The notes under the pieces are model-generated. The model was not told where the DNA came from. It saw only the letters and a list, made by a program, of their open reading frames with translations, and ran no database searches. Source: Anaeromyxobacter sp. Fw109-5 (lineage in GTDB: Bacteria; Myxococcota; Myxococcia; Myxococcales; Anaeromyxobacteraceae). From it: 64,000 nucleotides of DNA. Position numbers and translations under genes: made by a program. The stretch's first letter is position 1. Every line of letters starts with the position of its first letter. Location: contig NC_009675.1 in NCBI RefSeq assembly GCF_000017505.1, positions 1,736,001 through 1,800,000 on the forward strand. The letters run 5' to 3'. Below are positions 1 to 64,000 of this stretch, piece by piece.

Positions 1-371
1 CCCCGCAGAACCTCGAGAACGAGCTCAAGACGGAGCCGCTCATCTCGCAGGTGATGGTGCACGGCGACAAGCGGAAGTTCCTCTCCGCGATCGTCACCTT
101 GAACGAGGAGAACGCCCGCAAATGGGCCACGGACAGCGGGGTCCCCGCGGGCGCGGCGCTCCACGAGGCGCCCCAGGTGCGCGCCCAGATCCAGAAGGCC
201 ATCGACGCGCTCAACGCGAAGCAGGCGAGCTACTCGACGATCAAGAGGTTCGCGATCGTGCCGAGGGACTTCACCCAGGAGTCGGGCGAGCTGACGCCCA
301 CGCTCAAGGTCAAGCGGAAGGTCGTCACGCAGAACTACCGAACCCTCCTCGACTCGTTCTACGCGGAGTAG
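1..371 (+). CDS. Long-chain acyl-CoA synthetase (AMP-binding), C-terminal fragment
   Basis: Only the last ~123 codons are inside the window; the frame is open from the first bases. The protein would activate fatty acids to acyl-CoA through an acyl-adenylate at the membrane or in the cytosol. The visible part begins with a PQNLEN motif, typical of the hinge/C-terminal domain of FadD15-type ligases, continues with a segment resembling the VHGDKRKFLSAIVTL strand of that family, and ends with a lysine-rich stretch (LTPTLKVKRK) that matches the family's catalytic-lysine region. The N-terminal AMP-binding domain lies upstream of the window, so substrate range cannot be judged. The SCP2 and CoA-transferase genes downstream also fit lipid metabolism. 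Confidence 0.85.
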   Translation, partial: PQNLENELKTEPLISQVMVHGDKRKFLSAIVTLNEENARKWATDSGVPAGAALHEAPQVRAQIQKAIDALNAKQASYSTIKRFAIVPRDFTQESGELTPTLKVKRKVVTQNYRTLLDSFYAE

Positions 372-464
372 CCAGGCCGTCCCCCGCCGGGCGCTCGCGC
401 GCGCGTGGGGCCTCTGCTCTACTGGCGTGGCCCCCGCCTGCGGGCGCCCGCCAAAGGGGATCCG

Positions 465-848
465 TTGGACCAGAACCGCCTGCGCGTCCTCCTCGTGGAG
501 GACGACGACGACAACCGTGAGCTGATGGCCGAGGTCCTCGAGGCCTCCGGCTACCAGGTCCACACGGCCGCGAGCGGGCAGGAAGGCCTGACCACGCTGT
601 CCGAGCATCCGATCGACGCGGTGGTGACGGACGTGGGCATGCCCGGCATGGGCGGGCTCGAGATGGCGCGAGCGGCGAAGGCGATCGCCCCGACGGTGCC
701 CGTCGTGATCGTCACCGGCTGGGCGGAGCGCGACGACATCGCTCGCGCGCGCGGGCGCGAGGTGGACGCGGTGCTCATCAAGCCGGTGGACCCCGACGCG
801 CTCACCTCCGCCGTCGCCGACGTCCTTCGCGGGCGCTCCCGGCCATAG
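465..848 (+). CDS. Single-domain response regulator (receiver)
   Basis: A stand-alone CheY-like receiver of about 127 residues with no output domain. It has the acidic pocket (LVEDDDDN), the phospho-acceptor aspartate in VVTDVGMPGMGG, the Thr of VIVTGW and the conserved lysine in LIKPVD. I place the start at a TTG codon because AAAGGGGA lies four bases upstream of it; the in-frame ATG at 405 would add about 20 residues unlike a receiver. No kinase is adjacent, so its partner is unknown. Such orphan receivers are common in myxobacteria and usually pass phosphoryl groups to other proteins. Confidence 0.85.
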   Translation: MDQNRLRVLLVEDDDDNRELMAEVLEASGYQVHTAASGQEGLTTLSEHPIDAVVTDVGMPGMGGLEMARAAKAIAPTVPVVIVTGWAERDDIARARGREVDAVLIKPVDPDALTSAVADVLRGRSRP

Positions 849-864
849 CGGCCGCAGCGCTCGC

Positions 865-893
865 TTGACAGCGGATCGGCGTCTCAATACGTA
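865..893 (+). promoter_or_regulatory. Candidate sigma-70 promoter for the SCP2 gene
   Basis: A perfect TTGACA (865-870) is followed after 17 bases by TACGTA (888-893), about 50 bases before the ATG of the SCP2 gene. The -35 match is striking in such GC-rich DNA; the -10 match is partial, so the exact start site is uncertain. Confidence 0.5.
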
Positions 894-944
894 TCGGACA
901 CCGCCGATTCCAGAGTCGATCCGTGCCCACGGAGGCTTCGCCCG

Positions 945-1280
945 ATGGCCGAGCAAGTGACGAGCGTGAAGGACGTCTTCGAGCGCCACATCCCGTCCCG
1001 GTTCCAGGCGAAGCCGGACGTCGTGCAGAAGATCAACTCGGTCTACGAGTTCAACATCTCCGGCCCCGGCGGCGGGGTCTGGACGGTGGACTGCACCTCG
1101 CCGGGCGGCAAGATCGTCGAGGGTCACGCGCCGAACGCGAAGTGCACGGTGGCGGCGACGGACGCCGACTTCCTGAACATCGTGAACGGCAGGCTGAACG
1201 CGCAGATGGCGTTCATGTCGGGCAAGCTCAAGATCCAGGGCGACATGGGGCTCGCCATGAAGCTCCAGCAGATCCTCTAG
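945..1280 (+). CDS. SCP2 sterol-binding domain protein
   Basis: A 111-residue single-domain protein of the SCP2 (sterol carrier protein 2) family, which holds hydrophobic ligands such as fatty acyl chains. Visible family features are the WTVDCTSPGGKIVEG strand region, the CTVAATDADFLNIVNGRLN segment and the C-terminal helix after FMSGKLKIQGDMGLAMKLQQIL. The length is that of a free-standing SCP2 domain. It sits 16 bases before a CoA-transferase gene and downstream of an acyl-CoA ligase, so a role in acyl-lipid or acyl-CoA handling is likely. The ligand is not known. Confidence 0.88.
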   Translation: MAEQVTSVKDVFERHIPSRFQAKPDVVQKINSVYEFNISGPGGGVWTVDCTSPGGKIVEGHAPNAKCTVAATDADFLNIVNGRLNAQMAFMSGKLKIQGDMGLAMKLQQIL

Positions 1281-1296
1281 GCGGCGCCTCTGGACG

Positions 1297-2469
1297 GTGC
1301 GTCCGCTCGAGGGTCTCCGCGTGCTCGATCTGTCCCGGCTGCTGCCGGGACCGTTCGCGACGCTCGTCCTCGCCGACCTCGGCGCGGACGTGGTGCTCGT
1401 GGAGGATCCGCGGGGCGGGGACGCGCTGCGCAGGCTCCCGCCGCTCGCCGGTGAGGCGTCCGGCGCCTTCCACGCGCTGAACCGCAACAAGTGCTCCGTC
1501 GCGCTCGACGTGCGCCGCCCCGAGGGCGCGGCGGTGTTCCTGCGCCTCGCGCGCCGCGCCGACGTGGTGGTCGAGTCCTTCCGCCCGGGCGTCCTCGAGG
1601 GGCTCGGCCTCGGCTGGACGGCGCTGCGCGCCGCGAACCCGCGCCTCGTGCTCTGCTCGATCACCGGGTACGGCCAGGACGGCCCTTACGCCGCGCGCGC
1701 CGGCCACGACGTGGACTACCTCGCGGTGGCGGGCGTCCTCGGGCTCACCGGCGAGCCCGAGCGGCCCGCCGTGCCGGGGGTGCAGGTCGCCGATCTCGCG
1801 GGCGGCTCCTGGCCCGCGGTGGCGGGGATCCTCGCGGCGCTGCTGCGGCGCGCGACCACCGGGGAGGGGGCCCACGTCGACGTGTCGATGGCCGAGGGCG
1901 CTGTCTCGCTCATGACGCTCCCCCTGGCGATGGCATGGGCCCGCGGCACGCCGCTGGAGCGCGGGCGGGAGCTCCTCTCCGGGGGCGCCGCCTGCTACGG
2001 CGTGTACCGCACGAGCGACGGTCGCTTCGTGGCGCTCGGCGCGCTCGAGCCCAAGTTCTTCGCCGCGTTCTGCGCGGCGGCGGGGAGGCCGGAGCTCGCG
2101 CCGCGGCAGTTCGAGGCAGGCGGGGCCGGCCCACGCGCGGAGCTCGAGGCGCTGTTCGCCTCGCGGACCCGCGACGAGTGGGCGGCGCTCGCGGCGGCGC
2201 ACGACGTGTGCCTCGCGCCGGTGCTCGAGGGCGACGAGCCGCGCTCGGATCCCCACCTCGTCGCGCGCGGCGCGTTCGTGCAGGTGCCGACCCCCTGGGA
2301 GGGGAGGGCGATCCCCGGGATCGCGACGCCGGTGCGGCTCCGCGGCGAGCAGGCGCCGCTGGCCCCCGCCCCGCGGCTCGGAGAGCACGGCGAGAGCGTG
2401 CTGCGCGAGGCCGGGTTCGGGGACGCGGAGCTCGCGGAGCTCCGGGCGGCAGGCGTTCTCGGAGAGTGA
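1297..2469 (+). CDS. Class III CoA-transferase / alpha-methylacyl-CoA racemase-like (CaiB/BaiF)
   Basis: A 390-residue cytosolic enzyme of the CaiB/BaiF family, which move CoA between acyl groups or epimerise 2-methylacyl-CoA. The N-terminus MRPLEGLRVLDLSRLLPGPF is the family hallmark, followed by LADLGADVVLVEDPRGGD, the LNRNKCSVALDVRRPEG segment and the GHDVDYLAVAG segment whose aspartate is the usual catalytic residue. Start is GTG, 16 bases after the SCP2 stop, so the two are probably co-transcribed. The DVDYLA context and C-terminal sequence resemble AMACR-like racemases more than carnitine CoA-transferases, but sequence alone does not separate the two reliably. Confidence 0.85.
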   Translation: MRPLEGLRVLDLSRLLPGPFATLVLADLGADVVLVEDPRGGDALRRLPPLAGEASGAFHALNRNKCSVALDVRRPEGAAVFLRLARRADVVVESFRPGVLEGLGLGWTALRAANPRLVLCSITGYGQDGPYAARAGHDVDYLAVAGVLGLTGEPERPAVPGVQVADLAGGSWPAVAGILAALLRRATTGEGAHVDVSMAEGAVSLMTLPLAMAWARGTPLERGRELLSGGAACYGVYRTSDGRFVALGALEPKFFAAFCAAAGRPELAPRQFEAGGAGPRAELEALFASRTRDEWAALAAAHDVCLAPVLEGDEPRSDPHLVARGAFVQVPTPWEGRAIPGIATPVRLRGEQAPLAPAPRLGEHGESVLREAGFGDAELAELRAAGVLGE

Positions 2470-2510
2470 GAGGTGCGGTGGGCGTCCCGCGCGGGCGCTC
2501 GGGGATCGAC

Positions 2511-2540
2511 TTGACAGGGCCCCCGCCCCGCGAACATCTT
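2511..2540 (+). promoter_or_regulatory. Candidate promoter of the zinc-uptake operon
   Basis: TTGACA at 2511-2516 is followed after 18 bases by CATCTT (2535-2540), 10 bases before the ATG at 2550. No clear Zur-type palindrome can be seen overlapping it. The -10 is weak. Confidence 0.4.
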
Positions 2541-2549
2541 CCCCCACCG

Positions 2550-2816
2550 ATGCGCGCGCTCGTCGCCGCCAGCCTCGCCGCGTACCTGGCGCTCACCGCG
2601 CTGGCGCCCCACGTCCACGTCGAGGACGCGGGAGGCAACGACCACCCGTGCGCCGTGTGTGCCTCGCGCACCGGCGACGTCGCGACGGGGGCCACCCCGG
2701 ACCTCACTCCCTCGCCGGAGGTGGCAGGGGAAGTGGTCCTCGCCCCCGGGCTGCCGCCCGTCACCGGCGCGCCGCTCGGCGCGGTCCCCGGCCAGTCGCC
2801 TCCCGTCCCCGCCTAG
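2550..2816 (+). CDS. Small exported His/Cys-rich protein at head of zinc operon
   Basis: An 88-residue protein with an N-terminal hydrophobic segment (ALVAASLAAYLALTALAP) that looks like a signal peptide, then PHVHVEDAG and HPCAVCAS, a cluster of His and a CxxC that could bind metal, and a Pro/Val-rich tail. I do not recognise a named family. It is the first gene of a run ending in znuABC and follows a TTGACA promoter directly, so a periplasmic metal-handling role is a reasonable inference. It is short, so a non-functional reading cannot be fully excluded, but the signal peptide and motif spacing argue it is real. Confidence 0.6.
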   Translation: MRALVAASLAAYLALTALAPHVHVEDAGGNDHPCAVCASRTGDVATGATPDLTPSPEVAGEVVLAPGLPPVTGAPLGAVPGQSPPVPA

Positions 2817-2918
2817 TTCGCGGCAGGGCCGCGGCGCGTCCATTCACTCGGCGTGCGCCGCATTCGCTTCGGGTCATGGGCGTGGTGCGTCCGTCGGGCG
2901 CGCCCGGGAGTGAGCGAG

Positions 2919-4148
2919 ATGAGATCGCAGGTCGTGGCGAGCTGGCTCGCCGCCGTGCTGGCGTTGCCGGCCGTCGGCGGCGCGCAGGAGCCGGTGAAGG
3001 ACGAGGCTGAAGAGACGGATCGGAAGAAGCTCGAGGAGGACATCGCGCGCGAGCTGGGCGCGCCCCCCGCGCCGGGCGAAGCGCAGGCCTCGCCGCAACC
3101 CGGCGCGGCGCAAGGCGGGGCAGGGCAGGGCGCCGCGGGCTCGGGCGACGCCGCGCGCCTCGCGCGGCTGCTGATGCTGCCGGACCTGAGCGCGGTGGTG
3201 AGCGGCGCGATGGCGTACGGGACCTACGACATCGAGCAGCGCTCGCCGCGCAGCGGCCCCTTCGGCCCGGAGGGAAAGCCGGCCTTCCTGTTCGAGGAGC
3301 TCGAGCTCGGGATCCAGGCGGTGGTCGATCCGTACGCGCGCGCCGACGCCTTCGTCGCGTTCACGCCCGAGGGCGCGGAGATCGAGGAGGCTTACCTCAC
3401 GACGCTCGCGCTCCCCGCCGGGCTGCAGGTCCGCGCCGGCAAGCTCTTCAGCCCCTTCGGCCGGCAGAACCAGCAGCACCCCCACGCCTGGGAGTTCGTG
3501 GACGCGCCGCTCGCGCAGTCGCGGCTCCTCGCCGAGGAGGCGCTCTCCGGCGCCGGCGTCGACGTGAGCTGGCTCGCGCCGCTCCCCTGGTTCGCGACGC
3601 TCCACCTGGCCGGCCAGAGCACCGCCCCGGGCGAGGAGGACCCCACCGCGCTGACGGGGCTCGCCCGCCTCGAGCAGTTCTTCTCCCTCGGCGACGCCGT
3701 CACGCTGGGCGTCGGCGTCTCGGCGGCGCGCCGCGACGAGCCGGGCGGCGGCGCGTTCAGGGACCTCGGCGGCGTGGACCTGTACCTGCGCTTCCGGCCG
3801 CTCCAGAGCCGCTCGTACCTGGCGCTCTCCGGCGAGCTGTACGCGCGCCGCTTCCGCGGGGCCGAGGACGCGCCGGACGGCACCGACACCGGCGGGTGGG
3901 CGCAGGCGTTCTGGCGGCACGGCCGCCACCTCGGCTACGGCGCCCGCTACGAGTGGGCGCCCTCGGCAGGCGAGGCGGCCAGCGGGACCGAGCAGCGCGC
4001 GGCCGCCCTCCTCGCGTGGCTCCCCTCCGAGTTCCAGCGCCTCCGGCTGCAGGTCGCGTACGACCGCCGGCCCGGCGGCGAGGACGGCCTGGAGACGCTG
4101 CTCCAGCTCGAGTTCGGCCTCGGCGCGCACGGCGCGCACCCGTTCTAG
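2919..4148 (+). CDS. Outer-membrane beta-barrel protein of the zinc operon
   Basis: A 409-residue exported protein. The start chosen (ATG 2919, preceded by GGGAG) opens a clean signal peptide (VVASWLAAVLALPAVGGAQE). Then come a charged, coiled region (DEAEETDRKKLEEDIARELG), a Gly/Ala/Pro linker, and about 300 residues of alternating strands with aromatic girdles, ending in LETLLQLEFGLGAHGAHPF, a typical barrel end with a terminal Phe. The segment GKLFSPFGRQNQQHPHAWEFVD resembles porin-like proteins found beside metal ABC transporters. It lies 10 bases before znuA, which suggests it lets zinc or a zinc complex cross the outer membrane. Substrate is inferred from context only. Confidence 0.75.
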   Translation: MRSQVVASWLAAVLALPAVGGAQEPVKDEAEETDRKKLEEDIARELGAPPAPGEAQASPQPGAAQGGAGQGAAGSGDAARLARLLMLPDLSAVVSGAMAYGTYDIEQRSPRSGPFGPEGKPAFLFEELELGIQAVVDPYARADAFVAFTPEGAEIEEAYLTTLALPAGLQVRAGKLFSPFGRQNQQHPHAWEFVDAPLAQSRLLAEEALSGAGVDVSWLAPLPWFATLHLAGQSTAPGEEDPTALTGLARLEQFFSLGDAVTLGVGVSAARRDEPGGGAFRDLGGVDLYLRFRPLQSRSYLALSGELYARRFRGAEDAPDGTDTGGWAQAFWRHGRHLGYGARYEWAPSAGEAASGTEQRAAALLAWLPSEFQRLRLQVAYDRRPGGEDGLETLLQLEFGLGAHGAHPF

Positions 4149-4158
4149 GAGACCCGCC

Positions 4159-5058
4159 ATGCGCACGCCTTCCGTCGCCTCGCTCGCCTTGCTGCTGCCG
4201 GCGCTCGCCGCCGCCGACCCCAGGATCGTCACCACCACCGAAGGGCTCGCGGCGCTCGCCCGGGAGGTCGCAGGCGGCCGGGCGCGCGTCGAGAGCCTCT
4301 CGCGCGGCGTCCAGGACCCGCACTTCGTGGACGCGAACCCCATCCTCGCGGTGAAGCTTCGCGACGCCGACCTCCTCGTCGACGTGGGGCTGGAGCTGGA
4401 GGTCGGCTGGCTCCCGCCGCTCGTCACCCAGTCGCGCAACGCGCGGATCCAGCCGGGCGGGCCGGCGCGGCTCACCGCCGCGAGCGCGATCCAGGTCCTC
4501 GACGTGCCCACCGGCGTCGTGGATCGCAGCCGCGGCGACCTCCACGCCGGCGGCAACCCGCACTTCCTCACCGATCCGCGCCGCGCGCTCCAGGTGGCGG
4601 CCGCGATCGCCGAGCGGCTCGCCGCCCTCGATCCCGGCGGCGCGGACGCCTACCGGGGGAACCTGGCCGCGTTCCGCGCGCGGATCGACGCAGCGATCCC
4701 GCGCTGGCAGGCGGCGCTCGCGCCGGTGAAGGGCCGCAAGCTCATCACGCAGCACCGGACGCTGCCTTACTTCCTCGCCTGGACCGGCCTCGAGTCCGCC
4801 GGCGAGCTCGAGCCGAAGCCGGGGGTGCCTCCGCCGCCCGCGCACCTCGCCGACCTGGTCCAGGTGGCGAGGCGCGAGGGGGTGAAGGCGATCGTGCTCG
4901 AGAACTACTACGACCGGCGTTCGGCGGACGTGGTGGCGCGCCACGCCGGCGCGAAGGTGGTCCAGATCCCGGGCGACGTCGGCGGAGAGCCCGGGGTCGG
5001 CGGGTACGAGCAGTACATCGGGGTGCTGGTCGACCGCATCGCGGGAACGGCGCGATGA
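4159..5058 (+). CDS. znuA: Zinc/manganese ABC transporter periplasmic binding protein
   Basis: A 299-residue cluster A-I metal-binding protein. It has a signal peptide (VASLALLLPALAAAD), the first metal-ligand region DPHFVDANP, the central GGNPHFLTDPRRA segment with its histidine, the QHRTLPYFLAW segment with the third histidine, and a C-terminal acidic ligand region before GVGGYEQYIGVLVDRIAGTAR. The His-rich loop of classical ZnuA between the second and third ligands is absent, so manganese cannot be excluded. The stop overlaps the start of the ATPase gene (ATGA), a sign of translational coupling. The outer-membrane barrel upstream suggests one uptake system spanning both membranes. Confidence 0.9.
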   Translation: MRTPSVASLALLLPALAAADPRIVTTTEGLAALAREVAGGRARVESLSRGVQDPHFVDANPILAVKLRDADLLVDVGLELEVGWLPPLVTQSRNARIQPGGPARLTAASAIQVLDVPTGVVDRSRGDLHAGGNPHFLTDPRRALQVAAAIAERLAALDPGGADAYRGNLAAFRARIDAAIPRWQAALAPVKGRKLITQHRTLPYFLAWTGLESAGELEPKPGVPPPPAHLADLVQVARREGVKAIVLENYYDRRSADVVARHAGAKVVQIPGDVGGEPGVGGYEQYIGVLVDRIAGTAR

Positions 5059-5828
5059 GCGGACCGCTCGTGCGTCTCCGGGACGCGGCGCTCGGCTACG
5101 GCCGCCCGGCCCTGCTCGAGCGGGTCGAGCTCTCGGTCTCACCGGGCGACTTCCTCGCGGTGGTCGGACCCAACGGCGGCGGCAAGACCACGCTGCTGCG
5201 GACGCTGCTCGGCGCGCTCGCCCCGCTGGCGGGCCGCGTGGAGCGCCGCGAGGGGCTGCGGGTGGGCTACGTGCCGCAGCGCGAGCACGTGGACACCGTC
5301 TGGCCGTTCACCGCCGGAGAGGTGACCCTCATGGGCCGCGTGCCCGCGCTCGGGCCCTGGCGCCGGCCAGGCAACGCGGACCGCGCCGCCGCGCGGCGCG
5401 CGCTCGCGCGCGTCGGCGTGGAGCACCTCGCGGAGCGGCGCTTCGGGGAGCTCTCCGGCGGGCAGCGCCAGCGCACGCTCATCGCGCGCGCCCTCGTCGC
5501 CGACCCCGAGCTCCTCGCGCTCGACGAGCCGACGAGCGGCATGGATCCGGCCGCGGAGCTCGCGCTCATGGATCTGCTGCGCGACCTGAACGGGAGCGAC
5601 GCGCTCGCGGTGGTGATGGTGTCCCACCGGCTGGACGCGGTGGCGAACTACGCCGGCGCGCTCGCCTTCGTCGACAAGGATCAGGGGCTCTTCCGCGTGG
5701 GCAGCCTCGACGAGATGCTGCGGCCCGAGGCGCTCGGCGCGCTCTACGGCCGGGCGGTGGCGGTGCGCGAGGAGGCGGGGCGGCGGCTCGTGTACCCGCT
5801 CCCGGCCGCGGGGGAGGAGCCCCGGTGA
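5055..5828 (+). CDS. znuC: Zinc/manganese ABC transporter ATPase
   Basis: A 257-residue ABC ATPase that drives metal import at the inner membrane. It has the Walker A motif GPNGGGKTT (near residue 37), a Q-loop (GYVPQREHVD), the signature LSGGQRQR, Walker B LLALDEPTSGMD, and the switch histidine in VSHRLDAV. The length and the VPQ context are typical of the Mn/Zn/Fe-type family. It overlaps znuA upstream (ATGA) and the permease gene downstream (GTGA), so the three proteins are very likely made in fixed ratio. Confidence 0.93.
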   Translation: MSGPLVRLRDAALGYGRPALLERVELSVSPGDFLAVVGPNGGGKTTLLRTLLGALAPLAGRVERREGLRVGYVPQREHVDTVWPFTAGEVTLMGRVPALGPWRRPGNADRAAARRALARVGVEHLAERRFGELSGGQRQRTLIARALVADPELLALDEPTSGMDPAAELALMDLLRDLNGSDALAVVMVSHRLDAVANYAGALAFVDKDQGLFRVGSLDEMLRPEALGALYGRAVAVREEAGRRLVYPLPAAGEEPR

Positions 5829-6664
5829 CGGCGCTCCAGGAGTTCCTCGCCGCGCGCGAGATCTGGCAGGTGCCGCTCGCGGCCTCGATCGTCGCGGGCG
5901 CCCTGCTCGGCGCGCTCGGCGTCTACGTCGTGCTCCGCCGCACGGTGTTCGTCTCGGCGGCGCTCACCCAGCTCTCGACCCTCGGGCTCGTCGCCACGCT
6001 CCTCCTGGAGGAGCGGTTCCACATCGAGACCGAGCACGCCTCCGAGCAGCTCCTCGTCGCCATCGCCTTCTCGGTGGCCGGGGCGCTCGCGCTCGGCGCC
6101 TTCCGCCCCCGGCGGCTCCCCGCGGAGGCGACGGTCGGCGCGGCGTGGGTGGTCTCGTCGGCGCTCGTGGTGCTCGGGGTGAGCCGGCTCGTGCACGCGG
6201 CGCACGATCTCGGCGGCATGGTGTTCGGCAACGCGGTCGCGGTGCCGGCGAGCGACCTCGCCGTGATCGTGGTGGTCGCCGCGCTCTGCACCGCCGTGCA
6301 CGGCCTGTTCGCGAAGGAGCTCGCGTTCACCTCGTTCGACGCCGAGACGGCGCAGGCGGTCGGGATGCGCGTGAAGGCGTGGGACGCGCTGCTGTTCCTC
6401 ACCGTCGGCCTCGCCATCCCGGTGACCGCGCGGGCGCTGGGGGCGCTGCCGGTGTTCGCGTTCCTCACGCTCCCGGCGGCGGGCGCGCTGCTGCTGGGCG
6501 TGCGCTTCCGCCTCGCCTTCCCCCTCGCTGCGGCGCTGGGAGTCGTCGCCGCCGCCGGCGGGTACGTGCTCTCCTGGCTGTGGGAGATCCCCACCGGCGC
6601 GACGATGGTGGCGCTCGCGGCGCTGCTCGCCGCTCCGGCCGCGCTGCGGCGACTGGCCGGGTGA
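5825..6664 (+). CDS. znuB: Zinc/manganese ABC transporter permease
   Basis: A 279-residue integral membrane protein of the ABC-3 family with about eight hydrophobic helices. It begins with a GTG overlapping the znuC stop. The segment LLGALGVYVVLRRTVFVSAALTQLSTLGLVATLL is the family's signature loop, and ELAFTSFDAETAQAVGMRVKAWDALLF matches the coupling region that touches the ATPase. It is the last gene of the operon; the sequence after its stop carries short repeats rather than a clear terminator. Confidence 0.92.
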   Translation: MTALQEFLAAREIWQVPLAASIVAGALLGALGVYVVLRRTVFVSAALTQLSTLGLVATLLLEERFHIETEHASEQLLVAIAFSVAGALALGAFRPRRLPAEATVGAAWVVSSALVVLGVSRLVHAAHDLGGMVFGNAVAVPASDLAVIVVVAALCTAVHGLFAKELAFTSFDAETAQAVGMRVKAWDALLFLTVGLAIPVTARALGALPVFAFLTLPAAGALLLGVRFRLAFPLAAALGVVAAAGGYVLSWLWEIPTGATMVALAALLAAPAALRRLAG

Positions 6665-6666
6665 GG

Positions 6667-6731
6667 GACGAGGTGGCCACGCGACGGGGCGAGGTGGCCG
6701 ACATGACGGGACGAGGTGGCCGACGTGACGG
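6667..6731 (+). repeat. Three tandem copies of a 21-22 bp unit
   Basis: Right after the znuB stop, a unit built around GACGAGGTGGCC and ending ATGACGG or GTGACGG occurs three times (6667-6687, 6688-6709, 6710-6731), with a partial fourth copy (GACGAG). The period of 22 is not a multiple of three, so it is not a protein repeat. No function is evident. Confidence 0.85.
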
Positions 6732-6744
6732 GACGAGACCGGAA

Positions 6745-6775
6745 CCGCTCGCCCTGAGCCTGTCGAAGGGCGGCG
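6745..6775. repeat. Dispersed palindromic element (REP-like) with hairpin
   Basis: The minus strand of 6745-6770 reads CCCTTCGACAGG then CTCAGGGCGAGCGG, a core that recurs as an intergenic repeat in many unrelated GC-rich bacterial genomes. It contains a six-base inverted repeat (CGCCCT/AGGGCG) with an 11-base loop. It lies between the convergent ends of znuB and the histidine kinase gene, where it may help end transcripts. The recurrence is from memory, not from a search. Confidence 0.6.
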
Positions 6776-6793
6776 GTGCGAGGGAAGCCGCCG

Positions 6794-7978
6794 TTAACGC
6801 GTGCCGCCGACGCGCCCGGGCACGGGCGGCTCGTCGAGGATCTGCGGTAGCGGGGTCTTCGTGTGCTGCGCGCCGCCGCCGGCGGCGCGAAGGGGCAAGG
6901 TGACGCTGAAGGTCGTGCCGCGCCCGTCGGCGGAGTCCACGGAGATGTCTCCGCCATGGGCCAGCGCGATCTCGCGGGCGATGTAGAGCCCGAGCCCGAG
7001 GCCGCGTCCGTCCTCCGACCCGCTCGCGAAGGCGTCGAAGACCGAGGGGAGCAGCTCGGGGGGGATGGGGGGGCCGGGGTTGTGGACCGTCACCATCGCG
7101 CGCTCGGGGCCGTCCTCGAGCGCGACCGTGACGACCGAGCCGGGCTCGGAGTGCTCGCACGCGTTCGCGAGCAGGTTCGTGAGCACCTGCGCGAGCCGAT
7201 CGCGGTCCCACTCTCCCTCGCAGCGCGGGGGGAGCCGCAGCTCGAACCGGTGCTGCCGGTGCGTGGGCTCCGTCTCCGCGGCCGCCTGGCGGACGAGCTC
7301 GCAGAGATCGCTCGCGTCGCGCACGATCGGGATGCCGCGGCCCAGCCGGACGCGGGAGACGTCGAGGAGCTGCTCCACCATCCGCGCCATGCGGCGCGCG
7401 CTGCGCAGGACGCGCTCGAGGTGGCCGCGGACCTTGGGATCGTCGCTGCGCCTGAGCGCCAGCGTCGCGCCGGCGACGACGGCGCCGAGGGGGTTTCGCA
7501 GATCGTGGCCCAGCACGGCGACGAACGTCTCCGACAGCCGCACGGTGCGGTTCAGCTCCGAGATGAGCCGCTCGCGCTGATCCTCGGCCTCGCGCCGCTG
7601 GAGCACCTCGCGGTTCAAGGCCTCGACCTTCTCGGAGAGGAGCGCGAAGATCCCCTGCCGCTCGCGCCCGAGCAGGCGGAGCATGACGAGCGCGTCGGCG
7701 CCCGGCAGGCGCGCGCCCTCGCAGCGGACGCGCTCCCCGCGCCCTGCGAAGGTGAACGCGCCGGGGAGCGGCCCCGACGAGCGGACGCAGCGGGCGAGGA
7801 ACGCCGGGAGCGCCGGGTCACCGAGCAGCTCCGCGAGCGGACGGCCCACGAGCGCGGCCACGGGCGCGCCGAGCCGCTCGCCGGCCGCGGCGTTCGCGGC
7901 GATCACCGTCCCGGCGCGCGACAGCAGCAGGAGCGGATCGGGGAGGAGCTGCGCGATGGCGCGGAACGTGGCGATCAC
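6794..7978 (-). CDS. PAS-domain sensor histidine kinase
   Basis: A 394-residue soluble kinase with no membrane segment. Residues ~10-110 resemble a PAS domain (LLPDPLLLLSRAGTVIAANAAAGERLG). A short coiled region leads to the H-box VLGHDLRNPLG with the phospho-acceptor histidine, then N-box NLLANACEHSE, and the G-boxes ending in GRGLGLGLYIAREIALAHGG. The C-terminal ~25 residues are Pro-rich and variable. The start codon lies three bases after the stop of the MetOD1-like gene, so the two form an operon and the upstream protein may sense the signal. No cognate regulator is next to it. Confidence 0.87.
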   Translation of the reverse strand: MIATFRAIAQLLPDPLLLLSRAGTVIAANAAAGERLGAPVAALVGRPLAELLGDPALPAFLARCVRSSGPLPGAFTFAGRGERVRCEGARLPGADALVMLRLLGRERQGIFALLSEKVEALNREVLQRREAEDQRERLISELNRTVRLSETFVAVLGHDLRNPLGAVVAGATLALRRSDDPKVRGHLERVLRSARRMARMVEQLLDVSRVRLGRGIPIVRDASDLCELVRQAAAETEPTHRQHRFELRLPPRCEGEWDRDRLAQVLTNLLANACEHSEPGSVVTVALEDGPERAMVTVHNPGPPIPPELLPSVFDAFASGSEDGRGLGLGLYIAREIALAHGGDISVDSADGRGTTFSVTLPLRAAGGGAQHTKTPLPQILDEPPVPGRVGGTR

Positions 7979-7981
7979 GAC

Positions 7982-8554
7982 TCACTCCCGCACGTACTCG
8001 CGGCCCTCGGCCGCGGAGGCCCGCTCGGAGGGGCGCAGGTACACGGTGACGAGGCACCCGGCGTCGCCCCGAGCGATCGCCTGCTCGATCTGGACCTTGG
8101 CATAGCCCATCGTGTCCGCCGCGATCGACCCGAACACGTTCGAGGTCATCATGCACAGCGATGGCCGGCCGACGACCTTGTCGCCGAAGGGGCAGGCCCC
8201 ATTGACGAAGACGATGCGGTCCTCGGTCTCCTCCACGACGCGGAAGGTGCCGCCGATGCGCCGCTTGAGGTCCACCAGCACCGCCCCGAGCTGCTCGGCT
8301 GGCAGCCGCTCGACGCCGAGCGCCCGCTTGTACTCTGCGCCGAGCTCGTCGCCCATGCGTTGGCCGACGACGGACACGAAGCCCGACGCGTCGCGCACCC
8401 CGATCACGTCCTCGAGCGCGCCGGACAGGTGCCGGAGGAGCGTGCGCAGAAAGACGTCGCGCTCGAGGTGGACGTCCGCGTCGCGCGGCGCGAGGTCGGG
8501 CTGGGGGGGAGAGGACGAGGGCACCGCGGTCGTATGCGGCCCCCTCGAAACCAT
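7982..8554 (-). CDS. Methanogen output domain 1 (MetOD1)-like protein
   Basis: A 190-residue cytosolic protein. After a variable ~25-residue head it shows [20 protein letters not shown], then [56 protein letters not shown]. The CPFG, LCMMT and GDAGC cysteines are arranged as in the small MetOD1 domain found at the ends of archaeal and bacterial sensors. I recall the family from memory and have not searched it. The gene directly precedes the PAS kinase gene (gap of three bases), so it may supply redox or metal input to the kinase. If the family call is wrong, it is still a conserved Cys-containing signalling protein. Confidence 0.6.
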
Positions 8555-8665
8555 GACCGATCCCTTGAGAGGTATGCCCCCGGTGGAGGGAGTGGCGTGC
8601 GAGCGGGCGACTCCCGAGTCGGTCCGACCGGGGCCGCCCCGCCCGCCGCCACGAAGGTTCGGCGA

Positions 8666-9031
8666 TCAGGACCTATTCGACTTCCAGAGGCCGAGCGCGG
8701 CGCCAGTCGGATCCACGATGATGCTGAACCAGCCCATGCCTGGCACCTCGGTCACTTCCTTCGCCACCGTGGCGCCGAGCGCCTGCGCCTTCTTCGTCGC
8801 CGCGGCGATGTCGTCGACGAGGACGTAGGCGAGCCAGGTGGACGGCGCGCCGGGCATCGGGTGCTTCATGAGCCCTCCGCCCGTTCCCTCGCCGACGTCG
8901 ATCATCGTGTACGTGTCGCCCGGTCCCATCTGGACGTCCTCGAGCTTCCAGTCGAACAGGCTTCCGTAGAACGCCTTCGCCTTGCCGGGATCGGTGGTGT
9001 TCAGCTCCACGTGGACGAACGGATTTGCCAT
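8666..9031 (-). CDS. VOC family (glyoxalase/bleomycin-resistance-like) protein
   Basis: A 121-residue single VOC domain. It begins MANPFVHVELNTTDPGKAKAFYGSLFDWKLED, the usual first strand and helix, and ends MGWFSIIVDPTGAALGLWK, the usual last strand. The motif pattern matches the small lactoylglutathione-lyase-like proteins that often handle reactive aldehydes or modify antibiotics, but no substrate can be assigned. I chose the ATG at 9031, because the sequence upstream in frame does not look like protein. The gene is isolated. Confidence 0.87.
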   Translation of the reverse strand: MANPFVHVELNTTDPGKAKAFYGSLFDWKLEDVQMGPGDTYTMIDVGEGTGGGLMKHPMPGAPSTWLAYVLVDDIAAATKKAQALGATVAKEVTEVPGMGWFSIIVDPTGAALGLWKSNRS

Positions 9032-9378
9032 GGTGTGGTCCTCCGCGCTGGTCCCCGGTCCACTCCCTCGACGAGCTGCGAGCGCGAGCGCGGCCGGAAC
9101 CCCGGCGATCCCTAGCGCGAAGGCTCGCGCCCGCCGACACGGCCGCGGGGTCCCTCGTCGGCGCGCGCGAGGAAACGCATCCAGCTCACGCGTCGCCTCC
9201 TCGAGCTCCTCCGCCTTGCCTGCATCGCGACGAGCGATCGGGCGCGAGCCCGACGCGCCCGCCGAGGGATCGCTGCCCGCGAATGCAGGAGCGCGCTCGC
9301 CGAGAAAGAGGCCTCCCAACCGCACGCGCGCGCCGCTTCATCCGTTCGCTCAGTCGCCTCGGGCACGATCGAAAACCC
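9032..9378. other. Intergenic region with no recognisable gene
   Basis: Between the VOC gene and the tRNA promoter I see no reading frame with convincing coding character. A possible eroded minus-strand extension of the VOC gene is open but has an Arg/Ala-rich composition typical of non-coding GC-rich DNA. Confidence 0.6.
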
Positions 9379-9407
9379 TTGACCGCATGGCCGTTCGCCA
9401 GTAGAAA
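9379..9407 (+). promoter_or_regulatory. Promoter of the initiator tRNA gene
   Basis: TTGACC (9379-9384), a 17-base spacer and TAGAAA (9402-9407) sit 12 bases before the tRNA. This is the best sigma-70-like promoter in the window and fits a strongly expressed tRNA. Confidence 0.75.
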
Positions 9408-9416
9408 CGCGCCTCC

Positions 9417-9498
<82 letters not shown>

Positions 9499-9512
9499 GT
9501 TAGCAGACCCGG

Positions 9513-9538
9513 CCCGGCCGTCCGAAAGGACGGCCGGG
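9513..9538 (+). terminator. Rho-independent-type terminator after the tRNA
   Basis: An 11-bp perfect stem CCCGGCCGTCC/GGACGGCCGGG with a GAAA tetraloop, followed by a T-rich stretch (TTCGTATTT). It lies inside the integrated element, so the element brought a replacement terminator for the tRNA. Confidence 0.85.
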
Positions 9539-9559
9539 TTCGTATTTAGGGCCCCGCGC

Positions 9560-10830
9560 GCCTCGTAGCGCCTCGTTCCGTCGGGATCTTTCACGGGGAC
9601 GAGGGTGATCGGCACGAGGATGCGGGACAGCGACATGCTCGCCCGCTTCGGTGCGCTCTCGGCGATCTCGAGGACCTTCTCGAGGAACCGCGCCACGGCG
9701 TCAGGGTCGGGGATCGCGGCCGGCCGGTCGCCTGCGGGGAGCTTCGCGGCGACTCGCTGACGATGGTCGCCACGTAGTGGCCGGCGCCGTTCTCGATCTT
9801 GAGCACCACCGCCGGCTTCACCGCGTTGTGGTCGGACCGCATGGTCTCTTCCTCCAGGCCGAGCTGTTCCGCGAGCGCCTCCGAGAACCCAGACCTGGCG
9901 ATCGCGGCGGTGACGTTCCGGACACGGGCTTCCTGCGCCTTCACCTCCGCCTCGAGCGCGGCGCTTGCGATCGTCCGCGGGCTCTTGTGCTGGAGCCGCT
10001 TCGTGAACCCGTCGACGAACCGGGTCTGGATCTCCTTCGAGGCGAGGAGCTTCCGCAGCTCTTCGATGACGGCGCGGTTGAGCTTCCGCTCGGAGATGAC
10101 GAGGCCGTTCCCGCAGATCGCGGCGCCCTTCCTGTGGGGGGCAGAGCAGCCGAAGTTCGCGTACGCGCGTCCGGCCTTCCACTTCACGCTGACGACGCGC
10201 ATCGTGCTTCCACATTCGCCGCAGCGGAGGAGACCCGTGAGCAGGTGGCCGTTGCTGCCGCTCCCGCGAGCGCGGCCCTTGGCGACCTTGCGCTCGGCGA
10301 ACCGCGCCTGGACGCGATCCCAGAGTTCCTTGGAGACGATGGCGAGATGCGACTGCTCGGTCGTGACGCACTCGTCCTCGCCGCGCATCCGGTACGTTCG
10401 CGCGCCGGTCGCGGGGTCCGTCACCCACATGCGCTCCTTCCAGACGGACCGGCCGATGTACCGCTCGTTCTTGAGCATGAAGCGGATCGTGCCGGGTCCC
10501 CAGCCTCGACCGCCTTGCTTCCGGTAGGCGTCGTCGTACGGCGCGGGCACGCCCTCCTCGTTCAGGAGGGAAGTGATCTGCTTTAGACCGTGGCTCTCGG
10601 CGTAGAGCTGGAAGATCCGGCGGACGACCCCAGCTGGACTTCGTCGACGACGGGAATGGCGCGAGGGTGCGGAGGCCGCCCGCCTCGGACGAGATCCGGC
10701 ACGAGGTCTCCAGCGCCAGCGAGCCGCGCCCCGCGTCGTCGGGGCGTTCTGGAGCGAGGACGCGCAGGCGTCGCGCAACGTGAGTCGTGCGCTCGGCTTG
10801 AACGCGCGACGTTCAAGCCGACAAGCGCTA
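9560..10830 (-). pseudogene. Serine recombinase (resolvase/integrase) remnant
   Basis: The central part is clear. RRIFQLYAESHGLKQITSLLNEEGVPAP starts the recombinase domain, followed by WGPGTIRFMLKNERYIG and a zinc ribbon with CGECGSTM plus two more cysteines, then a coiled region. The N-terminal resolvase domain with its catalytic serine is missing; the upstream sequence in all three frames is scrambled. Near 9760 the natural C-terminus switches frame: the first frame loses sense after VATIVSE, while another frame continues with AKLPAGDRPAAIPDPDAVARF and the family's usual C-terminal strand. That frame runs on into the tRNA T-arm. So the gene has lost its catalytic head and has at least one frameshift. 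Confidence 0.8.
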
Positions 10831-10840
10831 GTCAAGATAC

Positions 10841-11132
10841 GTGATCATCGGGGTACGCCGATGAGGCGACGCGGTACGTTCACATCGGGGTCGAGTCACG
10901 GGCGGCGCGGCGCTTCGGCGCCGACGTGCGCGCCGTCGCCCGGCGAAAGCTCGACCTCATCGGGGCGGCCGCAGACGTTCGGGATCTTGCGGTCCCGCCC
11001 GGAAACCGACTCGAGAAGCTGAAAGGGCGCCTGGCCGGCTTCTACAGCATCCGGGTGAACGACCAGTTCCGCATCGTGTTCAAGTTCCAGGCGGGCCAGG
11101 CGTCGCAGGTCCAGCTCGTCGATTATCACCGA
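10841..11132 (+). pseudogene. higB: HigB-like toxin, broken by a frameshift and loss of stop
   Basis: HigB toxins are RelE-fold ribosome-dependent mRNA endonucleases. The body is well kept: VARRKLDLIGAAADVRDLAVPPGNRLEKLKG, then FYSIRVNDQFRIVF and the usual last residues VDYH. However, the expected head (GTG-ATC-ATC-GGG, reading VIIG at 10841) is joined to the body (YADEATRY) only if one G is removed from the run GGGG at 10850-10853. The codon after VDYH is CGA (11130-11132) where TGA would be expected, so the frame runs on through higA. The first downstream start (GTG at 10926) would lose about 30 residues. A sequencing error in the G run is possible. Confidence 0.75.
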
Positions 11133-11142
11133 GGAGGAAACC

Positions 11143-11499
11143 ATGCTGACCACTGCGACGATGAAGCGCCGGCCGACGCCTCCCGGCGAGATGCTGCTCG
11201 AGGAGTACCTCAAGCCGGCGGGGATCACACAGGTCGCGCTCGCGGCGAAGATGGGTGTCCCGATCCAGCGTGTGAACGGCATCATCGCGGGGCGCAGGGC
11301 GGTGACGGCGGAGACGGCGATCCTGCTCTCTCGCGCTCTCGGCACCACGCCCGAGCTGTGGCTCAACCTCCAGGTCGCCGTCGATCTCTGGGACGCCCAG
11401 CAGCGCATGCCCCGCGGGCGACTCGTGGCACGCGCGCACGCTCCCGCGCATCCCGCGGGCAATCCAGTTGCGCGGTCCGTCCGGCGTCGAGACCGGTGA
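11143..11499 (+). CDS. higA: HigA-family antitoxin (XRE-type HTH)
   Basis: A 118-residue DNA-binding antitoxin. The head PPGEMLLEEYLKPAGITQVALAAKMGVPIQRVNGIIAGRRAVTAETAILLSRALGTTPELWLNLQ is the typical HigA helix-turn-helix, followed by VAVDLWDAQQR. The last ~25 residues (Arg/Ala/Pro-rich) are longer than usual and may not be functional. It follows higB by about ten bases and has a strong ribosome site (GAGGAGG) in the ruined higB stop region. In intact systems HigA binds HigB and represses the operon; here it may remain as a regulator without its toxin. Confidence 0.88.
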   Translation: MLTTATMKRRPTPPGEMLLEEYLKPAGITQVALAAKMGVPIQRVNGIIAGRRAVTAETAILLSRALGTTPELWLNLQVAVDLWDAQQRMPRGRLVARAHAPAHPAGNPVARSVRRRDR

Positions 11500-11505
11500 C
11501 CGAGG

Positions 11506-12678
11506 GTGGCTCGCTCGAAGGCAGACCAGATCCTGCAACTCAAGGTGACGTTGACCGAGGTCGAACCCCCGGTCTGGCGTCGGCTGCTCGTCCCCGCGGA
11601 CGTGACGCTCGCGAAGCTGCACGACGCCCTGCAGGACGCGATGGGCTGGACGAACTCGCACCTGCACTGCTTCGAGATCGCCGGCAGGCGCATCGGTATG
11701 GTCGGGATCGAGGAGGACAGCCCCGAGCTCGAGGACGAGCGCCGGGTGCGGGTCACGAGCGTGCTCCCCAGGAAGGGCGCGAGACTCGTGTACCGGTACG
11801 ACTACGGCGACGACTGGGAGCACGTGGTGGAGGTCGAGGACGTGACCAGCCGTGACCGCCGCCTTTCGTACCCGGTGTGCATCGCGGGTGCGCGCGCGTG
11901 TCCCCCCGAGGACTGCGGAGGCGCCTTCGGCTACGAGGAGCTCATCTCGGCGCTCGCGGACCCGAAGCATGACGAGCACGACCAGATGGTCACCTGGGTC
12001 GGCGGGCACTTCGACCCGGATTCGTTCGACGCGAACGCGGTGAACCGTTTGTTGCGCGGCGGCCGATTGCACGCGGCTGGGTCGCCGCCGAAGGCTGACT
12101 GCCCTAGCGTCTCCAGGGCGGTGGCCGACGCGTCATGGTACTGGCGGGCTGGCTCGCGGCTGGGCGAGCGCAACGACGTTCTCGGTGGGCGCGCGTCAGA
12201 GCCCCTGGAACGGATCAACGACGCGGGCGTGGGGTTCGGACGACAGGGCGTGCACGCGACGAGATCCTTGGTCGCGGGACGAGGAACGAACATGACGACA
12301 CCGAGAACCTACAGTGCCAGTTGCCATTGTGGGGCCATCCGTTTCACGTTCACTTGCGAGGAGATCACGAGCGGCCGAAGATGCAACTGCTCCATCTGCA
12401 TCCGCAAAGGGGCGGTCATGTCCTCGAACTACTTCCGCCCATCGGATGTCGAGGTGGAAGGTGAAGAGCGCCTAGCCCTGCATCAGTTCGGGGGCAAGAA
12501 CGTGAACCACTTCTTCTGCCGCACCTGCGGCATATTTCCGTTCAGCACGGTGGCCTCCGTGCCATCCGACTATCAAGGACCCGCAAGATCGGGGGACTAT
12601 CGGGTCAACCTCGGCTGCGTTCATGACCTTGATGTGCTCTCGCTAGATATCCAGGTCATCAATGGAAAGGCACTCTAG
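11506..12678 (+). CDS. Fused reading frame: pRiA4b ORF-3-like domain joined to GFA domain
   Basis: A 390-codon open frame starting at GTG, 7 bases after higA. Residues ~1-190 match the plasmid pRiA4b ORF-3 family (ILQLKVTLTEVEPPVWRRLLVP, then LHDALQDAMGWTNSHLHCFEI and YRYDYGDDWEHVVEVE), a family of unknown function common on plasmids and in integrated elements. The family normally ends near DSFDANAVNRLLR, yet no stop follows. About 70 residues of unrecognisable Arg/Ala-rich sequence lead to an in-frame GFA domain from residue 263. I think the first gene lost its stop and the GFA part is translated from its own ATG. A real fusion protein is less likely but not excluded. Confidence 0.6.
   Translation: MARSKADQILQLKVTLTEVEPPVWRRLLVPADVTLAKLHDALQDAMGWTNSHLHCFEIAGRRIGMVGIEEDSPELEDERRVRVTSVLPRKGARLVYRYDYGDDWEHVVEVEDVTSRDRRLSYPVCIAGARACPPEDCGGAFGYEELISALADPKHDEHDQMVTWVGGHFDPDSFDANAVNRLLRGGRLHAAGSPPKADCPSVSRAVADASWYWRAGSRLGERNDVLGGRASEPLERINDAGVGFGRQGVHATRSLVAGRGTNMTTPRTYSASCHCGAIRFTFTCEEITSGRRCNCSICIRKGAVMSSNYFRPSDVEVEGEERLALHQFGGKNVNHFFCRTCGIFPFSTVASVPSDYQGPARSGDYRVNLGCVHDLDVLSLDIQVINGKAL
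12292..12678 (+). CDS. GFA (glutathione-dependent formaldehyde-activating)-like zinc protein
   Basis: A 128-residue GFA-fold protein starting at ATG 12292, preceded by GAGGAAC. The metal-binding cysteines are visible in SASCHCGAIRF, GRRCNCSICIRKG and FFCRTCGIFPF. These proteins hold zinc in a CENP-V/GFA fold; for most the substrate is unknown, and real formaldehyde activity has been shown for few. It lies in the same frame as the pRiA4b-like sequence upstream, inside the integrated element. Codon use here is lower in GC than its surroundings, which suits foreign origin. A second, distinct GFA protein is at 18173-18595. Confidence 0.85.
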   Translation: MTTPRTYSASCHCGAIRFTFTCEEITSGRRCNCSICIRKGAVMSSNYFRPSDVEVEGEERLALHQFGGKNVNHFFCRTCGIFPFSTVASVPSDYQGPARSGDYRVNLGCVHDLDVLSLDIQVINGKAL

Positions 12679-12843
12679 GGCGATGATGTTGCCGCCCGCG
12701 AGGTTCCCGGGAGAGGGCGTGAGGCCTCTGCTGCGCGATTCGTCTTCCGTTGTCGCCGACCTCCGCTGCACGACCGTGAGCCACTGCTGCATCGGCGCAC
12801 CGCGCGACCACTGATCGGCGGGGTGACTCCAGGACAGATGGAC

Positions 12844-12858
12844 GCCCCCGCAACCATC
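12844..12858 (+). repeat. Right attachment repeat (attR)
   Basis: GCCCCCGCAACCATC, identical to the tRNA 3' end copy at 9484-9498. It marks the far edge of the integrated element. Confidence 0.85.
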
Positions 12859-12861
12859 CGA

Positions 12862-12891
12862 AGCCCCGGTCGCCGAGAGGTGACCGGGGCT
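12862..12891 (+). terminator. Terminator just past the element, probably the original tRNA terminator
   Basis: A 10-bp stem AGCCCCGGTC/GACCGGGGCT with a 10-base loop, followed by TTCGTGTCT. Its spacing from the attachment repeat (3 bases) is close to that expected downstream of the tRNA before integration. It can also serve the minus-strand gene ending at 12935. Confidence 0.7.
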
Positions 12892-12934
12892 TTCGTGTCT
12901 CTGGGTTGGGTCGCGGTCGCAGCAACGAGCTCGA

Positions 12935-13213
12935 CTACGCGCGGACCTCCGCCCGGTGCGCCGTGACGTCGGGCGCCGTGCGCACGGCCCGGAGGCGCGG
13001 CGCGAGGACTGCGAGGCCGAGGCCCGCCAGCCCCACGAGCGCGTACACGACCCGCGCAAACCCGCTCGCGTCCGTTGCCGGGTCGTTGCCGAACACGGCG
13101 CGCACGAGGTCCCAGTTGAAGATCCCGACGAGGCCCCAGTTCAGCGCCCCGATGATCGCGAGCCACAGGAGTACCTGCGCCAGCGTGTTCGTCCCCTCGT
13201 TCATGCGTGCCAT
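12935..13213 (-). CDS. DUF378 family small membrane protein
   Basis: A 92-residue protein with two hydrophobic segments. The sequence LAQVLLWLAIIGALNWGLVGIFNWDLVRAVFGN is the diagnostic part of DUF378 (YuzA-like), where the LNWGLVG motif is conserved. A second segment (VVYALVGLAGLGLAVLAP) follows and the tail is basic and hydrophilic. Function is unknown; it is often found among stress-linked genes, and a DUF2382 stress-type protein lies 1 kb away. It is the first gene past the integrated element. Confidence 0.85.
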   Translation of the reverse strand: MARMNEGTNTLAQVLLWLAIIGALNWGLVGIFNWDLVRAVFGNDPATDASGFARVVYALVGLAGLGLAVLAPRLRAVRTAPDVTAHRAEVRA

Positions 13214-13429
13214 TTGCGTCCTTCCTCGTGGAGTAGAGCCTCAAGGTGGCGAGTGGCGGCCGAGTCGGCCCGATCGGACGCCGGAGCCTCGCGGGCTCGC
13301 TCGCGGGGAGGTCGCCAAACGCTCCTCGAAGCCCCCAGCAACATGGTCGGCCGCAGAGGCCGACCGCCCGAAGGCGGCCGTCTCGTCTTTGAGGGCCACG
13401 CTCGCCTCGCGCTCCCTGCGGCGTGAGGG

Positions 13430-13792
13430 TCAGTCGCTGCTTGCGGACGTGAAGGTCTGGAACAGAATCGTCCCGTTCCGCACGACGAACGTATCGGTGG
13501 CCCGGGAGACGATCGGCCTTCTCTCCCAGAGGATGTACGCAACCTCGCCGATGATCTCCTGACGGTTGATCTTCATCGCGTCGAAGAACCCTGCGGGCAA
13601 CTCGCTGAAGAGCGCGGTGAAGAAGCGCCGGATCTCGGGCAGCCCGCAGTAGGTGGCGTCATGCGTGATCAGTACGGACCGATCCGTGTAGTCCTGCATG
13701 ACCGCGTCCACGCCCACCGTGGCGGCGCGAAGATGATTCCGGAGCACAGCTTCGGTGGACCTCGGGCGGACTGCCGTAGCTGCGTGGCTCAT
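13430..13792 (-). CDS. SnoaL-like / nuclear transport factor 2 family protein
   Basis: A 120-residue NTF2-fold protein. The head AVLRNHLRAATVGVDAVMQDYTDRSVLITHDATYCGLPEIRRFFTALF is the typical helix and strand pattern with the DATYCGLPEIR loop, and the end shows GEVAYILWERRP and DTFVVRNGTILFQTF. This fold binds small ligands and is found in polyketide cyclases and many unknowns, so no reaction can be named. Its ATG overlaps the stop of the 31-codon frame upstream (ATGA), so its translation is probably coupled to it. Confidence 0.8.
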   Translation of the reverse strand: MSHAATAVRPRSTEAVLRNHLRAATVGVDAVMQDYTDRSVLITHDATYCGLPEIRRFFTALFSELPAGFFDAMKINRQEIIGEVAYILWERRPIVSRATDTFVVRNGTILFQTFTSASSD

Positions 13793-13884
13793 GAGTGCTT
13801 CCCCCCGAGACCGTCGGAGTGCCACTGAACGTGCGACCGCCCGGCGTGCTCCTGGCCAGCGGTGGCGGTGGATGCGGCGGTCAT
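13789..13884 (-). CDS. 31-residue small protein, translationally coupled to the SnoaL gene
   Basis: A short frame on the minus strand beginning at an ATG with a near-ideal ribosome site (AAGGAGAAGG) and ending with a TGA that overlaps the ATG of the SnoaL-like gene. The peptide is hydrophilic, with several His residues and a Trp in the second half (SHVQWHSDGLGG). I recognise no family. Either it is a real small protein or a leader whose translation opens the next ribosome site; the strong ribosome site and exact overlap make one of these likely. Confidence 0.55.
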   Translation of the reverse strand: MTAASTATAGQEHAGRSHVQWHSDGLGGKHS

Positions 13885-14208
13885 GACCTTCTCCTTGCGG
13901 GTGAGGTGGCGTGATTGCCGAGTGGAAGCTAGGAGCCGGCCACAGTGCGCGGCCATGACCGGGTCGCCGCGTGATTTGTCCGGGCGTCCGCGACGCCGGC
14001 CCAACCTCGCAGCGCGTCCGCGCGGCTTGCCTCCGCGTCCTCGAACGAATGCAGGCGAGCGGGTGTGATCGCCCCTGGCGGCGTTCAACACCAGCAGCTG
14101 CACGAAGACGCCGGCCGCTTCCGTCGAGCCGCTTGCCGCGAGGATCGGCGGCGCTAGCCAGCACGTCCGTCGACCCGACGCCGATGCAGGCCGCGTTCGC
14201 GGGGACGC
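13885..14208. other. Intergenic region, nothing recognisable
   Basis: Divergent control region between the small coupled gene and the DUF2382 gene, with somewhat lower GC than its neighbours. The open frames here are Arg-rich and show no coding features. Confidence 0.5.
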
Positions 14209-14236
14209 CTATCTTCAATACGTCTATCTTCAATAC
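14209..14236 (+). repeat. Two direct repeats in the DUF2382 gene promoter
   Basis: CTATCTTCAATAC occurs at 14209-14221 and again at 14224-14236, 15 bases apart. The second copy ends about 17 bases before the ATG and abuts the ribosome site (AAAGGGGG). The layout suggests a regulator binding site or a duplicated promoter element. Both copies are AT-rich against a GC-rich background. Confidence 0.65.
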
Positions 14237-14253
14237 TAAAGGGGGAAATTTCC

Positions 14254-14994
14254 ATGATGCATGATCGAAACAGCGTACGAGAAGGAATGACCGTCTTCAG
14301 CTCGGACGGGGAGAGGCTGGGCAAGGTGCTGTCCTGCGAGGCGTCGACGTTCACCATCGAGAAGGGCTTCTTCTTCCCGAAGGACTATGTCGCGAGCTAC
14401 GACGACGTCGCGGCGGTGACCGGCGACGACATTCGCCTGGCCATCACCAAGGAGACGTTCACCCGGATGCGGGAGAGCGGTGCGTACGAGTACGGTCGGA
14501 GCACCGGCGCCTCCTCGATCACCGAGCGGACGGACGACATCCGCGTCCCTGTTGCAGAGGAAGAGCTGGACGTGGTCAAGCGCGACCGCGAGGCGGGTGA
14601 GGTGCGGCTGCGCAAGGACGTCGTGACCGAGACGAAGCACATCGAGGTGCCCGTCACCCGCGAGGAGGTCCACGTCGAGCGAACTCCGCTGGGCGAGCGA
14701 CGCGATGCGCTTCCGGGCGAGAAGGCGTTCGAGGAGGAGACGGTCTCGATGCCGATTCGCGAGGAGGAGGTCGAGATACGCAAGCGCCCGGTCGTGAAGG
14801 AAGAGGTCCGGCTGCGGAAGGAGCGCGTCACTGAGCAGCGAGCCGCCGAGGCCGACATCCGCAAGGAACGCGTGGAAGTCGAGGGCGAACACACGCGCGG
14901 CACGGAGAGCGACTTCTCTCGGTCGGCCACCCGTCGCGACCCGGACGACCCTTACGCTGTCGGGAAGACAGGACGAGACGACGATCTTCCGTAA
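14254..14994 (+). CDS. YsnF/AvaK-like stress protein (DUF2382 with N-terminal barrel)
   Basis: A 246-residue soluble, highly charged protein. The first ~75 residues (REGMTVFSSDGERLGKVLSCEASTFTIEKGFFFPKDYVASYDDV) resemble a PRC-barrel/DUF2171-like domain. From about residue 95 comes DUF2382: IRVPVAEEELDVVKRDREAGEVRLRKDVVTETKHIEVPVTREEVHVER, with the Glu/Arg/Val pattern repeated two to three times. Such proteins are made in general stress in many bacteria, with no known activity. Start is the first of two ATGs after AAAGGGGGAAA. It is monocistronic, with a direct-repeat promoter upstream and no clear terminator. Confidence 0.82.
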   Translation: MMHDRNSVREGMTVFSSDGERLGKVLSCEASTFTIEKGFFFPKDYVASYDDVAAVTGDDIRLAITKETFTRMRESGAYEYGRSTGASSITERTDDIRVPVAEEELDVVKRDREAGEVRLRKDVVTETKHIEVPVTREEVHVERTPLGERRDALPGEKAFEEETVSMPIREEEVEIRKRPVVKEEVRLRKERVTEQRAAEADIRKERVEVEGEHTRGTESDFSRSATRRDPDDPYAVGKTGRDDDLP

Positions 14995-15272
14995 CTCAAT
15001 CCACGAGCGACACGGACCTCTCGGCGGAACGACGAGAGGATCCCGTGGCGGCCGGAAGCGCTTCAGGGTCGCTCGAGCTCGCACGCTGCTGAGCCCGCCG
15101 CCTAAGTAGCCCGACGCCGCGCCGCCGATCACATCGAGACGGGGCGCGGCGAGGACTTACCGATGGTCAGCGCGTTCGCGCAGACCATCGGGGATGTGAC
15201 GCGCCCCTGGGACGGTGGAACCGGATACCGGGGCCGCCGTCGTAGCCGATGCTCGTGTCGTCCCAGCCCAGT

Positions 15273-15455
15273 CTAGGACTTGTTCACGCCCCGGATCGCT
15301 CCGCTGAAGAACGCCTTCACGGTCCGGTCGTTGCTCATGCTCCCGAGAGTGTAGAACACCCCCGACGCCCAGCTCTTGTCGATCGCTCCGTTGACGGAGG
15401 CCAGGTCCTCTTCGCTCATCGCGCACAGCGCCTTCTTCTCGTTCTTGCGCAGCAT
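15273..15455 (-). CDS. Small hypothetical protein, 60 residues
   Basis: A short soluble protein ending in TVKAFFSGAIRGVNKS. The start is an ATG preceded by a well-placed GGAG on the minus strand, and codon use is less GC-extreme than surrounding shadows. No motif is recognised; the N-terminus (RKNEKKALCAMSEEDLASVNGAIDKSW) looks like an amphipathic helix. It lies downstream of the kinase gene, more than 230 bases away, so it is probably expressed alone. Confidence 0.55.
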   Translation of the reverse strand: MLRKNEKKALCAMSEEDLASVNGAIDKSWASGVFYTLGSMSNDRTVKAFFSGAIRGVNKS

Positions 15456-15691
15456 GACGATCTCCTAGCGGCGACGCGGCGCCATGCCGGTTCGCTCGAT
15501 CCACGAGGAGACCAGGCTCGACAACAGAGCTGACATTCCGTGTCGCGCTACCATCGGCGGGATGATCAAGCGGAGCGACGACCGGTAGGCGCGGCCCACC
15601 TGCGGCGTATCGCGGTGCTGCGTTCTCCGCGTCTTCCCTCGGAGAGAGCTGCCACGGGTCGGCCTGCGGGCCTCTCGTCCCGGTGCCGCGC

Positions 15692-18046
15692 TCACCGGGG
15701 TGGCAGCTTCAGCCGGGCGACGGCGGCCGCGTAGCGCCGGTCATCACGGACGGCCTCGAGCAGCGGGGACGCGAGCAGGTCGCTGACGCCGGCGTCGCGC
15801 TGCGCGAACGCGCGGTCCAGCCAGTAGAACGCTCGGGCGCGCTCGCCACGCCACGCGTAGACCTCGGCGATCTGGAACGCCGCCGCCCCCGCGGCCTCGG
15901 CGATGAGCGCGTCGAGCGCGCGCTGCGAGCGCGGCCGGTCGCCGAGCGCGTGGTACACGAGCGCCTCGTCCTGCAGCCGCCACGGGCTCCGCGGCCGCTC
16001 GAGGAGCGGGATCGCCTCGGCGGCGCGCCCGTCGAGCAGGAGCGTCACCACGATCATGTGGCGGCCGATGTCCGCGCCCGGGTTGAGCTCGACCGCGCGC
16101 TCGAACATTCGCAGCGCCTCGGCCCGCTCGTCGCGGGCGAGGAGCGCCGCGCCCAGCCCGCCCCAGGCGAGCGGCCAGAGCGGATCGAGGTCCGCGGTCC
16201 GGCGCATGTCCTCGACCGCGGCGTCATACCGTCCGAGCGGCCCCAGCAGGAACTGCCCCCGAAGCCAGTAGACGTCGGCGCTCCCCGGGTTGAGCGACAC
16301 CGCGCGGTCCATGTCGGCGAGCGCCTCGGACCAGCGCTGCTCGGCCGCGCGGATCGTGCCGCGGACGGCGTACGCCTCGCCGAGCGTCGGCGCGAGCGCG
16401 ATGGCGCGCTCGACCGCCTCCGCCGCACGGCGCTTGCCGTCGTCTACCTCCTCGATGCGTGAGCGCTCGTTCGCGTACCAGAACCACGCGTTGCCGAGCT
16501 CCGCCCAGCCGGACGCGTACCCGGGGTCGAGGGCGACGGCGCGCTCGAAGGCGGCGATCGCGCGGCGCCAGCTTCCCGGCGAGGGGTGCCGCCGGAGCTC
16601 CCGTCCGATCAGGTAGTGATCGTAGGCCGCCGCGTTCGCGGTGCCCCGCGCGGAGATCCGCGCGGTCGCGGCCGGCACGAGCTTCGCGCGGAGCGCCTCG
16701 ACGACCGAGCGCGCGATGTCCTCCTGCACCACGAACACATCCGTCAGCTCGCGATCGTAGGTTTGCGACCAGAGGTGGTACCCGTTCTTCGTGTCCAGGA
16801 GCTGGGCAGTGATGCGCACCCGGGAGCCCGCCTTCCGGACGCTGCCCTCGAGGAGCGAGGTGACGTGCAGCTTCGCGGCGATCGCAGCGACGTCGTCGGT
16901 CTTCCCCTTGAACGAGAACGAGGAGGTGCGACCCGCCACGTGCAGGCCCTCGATGCGCGCGAGCGCGTTCAGGATCTCCTCCGCCAGCCCGTCGGAGAAG
17001 TACTCCTGGTCCTTCTCGGGGCTGAGATCCGCGAACGGCATGACCGCGATGGACGGCGCCGACGGCGCGGCGCTCGCCCGTCGCGGAGGACGGTCGCGCA
17101 GGAGGAGCGTCGCAGCGAGCGCGCTGACCATCGCCAGCCCGGCCAGCACGACGAGCGCGCGGCGCCTCGCCTTCCGGGGCGCGCCCGCCGCACGCCGCGC
17201 GCCCTCGAGCGCGGCGATCGCGGTCCGCGCGCTCCGCGGACGCGCCGCGGGATCCTCCGCGAGGAGGGCGGCCATGACGCGGCGCGTGGGCGCCGGGATG
17301 CGACGATCCGCAGCGGGGGTGGAGCCTGCTCGGGCGCCCGTGATCATCTCCGCCAGCACGAGGCCCAGCGCGTACAGATCGGTGCGCGCGTCCTCCGGCT
17401 CGCCCCGGCGCTGCTCGGGCGCCATGTACGTGGGGGTGCCGCCCGACGGCCCCTCGCGCCCGAAGAGCAGGGCGATCCCGAAGTCGAGCACCTTCACGTC
17501 GCCGTCGGCGGTGAGGAACACGTTCGCGGGCTTGAGGTCGCGGTGTACGACGCCCTGGGCGTGCGCGTGCGCGAGGGCGCCCGCGATGCCGATCGCCACG
17601 GAGACCGCATCGGTCGCGCGGAGCGGTCCGCGGGCGAGACGGCTCTCGAGCGTCTCCCCGTGCAGGAGCTCGTACACGAGGTACGGCGCTCCGCCGACCG
17701 TGCCGGCGTCGTGGAGGGCGGCGATGTTCGGGTGCGTGAGCCGCGCAGCGGCTTCCCCCTCGCTCGGAACCCCGGAACGGCGCACGCGCGACGGGTTCAG
17801 CACCTTGAGGGCGACCAGCCGGTGGAGGTCGGTGTCGTGCGCCTCGTAGACGAAGCCGAACCCGCCGCGCCCGAGGAGGCGGATGATCTCGTAGCGTCCG
17901 ACGTGTGTGCCCGGGGTCAGCGACGGAGGCGGCTCGTCGCTCGAGGCCGCTGCGAGCTGCGCGAGGAGCGCCGTCACCGCAGCGCCGCCCTCCCGGACGG
18001 TCCCCTCCGACGTCCCGAGCCCGTCGCCCTCGTCACGGAGCGCCAC
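15692..18046 (-). CDS. Membrane-anchored Ser/Thr protein kinase with TolB/FlgO-like and TPR domains
   Basis: A 784-residue protein with a GTG start after GCAGGAGG. Residues ~50-290 form a kinase: GRGGFGFVYEAHD glycine loop, VALKVL lysine, HRDLKPANVF catalytic loop, DFGIALLF metal loop, and APEQRRGE. A single membrane helix follows (ALVVLAGLAMVSALAATLLL). Then comes the periplasmic module IAVMPFADLSPEKDQEYFSDGLAEEILNAL ... LLEGSVRKAGSRVRITAQLLD, often found after adenylate cyclase or kinase domains and probably ligand-binding, and about seven TPR-like repeats to the end. The layout is typical of large myxobacterial kinases that link outside signals to Ser/Thr phosphorylation. No target is adjacent. 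Confidence 0.88.
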   Translation of the reverse strand: MALRDEGDGLGTSEGTVREGGAAVTALLAQLAAASSDEPPPSLTPGTHVGRYEIIRLLGRGGFGFVYEAHDTDLHRLVALKVLNPSRVRRSGVPSEGEAAARLTHPNIAALHDAGTVGGAPYLVYELLHGETLESRLARGPLRATDAVSVAIGIAGALAHAHAQGVVHRDLKPANVFLTADGDVKVLDFGIALLFGREGPSGGTPTYMAPEQRRGEPEDARTDLYALGLVLAEMITGARAGSTPAADRRIPAPTRRVMAALLAEDPAARPRSARTAIAALEGARRAAGAPRKARRRALVVLAGLAMVSALAATLLLRDRPPRRASAAPSAPSIAVMPFADLSPEKDQEYFSDGLAEEILNALARIEGLHVAGRTSSFSFKGKTDDVAAIAAKLHVTSLLEGSVRKAGSRVRITAQLLDTKNGYHLWSQTYDRELTDVFVVQEDIARSVVEALRAKLVPAATARISARGTANAAAYDHYLIGRELRRHPSPGSWRRAIAAFERAVALDPGYASGWAELGNAWFWYANERSRIEEVDDGKRRAAEAVERAIALAPTLGEAYAVRGTIRAAEQRWSEALADMDRAVSLNPGSADVYWLRGQFLLGPLGRYDAAVEDMRRTADLDPLWPLAWGGLGAALLARDERAEALRMFERAVELNPGADIGRHMIVVTLLLDGRAAEAIPLLERPRSPWRLQDEALVYHALGDRPRSQRALDALIAEAAGAAAFQIAEVYAWRGERARAFYWLDRAFAQRDAGVSDLLASPLLEAVRDDRRYAAAVARLKLPPR

Positions 18047-18172
18047 GGCGCCTCCTGCCGCCGCAAACAACGGCAGGCCGGCGCATAACGGCGCCGCGTG
18101 GGAGCTGCACGTCGGCAGGGCGGGATTTCGCCCGTTGCCCTGGGACCCCGGCGAGCCCCCGCCCGACACGCC

Positions 18173-18595
18173 TCACAGGTAGCTCGTGACCGCTGGGGCG
18201 CGGTCCTGCCGGTCGCGCTTGCCGTCCTCGAAGATCACGGGCGCGGCGGCCAGCGCCTCCTCCGTCACGTCGTCGAGGCAGGCGACGTTCACCGCCCAGA
18301 AGCTTCCGCCCATCTCCTTCTCCAGGTAGCCGCGCGAGAACGGGTGCGCTCCGCAGGTGGGGCAGTAGTAGTGGTTGACGTCGCCGGGCGGCCAGAAGGA
18401 CGGGGTCGGCCGGTATTCACGCATCGCCTCCTTGTCGGAGACGACGCGGACCGCCTCGTACCGTACGAGCGCCTTTCGATAGCCGAGCTTCCAGCAGAAG
18501 CTGCAGTTGCACTTGCGTATCCCCTGATCCAGGTCGACATCAGCCTCGAAGCGGACCGCCCCGCAGTGGCAGCTGCCCCGATAAGTTCGTTCCAT
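18173..18595 (-). CDS. GFA family zinc-binding protein
   Basis: A 140-residue GFA-fold protein. Cysteines sit in GSCHCGAVRFEAD, CNCSFCWKLGY and YYCPTCGAHPFSRG, as in CENP-V/GFA proteins, and the ATG has GGCAGGAG upstream. It is less than 45% like the copy in the integrated element by eye, so it is an old chromosomal paralogue rather than a recent duplicate. The in-frame sequence upstream of the ATG is not kept as a longer start because it lacks protein character. Substrate unknown. Confidence 0.85.
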   Translation of the reverse strand: MERTYRGSCHCGAVRFEADVDLDQGIRKCNCSFCWKLGYRKALVRYEAVRVVSDKEAMREYRPTPSFWPPGDVNHYYCPTCGAHPFSRGYLEKEMGGSFWAVNVACLDDVTEEALAAAPVIFEDGKRDRQDRAPAVTSYL

Positions 18596-18778
18596 GGCGC
18601 ACTCCTGCCGCCCAATCCTAACCGCTACCGCGCGACGCAGCCGAGGCCGCTCGGGGAGGGGGTCGCCAGCACGCGGCCGGTCAGGTGGACACCGCGGCTC
18701 ACCGGTCGCGTGGGCGAGGGGCCGGGGGACGCGTAGCATTGTGGGGGGAACGGTCGGGATCCCGGACGCTCAACCGCG

Positions 18779-19126
18779 TCAGGCGACCGGCGCGCCCTCG
18801 ACCTCGAGCGAGAGCTGACCGGGCGCCACCTCCGTGAGCGCCCAGCGCGCGACGATCCGAAGGTCGTCGGGGAACCGGTCCTCCTTCCGCGCGACGAGGT
18901 CCTCGGCGAGCTGCCGGAGGATGCTACCGCCCGGCCCGGGGACGCGCGCGAGCTGCTCGAGGAGCGTCGCGACGTGGTCGCCGCCGTTCCGATCGAGGAT
19001 GACGGCGTTCCAGACCAACACGGCGAGCCCGAGCGCTTCTCGCCGGCGCGTGAGCGGCGTGTCGTCGGCGAGCGGCTGGAGGACTGGGCGCGCGAAGTCG
19101 GCGAGGGTGGGAGCGAGCTCGTTCAC
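18779..19126 (-). CDS. Hypothetical protein, second gene of the CopZ-like operon
   Basis: A 115-residue soluble protein, predicted mainly helical, containing LTRRREALGLAVLVWNAVILDRNGGDHVATLLEQLARVPGPGGSILRQLAEDLVARKEDRFPDDLRIVARW. I do not recognise a named family, although similar small proteins occur in other Myxococcota from memory. It starts nine bases after the stop of the [2Fe-2S] protein gene and so is probably co-transcribed with it. A partner role in the same metal or redox process is a guess. Confidence 0.6.
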   Translation of the reverse strand: MNELAPTLADFARPVLQPLADDTPLTRRREALGLAVLVWNAVILDRNGGDHVATLLEQLARVPGPGGSILRQLAEDLVARKEDRFPDDLRIVARWALTEVAPGQLSLEVEGAPVA

Positions 19127-19135
19127 GCGGCGATC

Positions 19136-19618
19136 CTAGCGCGAGAGAGCCTTCACGGCCTCCGCCACGGCCTCGTTCACGTCGCCGAGGCAGCACGTGC
19201 CCGAGGGGTTCGTCACCTCGCACGAGCAGCGTCCCGCCCGAACCTCGGCGGTGATGCGCGCCGGGATGTCCGAGTCCCCGCGCTCGGCCACCTGGCGCCG
19301 GACGTCCGCCCGGGAGAAGCCGAAGCAGTAGCAGAGCGGCGCCGGGTCGTCGGTCTCCTTCACTCCGACGCGCACGGAGGCCGCTTCCTTCTCGACGACG
19401 CGCCCGTCGGCGCCGTAGTAGAGGACCGAGCACCCAGCCGTCTTGCAGAAGCGGCGCTCGACGGCGAGCAAGCCTTCGGCGTGACCCGGCTTCAGGATCG
19501 TCTGGATGGTCTCGTCGCCGACGACCCGACCCACCTCGCCGCAGCGCGGGCAGGCCTTCTCGCCGCTCGCGCGCGTCCTCGCGATCGCGCAACTCTCACC
19601 CGAGCAGCAGGAGCTCAT
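19136..19618 (-). CDS. CopZ-like [2Fe-2S]/zinc protein (BFD-type domain)
   Basis: A 160-residue cytosolic Cys-rich protein. The N-terminus MSSCCSGESC is followed by a zinc-binding CPRCGEVG, then a central FCKTAGCSVLYYG segment, and a C-terminal BFD-like region (LCYCFGFSRADVRRQVAERG ... CSCEVTNPSGTCCLGDV) with the C-x-C and C-x(8-9)-C spacing for a [2Fe-2S] cluster. This matches the N-terminal domain of the Archaeoglobus copper chaperone CopZ, which holds Zn and [2Fe-2S] and can reduce Cu(II). No copper-binding CxxC ferredoxin-fold domain is attached. It faces two sigma factor genes across a 300-base divergent region. Confidence 0.75.
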   Translation of the reverse strand: MSSCCSGESCAIARTRASGEKACPRCGEVGRVVGDETIQTILKPGHAEGLLAVERRFCKTAGCSVLYYGADGRVVEKEAASVRVGVKETDDPAPLCYCFGFSRADVRRQVAERGDSDIPARITAEVRAGRCSCEVTNPSGTCCLGDVNEAVAEAVKALSR

Positions 19619-19922
19619 GGCGTTTCTCCTACGACCCGCCACCCTGCGTGGCAAGGCTGGCCTGGTGGCCCGTGGCGATGTCCTGATCGCGAGCGCAGCC
19701 ATTTCGAGCGCCGAGGCGGAGCCGCGGCATCTTGGAGGCGACCTTCCACCGGATCATCGCCCGGGGCGACATTCATCTGGACGACGCGGCGCCCTTGCCG
19801 CTCGCCGGGGTGGAGTCGCCGAGGGTGCCGTCCATTACGCGACGCGACCCCGCCCGCCCGGCGACCCTTCGGGGCGGCCGGACGGAGCCGTAATTTCCGA
19901 GGGGCTCGCTGGACGGCCGCGT
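19619..19922. other. Divergent regulatory region between CopZ-like gene and sigma factor pair
   Basis: About 300 bases with no convincing gene. A GTAATTTCC at 19891-19899 resembles the -35 of the ECF-type promoters noted elsewhere in the window, but the spacing to a CGT is wrong, so I do not call a promoter. Confidence 0.4.
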
Positions 19923-20483
19923 ATGACCGAGGCGTTGACTCCTGCTCCGAACGGTGGGCTCGACTCGGAGAGCTCCTTTCTCCCTTGGGTCTCGACGCTC
20001 GCCCGCGTGCACTCGCGTGGGCTCGCCGCCGTCGCTCGAAACGAGGGGCTCGGGCCAGAGGACGCGCTCGACGCCGTCCAGGAGGCGTTCCAGACCTTCC
20101 TGCTCCTGCCGCACGCCCGGTCGCTCGTGGAGATGCTGCCGAAGGATGCGGCCGTGCTTCTCGGAACGCTGGTTCGGAACGCGGCTCGCAACCTGCGGCG
20201 GCGTCACCATCGCGCGGCACCTCACGAGCCGCTCGGCGACGAGAGTCCGCTCGCGGCCGGCGACGTCTCGGTGGATGAGGCGATCGCGCGGGCGGAGGAG
20301 CACGTCCGGCTCCTCGGCTGCGTGGACCGGCTGACGGAGACCCAACGCCGGGTCGTGCGGCTTCGGATGCTCGAGGAGCTGTCGGGGATCGAGACCGCCC
20401 GGCAACTCGGGCTCGTGCCCGGCCGCGTCGCGGTGCTCCTCCACCGGGCGAAGAAGGCGCTCCTGCAATGTCTGGTCTCGTGA
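19923..20483 (+). CDS. Sigma-70 family RNA polymerase sigma factor (ECF-like)
   Basis: A 186-residue protein with a divergent sigma region 2 (EDALDAVQEAFQTFLLLPHARSLVEMLPKDAAVLLGTLVRNAARNLRRR) and a recognisable region 4 (VDRLTETQRRVVRLRMLEELSGIETARQLGLVPGRVAVLLHRAKKALLQCL) with its helix-turn-helix. It starts at ATG 19923; a longer frame upstream is not convincing. Region 2 is poor in the usual DFV/WL aromatic residues, so its promoters may be unusual. It lies head to tail with a second sigma factor gene 35 bases away. Confidence 0.8.
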   Translation: MTEALTPAPNGGLDSESSFLPWVSTLARVHSRGLAAVARNEGLGPEDALDAVQEAFQTFLLLPHARSLVEMLPKDAAVLLGTLVRNAARNLRRRHHRAAPHEPLGDESPLAAGDVSVDEAIARAEEHVRLLGCVDRLTETQRRVVRLRMLEELSGIETARQLGLVPGRVAVLLHRAKKALLQCLVS

Positions 20484-20518
20484 CGCGCCGTCCGCTCGGC
20501 CGTTCTGACCTGTTTCCC

Positions 20519-21223
20519 ATGGCGAGGCCTCGCGAAAGCCGGCAACATCGACCGACTCCGATGCGGAGCGCGACAGATGCGGGTGGTGCCGGCGAAGGGC
20601 ACGTGAACGGGCTCGGCGACTCCGAGCTGGTGGCGCTCGTCCGGACCGGCGACCGGACGGCGTTCGGCGCCCTCGTGCGGCGACACGGCGGCGCGCTGCT
20701 CCGCTTCGCGCGCGTGTTCGTCAGGGCGAGCTCGGTGGCGGAGGAGGTCGTCCAGGAAACCTGGATGGCCGTCCTCGAGGGCCTCGACGGGTTCGAGGGG
20801 CGGGCCTCCTTCAAGACGTGGCTCTACCGGATCCTCGCGAACCAAGCCCGGACGCGGGCGAGCAGGGAGGGCCGGAGCATCCCGTTCTCGGCGCTCGCCG
20901 AGACCGGCGGTGACGACCGCGCGGTCGACCCAGACCGGTTCGACGCCGCAGGGATGTGGCGCGATCCACCGGTGGGCTGGACGGACGAGACGCCCGAGCG
21001 GCTTGCGCTCGAGGCCGAGACCCGCGGCGTGATGGAATCGGCCGTCGCGGGGCTGCCGCCCGCCCAGCGTGCCGTGCTCGTGCTCCGCGACGAGGATGGC
21101 CTCGAGACGGAGGAGATCTGTAATCTCCTGGGTCTCACCGTGACGAACCAGAGGGTGCTCCTCCACCGCGCTCGGACGCGCGTCAGGCAGGCGATCGAGG
21201 CGCACATGCGAGGCGAGCGCTGA
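20519..21223 (+). CDS. ECF sigma factor paired with a zinc-finger anti-sigma
   Basis: About 234 residues. Region 2 reads LVRTGDRTAFGALVRRHGGALLRFARVFVRASSVAEEVVQETWMAVLEGLDGFEGRASFKTWLYRILANQART, which is classic RpoE-like sequence. Region 4 is VAGLPPAQRAVLVLRDEDGLETEEICNLLGLTVTNQRVLLHRARTRVRQAI. The start could be ATG 20519, ATG 20561 or GTG 20603; I keep the first because no ribosome site decides. The stop overlaps the anti-sigma ATG (TGATG). This arrangement usually means the anti-sigma holds the sigma factor until a redox or metal signal arrives. Confidence 0.88.
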   Translation: MARPRESRQHRPTPMRSATDAGGAGEGHVNGLGDSELVALVRTGDRTAFGALVRRHGGALLRFARVFVRASSVAEEVVQETWMAVLEGLDGFEGRASFKTWLYRILANQARTRASREGRSIPFSALAETGGDDRAVDPDRFDAAGMWRDPPVGWTDETPERLALEAETRGVMESAVAGLPPAQRAVLVLRDEDGLETEEICNLLGLTVTNQRVLLHRARTRVRQAIEAHMRGER

Positions 21224-21468
21224 TGCTGACGTGCCAGGAGATCACGGAGCTCGTCACCGACTATGCGGAGGGGAACCTCTCCTTCATGGATCGGATGCGG
21301 TTCCGCATGCACATCGGCATGTGCCGGAGCTGCCGCCGTTATGTCCGGCAGGTGAAGGCGACCGCCGCCGCGCTCGGCGAGCTGCCTCCGCCGGAGATGT
21401 CCCCCGAGCTCGAGCAGGAGCTCCTCCGGCGCTTCGACAGCTGGAAGGGCACGCGCGGCTCTCGATAG
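21223..21468 (+). CDS. Zinc-finger anti-sigma factor (zf-HC2)
   Basis: An 81-residue soluble protein with the ZAS motif HIGMCRSCRRYV (H-x3-C-x2-C) plus an upstream Cys (MLTCQEITELVTDYAEG), the form seen in anti-sigma factors that react to thiol stress. No membrane segment, so it acts in the cytosol. It overlaps the sigma gene by one base and is in the same operon. Confidence 0.85.
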   Translation: MLTCQEITELVTDYAEGNLSFMDRMRFRMHIGMCRSCRRYVRQVKATAAALGELPPPEMSPELEQELLRRFDSWKGTRGSR

Positions 21469-21572
21469 CGCCTGCGCGACGGCAGACCCTCCACAGGCGC
21501 TGCGCGAAATGCCGGCTCCGCTCGAGACCTCTCGTCGGGAGCGCTCATGCTCCAAGACGCAGAGAGGTCCCG

Positions 21573-21848
21573 ATGGCAACCCGCATTGCACCCGTCACGA
21601 TCACCGACGCCCCCGACGCCTCACGGCCGATGCTCGAGAGCCTGAAGGAGGCGCTGGGGTCGGTACCGAACCTCTACGCCACCATCGCCCGCTCGCCGGC
21701 GGCGCTCCAGGGCGTCCTCGCGCTGCAAGACGCCCTCGCCAGGGGCGCGCTCTCCCGGAGGGAGGTGGAGGTGCTGAACCTCCACGTCTCCGAGCTGAAC
21801 GGGTGCGGCTACTGCGTGTCGGCGCACACGATGCGTCCGCTGTTCGCG
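21573..21848 (+). pseudogene. AhpD-like / carboxymuconolactone decarboxylase family, truncated
   Basis: The first ~90 residues are normal: MATRIAPVTITDAPDASRP, then LGSVPNLYATIARSPAALQGVLALQDALARGALSRREVEVLNLHVSELNGCGYCVSAHTM, which holds the peroxidase-type CxxC plus His of AhpD. The family continues for ~90 more residues, but here the similarity stops after HTMRPLF and the frame runs into a hairpin and the antisense of bufC. So the C-terminal half is deleted. The ribosome site (AGAGAGG) lies in a long inverted repeat GACCTCTC (21526-21533)/GAGAGGTC (21562-21569) that could hide it. Probably non-functional. Confidence 0.75.
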
Positions 21849-21855
21849 GCTGGGG

Positions 21856-21882
21856 GAGCGCCCCGGAATCGCCGGGGCGCTC
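21856..21882. terminator. Hairpin terminator between the AhpD remnant and bufC
   Basis: An 11-bp perfect stem GAGCGCCCCGG/CCGGGGCGCTC with a five-base loop. It lies after the last gene of the bufferin operon on the minus strand and after the truncated AhpD on the plus strand. No long T run on either side, so the terminator role is probable rather than certain. Confidence 0.6.
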
Positions 21883-21892
21883 TCTGGCTGCA

Positions 21893-22660
21893 TCAGGCGT
21901 GGATTGCGGCGAGCCAGCCCTCGTCGGTCCAGGACGACAGCGCCGCGAAGGCCGCGGCGGCTGGGTCTTCGCGGTCCTCGAACCAGGCGCAGACGCGCAC
22001 GAGCGGCTCGTCGGCGAGCGCGGCCTCGAGCGCGTGCGCCTCGTCGAGGTCGATCCGGGCGTGGAACACCTCGTAGCCACGCCGCCAGACGGCGATGGCG
22101 GTCACGACCGTCGCCGGCGGGAGGGGCGGGTCGCCGTCCTCGAGCCGCCGCCACACCGCGGCCGCGTCGTGGTCGAGGATCAGCAACCGGACGGCGGGGA
22201 TCAGCTCGAGCCTCGCGCCGAGGAACGTGTCGGGCCCGAGCGCCTCGAAGCCCGCGTGCGTGGCCGATTGAGCTGGAGCCTCGAAGAACACCTCCGACCG
22301 CGCCCACTCGAGCGTGGCGAGGTCGGCGAGGTCGTCGCGGCTCGACGGCTGGAAGGCGCGCAGGAACGCGGGGAGGTGGCGGCCGAACTGCCCGAGGTCG
22401 GGGTGATCCGATGGGTGCTCGCGAGCGTACGCCTCGGCGAGCGCGAGAAAGCGCTCGTCACCGAGCAAGGCGGCCGCGTTGGGAAAGTCCTCGCGGAGCG
22501 CGTCGGCGAGTCGCCACAGGTACATGTTCGCGTAGATCTCCATCCGCTCGGTGGCGGGCAGGTCGCCGGTGCCGACGAGGAGCTCGTCGGCGGTCCGCGG
22601 CGGGGCGGGGGCGTGTGTCGCGAGCGCGTGGAACGCGGTCTGGGCCTCGGCGAGCGTCAT
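21893..22660 (-). CDS. bufC: Bufferin biosynthesis partner BufC (DUF2063/HvfC-like)
   Basis: A 255-residue cytosolic protein. Its N-terminal half has the DUF2063 pattern: LPATERMEIYANMYLWRLADALREDFPNAAALLGDERFLALAEAYAREHPSDHPDLGQFGRHLPAFLR. This family pairs with MNIO enzymes (here BufB) and presumably presents the precursor peptide. The ATG overlaps the bufB stop (ATGA), a coupled pair. The C-terminal half is less conserved, as usual. It is the third gene of the operon bufA-bufB-bufC and ends before the hairpin at 21856. Confidence 0.85.
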   Translation of the reverse strand: MTLAEAQTAFHALATHAPAPPRTADELLVGTGDLPATERMEIYANMYLWRLADALREDFPNAAALLGDERFLALAEAYAREHPSDHPDLGQFGRHLPAFLRAFQPSSRDDLADLATLEWARSEVFFEAPAQSATHAGFEALGPDTFLGARLELIPAVRLLILDHDAAAVWRRLEDGDPPLPPATVVTAIAVWRRGYEVFHARIDLDEAHALEAALADEPLVRVCAWFEDREDPAAAAFAALSSWTDEGWLAAIHA

Positions 22661-23529
22661 GGCAGGGCTCCCTGCTGCAAGGCGGCGAGCGCGGCCGCCT
22701 CCACCTCCGCGGCGCGCCGGCTCTCCTGCACGAGCCGCCCGAGCGGTGGAACGTGGTCGTCCCACTCGATCAGCGTGGAGATTCGCCCGAAGCGACGCAC
22801 CGTCTCGGCGTAGAGCTCCCACACGGCGGCGGGGACCTCCTCGCCGTGCGTGTCGAGCAGGTACCGGCCCTTGTCGGAGTGTCCGGCGAGGTGGATCTGT
22901 CCGATCCGGCTCGCTGGGAGGGCCGCCAGGTACGCGTATGGATCGAAGCCGTGGTTCCGGGCGGAGACGTAGACGTTGTTCACGTCGAGCAGGATGCCGC
23001 AGTCGGCGCGGCGAGCGACCTCGGCCAGGAATTCCCATTCCGGCATCTCGGACGCTCGGAACGCGACGTACGACGAGACGTTCTCGAGCAGGAGCTGACG
23101 GCCGAGCACCTCCTGGACGCGGAGGATGCGCCTGACGACGTGCCGCAGCGCCTCCTCGGTGTACGGCAGCGGCCAGAGGTCGTGCGCGTACCTGCCGCCG
23201 TGCGACCCCCAGCAGAGGTGATCGGAGATCCAGGCGGGCTCGATGCGGCTCGTGAGGTCCGTCAGCAGGGCGAGATACCGCTCCGAGAGCGGGTCGGTCG
23301 ACCCGATGGAGAGCGACACCCCGTGCAGCACCACGGGCACGTCGCGGCGGACCTTCTCCAGCACCGCCAGCGGACGCCCACCCGGCGCCATGAAGTTCTC
23401 GCTGATCGCCTCGACCCAGTCGACCGGTGGCTCGACCGCGAGGTGCTCCGCGAAGTGCTTTGCGCGGAGTCCGACGCCGTGGCCGAGAAGCCTGCGCGTG
23501 AAAGCCATGAAAGCTCGGGGCCGGCGCAC
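22657..23529 (-). CDS. bufB: MNIO-family iron oxidase BufB (DUF692)
   Basis: A 290-residue member of the DUF692 (MbnB/TglH/BufB) multinuclear non-heme iron oxidases, which convert Cys in precursor peptides into heterocycles or similar groups. Seen in the sequence: GVGLRAKHFAEHL, VDWVEAISENFMAPGG with the conserved Glu-Asn, VVLHGVSLSIGS with its His, ISDHLCWG, LLLENVSSY, and ILLDVNNVYVSARNHG, then IGQIHLAGHSDKG and IEWDD. These are the His/Asp/Glu/Asn positions that hold the iron atoms in the family. It lies 25 bases downstream of the small Cys-containing precursor gene and overlaps bufC. Confidence in the family is high; that it makes a bufferin is from context. Confidence 0.92.
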   Translation of the reverse strand: MRRPRAFMAFTRRLLGHGVGLRAKHFAEHLAVEPPVDWVEAISENFMAPGGRPLAVLEKVRRDVPVVLHGVSLSIGSTDPLSERYLALLTDLTSRIEPAWISDHLCWGSHGGRYAHDLWPLPYTEEALRHVVRRILRVQEVLGRQLLLENVSSYVAFRASEMPEWEFLAEVARRADCGILLDVNNVYVSARNHGFDPYAYLAALPASRIGQIHLAGHSDKGRYLLDTHGEEVPAAVWELYAETVRRFGRISTLIEWDDHVPPLGRLVQESRRAAEVEAAALAALQQGALP

Positions 23530-23554
23530 CTGACGGCGCCGGCCCCGCTCCGGA

Positions 23555-23782
23555 TCACATGCTGGCAGCGAGGACCTTGCCGCCCTTGTCGACGCACGCC
23601 TTCTCGCTCTTCTCCTCGGTGAAGCCCTTCCCCTTGCAGGAGTTGACGCCGGCGCACTTCACGACCTTCGCGCTCTCCTTCTCCCGCTGGGCGGCCTTCT
23701 CGCTTGCGAGCGCGGTGCCGGACGCGAACAGGGAGAACACGGTGGACGCGATGACCGCGCCCTTCATGGCTTCACGGATCAT
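23555..23782 (-). CDS. bufA: BufA2-type bufferin precursor (metallophore RiPP)
   Basis: A 75-residue exported peptide with a signal sequence (VIASTVFSLFASGTALAS) and a core containing KCAGVNSCKGKGF and KACVDKGGKV, three cysteines in all. Bufferins are Cys-modified peptides that bind copper in the periplasm; the BufA2 subgroup has KCxGVNSCKGxG segments. The copy here is compact: it lacks the internal second CKG repeat that I recall in longer BufA2 precursors. The order bufA-bufB-bufC matches known operons. The DoxX-like bufD is absent; instead a YceI-like exported protein is upstream. Confidence 0.85.
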   Translation of the reverse strand: MIREAMKGAVIASTVFSLFASGTALASEKAAQREKESAKVVKCAGVNSCKGKGFTEEKSEKACVDKGGKVLAASM

Positions 23783-23858
23783 GGTGCTTCCTTTCGTGGC
23801 GCTGCTGGTTGGTGCTGCGGTGAGCAGGGCCGCTCGCGCGGCTCCGGGGTGAGATCAC

Positions 23859-24524
23859 TCACTTCCTGGCGCTCTCGGCGCCGTCGGCCGTGGCGAACAG
23901 CGAGAGCTCGATCGTCCCCTCCTCGGCGACGACCTGCGCGAGGGATTGGACTCGGGCGAGCCAGCCCTCCGTGTGCTTCGGGCCGATCTGGTAGGCGTCG
24001 CGGTCGAAGCCCGCGATCGTGGCGCGGATGCGGACGGTCTTCTTGTCGCCGTATGCGCCGGCGGGAAAGAGGAAGGCGGTGCCGTTCACCTTCTCCTTGC
24101 GGCCGTCGATGGGCGCCCTCCCGCAGACGGTGAACGGGATCTCGCCCGTGAAGGACACCGGCCGCTCGGGGGCGAGCGCCCCGATCTTCACGCGGTCGAA
24201 CGAGGCCACGAACCGGCATTCCCCCGGATCGGTCTTCTTGTTCGTGACCCACTGCTGAAAGTGCTCGGTCTTGGTGTCCTCGTTGTCCACCTTGATGCTC
24301 GTGAGGGGGACCGAGCAGCGACCGGAGGCGAGGCCGGTCTTCTCCTCGTAGCGCAGGTCGCAGGCGACCGCGGCGCTCTGGGCGGTGATCCGCTCCCCGA
24401 GCTTGGCGTCGAAGACCGCGGTGAACGTGTTGTTCCCCGTGTCGGGATCCACGCGGAGGTCCTCCGCGAGGGCGGCGGACGCGAGGGCGAGCGAAAAGGC
24501 CGTTAGAGACGGCGTACGCACCAT
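23859..24524 (-). CDS. YceI-like exported lipocalin-fold protein
   Basis: A 221-residue exported protein; the chosen ATG (24524) has GGAGGAGAG upstream and opens a signal peptide (LTAFSLALASAALAED). The rest resembles YceI: NTFTAVFDAKLGERITAQ, then SIKVDNEDTKTEHFQQWV, FTGEIPFTVCGR and a final VVAEEGTIELSLFA. YceI proteins bind isoprenoid-like lipids in the periplasm. It is 76 bases upstream of bufA on the same strand, so it may be in the bufferin operon. Many Cys are missing, so it is not itself a metallophore. The family call is moderate; another beta-barrel family cannot be excluded. Confidence 0.6.
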   Translation of the reverse strand: MVRTPSLTAFSLALASAALAEDLRVDPDTGNNTFTAVFDAKLGERITAQSAAVACDLRYEEKTGLASGRCSVPLTSIKVDNEDTKTEHFQQWVTNKKTDPGECRFVASFDRVKIGALAPERPVSFTGEIPFTVCGRAPIDGRKEKVNGTAFLFPAGAYGDKKTVRIRATIAGFDRDAYQIGPKHTEGWLARVQSLAQVVAEEGTIELSLFATADGAESARK

Positions 24525-25103
24525 GAACTCTCCTCCTGCCGGCGACGGCACCGGCGTTCTGGAGGACGGTCCAGCGCGCTTGGCCGTGATTACACGCCTC
24601 GCCGGTCTCGATGGGGCCGCTCCGTCGCGGCTCGGGAGCGGGTGAAGACGTGCCACGCGGCGGCGAGAGCTCTGGGAGCGCTCTGCTACCTGCGCTGCCC
24701 GCGTGCGGCGGGCGACACGGTGAGCACCGGCGTACTTCGGGCCCGCCGCTCCCACCCCGGCGCACGGTGACGCACGAGGGTCGGTCCGGACCTATGGGAT
24801 TGTGAATTGCCGACCCAGCCCGGGTCGCCACCGTCCCTGGAGCCTCTCGCACAAGAGCTCCCGGCGCTCGCCGGTGCGGCGGCGTTGTGGATTGTTTGTG
24901 GAGCAACGAACTGCTCGTCGAAGCGGACGTCCCCGCCGCGCCCGCGCGGCGCGAGCGAGGGCCGCCCTCACTGGGTGGTCCGCTCGACCCGGCTGGGCGC
25001 CAGCTGGCTGGACGCCAACCGCTCCCGGAGCGTCCCGGCGCAGGACCCCGAACCCTCGAACCCACCCCGCGGCTCTGACCACGGCGACCCCGGAGGATCC
25101 GCC
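24525..25103. other. Intergenic region, divergent promoters likely, no gene seen
   Basis: About 580 bases separate the YceI-like gene (minus) and the rhodanese gene (plus). I see no reading frame with coding features. A GTAATC on the minus strand near 24593 resembles an ECF-type -35 but the spacing to a CGT is four bases longer than in the window's clear promoters. Confidence 0.45.
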
Positions 25104-25451
25104 GTGACGTTCGACCCGACCACCCTCATCATCGCGGCCGTCGCCGCGGTCCTGCTGCTCAAGTTCTTGCTCGCGCGGCGCGCCCCCGCAGCCGTCGTCG
25201 CGGAGAAGATCAAGGCGGGCGCGACCGTCGTGGACGTGCGCTCGGAGGCGGAGTTTCGAGGCGGGGCGTACCGCGGCGCGCTCAACCTGCCGCTCCAGGT
25301 TCTCTCCGGCAAGCTTCACCGGATCCCGAAGGACCGCCCGGTGGTCGTCTACTGCGCCTCGGGCAGCCGGAGCGCGATGGCGGTCCGGCTGCTCAAGAAG
25401 GCCGGCTATGCGGACGTGTGGAACGCAGGCGGCCTTCATCACCTACCGTGA
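25104..25451 (+). CDS. Membrane-anchored rhodanese-like protein
   Basis: A 115-residue protein: an N-terminal helix (TLIIAAVAAVLLLKFLLARRA) anchors it, then a rhodanese domain with DVRSEAEFRGGAYRGALNLPLQ and the active loop VVYCASGSRSAMAVRLLKKAGYADVWNAGG. The Cys of YCASGSRS would carry a persulfide. Start is GTG with GGAGG upstream. Rhodaneses handle sulfane sulfur, which fits the metal and thiol theme here, but no pathway is proven. Confidence 0.88.
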   Translation: MTFDPTTLIIAAVAAVLLLKFLLARRAPAAVVAEKIKAGATVVDVRSEAEFRGGAYRGALNLPLQVLSGKLHRIPKDRPVVVYCASGSRSAMAVRLLKKAGYADVWNAGGLHHLP

Positions 25452-25551
25452 GTAGGCCTGCCGCCCGCAGCGGCTCGGATGCGCTCCACGGAGAGGAGGC
25501 CGCGGCGGGCGCACGGTGGCGCCGCCCCGCGGCGAGGGCTACCATCGCGTC

Positions 25552-26031
25552 GTGATCGAGCTGGCCGACGCGAGCGCTCCTCCGCTCCTCGACGTGGCCC
25601 GCGACCTCTTCCGCGAGTACCAGCTCGCGATAGGCGTGGACCTCTGCTTCCAGGGGTTCGAGCGCGAGCTGGCGTCGCTCCCAGGCGCCTACGCTCCACC
25701 CGCTGGCCGGCTCCTGGTGGCGCTGGTGGACGGCGCGCCTGCGGGCTGCGGCGCGCTCCGGCCCCTCGCCGGGGGCGTTGGCGAGCTGAAGCGCATGTGG
25801 GTCCGTCCCGCCTTCCGGGGCCGGGGGTTGGGGCGGCTCGTCGCCGAAGCGCTGCTCCAGGCGGCCGGCGGCCAGGGCTACCGCGCGGTGCGGCTCGACA
25901 CCCTCGAGCCGATGAAGGAGGCGCGGGCGCTCTACGCGTCGATGGGCTTCCGCGAGATCCCGCCCTACTACGAGAACCCACTGCCCGGCGTCATCTACAT
26001 GGAACGGACGTGCAGCGGCGCCGCTCGATGA
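25552..26031 (+). CDS. GNAT family N-acetyltransferase
   Basis: About 159 residues if the GTG at 25552 is used; an alternate GTG at 25516 adds 12. The acetyl-CoA site is clear: LKRMWVRPAFRGRGLGRLVAEALLQAA, and the C-terminal part has VRLDTLEPMKEARALYASMGFREIPPYYENP, a pattern seen in small GNAT proteins annotated as acting on amino-acid-like substrates. The ribosome site GAGGG upstream does not decide between starts. It precedes the sigma-54 activator by about 70 bases on the same strand, but a promoter lies between them. Confidence 0.8.
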   Translation: MIELADASAPPLLDVARDLFREYQLAIGVDLCFQGFERELASLPGAYAPPAGRLLVALVDGAPAGCGALRPLAGGVGELKRMWVRPAFRGRGLGRLVAEALLQAAGGQGYRAVRLDTLEPMKEARALYASMGFREIPPYYENPLPGVIYMERTCSGAAR

Positions 26032-26056
26032 CCGCCTGGCGATCGGACCTCGTCCC

Positions 26057-26082
26057 GTAACCGGACCTGGCCTGCTGCGTAA
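26057..26082 (+). promoter_or_regulatory. SigF-type ECF promoter before the sigma-54 activator
   Basis: GTAACC (26057-26062), 15 bases, then CGTAA (26078-26082), 24 bases from CGT to the ATG at 26102. The sigF gene has the same motif at the same distance. The -35 GTAACC is like that reported for SigF promoters of Caulobacter, from memory. Confidence 0.65.
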
Positions 26083-26101
26083 TTCGCGTAGCGAGGTCCG
26101 A

Positions 26102-27148
26102 ATGCACGCCGTCATGGACGAGGATGCCCCCGAGGTCGAGCTCCCCGAGGCGCTCGGCGCCGGGATCGAGGGCCGGAGCCCGGCGCTCAGGCGAGCGCTC
26201 CAGGGCGTGGCGCAGGTCGCGGCCACGGACGCGACGGTGCTCCTGCTGGGGGAGACCGGGACCGGGAAGGAGCTCTTCGCGCGCGCGATCCACGACCGGA
26301 GCGGCCGCAGCGGCCGCCCGCTCGTCAAGGTGAACTGCGCGGCGATGCCGGCCGCGCTCATCGAGAGCGAGCTCTTCGGGCACGAGCGCGGGGCGTTCAC
26401 CGGGGCGACCCGGCGGCGCGACGGCCGGTTCGCGATGGCGGACGGAGGGACGATCTTCCTCGACGAGATCGGCGAGCTGCCGCTCGAGCTCCAGGGGAAG
26501 CTCCTGCGCGTGCTGCAGGAGGGCGAGTTCGAGCTCGTCGGAGGATCGCAGACGCGGAGGGTCGACGTCCGCGTGATCGCCGCGACGAACCGAGACCTGC
26601 AGGAGGCCGTCCGTCGGGGGCAATTCCGGGAGGATCTGTACTATCGGCTCAGCGTGTTCCCGCTCCATCTCCCGCCGCTCCGCGAGCGAGGGGACGACGT
26701 GGTGCTGCTCGCCACCGCGATGGCGGAGAGGCTCGCACGCGGCCTCGGCAAGAAGGTCGTGCCGCCCGGCCCGGCCGACGTCGCGGCGCTCCTCAGCCAT
26801 CCGTGGCCGGGGAACGTCCGCGAGCTGCGGAACGTGATCGAGCGCGCGATCATCACCTCGTCGGACGGCCTGCTGCGCCTCGACCGCTGGCTGTCCACCG
26901 CCGCGTTCGCGCAGGGAGACCCGTCCGCCTCGCGAGCCGCCCCGGGACGAAGCGACGGCGAGATCCTCACGGAGCGCCGCCTGCGTCAGCTCGAGCGGGA
27001 GAACATGATCGCGGCGCTGACGCGGTCCGGCTGGCGCGTGGGAGGAGAGGGCGGTGCGGCCGCGCTCCTCGACGTGAGCCCGTCGACGTTCAAGTCACGC
27101 ATGAAGGCCCTCCACATCCAGCGCCCCGCGATGGTCGAGGCCGCCTGA
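26102..27148 (+). CDS. Sigma-54-dependent transcriptional activator without receiver domain
   Basis: A 348-residue enhancer-binding protein. A short head leads into the AAA+ domain: GETGTGKELFARAIHDRS (Walker A), GHERGAFTGATRRRDGRFAMADGG with the GAFTGA loop that touches sigma-54, TIFLDEIGELPLELQ (Walker B), and the arginine finger region REDLYYRLSVFPLHLPPLRER. The C-terminal helix-turn-helix is Fis-like (LLDVSPSTFKSRMKAL). With no receiver or ligand domain visible, its control must lie at the level of expression or of protein partners. The promoter and the first codons (MHAVMDED) are almost the same as those of sigF 2.3 kb away. Confidence 0.93.
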   Translation: MHAVMDEDAPEVELPEALGAGIEGRSPALRRALQGVAQVAATDATVLLLGETGTGKELFARAIHDRSGRSGRPLVKVNCAAMPAALIESELFGHERGAFTGATRRRDGRFAMADGGTIFLDEIGELPLELQGKLLRVLQEGEFELVGGSQTRRVDVRVIAATNRDLQEAVRRGQFREDLYYRLSVFPLHLPPLRERGDDVVLLATAMAERLARGLGKKVVPPGPADVAALLSHPWPGNVRELRNVIERAIITSSDGLLRLDRWLSTAAFAQGDPSASRAAPGRSDGEILTERRLRQLERENMIAALTRSGWRVGGEGGAAALLDVSPSTFKSRMKALHIQRPAMVEAA

Positions 27149-27232
27149 GCGGCCTCGCCCGGCGCGCCGAGCCGAGCCCGAGCCTCCCGTCGTCACGACG
27201 TCGCGGCGCGCTCTTCGCGCAGTGAGCGGGAA

Positions 27233-28240
27233 CTATCCCGCGAGGCCGTCGAGGGTCCTCAGCTCCTCGGCCGTCAGGGTGAGCTCCCTGGCCGCGACGT
27301 TCTCCTCGAGGTGCGCGAGCGATGACGTCCCGGGAATCGGCAGCATCACGGGTGAACGGTGAAGGAGCCAGGCGATCGCCAGCTGATAGACGCTGACCTT
27401 GCGTGCCTTCGCCACGGACTCGAGCGCTCCGCCCTTCAGGGAACCGCCTCCACCGACCGGCGACCAGGGCATGAATCCGAGCCCCTGCTGCTCGCAGTGC
27501 TGAAGCGCGCGTTCCCACCTTCGGTTCATCACGTTGTACTGGTTCTGCACGGTCGCGATCGGCACGACCTTCCTCGCGCGCTCGATCTCGGCCGGTCCGA
27601 CCTCGGAGAGTCCCACGTGACGGATCTTTCCGGCGTCGCGCGCCTCCTTGAGCGCGCCCAGCGAATCCTCGAGCGGCACCTTCGGATCGATCCGGTGCAG
27701 CTGGTAGAGGTCGATCCGCTCGAGCCGCAGCCGCTTCAGGCTGCTGTCGACGCATCGCTTGAGGTGATCCGGGCGCCCGTTCACCGTCCACTGGTCGGGA
27801 CCAGGGCGGGTCAGTCCGCCCTTCGTCGCGATCACGAGGCCTTCGGGGTAGGGGTGCAGCGCCTCTGCGATGAGGAGCTCGCTCGTCTCCGGGCCGTAGG
27901 CGTCAGCGGTATCGATGAGGTTCACGCCGAGCGCGACCGCGCGCTTCAGAACTCGCCGCGCTTCATCGCGATCGGGCGGCCAACCCCAGATGCCTTCCCC
28001 CGTGATCCGCATCGCGCCGAAGCCAAGGCGGCTCACGGGGAGATCCCCGCCGAGCCTGAAGGTCGCCTCCCGCTCCCGGGTGGCAGCGCCTGCCGCTCGC
28101 GCGGACGATGGCGCTCCGGACGCTCCCGTCCCTGCGGCCAGCACCGCCGCTCCACCCGCGACGGTGAGCTCGATGAACCGGCGTCGCGTGAGGTGGGGCC
28201 GCTCGGGCCGTTCGTGCGAGCCGGAAGCTCCGTCGTACAT
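27233..28240 (-). CDS. Tat-exported aldo/keto reductase
   Basis: A 335-residue enzyme. The N-terminus TRRRFIELTVAGGAAVLAAG is a twin-arginine signal, followed by an aldo/keto reductase barrel: SRLGFGAMRI, LIDTADAYGPETSELLIAEAL (catalytic Asp and Tyr), VIATKGGL (catalytic Lys), DLYQLHRIDPKVP (catalytic His) and the NADPH-binding GLGFMPWSPVGG. The start at 28240 has GAGGAG upstream. Export of an NADPH enzyme is unusual; such proteins occur in several myxobacteria and their in vivo substrate is unknown. It is divergent from sigF across about 185 bases. Confidence 0.88.
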   Translation of the reverse strand: MYDGASGSHERPERPHLTRRRFIELTVAGGAAVLAAGTGASGAPSSARAAGAATREREATFRLGGDLPVSRLGFGAMRITGEGIWGWPPDRDEARRVLKRAVALGVNLIDTADAYGPETSELLIAEALHPYPEGLVIATKGGLTRPGPDQWTVNGRPDHLKRCVDSSLKRLRLERIDLYQLHRIDPKVPLEDSLGALKEARDAGKIRHVGLSEVGPAEIERARKVVPIATVQNQYNVMNRRWERALQHCEQQGLGFMPWSPVGGGGSLKGGALESVAKARKVSVYQLAIAWLLHRSPVMLPIPGTSSLAHLEENVAARELTLTAEELRTLDGLAG

Positions 28241-28380
28241 GCCGATCTCCTCGAGAGGGCAGCAACGCCCCTGGTCCCGTCTGCTTGCCCCGCCCGCTGT
28301 CTCTACTCCTTCCGACGGACCCGAGCTGCGTCCTGACGAGGGCCACGGGCCCACGGTCCCTCGCCCGGTTCGCCGGGCCT

Positions 28381-28406
28381 GTATCCGGAGGGGCCCGACT
28401 GCGTAT
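28381..28406 (+). promoter_or_regulatory. SigF-type ECF promoter before sigF (likely autoregulation)
   Basis: GTATCC (28381-28386), 15 bases, then CGTAT (28402-28406), 24 bases from CGT to the ATG at 28426. It is nearly identical in layout and in flanking bases (AGCGAGGTC) to the promoter at 26057. Confidence 0.65.
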
Positions 28407-28425
28407 TGCATGCAGCGAGGTCTCC

Positions 28426-29112
28426 ATGCAGGCAGTGATGGACCAGGTGCTGTCCATGACCGACGGCAGAAGCGACGTCGACGCAGGTGCGTCGCGCGCC
28501 GACCGCGCAATGGAACGGTACGCCTGCGGCGACGACGCGGCGTTCGAAGAGATCTACGACGAGCTGGCGCCGCGACTGTACCGGTTCGCCCTCCGCTGGA
28601 CCCGCAGCCGAACCTCGGCGGAGGACGCGGTGCAGCAGACGCTCCTCCAGCTCCATGCCGCCCGCGATCGCTTCGTGCCCGGCGCCGGCGTCTTGCCCTG
28701 GGCCTACGCCATCGCCCGCCGGCTGCTCATCGATCTCGGACGCCGCGGCTCGCGCGAGGAGCTGCGGGCGCATGGCGTCCGCGATCCCGAGGAGCCGGAC
28801 ACGATCCCGTCCCCGGAGGAGGTGCTCCACCGGAAGCGCCTCGAGGCCGGAGCGCAGCGCGACTTCGCGGCGCTCCCGGCGGGCTGGCGAGCGGCCTTCG
28901 AGCTCGTGAAGTTCGAGGGGCTGTCCGTGGCCGAGACCGCCGAGACGCTCGGCATCACCCGCGCCATGGTGAAGATCCGCACGCACCGGGCCACGGCGGC
29001 GCTCCGCGAGGCGGTGGCCCGGCGGCTCGGCGACTCGCGGGAGCGGGCGATTCGCCCCACGGCGCCCCGTGCGCAGTCGCCCGAGCTGCGCGAGGGAGGA
29101 ATGCGCACATGA
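28426..29112 (+). CDS. sigF: ECF sigma factor SigF-like
   Basis: A 228-residue ECF sigma factor. Region 2 is CGDDAAFEEIYDELAPRLYRFALRWTRSRTSAEDAVQQTLLQLHAARDRFVPGAGVLPWAYAIARRLLIDLGRR; region 4 is AALPAGWRAAFELVKFEGLSVAETAETLGITRAMVKIRTHRATAALREAV. It overlaps an NrsF-type anti-sigma gene (ATGA), the arrangement of SigF-NrsF. In Caulobacter that pair answers to metal stress and turns on bufferin genes; the buf operon here lies 5 kb away. The start at ATG 28426 follows the promoter closely. It probably transcribes its own gene and the activator at 26102. Confidence 0.87.
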   Translation: MQAVMDQVLSMTDGRSDVDAGASRADRAMERYACGDDAAFEEIYDELAPRLYRFALRWTRSRTSAEDAVQQTLLQLHAARDRFVPGAGVLPWAYAIARRLLIDLGRRGSREELRAHGVRDPEEPDTIPSPEEVLHRKRLEAGAQRDFAALPAGWRAAFELVKFEGLSVAETAETLGITRAMVKIRTHRATAALREAVARRLGDSRERAIRPTAPRAQSPELREGGMRT

Positions 29113-29774
29113 TGCCCCCCGACTCCCTGAAGGCTCGCGTCCTGGAGGCGGTCCGGCAGCGCCCGGTGCCGCGCCGGACGGATCGACTCCCGTTCACGGT
29201 CGCGCTCGCCGCCCTCGCGGCCGTCGCGATGTCCGCAGTGTTGCAGTGGGCCCCGCGCCTCTTCGGCGACGTCGGAGGCGTGGCTCACGCCGCCGGCCGG
29301 CCGGAGGCGAGCGGAGCCTGGATCCTCGCCGGGACCGTGGCGGTGGCCCTCGTCTCCACCGGACTCGTGGTCCGGTTCCGCCGCTCGATGCTCTCTCCGC
29401 CGCGCGGTCTGCTCCTGGGGGTCGCGATCGGCGTGCCGCTGCTCGTCGGCGCATGGCTGATGCTCTGGGGCACCACCTACGACGATCCCTTCACCCGCGT
29501 CGGCTGGCGCTGCTTCGCGCTCACCTCGCTGTCGGCTCCCTGGCCCTTCGCGGCCCTCGCCTACGCCAGCGGCCGGACGGAGCCGCGGCACCCCGCGACG
29601 GTCGGGGCGGCGCTCGGGGCAGTCGCCGGCGCCTGGGCGGCGGTGATGGTCGAGCTCTGGTGCCCGCTGGCAGTGTCCTCCCACGTCCTCGTCGGACACG
29701 TCCTGCCCCTCGTCGCCCTCACGCTGGCCGGCTCGGCCGTCGGCGTGCGGATGTTCCGGCTCCGGCCGCTGTAG
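29109..29774 (+). CDS. nrsF: NrsF-type (DUF1109) membrane anti-sigma factor
   Basis: A 221-residue protein with six hydrophobic segments. The cytosolic head (PDSLKARVLEAVRQRPVPRR) binds the sigma factor in this family. Two key cysteines are visible, one at residue ~135 (GWRCFALTS) and one at ~185 (ELWCPLAVSSHVLVGH), 50 residues apart, as in Caulobacter NrsF, where they are needed for the response to metals. The SHxxxGH segment after the second Cys is also conserved. Its ATG overlaps the sigF stop. It should hold SigF at the membrane until Cr, Cd or similar stress releases it. Confidence 0.9.
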   Translation: MMPPDSLKARVLEAVRQRPVPRRTDRLPFTVALAALAAVAMSAVLQWAPRLFGDVGGVAHAAGRPEASGAWILAGTVAVALVSTGLVVRFRRSMLSPPRGLLLGVAIGVPLLVGAWLMLWGTTYDDPFTRVGWRCFALTSLSAPWPFAALAYASGRTEPRHPATVGAALGAVAGAWAAVMVELWCPLAVSSHVLVGHVLPLVALTLAGSAVGVRMFRLRPL

Positions 29775-29941
29775 CCGGCAGCGGGCGTGGCGCCAGCGAG
29801 GTCGGTCGGAACGCCGGGTTTCGGGTTCGGCCGACGCCTCCCCGTACCGGCGGTCGCCGCCATCGCGGCGCGACGCAAGCGGCCCGCCGAGCGGGCGTGT
29901 CCTTTCGGCCGGCCGCGCGTCCTGCGGTATCCTCGCGCCAC

Positions 29942-30277
29942 ATGAGCTCGAGCTTGCCGCCGGTGTGGCGGGATTACCGTACGCGGCGCCGGCTGCTGGC
30001 GGCCGCGATCGTGGCCGCCGTGCCGGTCCTGGCCTGGTCGACGAAGGCCCTGCCGGAGCTCACCGGCAGCACCGCGCCCGGTCACTTCCTCCTCGCCGCC
30101 TGGATCACCGCCATCGTCGGCGCGGCGGTCAGGTTCGCGTCGTTCCGCTGCCCGTTCTGCGGCGACCACTTCCACTGGACGCTCTGGATCGCGAACCCGT
30201 TCTCGGACGAGTGCCTCCACTGCGGATTCCGCAGGTGGCGCGACCCGCACGCGGCGCGGGAGTACGCGCGGCGCTAG
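29942..30277 (+). CDS. Small membrane protein with zinc-ribbon-like CxxC pairs
   Basis: A 111-residue protein with two hydrophobic segments (LLAAAIVAAVPVLAW and FLLAAWITAIVGAAV), then two CxxC pairs in FRCPFCGDHFHWT and DECLHCGFRRW, a likely zinc ribbon. The start at 29942 is the ATG after the intergenic stretch. No family name is recognised; similar proteins exist in related genomes from memory. It is the last small gene before the Hsp70-like gene. A possible link to metal or redox stress is only by location. Confidence 0.65.
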   Translation: MSSSLPPVWRDYRTRRRLLAAAIVAAVPVLAWSTKALPELTGSTAPGHFLLAAWITAIVGAAVRFASFRCPFCGDHFHWTLWIANPFSDECLHCGFRRWRDPHAAREYARR

Positions 30278-30398
30278 ACCCGCTCCCCGGCCGCCGAGGC
30301 ACGCGACGGCGTGAACGGCGCCGGCGCGTTGGGCCGCCCAGACTCCGATCCCACCTCACCGTCCTGCGGCCGGCCCTACGGGCCGCATGGAGAGAAGC

Positions 30399-31685
30399 AT
30401 GGCCGATCTCCCGACCCACTACGCGATCGACTTCGGCACCAGCAACTCGCTCCTGGCGGCCGCGAACCCGGAGCGAGTGTTCGATCCGGTGCCGCTCGAT
30501 CCGGAGGCGTCGGACCCGACGATCTTGCGCAGCATCCTCTGCTTCCCCGACGCGGGCGGCGTGTTCGTGGGCGGCGAGGCTCTTCGCCAGTACGTCGAGC
30601 ACGGGGCGGAAGGCCGCCTGCTGCGCTCCATCAAGCACCACCTCGGCTCGCGCTCCTTCCGCGGGACGATCATCCGGGGACGGCTGGTCTCCGCGGAGGA
30701 GCTGGTCGGCGCGTTGCTGCGCCAGATGCGGCTCCGGGCGGACGCGCACTTCGGGACCGAGGTGCGGCGGGCCCTGCTGGGGCGCCCGGTCCACTTCGAC
30801 GGCGAGGACGACGCCTTCGCCGAGGGCCGCCTCCGCAAGGCGGCGGAGGTCGCCGAGTTCGAGGAGATCCACTTCCTCCCCGAGCCGGTGGCCGCGGCGC
30901 GCGCGTTCGGCGCCGCCGCGCAGCGGGAGGAGCTGGCGCTCATCGGCGACTTCGGCGGCGGCACGTCCGACTTCACGGTGCTCCGCATCGGGCCGCGGGC
31001 GCTCGAGCGAGGTGACGTGCTCGCCGTGGGCGGCGTCGCGATCGCCGGGGACGCGCTCGACGCGTCGCTGATGAGGGCCCAGGTCGGCCGCCACTTCGGC
31101 GCGGAGGTCCAGTACCGGGCGCCGTTCGGGAACAACGTGCTGCGGATGCCTCAGGGCATCGTGCAGCACCTCTGCTCGCCCGCGCACCTGTCGATCCTCC
31201 AGCGGCGCGACATCGCCAGCTTCCTCGCCGACGTGCGCCGCTGGTCGCTCTCCGAGGAGGACCGCGGCAGGATGGATCAGCTCACGGTCCTCGTGGAGGA
31301 CACGCAGGGCTTCCAGCTGTTCGAGGCGATCGAGCGCGCCAAGCGGACGCTCTCCGCGAGACACGCCTCCGAGATCGTGTTCACGTACCCAGGTATCGAG
31401 GTGCGCGAGCCGGTCACGCGGTCCGGCTTCGAGGAGGCGAGCCGCCGGGAGGTGGACGCGATCCTGCGCTGCCTGGACGAAACCGTGCGCGCGGCCGGAG
31501 TGGAGCCCGGGGACATCGGCGTCGTCTGCTGTACCGGGGGCACCGCGAAGGTCCCGCGGATCGCCGCCGAGATCCGGCGCCGCCTGCGCGCGGCACGCAT
31601 GGAGCAGTTCAAGGGTTTCCACTCTGTGGTGGAGGGGCTCGCGCGGGAGGCGCGGGAGGTGGCGCGAGCAGCGCAGGCTCGTTGA
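30399..31685 (+). CDS. Hsp70 family protein (YegD-like)
   Basis: A 428-residue protein with the actin-fold ATPase of Hsp70 but no substrate-binding lid domain. Visible motifs: YAIDFGTSNSLLA (phosphate 1), the ADHFGTEVRRALLGRPV strand, EPVAAARAFG (connect region), GDFGGGTSDFTVLR (phosphate 2), and CCTGGTAKVPRI (adenosine). This matches YegD-type chaperones. ATG 30399 is preferred to 30387 because GGAGAGAAGC lies just upstream. It is alone; a role in protein quality control is inferred from the family. Confidence 0.88.
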   Translation: MADLPTHYAIDFGTSNSLLAAANPERVFDPVPLDPEASDPTILRSILCFPDAGGVFVGGEALRQYVEHGAEGRLLRSIKHHLGSRSFRGTIIRGRLVSAEELVGALLRQMRLRADAHFGTEVRRALLGRPVHFDGEDDAFAEGRLRKAAEVAEFEEIHFLPEPVAAARAFGAAAQREELALIGDFGGGTSDFTVLRIGPRALERGDVLAVGGVAIAGDALDASLMRAQVGRHFGAEVQYRAPFGNNVLRMPQGIVQHLCSPAHLSILQRRDIASFLADVRRWSLSEEDRGRMDQLTVLVEDTQGFQLFEAIERAKRTLSARHASEIVFTYPGIEVREPVTRSGFEEASRREVDAILRCLDETVRAAGVEPGDIGVVCCTGGTAKVPRIAAEIRRRLRAARMEQFKGFHSVVEGLAREAREVARAAQAR

Positions 31686-31759
31686 AGACGGTCACCTGAC
31701 GCAGAGTGGGAGGCGCCTCGCGACGGAGCGTACAGGGTGTCCCGGACGGCGCCTCGCCG

Positions 31760-31888
31760 CTACTCCGTGGTCTCGCCGTCGAAGTGCTCCTCCGAGGCTT
31801 CCGCGTCGGCCTTCGTCGCGTCGGTCCCGCGGGCGTGGTCCGGCGGGCCGTAGACCGTGTGGGTCAGGGAGACGTCTCGGGAGCGCAC
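31760..31888 (-). CDS. Possible 42-residue acidic small protein
   Basis: A short minus-strand frame from GTG to TAG with a hydrophilic, acidic tail (KADAEASEEHFDGETTE) and LTHTVYGPPDH before it. Its composition is unlike Arg-rich non-coding shadows. The start overlaps the end of the 94-residue gene by 25 bases and has only a weak ribosome site, so it could also be a detached C-terminus. No family known. Confidence 0.4.
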   Translation of the reverse strand: MRSRDVSLTHTVYGPPDHARGTDATKADAEASEEHFDGETTE

Positions 31889-32148
31889 GGCGAATGGCCT
31901 GCGCCGAGAGATGGCGCCGCCAGGCGACGCGGAGCGGCCGAGACGGCCGGGGCCGCGCGGTCCTGGTTCGGAGCGAGCGCCTCCGCCGCCGCCTCCCTGA
32001 GCCCGCGCGCCGCCACGCCGAGCACCATGCCAGGGATCATGATGATGCCCATGAGGGGGACCGCTATCGCGAGCCCGACGAGGATGCCCATCGCCGCGAA
32101 CGCCTGACCTAGAGAGAACGAATCCTTCACGACCGTGTTCTGTTGCAC
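31864..32148 (-). CDS. Small hypothetical membrane protein
   Basis: A 94-residue protein with one long hydrophobic stretch (QAFAAMGILVGLAIAVPLMGIIMIPGMVLGVAARG) that could form two helices, then an Ala/Pro-rich hydrophilic tail. Start is GTG with GGGAGGAAGCG upstream. I recognise no family. The tail sequence might be an artefact of a frame shift, since the more acidic 42-residue frame overlaps its end. Confidence 0.6.
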   Translation of the reverse strand: MQQNTVVKDSFSLGQAFAAMGILVGLAIAVPLMGIIMIPGMVLGVAARGLREAAAEALAPNQDRAAPAVSAAPRRLAAPSLGAGHSPCAPETSP

Positions 32149-32419
32149 CGCTTCCTCCCTGTGGTGGGAAGGGAGCGTGCGCTGGAACGTCCGCGGAGCG
32201 TGACGCGCAAGAACGGATGTTCCATCACGGCGGCTTATGGCCCGGTTCCGGGAGCGGGGCCGAGGCTCGCCCCACTGCGATCACCGGTGGGTCGCTTCGG
32301 GCCCGGGCGCGGGTGAGCGGACGTGTTCACCGGTGTACGTCTCCGCACACGCCCCCCTTGAGGTGCGCCCGGATCGGTGCGTAAGCATGCCGGCTCGTCC
32401 CCTCACCGATGGGAGGCTC

Positions 32420-33883
32420 ATGCGCTCGACCGTCCGGTCGGTACTGCTCTCCGTGCTGCTCGTCCCGGTCGTCGCCGGTGCGGCGGACGTGGCCGGCTTC
32501 GACGGCCAGCGCTTCGCGCCCGCGGCGGGCACCGCCGGTGGGTTCACCGTCGAGCGCCCCTTCGTCGCGCCGCACCTCGGCTACGGGTTCGGCCTCTTCC
32601 TGAACTACGCCGACGACGCGGTGGTGACGAGGGACGCGACGGGCGAGATCGCGGGACGCCCCCTCGACTCCGCCGCGAGCTTCGACCTCCTCGCTTCGCT
32701 CGCGCTCTTCGACTTCCTGGAGCTCGGCGTCGACCTCCCGCTCCACGCACTGTACGAGGGCGATCCGCTCCTCATGAACGGGAGGCTCGTGACCGCGGAC
32801 TCCGGCATCGGCGACCTCCGCCTCGTGCCGAAGCTCGCGCTCGGGACCGTGGGTGGGCGCGCGCGGTACGCGATCGGGCTCGCCGTCCCGATCACGCTCC
32901 CGACCGGGAACGAGCGGGAGCTCCGCGGCGACGGCGTCGTCACGGCGGAGCCGAAGCTGCTCCTCGGGATGCGGGGAGGACGCCTCGGCGTGACGCTCAA
33001 CGGCGGCGTCCGGCTGCGCCCGGGTCGCCAGCCGCTCGGGCAGGAGGTGACGTTCGGGGGCGCGGCCCAGCTCGCCGTGTTCCCGCGAAGGGACCTCCTC
33101 GATCTCACGGTCGAGGCGACCGGCGGCGCGTTCCTGGACCCGGACCTCGCCTCGGTCGAGCAGGTGCCGCTCGAGGTGATCGCCGGCGTGGTCGCGAAGC
33201 CCAGCCCGTCCTGGGAGGTCTACCTCGGCGGCGGGCCAGGGCTGACCGACGGCCTCGGCGCCGCGAACTACCGCGTGGTGGCGGGGATCCGGTTCACGCC
33301 CCGTCCGACCAGCAGCAGCTACGCGGACGGCGACGGCGACGGCAACCCCGACTTCTCCGACCGGTGCCCTCGCCAGGCGGAGGACGCGGACGGCTTCCAG
33401 GACGGTGACGGCTGCCCGGAGGACGACAACGATCGAGACGGCATCGCCGACGACGACGACGAGTGCCCGGACGAGGCCGAGGATCCGGGCGGAGGGGCCC
33501 GCGACGGTTGCCCGGACGGCGTCGTCACCTACCGCGAGAACCGGATCACCGTTCGCGGGAAGGTCCAGTTCGAGACGGGATCGGCGCGGCTGAAGCCCGA
33601 GAGCCAGCGGCTGCTCGATCAGGTCGCGTCGATCCTCCGGGCCCACCCCGAGATCCGGCGCGTACGGGTGGAGGGTCACACCGACGATGTCGGGCCGGCG
33701 CTGACCAACAAGGAGCTGTCGGAGCGCCGCGCCGACTCCGTGAGGGACGCGCTGGTGAGGCGAGGCATCGCCCCGAGCCGGCTGTCCATCCGCGGCTACG
33801 GGGAGTCCCGGCCGATCGCGCCCAACAAGACGAAGGCCGGTCGAGCGAAGAATCGCCGGGTGGAATTCGTGATCACCGGATGA
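32420..33883 (+). CDS. OmpA family outer-membrane protein with thrombospondin type-3-like repeats
   Basis: A 487-residue exported protein. ATG 32420 (GGGAGG upstream) opens a signal peptide (VLLSVLLVPVVAGAAD). A beta-barrel-like region of ~260 residues follows, then calcium-binding repeats (DGDGDGNPDFSDRCPRQAEDADGFQDGDGCPEDDNDRDGIADDDDECPDEAEDP), and a C-terminal OmpA domain (FETGSARLKPESQRLLDQVASIL ... VEGHTDDVGP ... NKELSERRADSV) that binds peptidoglycan. The protein ties the outer membrane to the wall, and its stop (TGA) nearly touches the next gene. No operon partner beyond that is clear. Confidence 0.92.
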   Translation: MRSTVRSVLLSVLLVPVVAGAADVAGFDGQRFAPAAGTAGGFTVERPFVAPHLGYGFGLFLNYADDAVVTRDATGEIAGRPLDSAASFDLLASLALFDFLELGVDLPLHALYEGDPLLMNGRLVTADSGIGDLRLVPKLALGTVGGRARYAIGLAVPITLPTGNERELRGDGVVTAEPKLLLGMRGGRLGVTLNGGVRLRPGRQPLGQEVTFGGAAQLAVFPRRDLLDLTVEATGGAFLDPDLASVEQVPLEVIAGVVAKPSPSWEVYLGGGPGLTDGLGAANYRVVAGIRFTPRPTSSSYADGDGDGNPDFSDRCPRQAEDADGFQDGDGCPEDDNDRDGIADDDDECPDEAEDPGGGARDGCPDGVVTYRENRITVRGKVQFETGSARLKPESQRLLDQVASILRAHPEIRRVRVEGHTDDVGPALTNKELSERRADSVRDALVRRGIAPSRLSIRGYGESRPIAPNKTKAGRAKNRRVEFVITG

Positions 33884-33897
33884 GGAAGGGAGCCGTG

Positions 33898-34809
33898 ATG
33901 CTCGACCGCCGCTTAGCCGTCGTGGCCGCGCTGGCGCTGGCGCCCTGGCCGCGCGCCTCCGCGCAGCAGTTCCCGGCCGACGAGGCCTACCGGGCATGGC
34001 CCTGCGACACGGGCGTCATGACCGACCCGTTCCAGGACGAGTCCGGCGCCATCTTCGAGCGCGATCTCGTCGGCGACGTCGCCGCTCCGACCGGCCTCCG
34101 CGCGGCCGACTCCGACTTCCTGTACGTGCGCCTGCGCGTGGATCAGGACCCCGCGCCGGGAGGGAACCCCCGCCCGTTCGCGTGGGGGCTGCTCGTCGAC
34201 AGCGACGCGGACCCGACCACGTACGAGGCGATGCTGGTCGCGGACGGCGGCACCGGAACGGTGTCCGTCTACCGCAACACCACCGGGATCCCGGGCGACG
34301 CGCGCGATCCGCCGGACTCGTCGCCGGCCAGCGTCGCCTCCTGGTCCCTGCGGGTCCGGTCGGTCACCGCGCCCGGCTCCGCCTACGGTGGCTCCGCGGA
34401 CTACTTCGTCGACGCCGCGTTCTCCTGGCCGGAGCTCCAGGCGGTCGGCATCGGTCCGACCACGCCGGTCCGCGTCTGGGCGGCGACGGCGAGCAACGAC
34501 GCGGCGAGCGGCATGACGGGAGATTTCGCCTGCAGGAACGGCGGCGCCCCCACGCTCGGGGAGGCCTGGCCGGGAACCGCGCTCGACCCCACGCAGGACA
34601 GCGACGGAGACGGCTTCAGCGACGCCACCGAGGTGCAGGGCGGCACGGATCCGAACGACGCGGGCAGCCATCCCCCGGGACCCGGGGACGTTCCGAGCCT
34701 GGCCGGCGGCGGCGGCTGTCAGCACGGGTCGGCGGGAGTCCCGGCGCTCGCGACCGCCGCCGCGATGGCGGTGCTCGCGGCCTGGCGCCGGGTGCGCCGA
34801 CGCATGTGA
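33898..34809 (+). CDS. Exported protein with MYXO-CTERM sorting tail
   Basis: A 303-residue exported protein; signal peptide RLAVVAALALAPWPRASAQ, then beta-rich sequence with few recognised motifs, a Ca-binding loop (DPTQDSDGDGFSDATEVQGGTDPND), and the tail GGGGCQHGSAGVPALATAAAMAVLAAWRRVRRRM. The tail has the Gly-rich lead, single Cys, hydrophobic helix and basic end of the MYXO-CTERM class, recognised by a myxosortase for surface anchoring. The start at 33898 fits AGGAAGGGAG upstream; ATG 33880 overlapping the ompA stop is a less likely alternative. It is probably co-transcribed with the OmpA gene. Confidence 0.75.
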   Translation: MLDRRLAVVAALALAPWPRASAQQFPADEAYRAWPCDTGVMTDPFQDESGAIFERDLVGDVAAPTGLRAADSDFLYVRLRVDQDPAPGGNPRPFAWGLLVDSDADPTTYEAMLVADGGTGTVSVYRNTTGIPGDARDPPDSSPASVASWSLRVRSVTAPGSAYGGSADYFVDAAFSWPELQAVGIGPTTPVRVWAATASNDAASGMTGDFACRNGGAPTLGEAWPGTALDPTQDSDGDGFSDATEVQGGTDPNDAGSHPPGPGDVPSLAGGGGCQHGSAGVPALATAAAMAVLAAWRRVRRRM

Positions 34810-34872
34810 GCTGGGTCGCCGGGGACGACCGCCACCGTCGGCGGTGGCGGCGCGCCTCCCGGGGGCGCCGGG

Positions 34873-35964
34873 TCACGCCCTCCTCGGCACGACCCGTACG
34901 CTGGGCGCCTTCACCACGGCACAGACGCGCCTGCCGGACGAGAGCCCGAGCCCGTCGGCGCTGGCGCGCGTGACGAGCGCCACGAGGCGGACGCCGCACT
35001 CCACGGTGACGCGCACGAGCGGCCCCTCGTCGCGGCGGGATGCGATGGTCCCGGAGAGCCGGTTGCGCGCCGACGAGCGGTGGGCGTCCGGCGGCTCGAG
35101 GACGACGTCCTCCGCGCGCACGCAGGCGTAGGCCTCGTCCTCGACGCCGCCCGGATCCACCGCCACGAGCTCCGCCTCTCCGGCGCGGACGACGACGAGG
35201 CCGTCCTCGCGCCGGGCGAGCCGCGAGGGGAAGACGTTCTCCGTGCCGACCACGCGCGCCACCTCGGCGTCCACCGGCCCGGAGAAGACCTCGTGCACCG
35301 GGCCGACCTGCCGGACGCCGCCCTCCGCGAGCACGACGAGCCGATCGCCGAGGGCGAGGGCCTCGGTGCGATCGTGCGTGACGACGATGGTGGGCACGCC
35401 CGAGCGCTCGAGGAGGTGGCGCAGCTCGCCCCGGAGCTCCTCTCGCGAGGGCGCGTCGAGCGCGGACAGGGGCTCGTCCAGGAGCAGGAGCCGCGGGCGC
35501 GGCGCGAGGGCGCGCGCGAGCGCGACCCGCTGCCGCTGGCCGCCGGAGAGCTGGGCGGGCCGGCGCTGGAGGAGGTCGGCGAGGCCGAACCTCTCCGCGA
35601 GCTCCTCCACGCGCGCCTGCTGCTCCTGGCGCCGGCGCCGGTGGAGGCCGAACGCGACGTTGGCCGCGACGGAGAGGTGGGGGAAGAGCGCGTACTCCTG
35701 GAACAGGAACCCGATGCGCCGCTGCTGTGGCGGCACGAAGACGCCCCGCGCCGCGTCGAACCACGTCTCCTCGTCGAACCCGATCGCGCCGGCGTCGGGC
35801 CGGTCGAGCCCGGCGAGCGCGCGCAGGACGGTGGTCTTGCCGGAGCCCGACGGCCCGAAGAGGACGGTGACCGGATCGCGGCCGAGGGGCCAGGACGCAC
35901 GCGCCGAGACCACCGGCCCGCGCGGGAACCGCCGCTCGATCTCGAAGCTCAGCGCTCGTTCCAT
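34873..35964 (-). CDS. modC: Molybdate ABC transporter ATPase
   Basis: A 363-residue ATPase. It has Walker A FGPSGSGKTT, Q-loop GFLFQEYALFPHLSV, signature LSGGQRQRVALARAL, Walker B LLLLDEPLSALD and switch His in VVTHDRTEAL. After about residue 230 comes a TOBE-type regulatory region (NRLSGTIASRRDEGPLVRVTVECGVRLVALVTRASADGLGL) that can bind oxyanion. Its start overlaps the modB end by 16 bases. With ModA and ModB it imports molybdate; tungstate is possible. Confidence 0.9.
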   Translation of the reverse strand: MERALSFEIERRFPRGPVVSARASWPLGRDPVTVLFGPSGSGKTTVLRALAGLDRPDAGAIGFDEETWFDAARGVFVPPQQRRIGFLFQEYALFPHLSVAANVAFGLHRRRRQEQQARVEELAERFGLADLLQRRPAQLSGGQRQRVALARALAPRPRLLLLDEPLSALDAPSREELRGELRHLLERSGVPTIVVTHDRTEALALGDRLVVLAEGGVRQVGPVHEVFSGPVDAEVARVVGTENVFPSRLARREDGLVVVRAGEAELVAVDPGGVEDEAYACVRAEDVVLEPPDAHRSSARNRLSGTIASRRDEGPLVRVTVECGVRLVALVTRASADGLGLSSGRRVCAVVKAPSVRVVPRRA

Positions 35965-36623
35965 CGGAAGAAGGGGCGCCGCTGCAGGGCGTAGACGAGG
36001 GCCAGGACGGCGAACGAGATGGCGAGGAGGAGCCCCGCGGTGCGGTGCGCGGCGGCGTACTCCAGCGCCTCCACGTGATCGAAGATGGCGACGGAGAGGG
36101 TGCGGGTCCGGCCCGGGATGTTCCCGCCGACCATCAGCACCACCCCGAACTCGCCCAGCGTGTGCGCGAAGGTCAGCACCGCGCCGGCGAGGACGCCGGG
36201 CCACGCGAGCGGCAGGGTCACCCGCAGGAAGGTGCCGAGCGGCGACACGCCCAGCGTGTGGGAGGCCTCCACGAGCCGGCGATCCACGCTCCCCAGCGCG
36301 GCCGAGAACGGCTGGACCGCGAACGGCAGGCTGTAGAGCACCGAGGCCACGAGCAGCCCCGTGAACGAGAAGGGAAACGGGTGACCCGCCACCGCCTCGA
36401 AGACGCGGCCGGCCGGGGTGCGCGGGCCGAGCCCGGTGAGCAGGTAGAAGCCGAGCACCGTGGGCGGCAGGACCAGCGGGAGCGCCACCACCGCCTCCAC
36501 GAGGAACCGGGCGCGGAAGCGGGTCGTGGTGAGCCACCACGCCAGCGGCAGCCCCAGGACCAGCAGGGCGATCGTGGTGAGCGTGGCGAGCTGCGCCGAG
36601 AGGGCCAGGGCGGCGGTGTCCAT
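35949..36623 (-). CDS. modB: Molybdate ABC transporter permease
   Basis: A 224-residue membrane protein with about five helices. The segment VALPLVLPPTVLGFYLL near residue 50 and the coupling-loop sequence EASHTLGVSPLGTFLRVTLPLAWPGVLAGAVLTFAHTLGEFGVVLMVGGNIPGRTRTLSVAIFDHVEALEYAAAH are characteristic of ModB. The end overlaps modC. It starts three bases after modA, so the whole set is one transcript. Confidence 0.92.
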   Translation of the reverse strand: MDTAALALSAQLATLTTIALLVLGLPLAWWLTTTRFRARFLVEAVVALPLVLPPTVLGFYLLTGLGPRTPAGRVFEAVAGHPFPFSFTGLLVASVLYSLPFAVQPFSAALGSVDRRLVEASHTLGVSPLGTFLRVTLPLAWPGVLAGAVLTFAHTLGEFGVVLMVGGNIPGRTRTLSVAIFDHVEALEYAAAHRTAGLLLAISFAVLALVYALQRRPFFRWNER

Positions 36624-36626
36624 GCG

Positions 36627-37427
36627 CTAGGGGAGGCCGTAGCCGTACCTCGCCAGGACGGCGCGCCCCTTCGCGCCGGTGACGAAGGCGAGGAAGCGCC
36701 GGGCGAGCGCGGGATCCCTCGAGCCCGAGAGCACGATCGCGGACTGCTCGATCCTGGGGTAGAGCGCCTCGGGGACGAGGAAGACCCTCCCGCCGGAGAG
36801 CGCCTCGCCGAACGTGAGGGAGTAGGGGAGGAACGCGACGTCGGCTGCCCCGGTGGTCGCGAACTGGGCGGCCTGCGCGACGCTGGTGCCGAGGACGAGC
36901 TTCGGCTTCACCGCGCCGTGGACGCCCGCCGACCGGAGCGCCCGCTCGGTGGCGCGACCGAAGGGAGCGACCGCGGGGTTGGCGACGGCGATCCGCTCGA
37001 TCTCGGGCCTGGCCAGCGCGGCCAGGCCCTGCTCCTCGAGGCCCGGGGCCGACCCCGGCGGCGACCAGACCACGAGCTTGCCGAACGCGTAGACCTTCTC
37101 GTCGGCCGCGGCCGCGAGCCCCGCCGCGACGAGCTTCGCCGGGTACTCGCGGTCGGCGGAGAGGAAGACGTCGAACGGCGCGCCCTGCTGGAGCTGCGCG
37201 AAGAACGTTCCGGAGGCTCCCAGCGCCAGCCTCACCTCCACGCCCGGCTGCTCCGCCTCGAACCCCCGCTTCAGCTCGTCCGCGGCGCTCTTGAGGTTCG
37301 CGGCGGCGGCCACGGAGAGGGTTCGCTTCCCGTCCTGCGCCCCCGCCGCGCCGGCGGCGAAGAGCGCGAGGGCGAGGGGCAGGCCGAGCGTCACGAGAGC
37401 TCCGCGATAGGTGCGTTCAGGTAACAA
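36627..37427 (-). CDS. modA: Molybdate-binding periplasmic protein
   Basis: A 266-residue periplasmic protein. I choose a TTG start at 37427 since GGAGG precedes it; a signal peptide follows (ALVTLGLPLALALFAAGAAGAQ). The mature part begins RTLSVAAAANLKSAADELKRGFEAEQPGVEVRLALGASGTFFAQLQQGAPFDVFLSAD, the ModA oxyanion pocket region, and includes VYAFGKLVVWSP and AVAPFGRATERAL. An alternate GTG start (at V of LVTLGLPL) is possible. It is divergent from an HTH regulator, which probably controls it. Confidence 0.9.
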   Translation of the reverse strand: MLPERTYRGALVTLGLPLALALFAAGAAGAQDGKRTLSVAAAANLKSAADELKRGFEAEQPGVEVRLALGASGTFFAQLQQGAPFDVFLSADREYPAKLVAAGLAAAADEKVYAFGKLVVWSPPGSAPGLEEQGLAALARPEIERIAVANPAVAPFGRATERALRSAGVHGAVKPKLVLGTSVAQAAQFATTGAADVAFLPYSLTFGEALSGGRVFLVPEALYPRIEQSAIVLSGSRDPALARRFLAFVTGAKGRAVLARYGYGLP

Positions 37428-37514
37428 CTTGCCTCCAGATACCGCGAGAACGTAGCATCCGGCAACTGCGGCCCCTCCAGGTCCCCGAGGTGGCCGCCTC
37501 GTCTCGAGGCGCGC

Positions 37515-38396
37515 ATGCCCGATCCGCTGCTCACGACCGTCGAGGTCGCCGAGCTCCTCCGCGTCCACCCGAAGCACGTCTACCGGCTCCTCAAGAAGGG
37601 CCTGCCGGCGCGTCGCGTCGGATCGGAGTGGCGCTTCTCGCGCGCCGACGTCCTCGCCTGGGCGGGGGGCGAGGCGGCCGGGACGCGGGAGGAGCCCTCC
37701 GGAGCCCCGGTCCCCCTCGCGAGCGCCTCGGCGGACGCGGCGCCGTCGCTGATCGCGGCGAACGGCGACGTGGCCGTGCTGACGTTGCTGAAGCTCGCGT
37801 CCGCGAGGGGACCTCCGCTCCTCGGCTTCGTGCAGGCGGACATGCGGGCCGCGGCGGAGCTCCTGCGCCGCCGGGCGGTGCTGGCGGCCGGCGCCCACGC
37901 CGGCGGGTTCCCGAGCCACGTCGGCGAAGAGCGCGTCGCGCGCGTGCACCTCGTCACCCGCGAGATCGGGCTCGTCCATCCCGCCGGGAGGCCGATGCGC
38001 CTCGCGCAGCTCGCCAGGAAGCGGCTGGCCTCGAGGCCCGCCACGGCCGGCGTCCGCGACCACCTCGACGTGGCGCTCCGGGGCGCGGGGCTCGATCCGG
38101 CGCGGGTCCACGCGAACGCCCTGGTGGTGGACTCCCACCTCGAGGTCGTCCTGGCCGTGGTGGCGGGCCGCGCCGACGCCGGGCTCTGCTCGCGCGCCTG
38201 GGGCGAGCGCGCCGGCCTCGCGTTCCAGCCGCTCGCCACGGAGGCGTACGGGCTGATCGTGAAGGCGCGCGATCTCGGCGACGCCCGCGTGGTCCGGCTG
38301 TGCGAGGTCGCCCAGGGCGAGGCGTTCCGCGCGGAGGTGGGCGGCATCGCCGGGTACGACGCCGCCGGCGCGGGCGACATCCGCTACGACGCGTGA
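37515..38396 (+). CDS. HTH regulator with periplasmic-binding-like sensor domain, probably of mod genes
   Basis: A 293-residue one-component regulator. Residues 1-55 are a MerR/excisionase-type HTH (LTTVEVAELLRVHPKHVYRLLKKGLPARRVGSEWRFSRADVLAW). The rest resembles a substrate-binding domain of the PBP-like family (MRAAAELLRRR, GLVHPAGRPMRLAQLARKRLASR, GLDPARVHANALVVDSHLEVVLAVVAGRADAGLCSRAWGERAGLAFQPL). Such HTH-PBP proteins replace ModE as molybdate or tungstate sensors in some bacteria. The position, divergent from modABC with 87 bases between starts, supports that role. It has no export signal, so sensing is cytosolic. Confidence 0.8.
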   Translation: MPDPLLTTVEVAELLRVHPKHVYRLLKKGLPARRVGSEWRFSRADVLAWAGGEAAGTREEPSGAPVPLASASADAAPSLIAANGDVAVLTLLKLASARGPPLLGFVQADMRAAAELLRRRAVLAAGAHAGGFPSHVGEERVARVHLVTREIGLVHPAGRPMRLAQLARKRLASRPATAGVRDHLDVALRGAGLDPARVHANALVVDSHLEVVLAVVAGRADAGLCSRAWGERAGLAFQPLATEAYGLIVKARDLGDARVVRLCEVAQGEAFRAEVGGIAGYDAAGAGDIRYDA

Positions 38397-38482
38397 GCCG
38401 GTCCTCTCGTCCTGCCAGCGGGCGCGGCCGCGGGCTGGCCCCATCGGCGTCAGCACTCGAGTGCGTGCGCGACGGCGTCGGG

Positions 38483-38770
38483 TCAGAGCTCCTTCGCTTC
38501 CACGCGGGCGGCGACGCGCGCCCGGGCATTGTGCATGAACGCCTTCCCGGCGCCGCTCCAGATCCGCTCCAGCGCCCGCAGGAAGCGCTCGGCGTCGCCG
38601 GCGGTGTCGAACTCGAGGTCGATCATGACGTAGTTCGGGTCGTCCTGCGGGCGCAGGATCTGGTAACGCCGGACACCGGAGCCCTTTCGGTCGGCGGGGT
38701 CCCCGTCGAACGCCTGCTTCCACTTCTCGAAGCTCGGAACGGAGTGCTCGATCCTCACCACGAACGGCAT
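38483..38770 (-). CDS. Hypothetical ABM-like small protein
   Basis: A 95-residue soluble protein: VVRIEHSVPSFEKWKQAFDGDPADRKGSGVRRYQILRPQDDPNYVMIDLEFDTAGDAERFLRALERIWSGAGKAFM. The pattern, alternating strands with a central helix and a VRIEHSV head, resembles ferredoxin-like antibiotic monooxygenase or cyclase-type small proteins. No catalytic residue can be assigned. It is upstream of nothing else on its strand and may be alone. Another monooxygenase-like gene begins at 63693. Confidence 0.7.
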   Translation of the reverse strand: MPFVVRIEHSVPSFEKWKQAFDGDPADRKGSGVRRYQILRPQDDPNYVMIDLEFDTAGDAERFLRALERIWSGAGKAFMHNARARVAARVEAKEL

Positions 38771-38871
38771 GTGCGTCCTCCTCTCGAGACCTCGCCCACG
38801 TCCACCTGCGAAACGAGCGGAACGACGAAGGCGCGACCGCGTCGCGCCCGGCCGGAATACGCGAAGAGGTT

Positions 38872-40014
38872 CTACGGCGCCGGCCCGCCCCCGCCCGGCC
38901 TGGCCGCAGCCCGCCGCGGAGGGGGCACGAGCACGCGCTGCCGGTACAGCTCGAGGAGGACGTCGTCGGAGAGGTCGGCGTGCTCCTCCGCCCGGAGCCG
39001 CGCGCGCACCGTCGAGATGGGCTCGTCGCCGGTGAACCGCGCGAGCAGGCGGTACGCCGCCCCGGGGAGCGCCACCGCCTCGAGCTCGCTGTACGAGCCG
39101 AGCGCGACGCTGCCGTCGGGGAGCCACGCGATCGTGGCCCCGGGATCGAGCCTCAGCACCGGCGGGAGGCTGGGGGAGCGCGCCGTGTCGAGCGCGCGAC
39201 GGACCGCGCGGCGGGCGAGCCGCCCGTCCAGCCCGAGGAGCCCGTCGAGATCGTGCGCGGAGAGCGACCGCACGTAGGCGTCGCAGGCGGCATAAAGCTC
39301 GACCTCGCGGCCCGCCCAGGCGCCCCACGCGGCGAGGTACTCCTCCTCGGGGGGCGCCGCACCGTCGATGTCCTCCGGGCCGACCGGCGTCGCCGAGGCC
39401 GGCCGCAGCCCCGGCTCGCGGTCGAGCAGGTCGGGCGCGAGCTCGAGGAGCGCCGCGCGCGCGAGCTGGATCTCCACGAGCGACAGCAGCTCCTTCACGG
39501 CCGTCCAGAACCGCCGCCCGTCGGCGCCCGCGACGTACTTGCAGAAGTAGGTGGAGCAGACCGCGTCGCGGTGCGCCCAGATCGTGCATCCCCCCGCGTC
39601 CGCCTCGTAGAACGGGCAGCGCAGCCCCCGGGCGCGGCCGAAGGCGCCGCGCGCGCTGTCGTAGAGCAGCGTGAACGTGCGGGGAGGGTGGAGCCACTCG
39701 GGCGAGACGCCCACGCGCGAGGCGATCCGCGCCGCGACGCGGCGCCTCCCCTCCGCGAGCGCCGGATCGTCGCTCGTCAGGATCGCGCCGAGGAGATAGT
39801 TGGGGAGCCTCGGGTGGAACGTGCAGCACTTCGTGTCCGGGCTGAAGAAGCGGCTGCGCCCGTCCACCGGCGCGACGGCCGACCCCTGGCACCCGCGCTC
39901 GAGCATGGCGCACGCGGAGCACGTCGCCTTCGACTCGGGCGGGATCTCCTCGGCGAAGGGCTCTCCGAGGAGCTCGCGGTACAGCGGCGGGAGGGCGTCG
40001 CGGAGCTCGGCCAT
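38872..40014 (-). CDS. YkgJ-like Cys-cluster zinc/iron-chelating protein
   Basis: A 380-residue soluble protein. The Cys set is CSACAMLERGCQGS, KCCTFHPRLPNYLLG, CPFYEADAGGCTIWAHRDAVCSTYFCKYV, spread over the first 160 residues, which fits the YkgJ family of Zn/Fe-chelating Cys clusters, although here the domain is longer than usual. The second half (residues ~200-380) has no recognised motif and is predicted helical. Function unknown. It faces the small plus-strand gene at 40176 across a ~160-base divergent region. Confidence 0.75.
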   Translation of the reverse strand: MAELRDALPPLYRELLGEPFAEEIPPESKATCSACAMLERGCQGSAVAPVDGRSRFFSPDTKCCTFHPRLPNYLLGAILTSDDPALAEGRRRVAARIASRVGVSPEWLHPPRTFTLLYDSARGAFGRARGLRCPFYEADAGGCTIWAHRDAVCSTYFCKYVAGADGRRFWTAVKELLSLVEIQLARAALLELAPDLLDREPGLRPASATPVGPEDIDGAAPPEEEYLAAWGAWAGREVELYAACDAYVRSLSAHDLDGLLGLDGRLARRAVRRALDTARSPSLPPVLRLDPGATIAWLPDGSVALGSYSELEAVALPGAAYRLLARFTGDEPISTVRARLRAEEHADLSDDVLLELYRQRVLVPPPRRAAARPGGGGPAP

Positions 40015-40175
40015 GGTCTCCTCCGGCGCGGGTGATGGCCACGGCCGCGCCTCGGGGCAACCCGAAAGCGAGCCGAGGCAGGCTGCGGCCGGCCGTCAGG
40101 TCCGCCGCGCCGACGGGAGGCGTATGTTCCTGGGCCTCGGCGTCCCGCCACGCCGCCCGCGGGACGCGGTGACGC

Positions 40176-40403
40176 ATGGACGTGAAGGTCGAGTGTCACG
40201 CAGGGTACCGAGGCGAGGAGACGCCGCGGCGGCTCGAGCTCGGCGACCGGCGCGTCGAGGTCGTGGAGGTGCTCGACCGCTGGTACGGGCCGGACCATCG
40301 CTACTTCAAGCTGCGCGGCGATGACGGCGCGGTGTACCTCCTGCGCCACGACGAGCAGGCGGATCGCTGGGAGCTGAGGCTGTACCAGCGGGACGACGCC
40401 TGA
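40176..40403 (+). CDS. Conserved small protein of unknown function
   Basis: A 75-residue protein, GYRGEETPRRLELGDRRVEVVEVLDRWYGPDHRYFKLRGDDGAVYLLRHDEQADRWELRLYQR, predicted as a small beta-barrel. I recall near-identical proteins with EVVEVLDRW.GPDHRYFK in many other bacteria, without known function. It precedes the rhomboid gene by 70 bases and may share its transcript. Confidence 0.75.
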   Translation: MDVKVECHAGYRGEETPRRLELGDRRVEVVEVLDRWYGPDHRYFKLRGDDGAVYLLRHDEQADRWELRLYQRDDA

Positions 40404-40473
40404 GGGGAGGCCTCCTTCGTTTCCGCGACGCCGCGCCCGGATCGCGGTAAGTGAGGCCGACCGAGTCACCACC

Positions 40474-41232
40474 ATGTTCCCCTACCGCGACGAGAACCAG
40501 ACGCAGCGCCGGTCCTACGTCACCCTCGCCTTCATCGCCCTGAACGTCCTCGCGTGGGTGCTCGTGCAGGGCGCGGGCTCGGACCTCCCGCTCATGCAGT
40601 CCGTGTGCGACCTCGGGCTCATCCCCGGCGAGCTCACCGGCGCCCTTCCGCCCGGGACGGCCTTCCCGATGGGGGAGGGGATCGCGTGCCTGACGGACCC
40701 GGGGACGCAGGCCTCGCACCTCCTCACCTCCATGTTCCTGCACGGCTCCTGGATGCACCTGCTCGGGAACATGTGGTTCCTCTGGATCTTCGGGGACAAC
40801 GTCGAGGACTCGATGACGCGGCCGCGCTTCCTGGCGTTCTACGTCCTCTGCGGGCTGGCGGCGGCGTTCGCGCAGGTGGTCACGAGCCCGGCCTCGGGCG
40901 TCCCGATGGTGGGCGCCTCGGGCGCGATCAGCGGCGTGATGGGCGCCTACCTCGTGCTGTACCCGCGCGTCCGGGTGTTCGCCCTCGTGCCGATCGGCTT
41001 CTTCCTCACGTCCATCGCGTTGCCCGCGTGGATGATGCTCGTGTACTGGGCCGGGCTCCAGCTCCTGAGCGGCGTCGCGTCGATGGGGCAGAGCGGCGGC
41101 GGCGTCGCCTTCTGGGCGCACGTCGGGGGCTTCGCCGCGGGCGTGGTCCTCGTGAAGCTCTTCGCGCGCGGCGATCACGTCCGCGAGCACCGCACCCACC
41201 ATTGGCGCCCGAGGCGCGTGCGCGGGTGGTGA
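40474..41232 (+). CDS. Rhomboid family intramembrane serine protease
   Basis: A 252-residue membrane protein with six to seven helices. It has the rhomboid marks HGSWMHLLGNMWFLWIFGDNVED (WR-loop and Asn), the active serine in GASGAISGVMGAYL, and the second catalytic residue His in FWAHVGGFAAGV. The cytosolic head and the loop with CDLGLIPGEL are typical of prokaryotic rhomboids. Substrates are unknown. Basic residues at the end (HHWRPRRVRGW) place the C-terminus inside. Confidence 0.92.
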   Translation: MFPYRDENQTQRRSYVTLAFIALNVLAWVLVQGAGSDLPLMQSVCDLGLIPGELTGALPPGTAFPMGEGIACLTDPGTQASHLLTSMFLHGSWMHLLGNMWFLWIFGDNVEDSMTRPRFLAFYVLCGLAAAFAQVVTSPASGVPMVGASGAISGVMGAYLVLYPRVRVFALVPIGFFLTSIALPAWMMLVYWAGLQLLSGVASMGQSGGGVAFWAHVGGFAAGVVLVKLFARGDHVREHRTHHWRPRRVRGW

Positions 41233-41240
41233 TCGGTGCG

Positions 41241-41671
41241 TCAGCTCGGCTGCTGGGCCCCGCCCGCGAGCGCCCGGACGTTCTCCGGCGCGAAGAACGC
41301 CGCCCACCCGGCCCGTAGGGCTTGCGGAAGAAGTTCGGGACGCACGCGCCGGCGAACCGCGACTCGCGCCTGGCGCGCCGACGCGGTCCGCGAGCTCGGG
41401 CGCGAGCTCGAGCTCCGCAGGTACGGGCGCGCTCGACCGCGGCGGCGCCGGTTCGCGAGCGGCCGCGGATCGCGGCGACCCGACCGTCCTGGACGAGGAG
41501 CTCGTCCACCGTGAAGCCTTCCCGCAGCTCCGCGCCCGCCTCTGCCGCGGCGTCCACGAGCAGCTTGTCGAGCACGGTGCGCGGCGGGCAGTAGGCGACC
41601 GGCGAGTCCTCGGTGCCGGGCGTGCCGGCGATCGTCCATCGCCGCGCTCCTTCCCGGTTCGCGGCACCCAT
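41241..41671 (-). pseudogene. FAD-dependent oxidoreductase/monooxygenase remnant
   Basis: A minus-strand piece reads TPGTEDSPVAYCPPRTVLDKLLVDAAAEAGAELREGFTVDELLVQDGRVAAIRGR, close to the middle of PHBH/geranylgeranyl-reductase-type flavoproteins. It then changes frame, and the end reads WAAFFAPENVRALAGG, near a usual C-terminal stretch. The FAD-binding head and most of the C-terminal half are missing, so two deletions and a frameshift have destroyed it. Confidence 0.65.
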
Positions 41672-41841
41672 CGTCGCGGGCCGGGAGAGGTGCAACGCGA
41701 CCGCGCTCGTCCGGTTGGGGTCGGCCGTTGGGCCGGGGAGGCGGCCGGGTCGGACGCGGGGCGGCGCGCCGCCGTGCGACGGGCGCCGCCCAGCGTTACC
41801 CGGTCCTGGGCGGAGCTTCGCGCTCCGCGGAGGGTTCGCAC

Positions 41842-42948
41842 ATGGCGCCTTCGCCGTTTCGCAGGCTCACCGCGCGATGCGCCGTTCCGCTCGGGATCTT
41901 CCTCCTCGTGCTCGTGGCGGGCTGCCGGACCGCGCGCGGACCGGGAGGCGACGCGGCGCTCGACGGCGCGGGGGAGCAGGGCGCAGACGCCGCGGCGCCC
42001 GCCGCGGCGGCCGCGACTCCGGCCGGCGCGATCGACCCCGAGGCGGGCGCCTTTCAGTACCCGTACCCGGTCTCCTACTTCCCGCTCATCTCGCAGCGGC
42101 AGCAGCTGCGCATGGCGTACATCGACGCCATGCCCGCGGCGCCGAACGGCCGGACGGTGATGCTCCTGCACGGAAAGAACTTTCACGCCGGCACCTGGGC
42201 GACCACGATCGCGTCGCTCAACCGCGCCGGGTTCCGGGTGATCGCCCCCGACCAGATCGGCTTCGGGAAGTCGAGCAAGCCCGAGCGGTACCAGTTCAGC
42301 TTCACGCAGCTCGCCGCGAACACGCGGGCGCTGCTCGTGTCGCTGGGGATCTCGCGCTCCGCGGTCGTGGGGCACTCCATGGGCGGGATGCTCGCAGCGC
42401 GCTACGCGCTCGACTACCCGGAGGCGACCGAGCGGCTCGTGCTCGTGAACCCCATCGGCCTCGAGGACTACGCCGCGCTCATCCCTCCCCGCACCGTGGA
42501 CGACTGGTACGCCCAGGAGCTGAAGCAGAACCCGGAGCAGGTCCGCGAGTACCAGCGGAAGGCCTACTACGACGGTGCGTGGAAGCCCGAGTACGAGGAG
42601 CACACCAGGCTCCTCGCCGGCTGGACGCTTCACCCGGAGTGGCCGCGCATGGCGTGGATCTCCGCCCTCACGTACGACATGGTGTTCACCCAGCCGATCG
42701 TGCCGCACCTCGGCCGCGTGCGCGTGCCCACGCTGCTCGTCATCGGGCTGCGGGATCGCAGCGCGCCGGGACGGCCGCTCGCCGCTCCCGAGGTGCAGAA
42801 GACCATGGGCGACTACACGCGGCTCGGGAAGGACACGCAGCGGCGCATCCCGGGCGCGGCGCTCGTCGAGCTCCCGGGGGTCGGTCACGTCCCGCAGGTC
42901 GAGGCGTTCCCCGCGTTCGAGAAGGCGCTGCTGGAGTTCCTCCGCTGA
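41842..42948 (+). CDS. Lipoprotein alpha/beta hydrolase
   Basis: A 368-residue protein starting at ATG 41842 with a lipobox signal (LVLVAGCRTARG), so it is a membrane-anchored lipoprotein. After an Ala-rich linker the alpha/beta fold begins: TVMLLHGKNFHAGTWATTI, PDQIGFGKSSKP, the nucleophile elbow VVGHSMGGMLAARYAL with the catalytic serine, an acid near LLVIGLRDRSAPG, and a histidine in PGVGHVPQVE. The family is close to epoxide-hydrolase/haloalkane-type hydrolases. No substrate is named. Confidence 0.87.
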   Translation: MAPSPFRRLTARCAVPLGIFLLVLVAGCRTARGPGGDAALDGAGEQGADAAAPAAAAATPAGAIDPEAGAFQYPYPVSYFPLISQRQQLRMAYIDAMPAAPNGRTVMLLHGKNFHAGTWATTIASLNRAGFRVIAPDQIGFGKSSKPERYQFSFTQLAANTRALLVSLGISRSAVVGHSMGGMLAARYALDYPEATERLVLVNPIGLEDYAALIPPRTVDDWYAQELKQNPEQVREYQRKAYYDGAWKPEYEEHTRLLAGWTLHPEWPRMAWISALTYDMVFTQPIVPHLGRVRVPTLLVIGLRDRSAPGRPLAAPEVQKTMGDYTRLGKDTQRRIPGAALVELPGVGHVPQVEAFPAFEKALLEFLR

Positions 42949-43099
42949 GCGCAGCCGTGCCGCCGTGCGTGGCGGTGCGACACACGGCCACGCCCCGCGA
43001 CGCCGACGCAGGCCTTCCCCTGCAGCGCCCCTCGCTCCTAGACTGCGCCCTGTCCGGCCGCGGGCACGTGAAGCCCGGTCGCGAGAGGAGGTGAAGCGC

Positions 43100-43138
43100 G
43101 TGTTCCGCATCGAGCGCCGCGTCCCGCTGGACCGCTGA
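43100..43138 (+). CDS. 12-codon mini reading frame with ideal ribosome site
   Basis: GTG-TTC-CGC ... to TGA, encoding FRIERRVPLDR after the initiator. The bases AGGAGGTGA (43087-43095), fully complementary to the 16S anti-Shine-Dalgarno, lie five bases upstream of the start. An 8-bp near-perfect hairpin follows at 43151-43168 (CGGGGCGA/TCGCCCCG). It may be a leader peptide or the vestige of a lost gene. Its role for the YedF-like gene 200 bases downstream is only a guess. Confidence 0.4.
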   Translation: MFRIERRVPLDR

Positions 43139-43346
43139 CGCCGTGAGGCCCGGGGCGAGTTCGCCCCGACGTCCGACGCGCCATGCGGTGCGATGGGTCC
43201 CGGCCCGGCGGAGGAGCGCGCTTCGCCTCGTGCACGCCGGCCCGCCTGATCCGTCTCCGCGTGACGCCCAATCGACCTCCGCGCGAGAAGCGCGCGGCGG
43301 TCCTCCGTCGCCATTCCCTCGCGCGGCTGCGCGCCGCGGAGACGTC

Positions 43347-43700
43347 ATGGACCATACGAAGCAGGGCGGGACCGTGGTGATCGTGAGCTCGGAGCAGATG
43401 GGCGGGGGCGACGACGGGCTGGGCGCGAAGCTCCTCGGGAGCTTCCTCCGCACGCTCGTCACGGTCGAGCCCAAGCCGGACGCGATCGTGTTCTACAACG
43501 CGGCGGTGAGGCTCCTCGGGCCCGGCTCGACGAGCCTGGAGGCCCTGAGGCAGCTCGACGACGCCGGCGTGGACCTCCTCGCCTGCGTCACCTGCCTCGA
43601 GTTCTTCGAGCTCACCGAGAAGCTCCAGGTCGGGCACGTGAGCAACATGCGAGAGATCGTACGGCGCTCGCTCGACGCGGCGAAGGTGGTCACCGTCTGA
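43347..43700 (+). CDS. YedF-like DsrE family protein
   Basis: A 117-residue protein: TVVIVSSEQMGGGDDGLGAKLLGSFLRTLVTVEPKPDAIVFYNAAVRLLGPGSTSLEALRQLDDAGVDLLACVTCLEFFELTEKLQVGHVSNMREIV. This matches the C-terminal DsrE-like half of selenium-metabolism protein YedF, including the CVTCLEFF motif with its active Cys. The TusA-like N-terminal domain of full-length YedF is absent and does not precede it in frame. A sulfur- or selenium-relay role is likely. The flanking ~400 bases (42949-43346) hold only the mini frame above. Confidence 0.8.
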   Translation: MDHTKQGGTVVIVSSEQMGGGDDGLGAKLLGSFLRTLVTVEPKPDAIVFYNAAVRLLGPGSTSLEALRQLDDAGVDLLACVTCLEFFELTEKLQVGHVSNMREIVRRSLDAAKVVTV

Positions 43701-43727
43701 ACGCCCGGGGGCGGCGGCACGAGCCGC

Positions 43728-44165
43728 TCAGGGGAGCCGCCCGCGCACCCAGTCGACGATGTCCTGCGTCCCCATCGCCCCGGCCTGGCGGGCGATCTCG
43801 CGACCCCCTTGGAAGAGCGCGAGCGTGGGGATGCTCTGGATGCCGTGCCGCGCGGCGAGACCCTGCTCGACGTCGGTGTTCACCTTCACGAGGCGCACGC
43901 GCGGCTCGAGCAGGCCGGCGGCCTGGACGAAGTGCGGCGCCATCACCTTGCACGGGCCGCACCACGGCGCCCAGAAGTCCACCAGCACCGGGATGTCGTT
44001 CCGGCCGACGTGCCGCTCGAACGCCGCCTGCGCGAGCTCCACCGGCTGCGCGGTGAAGAGGGGGCGGTGGCACTGGCCGCAGCTCGGCGCCTCCACCAGG
44101 CGCGCGCCCGGCACGCGGTTGGTGGCCTCGCAGTGGGGACAGACGACGTGGAGCGCGTCCGGCAT
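43728..44165 (-). CDS. trxC: Thioredoxin 2-type protein with zinc ribbon
   Basis: A 145-residue thioredoxin with an N-terminal zinc ribbon (VVCPHCEATN ... PSCGQCHRP) followed by the thioredoxin fold, with active site FWAPWCGPCKVMAP near residue 70 and cis-Pro in SIPTLALF. This is the TrxC (Trx2) layout, often used under oxidative stress. It is nine bases after the SDR gene on the same strand, so probably in one operon. Confidence 0.9.
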   Translation of the reverse strand: MPDALHVVCPHCEATNRVPGARLVEAPSCGQCHRPLFTAQPVELAQAAFERHVGRNDIPVLVDFWAPWCGPCKVMAPHFVQAAGLLEPRVRLVKVNTDVEQGLAARHGIQSIPTLALFQGGREIARQAGAMGTQDIVDWVRGRLP

Positions 44166-44174
44166 GGCCGATCC

Positions 44175-45224
44175 TCAGCGGGCCGTCGCGCTGCCGGTCG
44201 CGGCGGGCTGCGCGCGCTGCGAGGACCCGGCGCCCGCGGCCGGCCGGGACGCACAGAGCGCCTCGCTCACCTCCCAGAGCCGCTTCGCGAGCGCCGCGTC
44301 GTACGACGCCGGCGTGGAGCGGACCTCGCGGTCCTGGTCGAAGTAGCGGGCCGTGACGCCCTCCAGCTCGGGCGCGCTCGCGAGGCGCACGATGTTGCGA
44401 GCTCCCTCCTCCGGGGTCAGGAGCGACCGCTTGAGGAGATTCCGCATCCGTACGCGGAGCCAGCCCTGGAAGAAGCCGTTCTCGTCGCCCAGGTTGGTCG
44501 CGACGATGCCCGGGTGCACGGCGTTGACGGTCACGCGCGTCCCCTCGAGCCGCCGCGAGAGCTCGTAGGTGAACATCACGACCGCGAGCTTCGAGCGGGC
44601 GTAGGCGTCCATCAGCTCGTAGTGTCGCTCCCCCTGCAGGTTGTCGAGCTCGATCTTCCCGAGGGCGTGGGCGTCGGAGGCGACGTTCACCACCCGCGCG
44701 GCGGGGCTCGCGCGCAGGCGGTCGAGCAACAGGTTGGTGAGGAGGAAGTGTGACAGGTAGTTGACCGCGAACGTCTTCTCCAGCCCGTCCTCCGTCACGC
44801 TCCGCTGCTCCAGGCGCGTACCGGCGTTGTTCACCAGCACGTCGAGCCGCTCGAACCGGCTCGCGACCTCGGCCGCCATCCTGCGGACCTGAGCGAGGGA
44901 TCCCAGATCGGCCACGGCGGTCTCGACGCGCGCGCCGGTCTCGCGCCTGATCGCCTCGGCCTGCGAGGCGCAGCTCTCCGCGCTGCGCCCGGAGACGACG
45001 ACCGTCGCCCCGAGCCGCGCCAGCTCGAGGGCGGTGACCGCGCCCATGCCGGAGGTGGCGCCGGTGACGAGGCAGCACTTGCCGGCGAGCTCCCGAGATC
45101 GCGTCGACACGCCTGCCTCCCGGTCCCTTCCGCCCGGCTCCGCGCGGCAGGCGACGCCCGCGACGGCGGCCGCGGCCGCCATCTCGAGGAACGACCGCCG
45201 TCCCATCTCGCTCGGGCCATCCAT
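44175..45224 (-). CDS. Short-chain dehydrogenase/reductase with Tat-like signal
   Basis: A 349-residue SDR with a signal-like head (GRRSFLEMAAAAAVAGVACRAE, twin Arg). The fold has TGATSGMGAVTALELARLG (NAD(P) binding), LVNNAGTRLEQ, the catalytic Ser (VNVASDAHA) and YARSK (Tyr-Lys). It resembles retinol-dehydrogenase/WW-domain-oxidoreductase-like SDRs (NLQGERHYELMDAYARSKLAVVMFTYELSRRL). Start could be ATG 45224 or the next ATG at 45206, before the twin Arg. A GTATCC lies near the first ATG, as discussed in the findings. Probable operon with trxC. Confidence 0.85.
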   Translation of the reverse strand: MDGPSEMGRRSFLEMAAAAAVAGVACRAEPGGRDREAGVSTRSRELAGKCCLVTGATSGMGAVTALELARLGATVVVSGRSAESCASQAEAIRRETGARVETAVADLGSLAQVRRMAAEVASRFERLDVLVNNAGTRLEQRSVTEDGLEKTFAVNYLSHFLLTNLLLDRLRASPAARVVNVASDAHALGKIELDNLQGERHYELMDAYARSKLAVVMFTYELSRRLEGTRVTVNAVHPGIVATNLGDENGFFQGWLRVRMRNLLKRSLLTPEEGARNIVRLASAPELEGVTARYFDQDREVRSTPASYDAALAKRLWEVSEALCASRPAAGAGSSQRAQPAATGSATAR

Positions 45225-45301
45225 CGGGCAACCGACTAGTTGGATACTTCGGCGAACGATTTCCAAGACCCCGAGGGGACGTACCGCCAGGGCGCGGGAC
45301 G

Positions 45302-46231
45302 TCACCGCCGCGCCGGCGGCAGCCGCCCGCCCCGGGCGAGCGCCGGTGCGAGCAGATCGCCCTCCCGCCGCAGCCGCGCGAGCACCTCCGCGGGCCCGAA
45401 GCGGAGCGACCCGTCGTCACCACGATCCGCGGCCGTGGCCACCTCGTCCCACCGCACGGGGGTCGCCACGAGCGGCACTGACGCCGCCCTCAGCGAGTAG
45501 GGCGCGATGAGCGAGCGGTTGCCGCCGTTCTGGCGCCAGTCCACGAGGACCTTGCCGGCCCGCCCCGCCAGCGGGAGCCGATCGGTCACGCCGCCGGGAT
45601 CCTCGCGCGCCAGCTCGCGGGCCAGGGCACGGACGAACGCCTTCGTGGCGTCGAAGCCGTCCGCGCCGTCGAGCGGCACGTACAGGTGCAGCCCGGCGCC
45701 GCCCGAGGTCTTCGGGAAGCTCGCGAGCCCGTCCGCGTGGAGGCGCTCCCGCAGGCGCAGCGCCAGCCGGGCGCACTCGCGGAGCCCCGCCGGCGGGCGC
45801 GCGTCGAGATCGAGGACGAGCGCGCGGGCGGTGGCGGGGGCGTCCAGCGTCGCGAGGAGCGGGTGGAGCTCGATCGCGGCGGCGTTTGCGGCCCAGGCCA
45901 GGGCGGCGGCGTCGTCCAGCAAGCAGTAGCGGAGCGTCTGGCCCCGCGCGCCTCGAACCTCTGCGACGGCGAGCCACCCCGGTCGTCCCGCGGGGCAGTT
46001 CGTCTGGTACCACCCCGGCGCGTCGACCCCGTCCGGGAACCGGGCGAGCGTGACGGGGCGGCCCGCCAGGTGCGGGAGGATCGCCGCCGCGATCCCGAGG
46101 GAGTACTCGACGAGATCGCGCTTGGTGAAGCCGGTGGCGGGGAACAGAAGCTTCTCGGGGTTCGAGAGGAGCACCGTGCGTCCACCCACCTCGAGCGCGC
46201 GGCGGCCCGCGCCGTGGCGAGGGTCCGTCAT
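45302..46231 (-). CDS. LigD-type DNA polymerase domain protein
   Basis: A 309-residue primase-polymerase of the bacterial NHEJ family. Motifs: LSNPEKLLFPATGFTKRDLVEYSLGIA at the head, the metal-binding pair in LVLDLDARPP, the substrate/His motif SFPKTSGGAGLHLYVPLDG, and RAGKVLVDWRQNGGNRSLIAPYSLR. It fills gaps and adds nucleotides at DNA breaks. The ATG overlaps the stop of the DNA ligase gene (ATGA). In LigD these are one polypeptide; here they are two genes in tight operon. A Ku gene is not in the window. Confidence 0.9.
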   Translation of the reverse strand: MTDPRHGAGRRALEVGGRTVLLSNPEKLLFPATGFTKRDLVEYSLGIAAAILPHLAGRPVTLARFPDGVDAPGWYQTNCPAGRPGWLAVAEVRGARGQTLRYCLLDDAAALAWAANAAAIELHPLLATLDAPATARALVLDLDARPPAGLRECARLALRLRERLHADGLASFPKTSGGAGLHLYVPLDGADGFDATKAFVRALARELAREDPGGVTDRLPLAGRAGKVLVDWRQNGGNRSLIAPYSLRAASVPLVATPVRWDEVATAADRGDDGSLRFGPAEVLARLRREGDLLAPALARGGRLPPARR

Positions 46232-47292
46232 CGCGCGCCGAACGCCTCCGGCGGCTCCGGCGCGTCGCCGGCGAGCTGGTCCAGCGTGCACGAGCGCGCC
46301 TCGCGATCCGGCCGCCAGCGGACGAGGCGCGCGGGGTGGCGGAAGCGCAGCGCGTCCAGGCGATCGTAGGCGACCTCCGCCACGCGCTCGGGCGAGAGCG
46401 GGGTCCAGTCCAGCGCCATCTCGCGCGGATCCCAGCGGCCGGCGGCGCCGGCGAGCCGGCCCGTCGGGCCGCTCGCGAGGTTGAAGCCGCGCTCCCAGGG
46501 ATGTCCGGCGAGCGGCGCCTGGAGCGGCCCCAGCGACGCGAAGAGCGCGCGGCGCTCCCGCTCGGGGAAGCTCGAGACGACGCCCACGTGGTGGAGCGCC
46601 CCGGTGTGGTCCCAAAGACCGAGGAGGAGGGAGGCGACGACCGGTTCCCCCGCGAAGGTGCGCAGGCCCGCGACCACGCAGTCGGCCGTGAGCTCCCGCT
46701 TCACCTTCAGCATGGAGCGCCGCCCGGCCTGGTAGGGCAGCCCGAGTGGCTTCGCGACGACGCCGTCGATCCCGGCGCCCCCAAGCCGCTCCAGCCACGC
46801 CCGCGCGACCGAGGGATCGAACGTCGCAGGCGTCAGCCGGAGCGGAGAGCGCGCCCCGGCGAGGAGGGCCTCGAGCCGTGCCCGCCGCTCGCGGAACGGG
46901 CGCGGCCGAAGGTCCTCGTCGCCATCGGCGAGCAGGTCGAACGCGACGTAGACCGCCGGGGTCTCCCGGCTGAGCCGCGCCACGCGCGAGGCGGAGGGGT
47001 GCAAGCGGGCGAGGAGCGCGGGGAAGTCGAACCCGCGCGCGCTCGCGACCACGATCTCGCCGTCCAGCACGGCCGAGCGCGGCAGGGCGCGGAGCGCCTC
47101 CACCAGCTCCGGGAAGTAGCGCGCGAGCGGCCGCTGGTTCCGGCTGCGCAGGTCGACCTCGCCCGCCGGCGCCGCGAAGGCGAGGCAGCGGAACCCGTCC
47201 CACTTCGGCTCGTACGAGAGGTCACCCTCCGGCAGCTCGCGCACCGGGCGGGCGAGCATGGGCGGGATCGGTGGCACCACGGGAGGGGCCAT
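46228..47292 (-). CDS. ATP-dependent DNA ligase (LigC/LigD-type)
   Basis: A 354-residue ATP-dependent ligase. It starts at ATG 47292 and has the nucleotidyl-transfer motif YEPKWDGFRCLAF (catalytic Lys in KWDG), the RSRNQRPLARYFPELV segment, EIVVAS, VAFDLLA, and the DGVVAKPLGLPYQAGRRSMLKVKRE motif IV/V. The OB-fold C-terminal part (TADCVVAGLRTFAG...LLLGLWDHTGALHHVGVVSSF) completes it. It should seal breaks filled by the adjacent polymerase protein. LigC-like versus LigD ligase domain is not clear by eye. Confidence 0.9.
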   Translation of the reverse strand: MAPPVVPPIPPMLARPVRELPEGDLSYEPKWDGFRCLAFAAPAGEVDLRSRNQRPLARYFPELVEALRALPRSAVLDGEIVVASARGFDFPALLARLHPSASRVARLSRETPAVYVAFDLLADGDEDLRPRPFRERRARLEALLAGARSPLRLTPATFDPSVARAWLERLGGAGIDGVVAKPLGLPYQAGRRSMLKVKRELTADCVVAGLRTFAGEPVVASLLLGLWDHTGALHHVGVVSSFPERERRALFASLGPLQAPLAGHPWERGFNLASGPTGRLAGAAGRWDPREMALDWTPLSPERVAEVAYDRLDALRFRHPARLVRWRPDREARSCTLDQLAGDAPEPPEAFGAR

Positions 47293-47381
47293 TCCCCAAG
47301 GTGCGATCCGCGTCGCGTCACCGGCACGGGGATGGCGATCGGCGAGAGGGGCCCCAGGGCCGCGACCGCGCGTGGCCCCGC

Positions 47382-47407
47382 GTAACCGGGCGGCGGCCGG
47401 AGCGTCC
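47382..47407 (+). promoter_or_regulatory. Candidate SigF-type promoter before the FAD oxidoreductase
   Basis: GTAACC (47382-47387), 15 bases, then CGTCC (47403-47407), 31 bases before the ATG at 47434. The spacing equals that of the two sigF-linked promoters. The flanks differ, so this is weaker support. Confidence 0.45.
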
Positions 47408-47433
47408 GTTAATTGCGATCGTGGAGGGGACCG

Positions 47434-48603
47434 ATGCCGGAGTTCGAGTACGTCATCGTGGGCGCAGGCATGACGGGGCACGCCGCCGCGCAGGGGATCC
47501 GCTCGGTGGACGCCAGCGGCTCGATCGCGCTGCTCGGCGAGGAGCCGGTCGCCCCCTACGCGCGACCGCCGCTCTCGAAGGGCCTCTGGTCCGGTCAGGA
47601 GGAGAGCTCGATCTGGCTGCCCGAGGTCGAGGGCGTCTCGCTCCGCACCGGCGCCCGGGTCGTCGCGATCGACCGGGCCTCGCGCCGCGTGGCGCTCGAG
47701 GGCGGCGAGACCGTGGGGTACGAGCGGCTCCTGCTCGCGACCGGCGGCACGCCGCGGCGCCTGCCCTTCGGCGGCGAGGGAGTCGTCTACTACCGGACGG
47801 TCGCGGACTACCGGCGCGTGAGCGCGCTGCGGCCCGGCAAGCACGTGGCGGTCGTCGGGGGAGGCTTCATCGGCTCGGAGGTCGCGGCCTCCCTCGCCAC
47901 CGCCGGGTATCGCGTCACGCTGCTCTTCCCAGAGGAGGGGATCGGGGCGCGCCTCTTCCCCCGCGAGCTCGCGCTCCACCTGAACGGCTACTACGCCGAG
48001 CGCGAGGTCGACGTCCGGCCGGGTGAGAAGGTCACCGGGCTCGCGGAGCACGGCTCCGGCTTCGCGCTGCGGACCGATCGAGGCGAGCTCCGCGCCGATC
48101 TGGTGGTGGCGGGCCTGGGCATCGTCCCGAACGACCGTCTGGCCGCGGACGCGGGGCTCGCGGTGGACGACGGCGTCCTCGTGGACGAGGGGCTGCGCAC
48201 GTCCGACCCGGCGGTGTTCGCCGCCGGGGACGTCGCGCGGTTCTCGAGCCCGGCGCTCGGCCAGCGCCTCAGGGTCGAGCACGAGGACAACGCCAATCGC
48301 ATGGGGCGTGAGGCGGGCCGAGCGATGGCAGGCGCGGAGGTCGCGTACCGCCACCTCCCGTTCTTCTACTCGGACCTGTTCGACCTCGGGTACGAGGCGG
48401 TCGGGGTGCTCGATCCGCGCCTCGAGGTCGTCGCCGACTGGAAGGAGCCGTTCCGCAAGGGCGTCGTCTACTACCTCGCGGACGGCCGCGTGCGCGGCGT
48501 GCTGGCCTGGGGCGCCTTCGGCAGGATGGACGCAGCGAGGGCGCTCATTGCGGAGCCCGGGCCCTTCGAGGCGCAGGCGCTCCGCGGGAGGATCCCGGCG
48601 TGA
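47434..48603 (+). CDS. FAD/NAD(P)-dependent oxidoreductase (ferredoxin-reductase/AIF-like)
   Basis: A 389-residue flavoprotein. ATG 47434 (GGAGGGG upstream) opens YVIVGAGMTGHAAAQGIRSVD (FAD site), then PYARPPLSKGLW, VAVVGGGFIGSEVAASLATAGYRV (NAD(P) site), and VFAAGDVARF (second FAD motif). The C-terminal domain resembles AIF/ferredoxin reductases that pass electrons to small Fe-S proteins. A possible partner is the CopZ-like [2Fe-2S] protein at 19136, but that is speculation. A SigF-type promoter candidate precedes it. Confidence 0.85.
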   Translation: MPEFEYVIVGAGMTGHAAAQGIRSVDASGSIALLGEEPVAPYARPPLSKGLWSGQEESSIWLPEVEGVSLRTGARVVAIDRASRRVALEGGETVGYERLLLATGGTPRRLPFGGEGVVYYRTVADYRRVSALRPGKHVAVVGGGFIGSEVAASLATAGYRVTLLFPEEGIGARLFPRELALHLNGYYAEREVDVRPGEKVTGLAEHGSGFALRTDRGELRADLVVAGLGIVPNDRLAADAGLAVDDGVLVDEGLRTSDPAVFAAGDVARFSSPALGQRLRVEHEDNANRMGREAGRAMAGAEVAYRHLPFFYSDLFDLGYEAVGVLDPRLEVVADWKEPFRKGVVYYLADGRVRGVLAWGAFGRMDAARALIAEPGPFEAQALRGRIPA

Positions 48604-48612
48604 CCGCGCGGG

Positions 48613-50865
48613 CTATTGCCTCGCGATGAGCGCCTTCAGCGCCGCCCGGTCCGGCGCGAGCAGCTCCTTCACCCGGTCCTTGGCCACGTCGGCGACGATG
48701 ATCCGCCCCACCTCCTGCACCACGGTGCCGAAGAGGCCCTGCGCCTTCATCCCCTCCGCCTGCCGCTGGTTGTCCGCGGTCGGCGTGACGAAGTGCACCG
48801 AGTCCACCTTGTAGCGGTGGAAGAGGAACAGCAGCGCCAGGGTCATGAGCCGCTTCTGGCGCAGGCGCGCGTCGAAGTTGTTCTGGTCGCGCACCGAGAG
48901 GATGCTGCGCCCGCGCCGGTCGTGGATGCTGGCGAAGATGACGTTCAGCTTCTTCTCCCCGTCGGCGGACGTGAGCGCCAGCTCGAGCAGGTCGGACTCG
49001 CCGGTGTGCGGCCGCAGCGTCGCCCGCAGCTTGCCCGGGATCGCGTGATGCTCGCGCCAGGCGTCCACCCACTCCTCGAGCAGCCTCGGCGGCACCTCGG
49101 TCTGCACGAGGTGCTGGACCTGCGTCGAGCCCTGGCCCATCGCCTTGGTGGTGGAGGTGCGTCCGGAGATGGACATGAGCCCGGCGTCGGCGCGCGGGCC
49201 GCCGACCAGCGTCTGCGGCGTGCGGTACCCAGACTCGAGCAGGCGGAACTTCCGCTGGAGGCGCGCCAGCGCGAGCATGCCGTCCTGGCGGAGCGCGGTG
49301 GCGAACTCCTCCGCGGCGAGGCCGTCGATCTGGTGGCCCCCGTAGGTGATGAAGTTGAACACGAAGCCCAGCTTCCCGAGCTCCTCCGGGAAGCGGCGCA
49401 TCTGCTCGTCGTCCATCCCCGTGGTGTCCCAGTTGAACGAGGGCGACAGGTTGTAGGCCAGCATCTTGTCGGGGTAGGCGGCGTGGACGGCGTCGGCGAA
49501 CCGCTTCGCGTCGTGGAGGTCGGCGGTCTTGGTCTCCATCCAGAGCAGGTCGGCGAACGGCGCCGCCGCCAGCGACTTGGCGATGGCGTAGTCGATGCCC
49601 CCTCGCACCTGGTAGTAGCCGTCGGGCGTCTTCGCGTGCTCGCAGTCCCACGTGACGTCGAGGCCGATCGCGCGCGCCCTCTGCCTCGCCTTGTAGAACG
49701 GCGCCCGCTCGGCGAACGCCAGCCACTCCGCCTTGCCCATCGCGGCCGGGTCGCCCTCGTGCTCGCGGAAGCCGATGGCCTCGCCCACCGCCTCGGCGTA
49801 GGTGGAGACCCCCGCCTCCTGCTGCCAGGCGTCCACGAACGCGTCGAACACCTTGTCGAGGGCGGCGTCGACGCCGCGCAGGGCGCCGCGGTGGAGCTCC
49901 GCGGCGGCGGCGGCGATGGCCGCGTCGAAGCCCGCCCCGGCGAGCCAGGCGTCGGCGGCCGCGAGCTCCTCGTCGCAGAGCGCGTAGAGCTCGTGCCCCG
50001 AGAGCTCCTCCACCCCGGCGCGCTGGAACTGCCGCAGCATCGCGAGGAACGCCGCCTTGAACGTGGGCAGCGAGAGGTTCCGCACGCCGAGGATGAACGG
50101 CTGGTCGCGGTCGTCGCCGCGACCGTCGAGCAGCGTCGCCGACTCGGCGTCGGTGCGGGCCACGATGATGCCCGGCACGCCCATGATGTCGAGCTGGAAG
50201 CGCGCCGCGGAGAGTCGCTTCAGCTGCTCGTCCTCGGAGACGAGCACCTTGCCGCCCTGGTGGCCGCACTTCTTCACGCCGGGCTTCTGGTCCTCGATGT
50301 GGTATCCGGGCACGCCCACCTCGACGAAGCGCCGGATGAGGTTGCGGACGTGCGCGTCGCCGCCGTGGCCCGTGTCGGCGTCGGCGATGATGAACGGGCG
50401 GAAGTCCACCTCGGGCGTGGCCCGGCGCTGCTCCTCCGTCATGCGCGCGCGCGTGTGGAGCTGGTTCTTGTCGGCGGTGAGCAGGGCGCGGACGAGGGTC
50501 GCCGCCTCCTCGGGCACCTGGCTCAGCGGGTAGCTGGCGAGGTCGGGCCCCGGGTCCTCGTGCGAAGAGCCCTTGGCGGAGGTGGCCCAGCCGCCCAGGT
50601 AGATGGCCTCGATGCCCATCTTCTTGATCGCCACCGCCTGGCCGGGGGAGTAGGGGCCGAAGGTCGTGACGCAGCGCTGCTGCTCGAACAGCTGGCGCAG
50701 CCGGTCGTAGAAGGCCTCCGCGGCGCCGCGCGCGACGGCATAGTCCGGGCGGATGGTGCCGCGCTGCTCGACCACCTCGCGGGCCGAGTGGACCCGCCGG
50801 ATGCCCGCGAAGCGGGGGCTCGCGAACCAGCGCCGGACCTCCTCGACCTCCTTCTCGAAGTCCAT
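48613..50865 (-). CDS. aceA: Isocitrate lyase, long form
   Basis: A 750-residue enzyme of the long ICL type (as in mycobacterial AceA2), splitting isocitrate to glyoxylate and succinate. Motifs: [86 protein letters not shown] with the catalytic Cys in KKCGH, and [18 protein letters not shown]. The extra middle region of the long form is present. A malate synthase gene is not in the window, but the enzyme supports growth on acetate with ackA and icd nearby. It is divergent from icd across 705 bases. Confidence 0.95.
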
Positions 50866-54795
<3,930 letters not shown>

Positions 54796-54823
54796 GGCGG
54801 CGCCCCGGAGTACCGAACGTTTC

Positions 54824-54857
54824 GAGGCCCCCGGCTCCGTGAGGAGCCGGGGGCCTC
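54824..54857 (+). terminator. Strong terminator after icd-mdh
   Basis: A perfect 15-bp stem (GAGGCCCCCGGCTCC/GGAGCCGGGGGCCTC) with a GTGA loop, followed by GTTCGTT. It can also stop the minus-strand gene ending at 54881. Confidence 0.88.
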
Positions 54858-54880
54858 GTTCGTTGCGCGGTCGCGAGGGC

Positions 54881-55441
54881 CTAGTTCCTGCGTCCCGCCG
54901 CGGCGCTCCGGGGCGCGCTGCGCTGCGGCTTGCGCTTGCAGCGGCGCACGGACACCGCCGTGTTCACGGCCTCGGCCGGAACCCGGGCGAGGGAGGACTC
55001 CGTGCCCTTGAAGAGCGGCGTGAGATCCGGACAGGGCGCCCGGACGTGCGGGGCGGCGGAGTCGAAGGCCCGGCGCAGCGTGTCCCGGCCGTGCGCGAGG
55101 GCGGTGCAGACCATGCCCTCGCCGAAGAGGACGTCGTAGCTGGGGAGCCGGGTCACCGCCCGGTGCCAGATCGCGTCCTCGAGGGCGGTGAACGCGGCCT
55201 GGACGTCCGAGAGCTCGAAGCCCGCGGCGGAACGCTCGCGCGCGATCTGCCGCACGTAAGCGAGCAGGTCTGTGAGATCGCGGGCGCTCACGGCCTCGGT
55301 CAGCCGCCGATGGAGCGCCTCGATGCGTCGCCGCATCTGCTCGGCTCCGTCGCGACGGTACGGGCCGATCTCGGCCGTCGCGCGGACGGCCTCCTCGACG
55401 ATGACGGGTGCTTGCTCGCTCAGCAGGTCCTCGATGTTCAT
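54881..55441 (-). CDS. RsbRD-like N-terminal sensor domain protein
   Basis: A 186-residue soluble, mainly helical protein: LLSEQAPVIVEEAVRATAEIGPYRRDGAEQMRRRIEALHRRLTEAVSARDLTDLLAYVRQIARERSAAGFELSDVQAAFTALEDAIW. This resembles the helical N-terminal sensor domain of RsbT co-antagonist proteins. There is no STAS output domain; the tail is Arg/Ser/Ala-rich and variable. It may receive a stress signal, but no partner is nearby. It faces ackA across a palindrome-rich region. Confidence 0.65.
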   Translation of the reverse strand: MNIEDLLSEQAPVIVEEAVRATAEIGPYRRDGAEQMRRRIEALHRRLTEAVSARDLTDLLAYVRQIARERSAAGFELSDVQAAFTALEDAIWHRAVTRLPSYDVLFGEGMVCTALAHGRDTLRRAFDSAAPHVRAPCPDLTPLFKGTESSLARVPAEAVNTAVSVRRCKRKPQRSAPRSAAAGRRN

Positions 55442-55525
55442 GGCCTCTACGTTCGCCTCCGGGGGACGAAGCCTCCCTTGACGTCCGCAACCTAGCGCTT
55501 CTCGACTGATAAGAAAAAGGCATTC

Positions 55526-55561
55526 TGGCTATGGTAGCCATAACGTCGCGGCATGATGCCG
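55526..55561 (+). promoter_or_regulatory. Two palindromic operator-like sites upstream of ackA
   Basis: TGGCTATGGTAGCCA (55526-55540) is a 6-3-6 inverted repeat and CGGCATGATGCCG (55549-55561) is a 6-1-6 repeat, about 70-105 bases before the ackA ATG. Their placement between divergent genes suggests regulator binding. The regulator is unknown. Confidence 0.5.
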
Positions 55562-55632
55562 GCGCGGGGCCGAGCGCGAGCGAACCCCCTTGCACGGGCG
55601 CGTCCGCGGATGCGAGTGTGGCCGCTCGCCAC

Positions 55633-56823
55633 ATGAACGTACTCGTCCTGAACTGCGGCAGCGCGTCGGTGCGGTTCGCCGTCGTCCATTCCTCGAACGG
55701 CCACGAGCACGTCTCGGGCGTCGCCCAGCACCTCGGGACGCCGCAGGCCCGGCTGGACTTCGATCACGAGGGCCGCAAGGGATCGCGGCCCGTCGCGGGC
55801 GCCGAGCACGAGGACGCGCTCCGGGCCGTGCTCGACCTCCTGCGCGAGGTGGGGCTCCTCGACCGGATGGTCGGGGTCGGACACCGGGTCGTTCACGGCG
55901 GCGCGAGGTTCACGGAGTCGACCTTCATCACGCCGGAGGTCGTGGCGAGGATCGAGGAGTGCATCCACCTCGGGCCGCTCCACAACCCGCCCAACCTCCT
56001 CGGCATCCGCATCGCGCAGCGGCTCTTCCCCCGCGTGCCGCACGTCGCGGTGTTCGACACCGCCTTCCACCAGACGATGCCGCCGCAGGCGTACCTGTAC
56101 GCGGTGCCGTACGAGTGGTTCGAGGAGCACGAGGTGCGCCGCTACGGGTTCCACGGCACCAGCCACCGCTACGTGTCCCTGCGCGCCGTGTCCCAGCTCG
56201 GCCTCGATCCGGAGGACCACGCGATCGTCACCGCCCACCTCGGCACCGGCTGCTCCCTCGCCGCGGTGCGGGACGGAAAGAGCCTCGACACGACCATGGG
56301 CCTGACGCCGCTCGATGGCGTCGTGATGGGCAAGCGCAGCGGCTCCATCGACCCGTCGATCATCGAGCACATGAAGAAGGCGCTCCGGTGCAGCGCGGAT
56401 CACGTCATGGACGAGCTGAACCGGAGCTCGGGGCTGCTCGGGCTCTCGGGCCTGGGCGACGACATGCTGACGCTGCAGCGCGCGGCTCAGGACGGGCACG
56501 AGCGGGCGGCGCTCGCCGTCGACAAGTTCTGCCACTCGGTGGCCAAGGCGGCCGCGGCGATGATCGTGGCCCTCGGCCGCCTCGACGCCCTCGTGTTCAG
56601 CGGCGGCATCGGCGAGAACACCGTCCAGGTCCGCGCCAAGGTGGTCGAGCTGCTCGGCTTCACCGGGCTCGTGCTGGACTCGGACGCGAACGCCTCCCAC
56701 GGCAAGGCGCTGTGCGGCCGGATCACGCGCACCACGCGGCCGATGGCGGCGGTCGTCCCGACGAACGAGGTGCTCATGATCGCCATGGACACCGCGGCGA
56801 TCGTCGAGCGCGGCGTGGCGTGA
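55633..56823 (+). CDS. ackA: Acetate kinase
   Basis: A 396-residue kinase making acetyl phosphate from acetate and ATP (or the reverse). Motifs: VLVLNCGSASVRFAVV (phosphate 1; the usual S-S-S-x-K is S-A-S-V-R), VGHRVVHGG, VFDTAFHQTMP, YGFHGTSHRYVS, AHLGTGCSLAAVRDGKSLDTTMGLTPLDG, and FSGGIGENT (adenosine). I take ATG 55633; no strong ribosome site is seen. No phosphotransacetylase gene is adjacent, unlike many genomes. Beside aceA and icd it can serve acetate use. Confidence 0.94.
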   Translation: MNVLVLNCGSASVRFAVVHSSNGHEHVSGVAQHLGTPQARLDFDHEGRKGSRPVAGAEHEDALRAVLDLLREVGLLDRMVGVGHRVVHGGARFTESTFITPEVVARIEECIHLGPLHNPPNLLGIRIAQRLFPRVPHVAVFDTAFHQTMPPQAYLYAVPYEWFEEHEVRRYGFHGTSHRYVSLRAVSQLGLDPEDHAIVTAHLGTGCSLAAVRDGKSLDTTMGLTPLDGVVMGKRSGSIDPSIIEHMKKALRCSADHVMDELNRSSGLLGLSGLGDDMLTLQRAAQDGHERAALAVDKFCHSVAKAAAAMIVALGRLDALVFSGGIGENTVQVRAKVVELLGFTGLVLDSDANASHGKALCGRITRTTRPMAAVVPTNEVLMIAMDTAAIVERGVA

Positions 56824-56829
56824 GCCCGG

Positions 56830-57633
56830 TCAGGCGCCCGCGAGGAACGCCTCGATGCGCCGGACGAAGTCTCGCGGGTGGCTCACCTGCGGGACGTGCC
56901 CCGCGCCCGCGAAGGTGTGACGCGTCGCCTGCGGGAGGGCCGCCGCGACGCGGTCCAGGATCGGGCCGTACAGCGGAGGGCTCTGGTCGCCCTGCGTGAG
57001 CAGCACCGGGCCCCGGAACGCGCGCAGCGCCGGGAGGTCGAGGGCGAGCGCGTCGGGATCCTCGATCTCGGCGAGGAAGGTGGGCGCGTTGCGGACGAAC
57101 GTCTCGCGGGCGGAGCGCGCGAGCCGCTCCCACGCGCCGGGCCCGAGGCCGATCTCGTCGACGAAGGTCCGCGCCGCGTCGCGCATGCGCCCTTCCCGGA
57201 GCGCCGCCTCGGTCCGGGCGCAGCTCACGCGGAAGGCCTGCAGCGCCGGGGCGTGGGGTCCGGGGCCGTCGAGGGTCCACATGAGCGGCGGCTCGTGCGC
57301 GGCGAGGGAGCGGATCCGGCCGGGGTGGAGGGCGGCCGTCCGGAGCGCGATCGAGGCGCCGTACGAGTGCGCCACGAGGTGCACGGGGCCGAGGCCGAGC
57401 CCGTCGACGAGCGCGGCCAGGTCGGCGACGTGCTCGTGCACCGTCGCCGGTCGCCCGCCGCTCAGGCTGTGCCCGCGCCGATCGTAGGCGATCATCGCGC
57501 GGCGCTGCGCGAGCGCCGGAACGACGATGTCCCAGTCGTGGTGGTCGCCCCAGGAGCCGTGGACCAGCACGACCGGCTCACCCTCGCCGCGGACGGTGTG
57601 GAACAGGCCGACGCCGTCGACCTCGATCCGCAT
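56830..57633 (-). CDS. Alpha/beta hydrolase
   Basis: A 267-residue soluble alpha/beta hydrolase with no signal. VVLVHGSWGDHHDWDIV (oxyanion), YDRRGHSLSGG, nucleophile elbow VHLVAHSYGASIALR with its Ser, LLTQGDQSPPLYG (acid), and AGHVPQVSHP (His). The family covers esterases, haloperoxidase-like and epoxide hydrolases, so no substrate is called. It converges with ackA (6 bases apart) and is divergent from the receiver gene. Confidence 0.87.
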   Translation of the reverse strand: MRIEVDGVGLFHTVRGEGEPVVLVHGSWGDHHDWDIVVPALAQRRAMIAYDRRGHSLSGGRPATVHEHVADLAALVDGLGLGPVHLVAHSYGASIALRTAALHPGRIRSLAAHEPPLMWTLDGPGPHAPALQAFRVSCARTEAALREGRMRDAARTFVDEIGLGPGAWERLARSARETFVRNAPTFLAEIEDPDALALDLPALRAFRGPVLLTQGDQSPPLYGPILDRVAAALPQATRHTFAGAGHVPQVSHPRDFVRRIEAFLAGA

Positions 57634-57829
57634 GACCTCACCTCCGCTCGCTCGACTAACCCGATGGGCGCGCTTGCGTCCAGTGGGGAGCGCCGGCGCC
57701 GGAGCGCCGGGCGGCGCCCGCGCTACACGCTGTGCCGGGCGTTCACGCGGTGGAACTCCCCGTCACCACGAGGGTTCCGGCGCGTCTTCACACTCTGAAT
57801 AGGCGTCCGTGGAGCGGCGTCGGCAGGAC

Positions 57830-58339
57830 ATGAACGCGACGACGATCCGGCGGCCCAGGGCGCTCCTCCTCGACGGCGACGCGAACGCGCTCCGCGTCCT
57901 CGGCAACGCCCTCGAGGCGCGCGGGTTCGAGGTCCTGGCCGCGACCGACGCGGCGAGCGGGATCGACCTGCTCCTCGAGGAGCTCCTCGACCTCGACGTG
58001 CTGGTGGCGGACGCCGAGCTGCCGGGCCGCGACGCCGTGTCGTTCGTCCACCTCGTCCGCCACGCGGGCGGCGAGCGCGAGCTCGGGCTGGTGGTCGTCG
58101 GGAGGGGCGAACCCGGGCTGCGCGAGCAGCTCCTCGCCCTCGGGGCGGACGCGGTCGTCGACCGGGCGTCCGGTCACGACGCCGTCGCGGCGGCCGTCGC
58201 GGGCGTGGCGGCCGCCGCGTCGCGTCGCGCCCTTCCGGCGGCGCGGCCCGCGCCGGTCCACCCGGCGGTGCGCGGCGCGCTCGTGGTGGTGCGCGCGGCG
58301 CTCGCGCCCGCTCCGCGCCTCGCCGGTGTCCCGGCGTGA
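57830..58339 (+). CDS. Degenerate receiver domain protein
   Basis: A 169-residue protein with a receiver-like fold: LLLDGDANALRVLGNALEARGFEVLAATDAASGIDLLLEELLDLDVLVADAELPGRDAVSF. The acceptor aspartate (VADAELPG) is present, but one pocket acid is replaced (LLLDGD), and the conserved lysine region reads VVDRASG, so the Lys is lost. The C-terminal ~45 residues are Ala/Pro-rich. A phosphorylation-independent receiver is likely. The start could also be the GTG at 57809. Confidence 0.65.
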   Translation: MNATTIRRPRALLLDGDANALRVLGNALEARGFEVLAATDAASGIDLLLEELLDLDVLVADAELPGRDAVSFVHLVRHAGGERELGLVVVGRGEPGLREQLLALGADAVVDRASGHDAVAAAVAGVAAAASRRALPAARPAPVHPAVRGALVVVRAALAPAPRLAGVPA

Positions 58340-58363
58340 GGGGGCGCCCCTCGGCCCCCGCGT

Positions 58364-58391
58364 CCCCCCGGCGCGGAATGCCGCCGGGGGG
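58364..58391. terminator. Hairpin between convergent receiver and CBS genes
   Basis: CCCCCCGGCG/CGCCGGGGGG, a 10-bp stem with an 8-base loop, set between the stops at 58339 and 58401. No T run, so a terminator role is probable only. Confidence 0.5.
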
Positions 58392-58400
58392 AGCGGAGGT

Positions 58401-58880
58401 TCAGCTCACGCGCTCGTGGCTGAAGGGGGTCTCGACGGGAGGCTGGCTCAGCTGCCAGGAGCGGCCGCCGCGGATGTAGCTCTCCAGCTGGTCGATGCTC
58501 CACTGCTTCTCGCCGACGACGAGGTCGACGAGGTCCAGCATGGAGATGACGCCGACGATCTCGTCGCCGTCCTTGACGGCGAGGTGGCGGGTGGCGCGCG
58601 TCCTCATGAGCTGCGCGCACTCGGCGTCGGAGGCCTGCAGCGAGACGGCAGGGGCGTCCGGGCGCATCGCCAGCTGCAGCGTGGTGTGGCTCGGGTCGTT
58701 GCCGGCCGACATCGCCGCCACGAGGTCGCGCTCGGTGACGAGCCCGACGAGCTTGGCGCCGTGGCGCACGCCGACCGAGCCGATCCGGCGCTGGGCCATG
58801 AGGCGCGCGGCGTCGGCGCAGGTTGCGGTCTCGTCGAGGGCGACGACTTCGCGGACGACTCGGTTCTGGATGCTGGCCAT
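58401..58880 (-). CDS. Paired CBS domain protein
   Basis: A 159-residue protein made of two CBS motifs: VVREVVALDETATCADAARLMAQRRIGSVGVRHGAKLVGLVTERDLVAAM (first) and VSLQASDAECAQLMRTRATRHLAVKDGDEIVGVISMLDLVDLVV (second). CBS pairs bind adenosyl ligands such as AMP or ATP and act as energy or ion-strength sensors. The tail (SYIRGGRSWQLSQPPVETPFSHERVS) is extra. It is divergent from the LysR regulator. No effector is fused. Confidence 0.88.
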   Translation of the reverse strand: MASIQNRVVREVVALDETATCADAARLMAQRRIGSVGVRHGAKLVGLVTERDLVAAMSAGNDPSHTTLQLAMRPDAPAVSLQASDAECAQLMRTRATRHLAVKDGDEIVGVISMLDLVDLVVGEKQWSIDQLESYIRGGRSWQLSQPPVETPFSHERVS

Positions 58881-58972
58881 TTCACTCCTCCGGGGGCGCG
58901 CCCGGGTTCGAGGTCCCGCAGCGGCCGAGGAGCATCATGCGCCCGCGCCCTCTCCGCCCCTCGTCGCAAGAT

Positions 58973-58994
58973 CGGATGCTCCATAACGGATGCT
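58973..58994 (+). repeat. Direct repeat in the CBS-LysR divergent region
   Basis: CGGATGCT at 58973-58980 and 58987-58994, 14 bases apart. It sits about 46 bases before the LysR ATG and could be an autoregulatory site of that regulator. Confidence 0.45.
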
Positions 58995-59039
58995 GATGGA
59001 GGCGTCGTGGAGGGCGAGATCCTCTGATATGGTGGGACG

Positions 59040-59942
59040 ATGGCCAGGCTCGATCCCCGCAAGCTCGAGACGTTCCGCGTCGTCGCCCAGACCCGGAAGA
59101 TCTCGGCGGCGGCGAAGCTCCTCCACCTCTCCCAGCCGGCGGTGACCGCGCAGATCCGGGCGCTCGAGGAGGAGTGCGGGCGGGCCCTGCTGCTGCGGTC
59201 CTCGAAGGGAGTGACGCCCACCGACTGGGGCCTGCGGCTGCTGGAGGCGGCGAAGCAGGTGCACGAGGTCCTCGGCGAGGTGGAGACCGCGTTCCAGGGC
59301 GAGCCAGCGGGCGGCGAGGAGGTCGTGCTCGGAGCGAGCATGACCACGGCCGCCTACGTCGCGCCGCCGCTCGTGGCCGGCTACCGCGCCATCCACGGGC
59401 GCGTGCCGTTCCGCGTGCAGGTCAGCAACACGGCCCGGGTGCTCGAGTGGGTGGCCGAGGGCCGGGTGCCGCTGGGGATCGTCGAGGGGCGCATGCGCTC
59501 CGCCCGCGTCCACCTCGAGCGCTACCTGGAGGACGAGCTGGTGGCGGTCGCCGCGAGCGCCGCGCGCGAGCTCTGCGGCATCTCGCGCGCCGCCGATCTG
59601 GCGAAGGTCCCGCTGCTGCTGCGCGAGCCCGGCTCGAACACGCGGGCGGTCGTCGAGGAGTCGCTGGCCCGCGTCCTGGGGACGAAGCAGGTTCGGCGGT
59701 CGGAGCTGCTGTTCGGGTCGAATCAGTCGATGAAGATGGCGGCCGTCGCCGGGCTCGGCGTGGCGTTCGTCTCGCGCTGGAGCGTGCAGCTCGAGGTCGC
59801 GGCGGGGACGCTGCGCGTCCTCCCGCTGCGCGACCTCCGCATCGTGCGCGCCTTCTCGTGGGCCACGCCGTCCGGCCAGCTCCACGGGGACGCCGGGCGC
59901 TTCCTGGCGTGGGCCCGGCGCAACCCGCCGGCCCGCCCGTAG
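59040..59942 (+). CDS. LysR-type transcriptional regulator
   Basis: A 300-residue LysR family regulator. The HTH is LDPRKLETFRVVAQTRKISAAAKLLHLSQPAVTAQIRALEEECGRALLLRSSKGVTPTDWG, followed by a ligand-binding domain (VLGASMTTAAYVAPPLVAGYRAIHGRVPFRVQVSNTARVLEWVAEGRVPLGIVEG) of the CysB/CysL-like type. The neighbour downstream is a CstA transporter on the other strand; the one upstream a CBS protein. A target is likely nearby but not shown. Confidence 0.9.
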   Translation: MARLDPRKLETFRVVAQTRKISAAAKLLHLSQPAVTAQIRALEEECGRALLLRSSKGVTPTDWGLRLLEAAKQVHEVLGEVETAFQGEPAGGEEVVLGASMTTAAYVAPPLVAGYRAIHGRVPFRVQVSNTARVLEWVAEGRVPLGIVEGRMRSARVHLERYLEDELVAVAASAARELCGISRAADLAKVPLLLREPGSNTRAVVEESLARVLGTKQVRRSELLFGSNQSMKMAAVAGLGVAFVSRWSVQLEVAAGTLRVLPLRDLRIVRAFSWATPSGQLHGDAGRFLAWARRNPPARP

Positions 59943-59960
59943 CGACCCTGGCGACGGACG

Positions 59961-59994
59961 GCCGGAGCGGCGCGGCCGGCGGCGCCACTCCGGC
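59961..59994. terminator. Bidirectional hairpin between LysR and cstA ends
   Basis: GCCGGAG-C-GGCGC / GCGCC-A-CTCCGGC, twelve pairs with one mismatch and an 8-base loop. It is placed 18 bases after the LysR stop and 13 before the cstA stop. Confidence 0.6.
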
Positions 59995-60006
59995 GTGCGG
60001 CTCGCG

Positions 60007-61710
60007 TCAGGCGGCGCGCGCCGCCTTCGTGGGTGCGGTCGGCCTGGGGCTGCGCACCACGCGGCTCGCCTCGTACACGAGGAACGCGGTCAGCGCGAAC
60101 AGCAGCACCGCCACGAGGGCGTTCGCGACCTGCGGCACCACCGGGACGCCGGGCTTCGGCGCGAGGGCGCCGCGCGTGAACTGGAGCGTCTGCCCGACGA
60201 GCGACCAGAGCGTGATCGCCATGAGGAAGAGCATCGGCGCGAGCGTGAACCAGTAGCGCTTGCCCTGGCGCTCGAGCCAGACCGTCACCGCGAGCAGCGT
60301 CAGCGCGGCGAGGAGCTGGTTGGAGGTGCCGAACAGCGTCCAGAAGGTGCGGTAGCCGCCGGGGCCCGCCGCGACGAGGATCAGCGCCGGGACCGTGGCG
60401 GTCACCGCCGTGCCGGCCAGCGCCGCGGTGCGGCCGTGCCTGCCGGCGAGCTCCTGGAGGATGAGGCGACCGAGGCGGGTCGCGACGTCCAGGGTGTCGA
60501 AGACGAACGTCGAGAAGGCCATCGCCCCGAAGGTCGCCGCGAACAGGAAGGCGCCCTGGCCGATGATCACCGTGAGGAACCGCGCGATGCCGTCGCCGTA
60601 CACGCGGCCAGGCGCGGCGCCCTTCGAGACCTCCGGCGCCACGATCATGATCGTGGCGAGGGCGATCACCGCCACGAGGCCCTCGAGCAGCATCCCGCCG
60701 TACCCGACCGGCTTGCAGTCGCTCTCCTTCGCGATCTGCTTCGAGGTGGTGCCGGAGCAGACGAGGCCGTGGAACCCGGAGCAGGCGCCGCAGGCGATGG
60801 TGACGAAGAGGAAGGGGAGTACCGACCCGGAGAGGCCCGCGAGCGGCGCGGCGGTGGTGATGGGCTGCTCGATGTCGAACCCGCCGAAGAGGATGCCGAC
60901 GAGGCCGATCGCGAGGGCGAGGTACAGGACGAAGCCGCCGAGGTAGCCGCGCGGCTGCAGCAGCGTCCAGACGGGGAGGACCGAGGCGACGAAGCAGTAC
61001 ACCATGATGACGACGGCCCACGTCGTCTGCGAGAAGAGGAGGACGGTGGAGATGCGGGTCCCGAGCCACACCACCCCGAGCGTCGCCGGCACGAAGACGA
61101 TCGTCATGAGCCAGAGCGGCGGGTCCCACTTGCGCTGGACGAGCCCCATCACGACCGCGAGCAGGAGGTACATCGTCGAGGCGGCGGCGACGGCGCCGCC
61201 CGGGTTGAACGCGAAGCTCCCCTCGAGCTCCTGCGTCTTGCCCACGAACGTCGCGGCGGTGATGTCGGCGAACGCGATGATGAGGTAGACGAGCGCGATC
61301 CAGATGAACACGAGCATCGCCAGCCAGGCGCGGCGGCCGAGGTTCTCCTTCACGATCTCGGCGACGGAGCGGGCGCGGTGGCGGACGCTCGCCACGAGCG
61401 CGGAGAAGTCGTGGACCGCGCCGATGAACACCACCCCGAGCGCGATCCACAGGAGCGACGGACCCCAGCCGAAGAGCTGGCACGCGATGATCGGACCGGC
61501 GATGGGACCGGCGGCGGCGATGGCGCTGAAGTGCTGCCCGAGGAGGAAGAAGCGCCGCGTCGGGACGAAGTCGATCCCGTCGTTCACCTGCACCGCCGGC
61601 GTGCGGACGCTGTCGTCGAGCGCGTACTGCCGGGCGACGAGCTTGCCGTACAGCGTGTAGCCCAGCGTGAGGATCACGATCACGGCGACGGCGAGCATGG
61701 TCAGGCTCAT
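60007..61710 (-). CDS. cstA: Carbon starvation CstA family transporter
   Basis: A 567-residue integral membrane protein with about 15 helices. The sequence GIDFVPTRRFFLLGQHFSAIAAAGPIAGPIIACQLFGWGPSLLWIALGVVFIGAVHDF and the SGFHGLVCSGTTSKQIAKESDCKPVGYGGMLLEGLVAVIAL segment are characteristic of CstA (peptide or pyruvate import). The start at 61710 follows GGAGGG. A hybrid histidine kinase is immediately upstream on the same strand with a 175-base gap. In known cases such a kinase regulates pyruvate uptake, so the pair may work together. Confidence 0.93.
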   Translation of the reverse strand: MSLTMLAVAVIVILTLGYTLYGKLVARQYALDDSVRTPAVQVNDGIDFVPTRRFFLLGQHFSAIAAAGPIAGPIIACQLFGWGPSLLWIALGVVFIGAVHDFSALVASVRHRARSVAEIVKENLGRRAWLAMLVFIWIALVYLIIAFADITAATFVGKTQELEGSFAFNPGGAVAAASTMYLLLAVVMGLVQRKWDPPLWLMTIVFVPATLGVVWLGTRISTVLLFSQTTWAVVIMVYCFVASVLPVWTLLQPRGYLGGFVLYLALAIGLVGILFGGFDIEQPITTAAPLAGLSGSVLPFLFVTIACGACSGFHGLVCSGTTSKQIAKESDCKPVGYGGMLLEGLVAVIALATIMIVAPEVSKGAAPGRVYGDGIARFLTVIIGQGAFLFAATFGAMAFSTFVFDTLDVATRLGRLILQELAGRHGRTAALAGTAVTATVPALILVAAGPGGYRTFWTLFGTSNQLLAALTLLAVTVWLERQGKRYWFTLAPMLFLMAITLWSLVGQTLQFTRGALAPKPGVPVVPQVANALVAVLLFALTAFLVYEASRVVRSPRPTAPTKAARAA

Positions 61711-61885
61711 CGAGGCCCTCCCTGGCGCGCCTCGCGGCCGCCCGACGGGGCGATGCACGGCGCGCGGACGGCGCCATTGACGCACGGTGCGCAGGCGGCG
61801 GCGCGGCCCATGACGGGCGCCTGCTTGCAGGTGCGATCTGCTGCCGCGGGAGCGCGGATCCGGGTGGTGCCGGTGCGCTGCGCGG

Positions 61886-63499
61886 CTACGCGCGCCCGAG
61901 GCGGGGGACGCTCGCGAGCAGCGCCTCGATCGTCTCGAGCGCCACCGGCTTCGCGAGGTGCCGGCCGAAGCCCGCCTCCGCCGCGCGGCGCTGGTCCTCG
62001 GGCAGCGCGTAGCCCGTGACCGCCACGAGGAACGTGGAGGCGAGGGAGGGGTCCGAGCGGATGGCGCGCGCCACCTCGTAGCCGTCCATGACGGGCAACC
62101 CGATGTCGCAGAGCACGACGTCGGGGCGGAGGAGGCGCGTGCGCTCGAGGCCGGTTCCACCGTCGAGGGCCACCTCGACCTCGTGTCCCCACATGAGCAG
62201 CAGCTCGCGGAGCGTCTCCGCCGCGTCGACGTTGTCCTCGATGACGAGCACGCGGAGGGGCGGCACCGAGGCGACGGGGACGGGCGTCTCCATTCGCAAG
62301 GCGGGCGCCTCCGGCGCGAGCGGGAGCTGGACGGAGAGCTCGGTCCCCCGGCCCGCCCCTTCGCTGTGCACCTCCACCTCGCCGCCGTGGAGCTCGACGA
62401 GACCCTTCACGAGGGCGAGGCCCAGCCCGAGCCCACCCCGCGACCGGTGCAGGGTGTCGTCCGCCTGGGTGAACGGCTCGAAGACGCGGCCGAGCATCGC
62501 CGGGGCGATGCCGGCGCCGTCGTCCCGCACCCGCACCACCGCCGCCCCGGCCCGACGTTCCAGCGCCACCCTGACGTGGCCCCCTGGGTCCGTGAACTTG
62601 GCGGCGTTCTGGAGCAGGTTGCCGATCACCTGCGAGAGGCGGGTCGGGTCCGCCTCCAGCCACGACGGGACCTCGCCGAGGTGGACCTCGACGGCGATGT
62701 TCCGGGAGGCGAACAGCGAGCGGTGATCCTCCACCGTGCGGCGGAGCACCTCGGCGAGGTCCACGCGGGAGCGCTGCAGGCGGATCCTCCCGCGGGAGAT
62801 CCGCGTCACGTCGAGCAGATCGTCCACCATGCGCGTGAGGTGAATCACCTGACGGTTGACGATCGCCCGGGCGCGGACGGCCTCGGCGCTGCCGGGCGGC
62901 GAGCGATCGATCAAGGCCAGCGCGTTGCGGATGGGCGAGAGCGGGTTGCGCAGCTCGTGCGAGAGCATCGCCAGGAACTGGTCCTTGTGGCGGTCCGTCT
63001 CGAGGAGGAGCGCGTTGCTGTGGCGCAGCTCCCGCTCGGCCCGCTCCACCCGGGACTTCTCCTGCCGGATCCTCAGCTGCGCTCGCTGCAGGAGCCCGAC
63101 GGAGAGGGTGATCGAGAGCGACGCCACAGAGAACGCCGCGAGCCGGGCCACCTCCTGGTGCGACTGGAAGGGCGCCTGGAAGTACCTCCAGAAGCCGTAC
63201 GCCACGACCGCGCTGAAGAGGACGCTCGGTCCCGGGCCGAGCGTGTACACGACGAGAGCGACCCCCGCGACGGGGAGGCTGAAGACGAACCCGTGGAGGA
63301 CGCTCTCGAGGGCGCCGCTCGCCGCGAGCATGCACGCGCCGCACGCCGCCGCGACCGTGTAGCGGACCAACGGTGAAGTCGGACGCTCGCCGGCACCCGT
63401 CTCGAACGCCTCCTCGACGCGCTCGTGCGTCCGCGAGTCGGGCTCGCGTTCGGGAGGGGTCGGCGCCCGGGTCGCGGTCGGTTGCGCGCTCACTGCCAT
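61886..63499 (-). CDS. Hybrid sensor histidine kinase with C-terminal receiver
   Basis: A 537-residue membrane kinase. The head has three to four hydrophobic segments (YTVAAACGACMLAASGAL, FVFSLPVAGVALVVYTL, FSAVVAYGFWRYF), like DUF4118 in KdpD. A coiled linker leads to the H-box MLSHELRNPLSPIRN, N-box NLLQNAAKFTDPGG, and G-boxes with GGLGLGLALVKGLVELHGG. A receiver ends it: RVLVIEDNVDAAETLRELLLMWGHEVEVALDGG, acceptor Asp in VVLCDIGLPVMDG, Lys in LAKPVALE. No separate response regulator is adjacent. Confidence 0.93.
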   Translation of the reverse strand: MAVSAQPTATRAPTPPEREPDSRTHERVEEAFETGAGERPTSPLVRYTVAAACGACMLAASGALESVLHGFVFSLPVAGVALVVYTLGPGPSVLFSAVVAYGFWRYFQAPFQSHQEVARLAAFSVASLSITLSVGLLQRAQLRIRQEKSRVERAERELRHSNALLLETDRHKDQFLAMLSHELRNPLSPIRNALALIDRSPPGSAEAVRARAIVNRQVIHLTRMVDDLLDVTRISRGRIRLQRSRVDLAEVLRRTVEDHRSLFASRNIAVEVHLGEVPSWLEADPTRLSQVIGNLLQNAAKFTDPGGHVRVALERRAGAAVVRVRDDGAGIAPAMLGRVFEPFTQADDTLHRSRGGLGLGLALVKGLVELHGGEVEVHSEGAGRGTELSVQLPLAPEAPALRMETPVPVASVPPLRVLVIEDNVDAAETLRELLLMWGHEVEVALDGGTGLERTRLLRPDVVLCDIGLPVMDGYEVARAIRSDPSLASTFLVAVTGYALPEDQRRAAEAGFGRHLAKPVALETIEALLASVPRLGRA

Positions 63500-63692
63500 G
63501 GTCGCCTTTCGACGCTACCACCCGGCGGGTTCGGCGAGGGGAGGACTCACTCTGAGGCGTGCCCCTCCCGGGAGCCCTCCCGTCCGTCGAGGGCCGCCGG
63601 GCGTCCCGGCGCCTGCCGGCGGCCTGGTCCGGGCGTCCGGCCCGGGCTAAAGAACCCGCGGGGAGGCGGCGCTGTCTCCCCGGGGAGGATCG

Positions 63693-64000
63693 ATGTTCGC
63701 GACGACCATCCGCTTCGCGCTGCCGGAGGGCACGGACTGGGAACGCCTCCGGCAGCTGGCGATTCGACGGACGTTCGAGATCTACAGGTTCGTTCCCGGC
63801 CTCAGGTCGATGGCCTTCGTCTACTCGCCGGAGCAGTCGGAGCTCGGCGGCAACTTCGTCTGGGAGACGCAGGACCACGCCGAGGCGTTCCTCCGCTCCG
63901 AGGCGTGGCGGACGGCCGTGTCGCTCTACGGCGAGCCGCAGGTCGAGCGCGCCGAGGTGTGCGCCTACGTCGAGGACGGCGACCTCGTGTTCCCGCCGGA
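63693..64000 (+). CDS. Monooxygenase-like small protein, 5' part (runs off the window)
   Basis: The last ~102 codons in the window read TTIRFALPEGTDWERLRQLAIRRTFEIYRFVPGLRSMAFVYSPEQSELGGNFVWETQDHAEAFLRSEAWRTAVSLYGEPQVERAEVCAYVEDGDLVFPP. The pattern resembles YdhR-type ferredoxin-fold monooxygenase-like proteins (~100 residues). The ATG at 63693 follows GGGGAGG. The C-terminus is past the window. Confidence 0.7.
   Translation, partial: MFATTIRFALPEGTDWERLRQLAIRRTFEIYRFVPGLRSMAFVYSPEQSELGGNFVWETQDHAEAFLRSEAWRTAVSLYGEPQVERAEVCAYVEDGDLVFPP

What the first reader, a model, noticed from the sequence alone, without database searches (positions are those of the whole stretch)
21893..24524. Bufferin operon with a compact BufA2 precursor, a YceI-like lead gene and no bufD
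The precursor has only three cysteines and a shortened core, yet it is next to complete bufB and bufC. A YceI-like exported protein takes the place of the usual DoxX-like bufD and could bind or present the product. Variation in partner genes could mean a different modified peptide.
Basis: partly seen in the sequence, partly recalled or inferred. Interest (0 to 1): 0.75.

Follow-up and report, generated by a model that had tools for sequence, protein, structure and literature searches.

The report
YceI-led bufferin operon, half-deleted precursor
A myxobacterial gene cluster for a copper-buffering peptide carries a conserved extra periplasmic protein (YceI fold) and its own sigma-factor switch, and in this strain alone the peptide gene has lost half of its cysteine core through a small in-frame deletion between repeats.

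Summary
On the minus strand lie yceI-like, bufA2, bufB and bufC, with no bufD nearby, and the precursor has three cysteines. The compact precursor is not a type matched to these partner genes. All 29 other Myxococcota BufA2 cores that could be read have exactly six Cys, including sister operons with the same YceI gene. The window gene is shorter by exactly 57 nt, the spacing of a 22-nt direct repeat still present in relatives, so one C-x-G-x-N-x-C-K-G repeat was deleted in frame. It is the only BufA2 in the genome; BufB and BufC are intact and show no excess relaxation.

The YceI-like protein is a real conserved partner. It has the YceI fold (Z up to 17.6) but no Pfam match, four invariant Cys, and sits beside buf genes in 12 of 15 informative loci. 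Classical YceI genes lead other myxobacterial MNIO operons. An ECF sigma/zf-HC2 anti-sigma pair lies near six of twelve of these operons. Here a promoter-like sequence, GTAAT-N12-CGCTGGAC, occurs exactly twice in the genome: before the sigma operon and before yceI. Known kind, new variant; whether the half precursor is modified is untested.

The parts
23859..24524 (-). yceI-like lead gene, 221 aa, signal peptide by eye, four invariant Cys (C55, C70, C103, C134)
   Evidence: YceI fold: Foldseek E 1.7e-8 to 1y0g; VIA Z 17.6 to 5ixg, 13 YceI-type chains on top; invariant Cys in 13 sequences; no Pfam match
23555..23782 (-). compact bufA2 precursor, 75 aa, Cys pattern KCAGVNSCKGKGF...ACVDKGG (3 Cys)
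   Evidence: NF050166 44.4 bits, below cutoff 60; nearest relatives have 6 Cys and 19 more residues
23624..23645 (-). single remaining copy of the 22-nt repeat; joint of the 57-nt in-frame deletion
   Evidence: relatives keep two copies 57 nt apart; codon comparison
23509..23554 (-). bufA-bufB intercistronic hairpin (about 11-bp G+C stem), no U-tract
   Evidence: -33.6 kcal/mol, z -3.79; strong hairpin in 9 of 10 loci (window included) with diverged stems; yceI-bufA gap as control shows none
22657..23508 (-). bufB, MNIO maturase (ORF opens at GTG 23529; ATG 23508 by homology)
   Evidence: NF050167 378.8 bits; PF05114 368 bits; alignable His/Asp/Glu motifs with 3bww; WDD motif of Cys-Lys MNIOs
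21893..22669 (-). bufC, DUF2063/PME1 partner protein, overlaps bufB
   Evidence: PF09836 77 bits; 68% identity over its length to L041
24569..24593 (-). promoter-like element GTAATCACGGCCAAGCGCGCTGGAC, 69 nt before yceI
   Evidence: pattern found exactly twice in the 5.28-Mb genome; GTAAY in 9 of 12 yceI upstream regions, 0.7 expected
19890..19914 (+). second copy of the promoter-like element, before the sigma operon
19923..20483 (+). sigma-like gene (only region 4 detected), first gene of the sigma operon
   Evidence: PF08281 42 bits
20468..21223 (+). ECF sigma factor
   Evidence: Sigma70_r2 and r4_2 over cutoff; homologues 46-64% beside the same operon in 5 relatives
21223..21468 (+). zf-HC2 anti-sigma factor, 81 aa
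   Evidence: PF13490 44 bits; homologues beside the same operon

Best explanation
This is a metal-stress bufferin (captophorin) operon of the Buf2 kind, in a myxobacterial variant led by a YceI-fold periplasmic protein and controlled by a neighbouring ECF sigma/zf-HC2 anti-sigma pair. On stress the anti-sigma releases the ECF sigma, which reads GTAAT-type promoters before its own operon and before yceI (inferred from sequence). The mRNA is divided by a hairpin after bufA, which probably favours precursor over enzyme (inferred). BufB with BufC oxidises Cys of the BufA2 core to 5-thiooxazoles before Sec export (inferred from characterised relatives). The modified peptide binds Cu(I) in the periplasm, where the YceI-like barrel, stabilised by two probable disulphides, carries a hydrophobic or redox ligand or handles the peptide (weakly inferred). 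In this strain bufA lost one internal repeat by a 57-nt in-frame deletion between 22-nt direct repeats. What remains is the outer pair C1 and C6 and one Cys-Lys site. The likely product is a half bufferin with at most one or two thiooxazoles (-4 Da each) in place of about four, plus perhaps a C1-C6 disulphide; metal capacity would be reduced, possibly near nil.
For: Deletion: window 75 aa against 94 aa in sisters; the 22-nt repeats in L041 and L042 lie exactly 57 nt apart; 29 of 29 readable Myxococcota cores have six Cys; only one BufA2 and one MNIO in the genome. Enzymes intact: NF050167 378.8 bits, DUF2063 77 bits; lineage N/S ratio BufB 0.36 against 0.25 and 0.44 in sisters, BufC 0.46 against 0.27 and 0.70. 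BufB keeps 'IEWDDH', the Asp of Cys-Lys-type MNIOs (PMC13097082), matching the one remaining CK site. YceI: fold, 12 of 15 informative loci beside buf genes, classical YceI before MNIO in 19 of 22 Myxococcaceae genomes and in 4 of 20 other Buf2 loci. Regulation: two exact promoter copies in 5.28 Mb; GTAAY upstream in 9/12 and 8/19 loci against 0.7 and 2.0 expected; Caulobacter sigma-F reads GTAACC-N16-CGAA before its buf operons (PMC3511200). Hairpin.
Against: No mass, metal or expression data. The one-repeat version of another precursor (FonA) was not modified by FonBC, while two repeats were (PMC13097082), so the half core may not be processed at all. The ligand of the YceI-like protein is unknown; it occurs without buf genes in two loci (L066, L067). 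The promoter pattern was read off the two sites before being searched. In the window the sigma operon faces the buf operon, whereas in the two nearest relatives it follows bufC on the same strand.
Confidence: 0.68

Rival explanations
1. The deletion inactivated the precursor: bufA is a recent pseudogene in all but reading frame, the product is not modified and the operon is on its way to loss.
For: Half of the Cys are gone while every other Myxococcota core read keeps six; a single-repeat FonA was not a substrate for FonBC (PMC13097082); the operon is accessory, absent from most genomes of the genus.
Against: Frame, signal peptide, start region, outer Cys and one CK site are kept; no stop or frameshift in yceI, bufB or bufC; nonsynonymous change in this lineage is not raised compared with the sisters. 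A very recent deletion would look the same.
Confidence: 0.35
2. The 3-Cys core is a sequencing or assembly error.
For: The missing stretch lies between short direct repeats, where such errors arise; no second isolate was available.
Against: The genome is one contig; a 57-nt repeat spacing is shorter than the reads of any usual method, so collapse is unlikely; the joint is in frame and the retained copy has its own synonymous differences.
Confidence: 0.05
3. A compact bufferin type that evolved together with the YceI partner for a different modification or metal.
For: Unusual partner set.
Against: All relatives with the same YceI-led operon encode six-Cys BufA2, so partner and core length do not go together.
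Confidence: 0.05
4. On the YceI gene alone: it is a passenger that shares the promoter and stress response but has no role in peptide handling, acting as a general lipocalin that protects envelope lipids or quinones.
For: YceI proteins of solved structure include polyisoprenoid-binding ones; the YceI-like gene also stands without buf genes in L066 and L067.
Against: YceI genes are found next to several precursor types and from several YceI subfamilies, in one locus directly coupled to bufB (L064: yceI end overlaps bufB start).
Confidence: 0.4

Closest known systems
Buf2 (BufA2, Buf_6/12Cys) bufferin clusters (Antoine et al. 2025, PMC12452194)
   Same: Sec-exported precursor, MNIO and DUF2063 partner in the order bufABC; homologous core motif
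   Different: Three Cys in place of six or twelve; YceI-fold lead gene; cis-encoded ECF sigma/zf-HC2 pair, where the survey reports sigma genes with Buf1 but not Buf2 clusters; no DoxX
Caulobacter sigma-F-controlled bufferin operons (PMC3511200)
   Same: ECF sigma autoregulated and controlling buf operons; -35 element GTAAC/T
   Different: zf-HC2 anti-sigma in place of NrsF; different -10 region; sigma genes next to a Buf2 operon
YceI family (E. coli YceI 1y0g, B. cenocepacia BcnB 5ixg, T. thermophilus TT1927b 1wub)
   Same: Predicted fold over nearly the whole mature protein, Z 12-17.6
   Different: 7-15% identity, no Pfam PF04264 match, four invariant Cys, tied to MNIO operons
Myxococcaceae yceI - EGSCG lipoprotein - MNIO - DUF2063 operons (L053)
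   Same: YceI gene directly before precursor and MNIO
   Different: Classical YceI without the four Cys; precursor resembles EGKCG/oxazolin types and is a probable lipoprotein

Membership tests
Buf2 bufferin precursor (BufA2) | six (or twelve) conserved Cys in the core | tested here: not met
   three Cys; 44.4 bits against cutoff 60; it is a deletion derivative of a six-Cys BufA2
Buf2 bufferin precursor (BufA2) | N-terminal Sec signal peptide | tested here: inconclusive
   judged by eye only (MIREAMKGAVIASTVFSLFASGTALA-SE) and alignable with relatives; no signal-peptide program was at hand
Bufferin biosynthetic cluster | MNIO maturase BufB | tested here: met
   NF050167 378.8 bits, cutoff 310
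Bufferin biosynthetic cluster | DUF2063 partner protein BufC after bufB | tested here: met
   PF09836 77 bits, cutoff 27.2; overlapping genes
Bufferin biosynthetic cluster | gene order bufA-bufB-bufC | tested here: met
   same in relatives except L064, where bufA follows bufC
Bufferin biosynthetic cluster | Cys-derived thiooxazoles and copper binding | not testable with these tools
   needs expression and mass spectrometry
Bufferin biosynthetic cluster | DoxX gene (frequent, not essential) | tested here: not met
   none near the operon in the window or in the YceI-led relatives; four unlinked DoxX genes in the genome
YceI family | YceI beta-barrel fold | tested here: met
   model pLDDT 82.8; all 11 Foldseek hits at E<=0.001 are YceI-type; Z 12-17.6
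YceI family | match to Pfam PF04264 | tested here: not met
   no match at E<=1
YceI family | polyisoprenoid or quinone ligand | not testable with these tools
   needs purified protein
ECF sigma regulon | shared promoter-like sequence before sigma operon and target operon | tested here: met
   GTAAT-N12-CGCTGGAC exactly twice in the genome; promoter activity itself not tested

The most novel reading that the evidence does not exclude
The 3-Cys half core is still processed and is the smallest natural bufferin, and the four-Cys YceI protein is a dedicated periplasmic handler (receptor, metal-transfer or redox partner) of bufferins in myxobacteria, doing the work that DoxX does elsewhere.
Probability: 0.2. 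Interest if true: 0.7.

Novelty: new variant of a known kind. Interest (0 to 1): 0.5.

Why it matters
Bufferin clusters are described as precursor, MNIO, DUF2063 partner and often DoxX, whose role in them is not settled. A second conserved accessory protein with a known ligand-binding fold, found before several types of MNIO operon in one phylum, gives a handle on what happens to the peptide in the periplasm. The half-deleted precursor is a natural test of how many Cys-Lys units a bufferin needs to be modified and to bind copper. The two-site sigma regulon makes induction easy to test.

Tried and rejected
A second, full-length BufA2 elsewhere in the genome: none. A DoxX gene in or near the operon: none by tblastn; the DoxX queries taken from L133-L135 were read in a wrong frame, so only the L132, L139 and L154 DoxX proteins served as probes. 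Compact relatives on plasmids: no match, but no canonical BufA2 was found either, so this is a weak test. YceI-like protein on plasmids: no match. A promoter pattern with 11 spacer bases was tried first and found nothing relevant, because I had miscounted; 12 is right. A single clade of YceI-led bufB genes: not found, the label needs 5 changes on the BufB tree, many forks being open. Literature: no paper held joins YceI, copper and ECF sigma; the survey's main text does not mention YceI; the original bufferin paper is not held; supplementary tables were not readable.

Full report
What is there. The window lies in a 5,277,990-base single-contig genome. On the minus strand run yceI-like (24524-23859), bufA (23782-23555), bufB (from ATG 23508, ORF from 23529, to 22657) and bufC (22669-21893). 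BufB scores 378.8 bits to NF050167, over its cutoff of 310; BufC matches DUF2063 at 77 bits; BufA reaches only 44.4 bits of the required 60 to NF050166. The genome has one MNIO gene and one BufA2.

The precursor. In ten relatives whose full core was aligned, and in an eleventh (L069), BufA2 has the core C-x-G-x-N-x-C-K-G-x-G-x-C-x6-C-x3-N-x-C-K/G-G with a sixth Cys near the C-terminus. Over the phylum, 29 of the 29 BufA2 cores that could be read have exactly six Cys, and the window gene is one of the few matches under the family cutoff. L041 and L042 carry a 22-nt direct repeat with a start-to-start distance of 57 nt, the repeat being the two N-x-C-K-G-x-G units of the core. The window gene is 57 nt shorter than theirs and has one copy, at 23624-23645. 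Parsimony gives an in-frame deletion between the repeats in this lineage. What is left is C1, one Cys-Lys site and C6.

Is the pathway still under selection? Lineage-specific changes among the window and its two sisters give nonsynonymous/synonymous ratios for the window of 0.36 (BufB), 0.46 (BufC), 0.41 (BufA) and 0.29 (YceI-like), inside the range of the sisters (0.25-0.44, 0.27-0.70, 0.37-0.61, 0.22-1.17). So nothing shows decay, but a recent deletion would leave no trace. BufB aligns with the solved MNIO 3bww through its conserved His, Asp and Glu motifs. It keeps the Asp next to the catalytic-base Asp that marks Cys-Lys-type MNIOs (PMC13097082; read off by motif, not by structure), which fits the one remaining Cys-Lys site. 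In that work a precursor with one repeat was not modified while one with two was; this is the main reason to doubt that the half core is processed.

The YceI-like protein. Pfam does not see it, but the model (pLDDT 82.8) matches YceI-type structures only among the significant hits, with Z 12.0-17.6 for thirteen YceI-type chains and 10.6 for the next. Four Cys are invariant over 13 sequences. In the predicted strand order C55 faces C70 and C103 faces C134 across hairpins, so two disulphides are plausible (inference). Of 15 informative loci of this four-Cys type, the window included, 12 have bufB beside it, one has only a bufC fragment (L060) and two have no buf gene (L066, L067); one more locus (L051/L070) is cut by its contig end. 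All named hits of this type in GTDB are Myxococcota-type MAGs or Anaeromyxobacter, and none was found on plasmids.

YceI more widely. In Myxococcaceae, classical YceI genes sit directly before an MNIO gene in 19 of the 22 genomes examined. In L053, the one read in full, the gene between them encodes an EGSCG-rich probable lipoprotein, and a BufC-like ORF follows. Among 20 Buf2 loci without the four-Cys protein, four of one clade have one or two classical YceI genes first, and two others have DoxX after bufC; no locus had both (these YceI and DoxX calls rest on sequence motifs, not on a Pfam scan). YceI is therefore a recurrent lead gene of myxobacterial MNIO operons. Whether it replaces DoxX is open, since most loci have neither.

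Regulation. An ECF sigma gene (20468-21223) and a zf-HC2 anti-sigma gene (21223-21468) follow a sigma-like gene (19923-20483). Homologues of the ECF/anti-sigma pair stand beside the same operon in five relatives, in differing orientation, in two of them on the same strand right after bufC. The sequence GTAAT-N12-CGCTGGAC occurs exactly twice in the genome, 69 nt before yceI and before the sigma operon, with no further site at one mismatch. GTAAY occurs upstream in 9 of 12 YceI-led operons against 0.7 expected, and in 8 of 19 other Buf2 loci against 2.0, several with CGTAC 16-17 nt on. Caulobacter sigma-F reads GTAACC-N16-CGAA before its own gene and its buf operons (PMC3511200). The published survey found sigma genes with Buf1 but not Buf2 clusters (PMC12452194); here they do occur with Buf2, also in L139, L141, L144 and L145.

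A hairpin between bufA and bufB. In 9 of 10 loci the short gap folds into a strong G+C stem with different sequences (window -33.6 kcal/mol, z -3.79); the yceI-bufA gap, used as control in four loci, shows none. No U-tract follows in the window, so I read it as an mRNA-stability or partial-attenuation element favouring precursor over enzyme (inference).

Mechanism, with status. Shown by sequence: the gene set, the deletion, the predicted fold, the two promoter-like copies, the hairpin. Inferred from characterised relatives: ECF-controlled induction by metal stress, thiooxazole formation by BufB-BufC, export and Cu(I) binding. Guess: what the YceI protein carries, and how much the half precursor can do. 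Expected product if modified: at most one or two thiooxazoles and perhaps a C1-C6 disulphide, by analogy with Buf1, where the outer Cys form a disulphide and the central ones are modified (PMC12452194).

Verdict. A real bufferin-type operon and a new variant of a known kind. By the six-Cys criterion the precursor is not a canonical BufA2 but a deletion derivative of one.

Noticed in passing
window 23509-23554: Strong hairpin between bufA and bufB, kept in 9 of 10 loci with diverged stems.
   Followed up: yes
window 21574-21860: Fragment of a carboxymuconolactone decarboxylase gene (PF02627 positions 1-49 of 84) that breaks off next to the bufC end; possible joint of a rearrangement that also turned the sigma operon round.
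   Followed up: partly
window 19136-19702: CopZ-type (zf_CopZ) protein divergent from the sigma operon: a possible copper-related neighbour.
   Followed up: no
L053:6279-8909: Myxococcaceae operon yceI - EGSCG-rich probable lipoprotein - MNIO - BufC-like; YceI and MNIO genes adjacent in 19 of 22 genomes examined.
   Followed up: partly
L142 and L151: Two tandem classical YceI genes before bufA2-bufB-bufC in one myxobacterial clade.
   Followed up: partly
L064:5986-8538: Gene order yceI-bufB-bufC-bufA with overlapping ends: the precursor gene comes last, unlike the usual bufABC.
   Followed up: no
L137, L138, L154 upstream of bufA: GTAAC followed 16-17 nt later by CGTACC: a likely ECF promoter of Buf2 operons without a linked YceI gene.
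   Followed up: no
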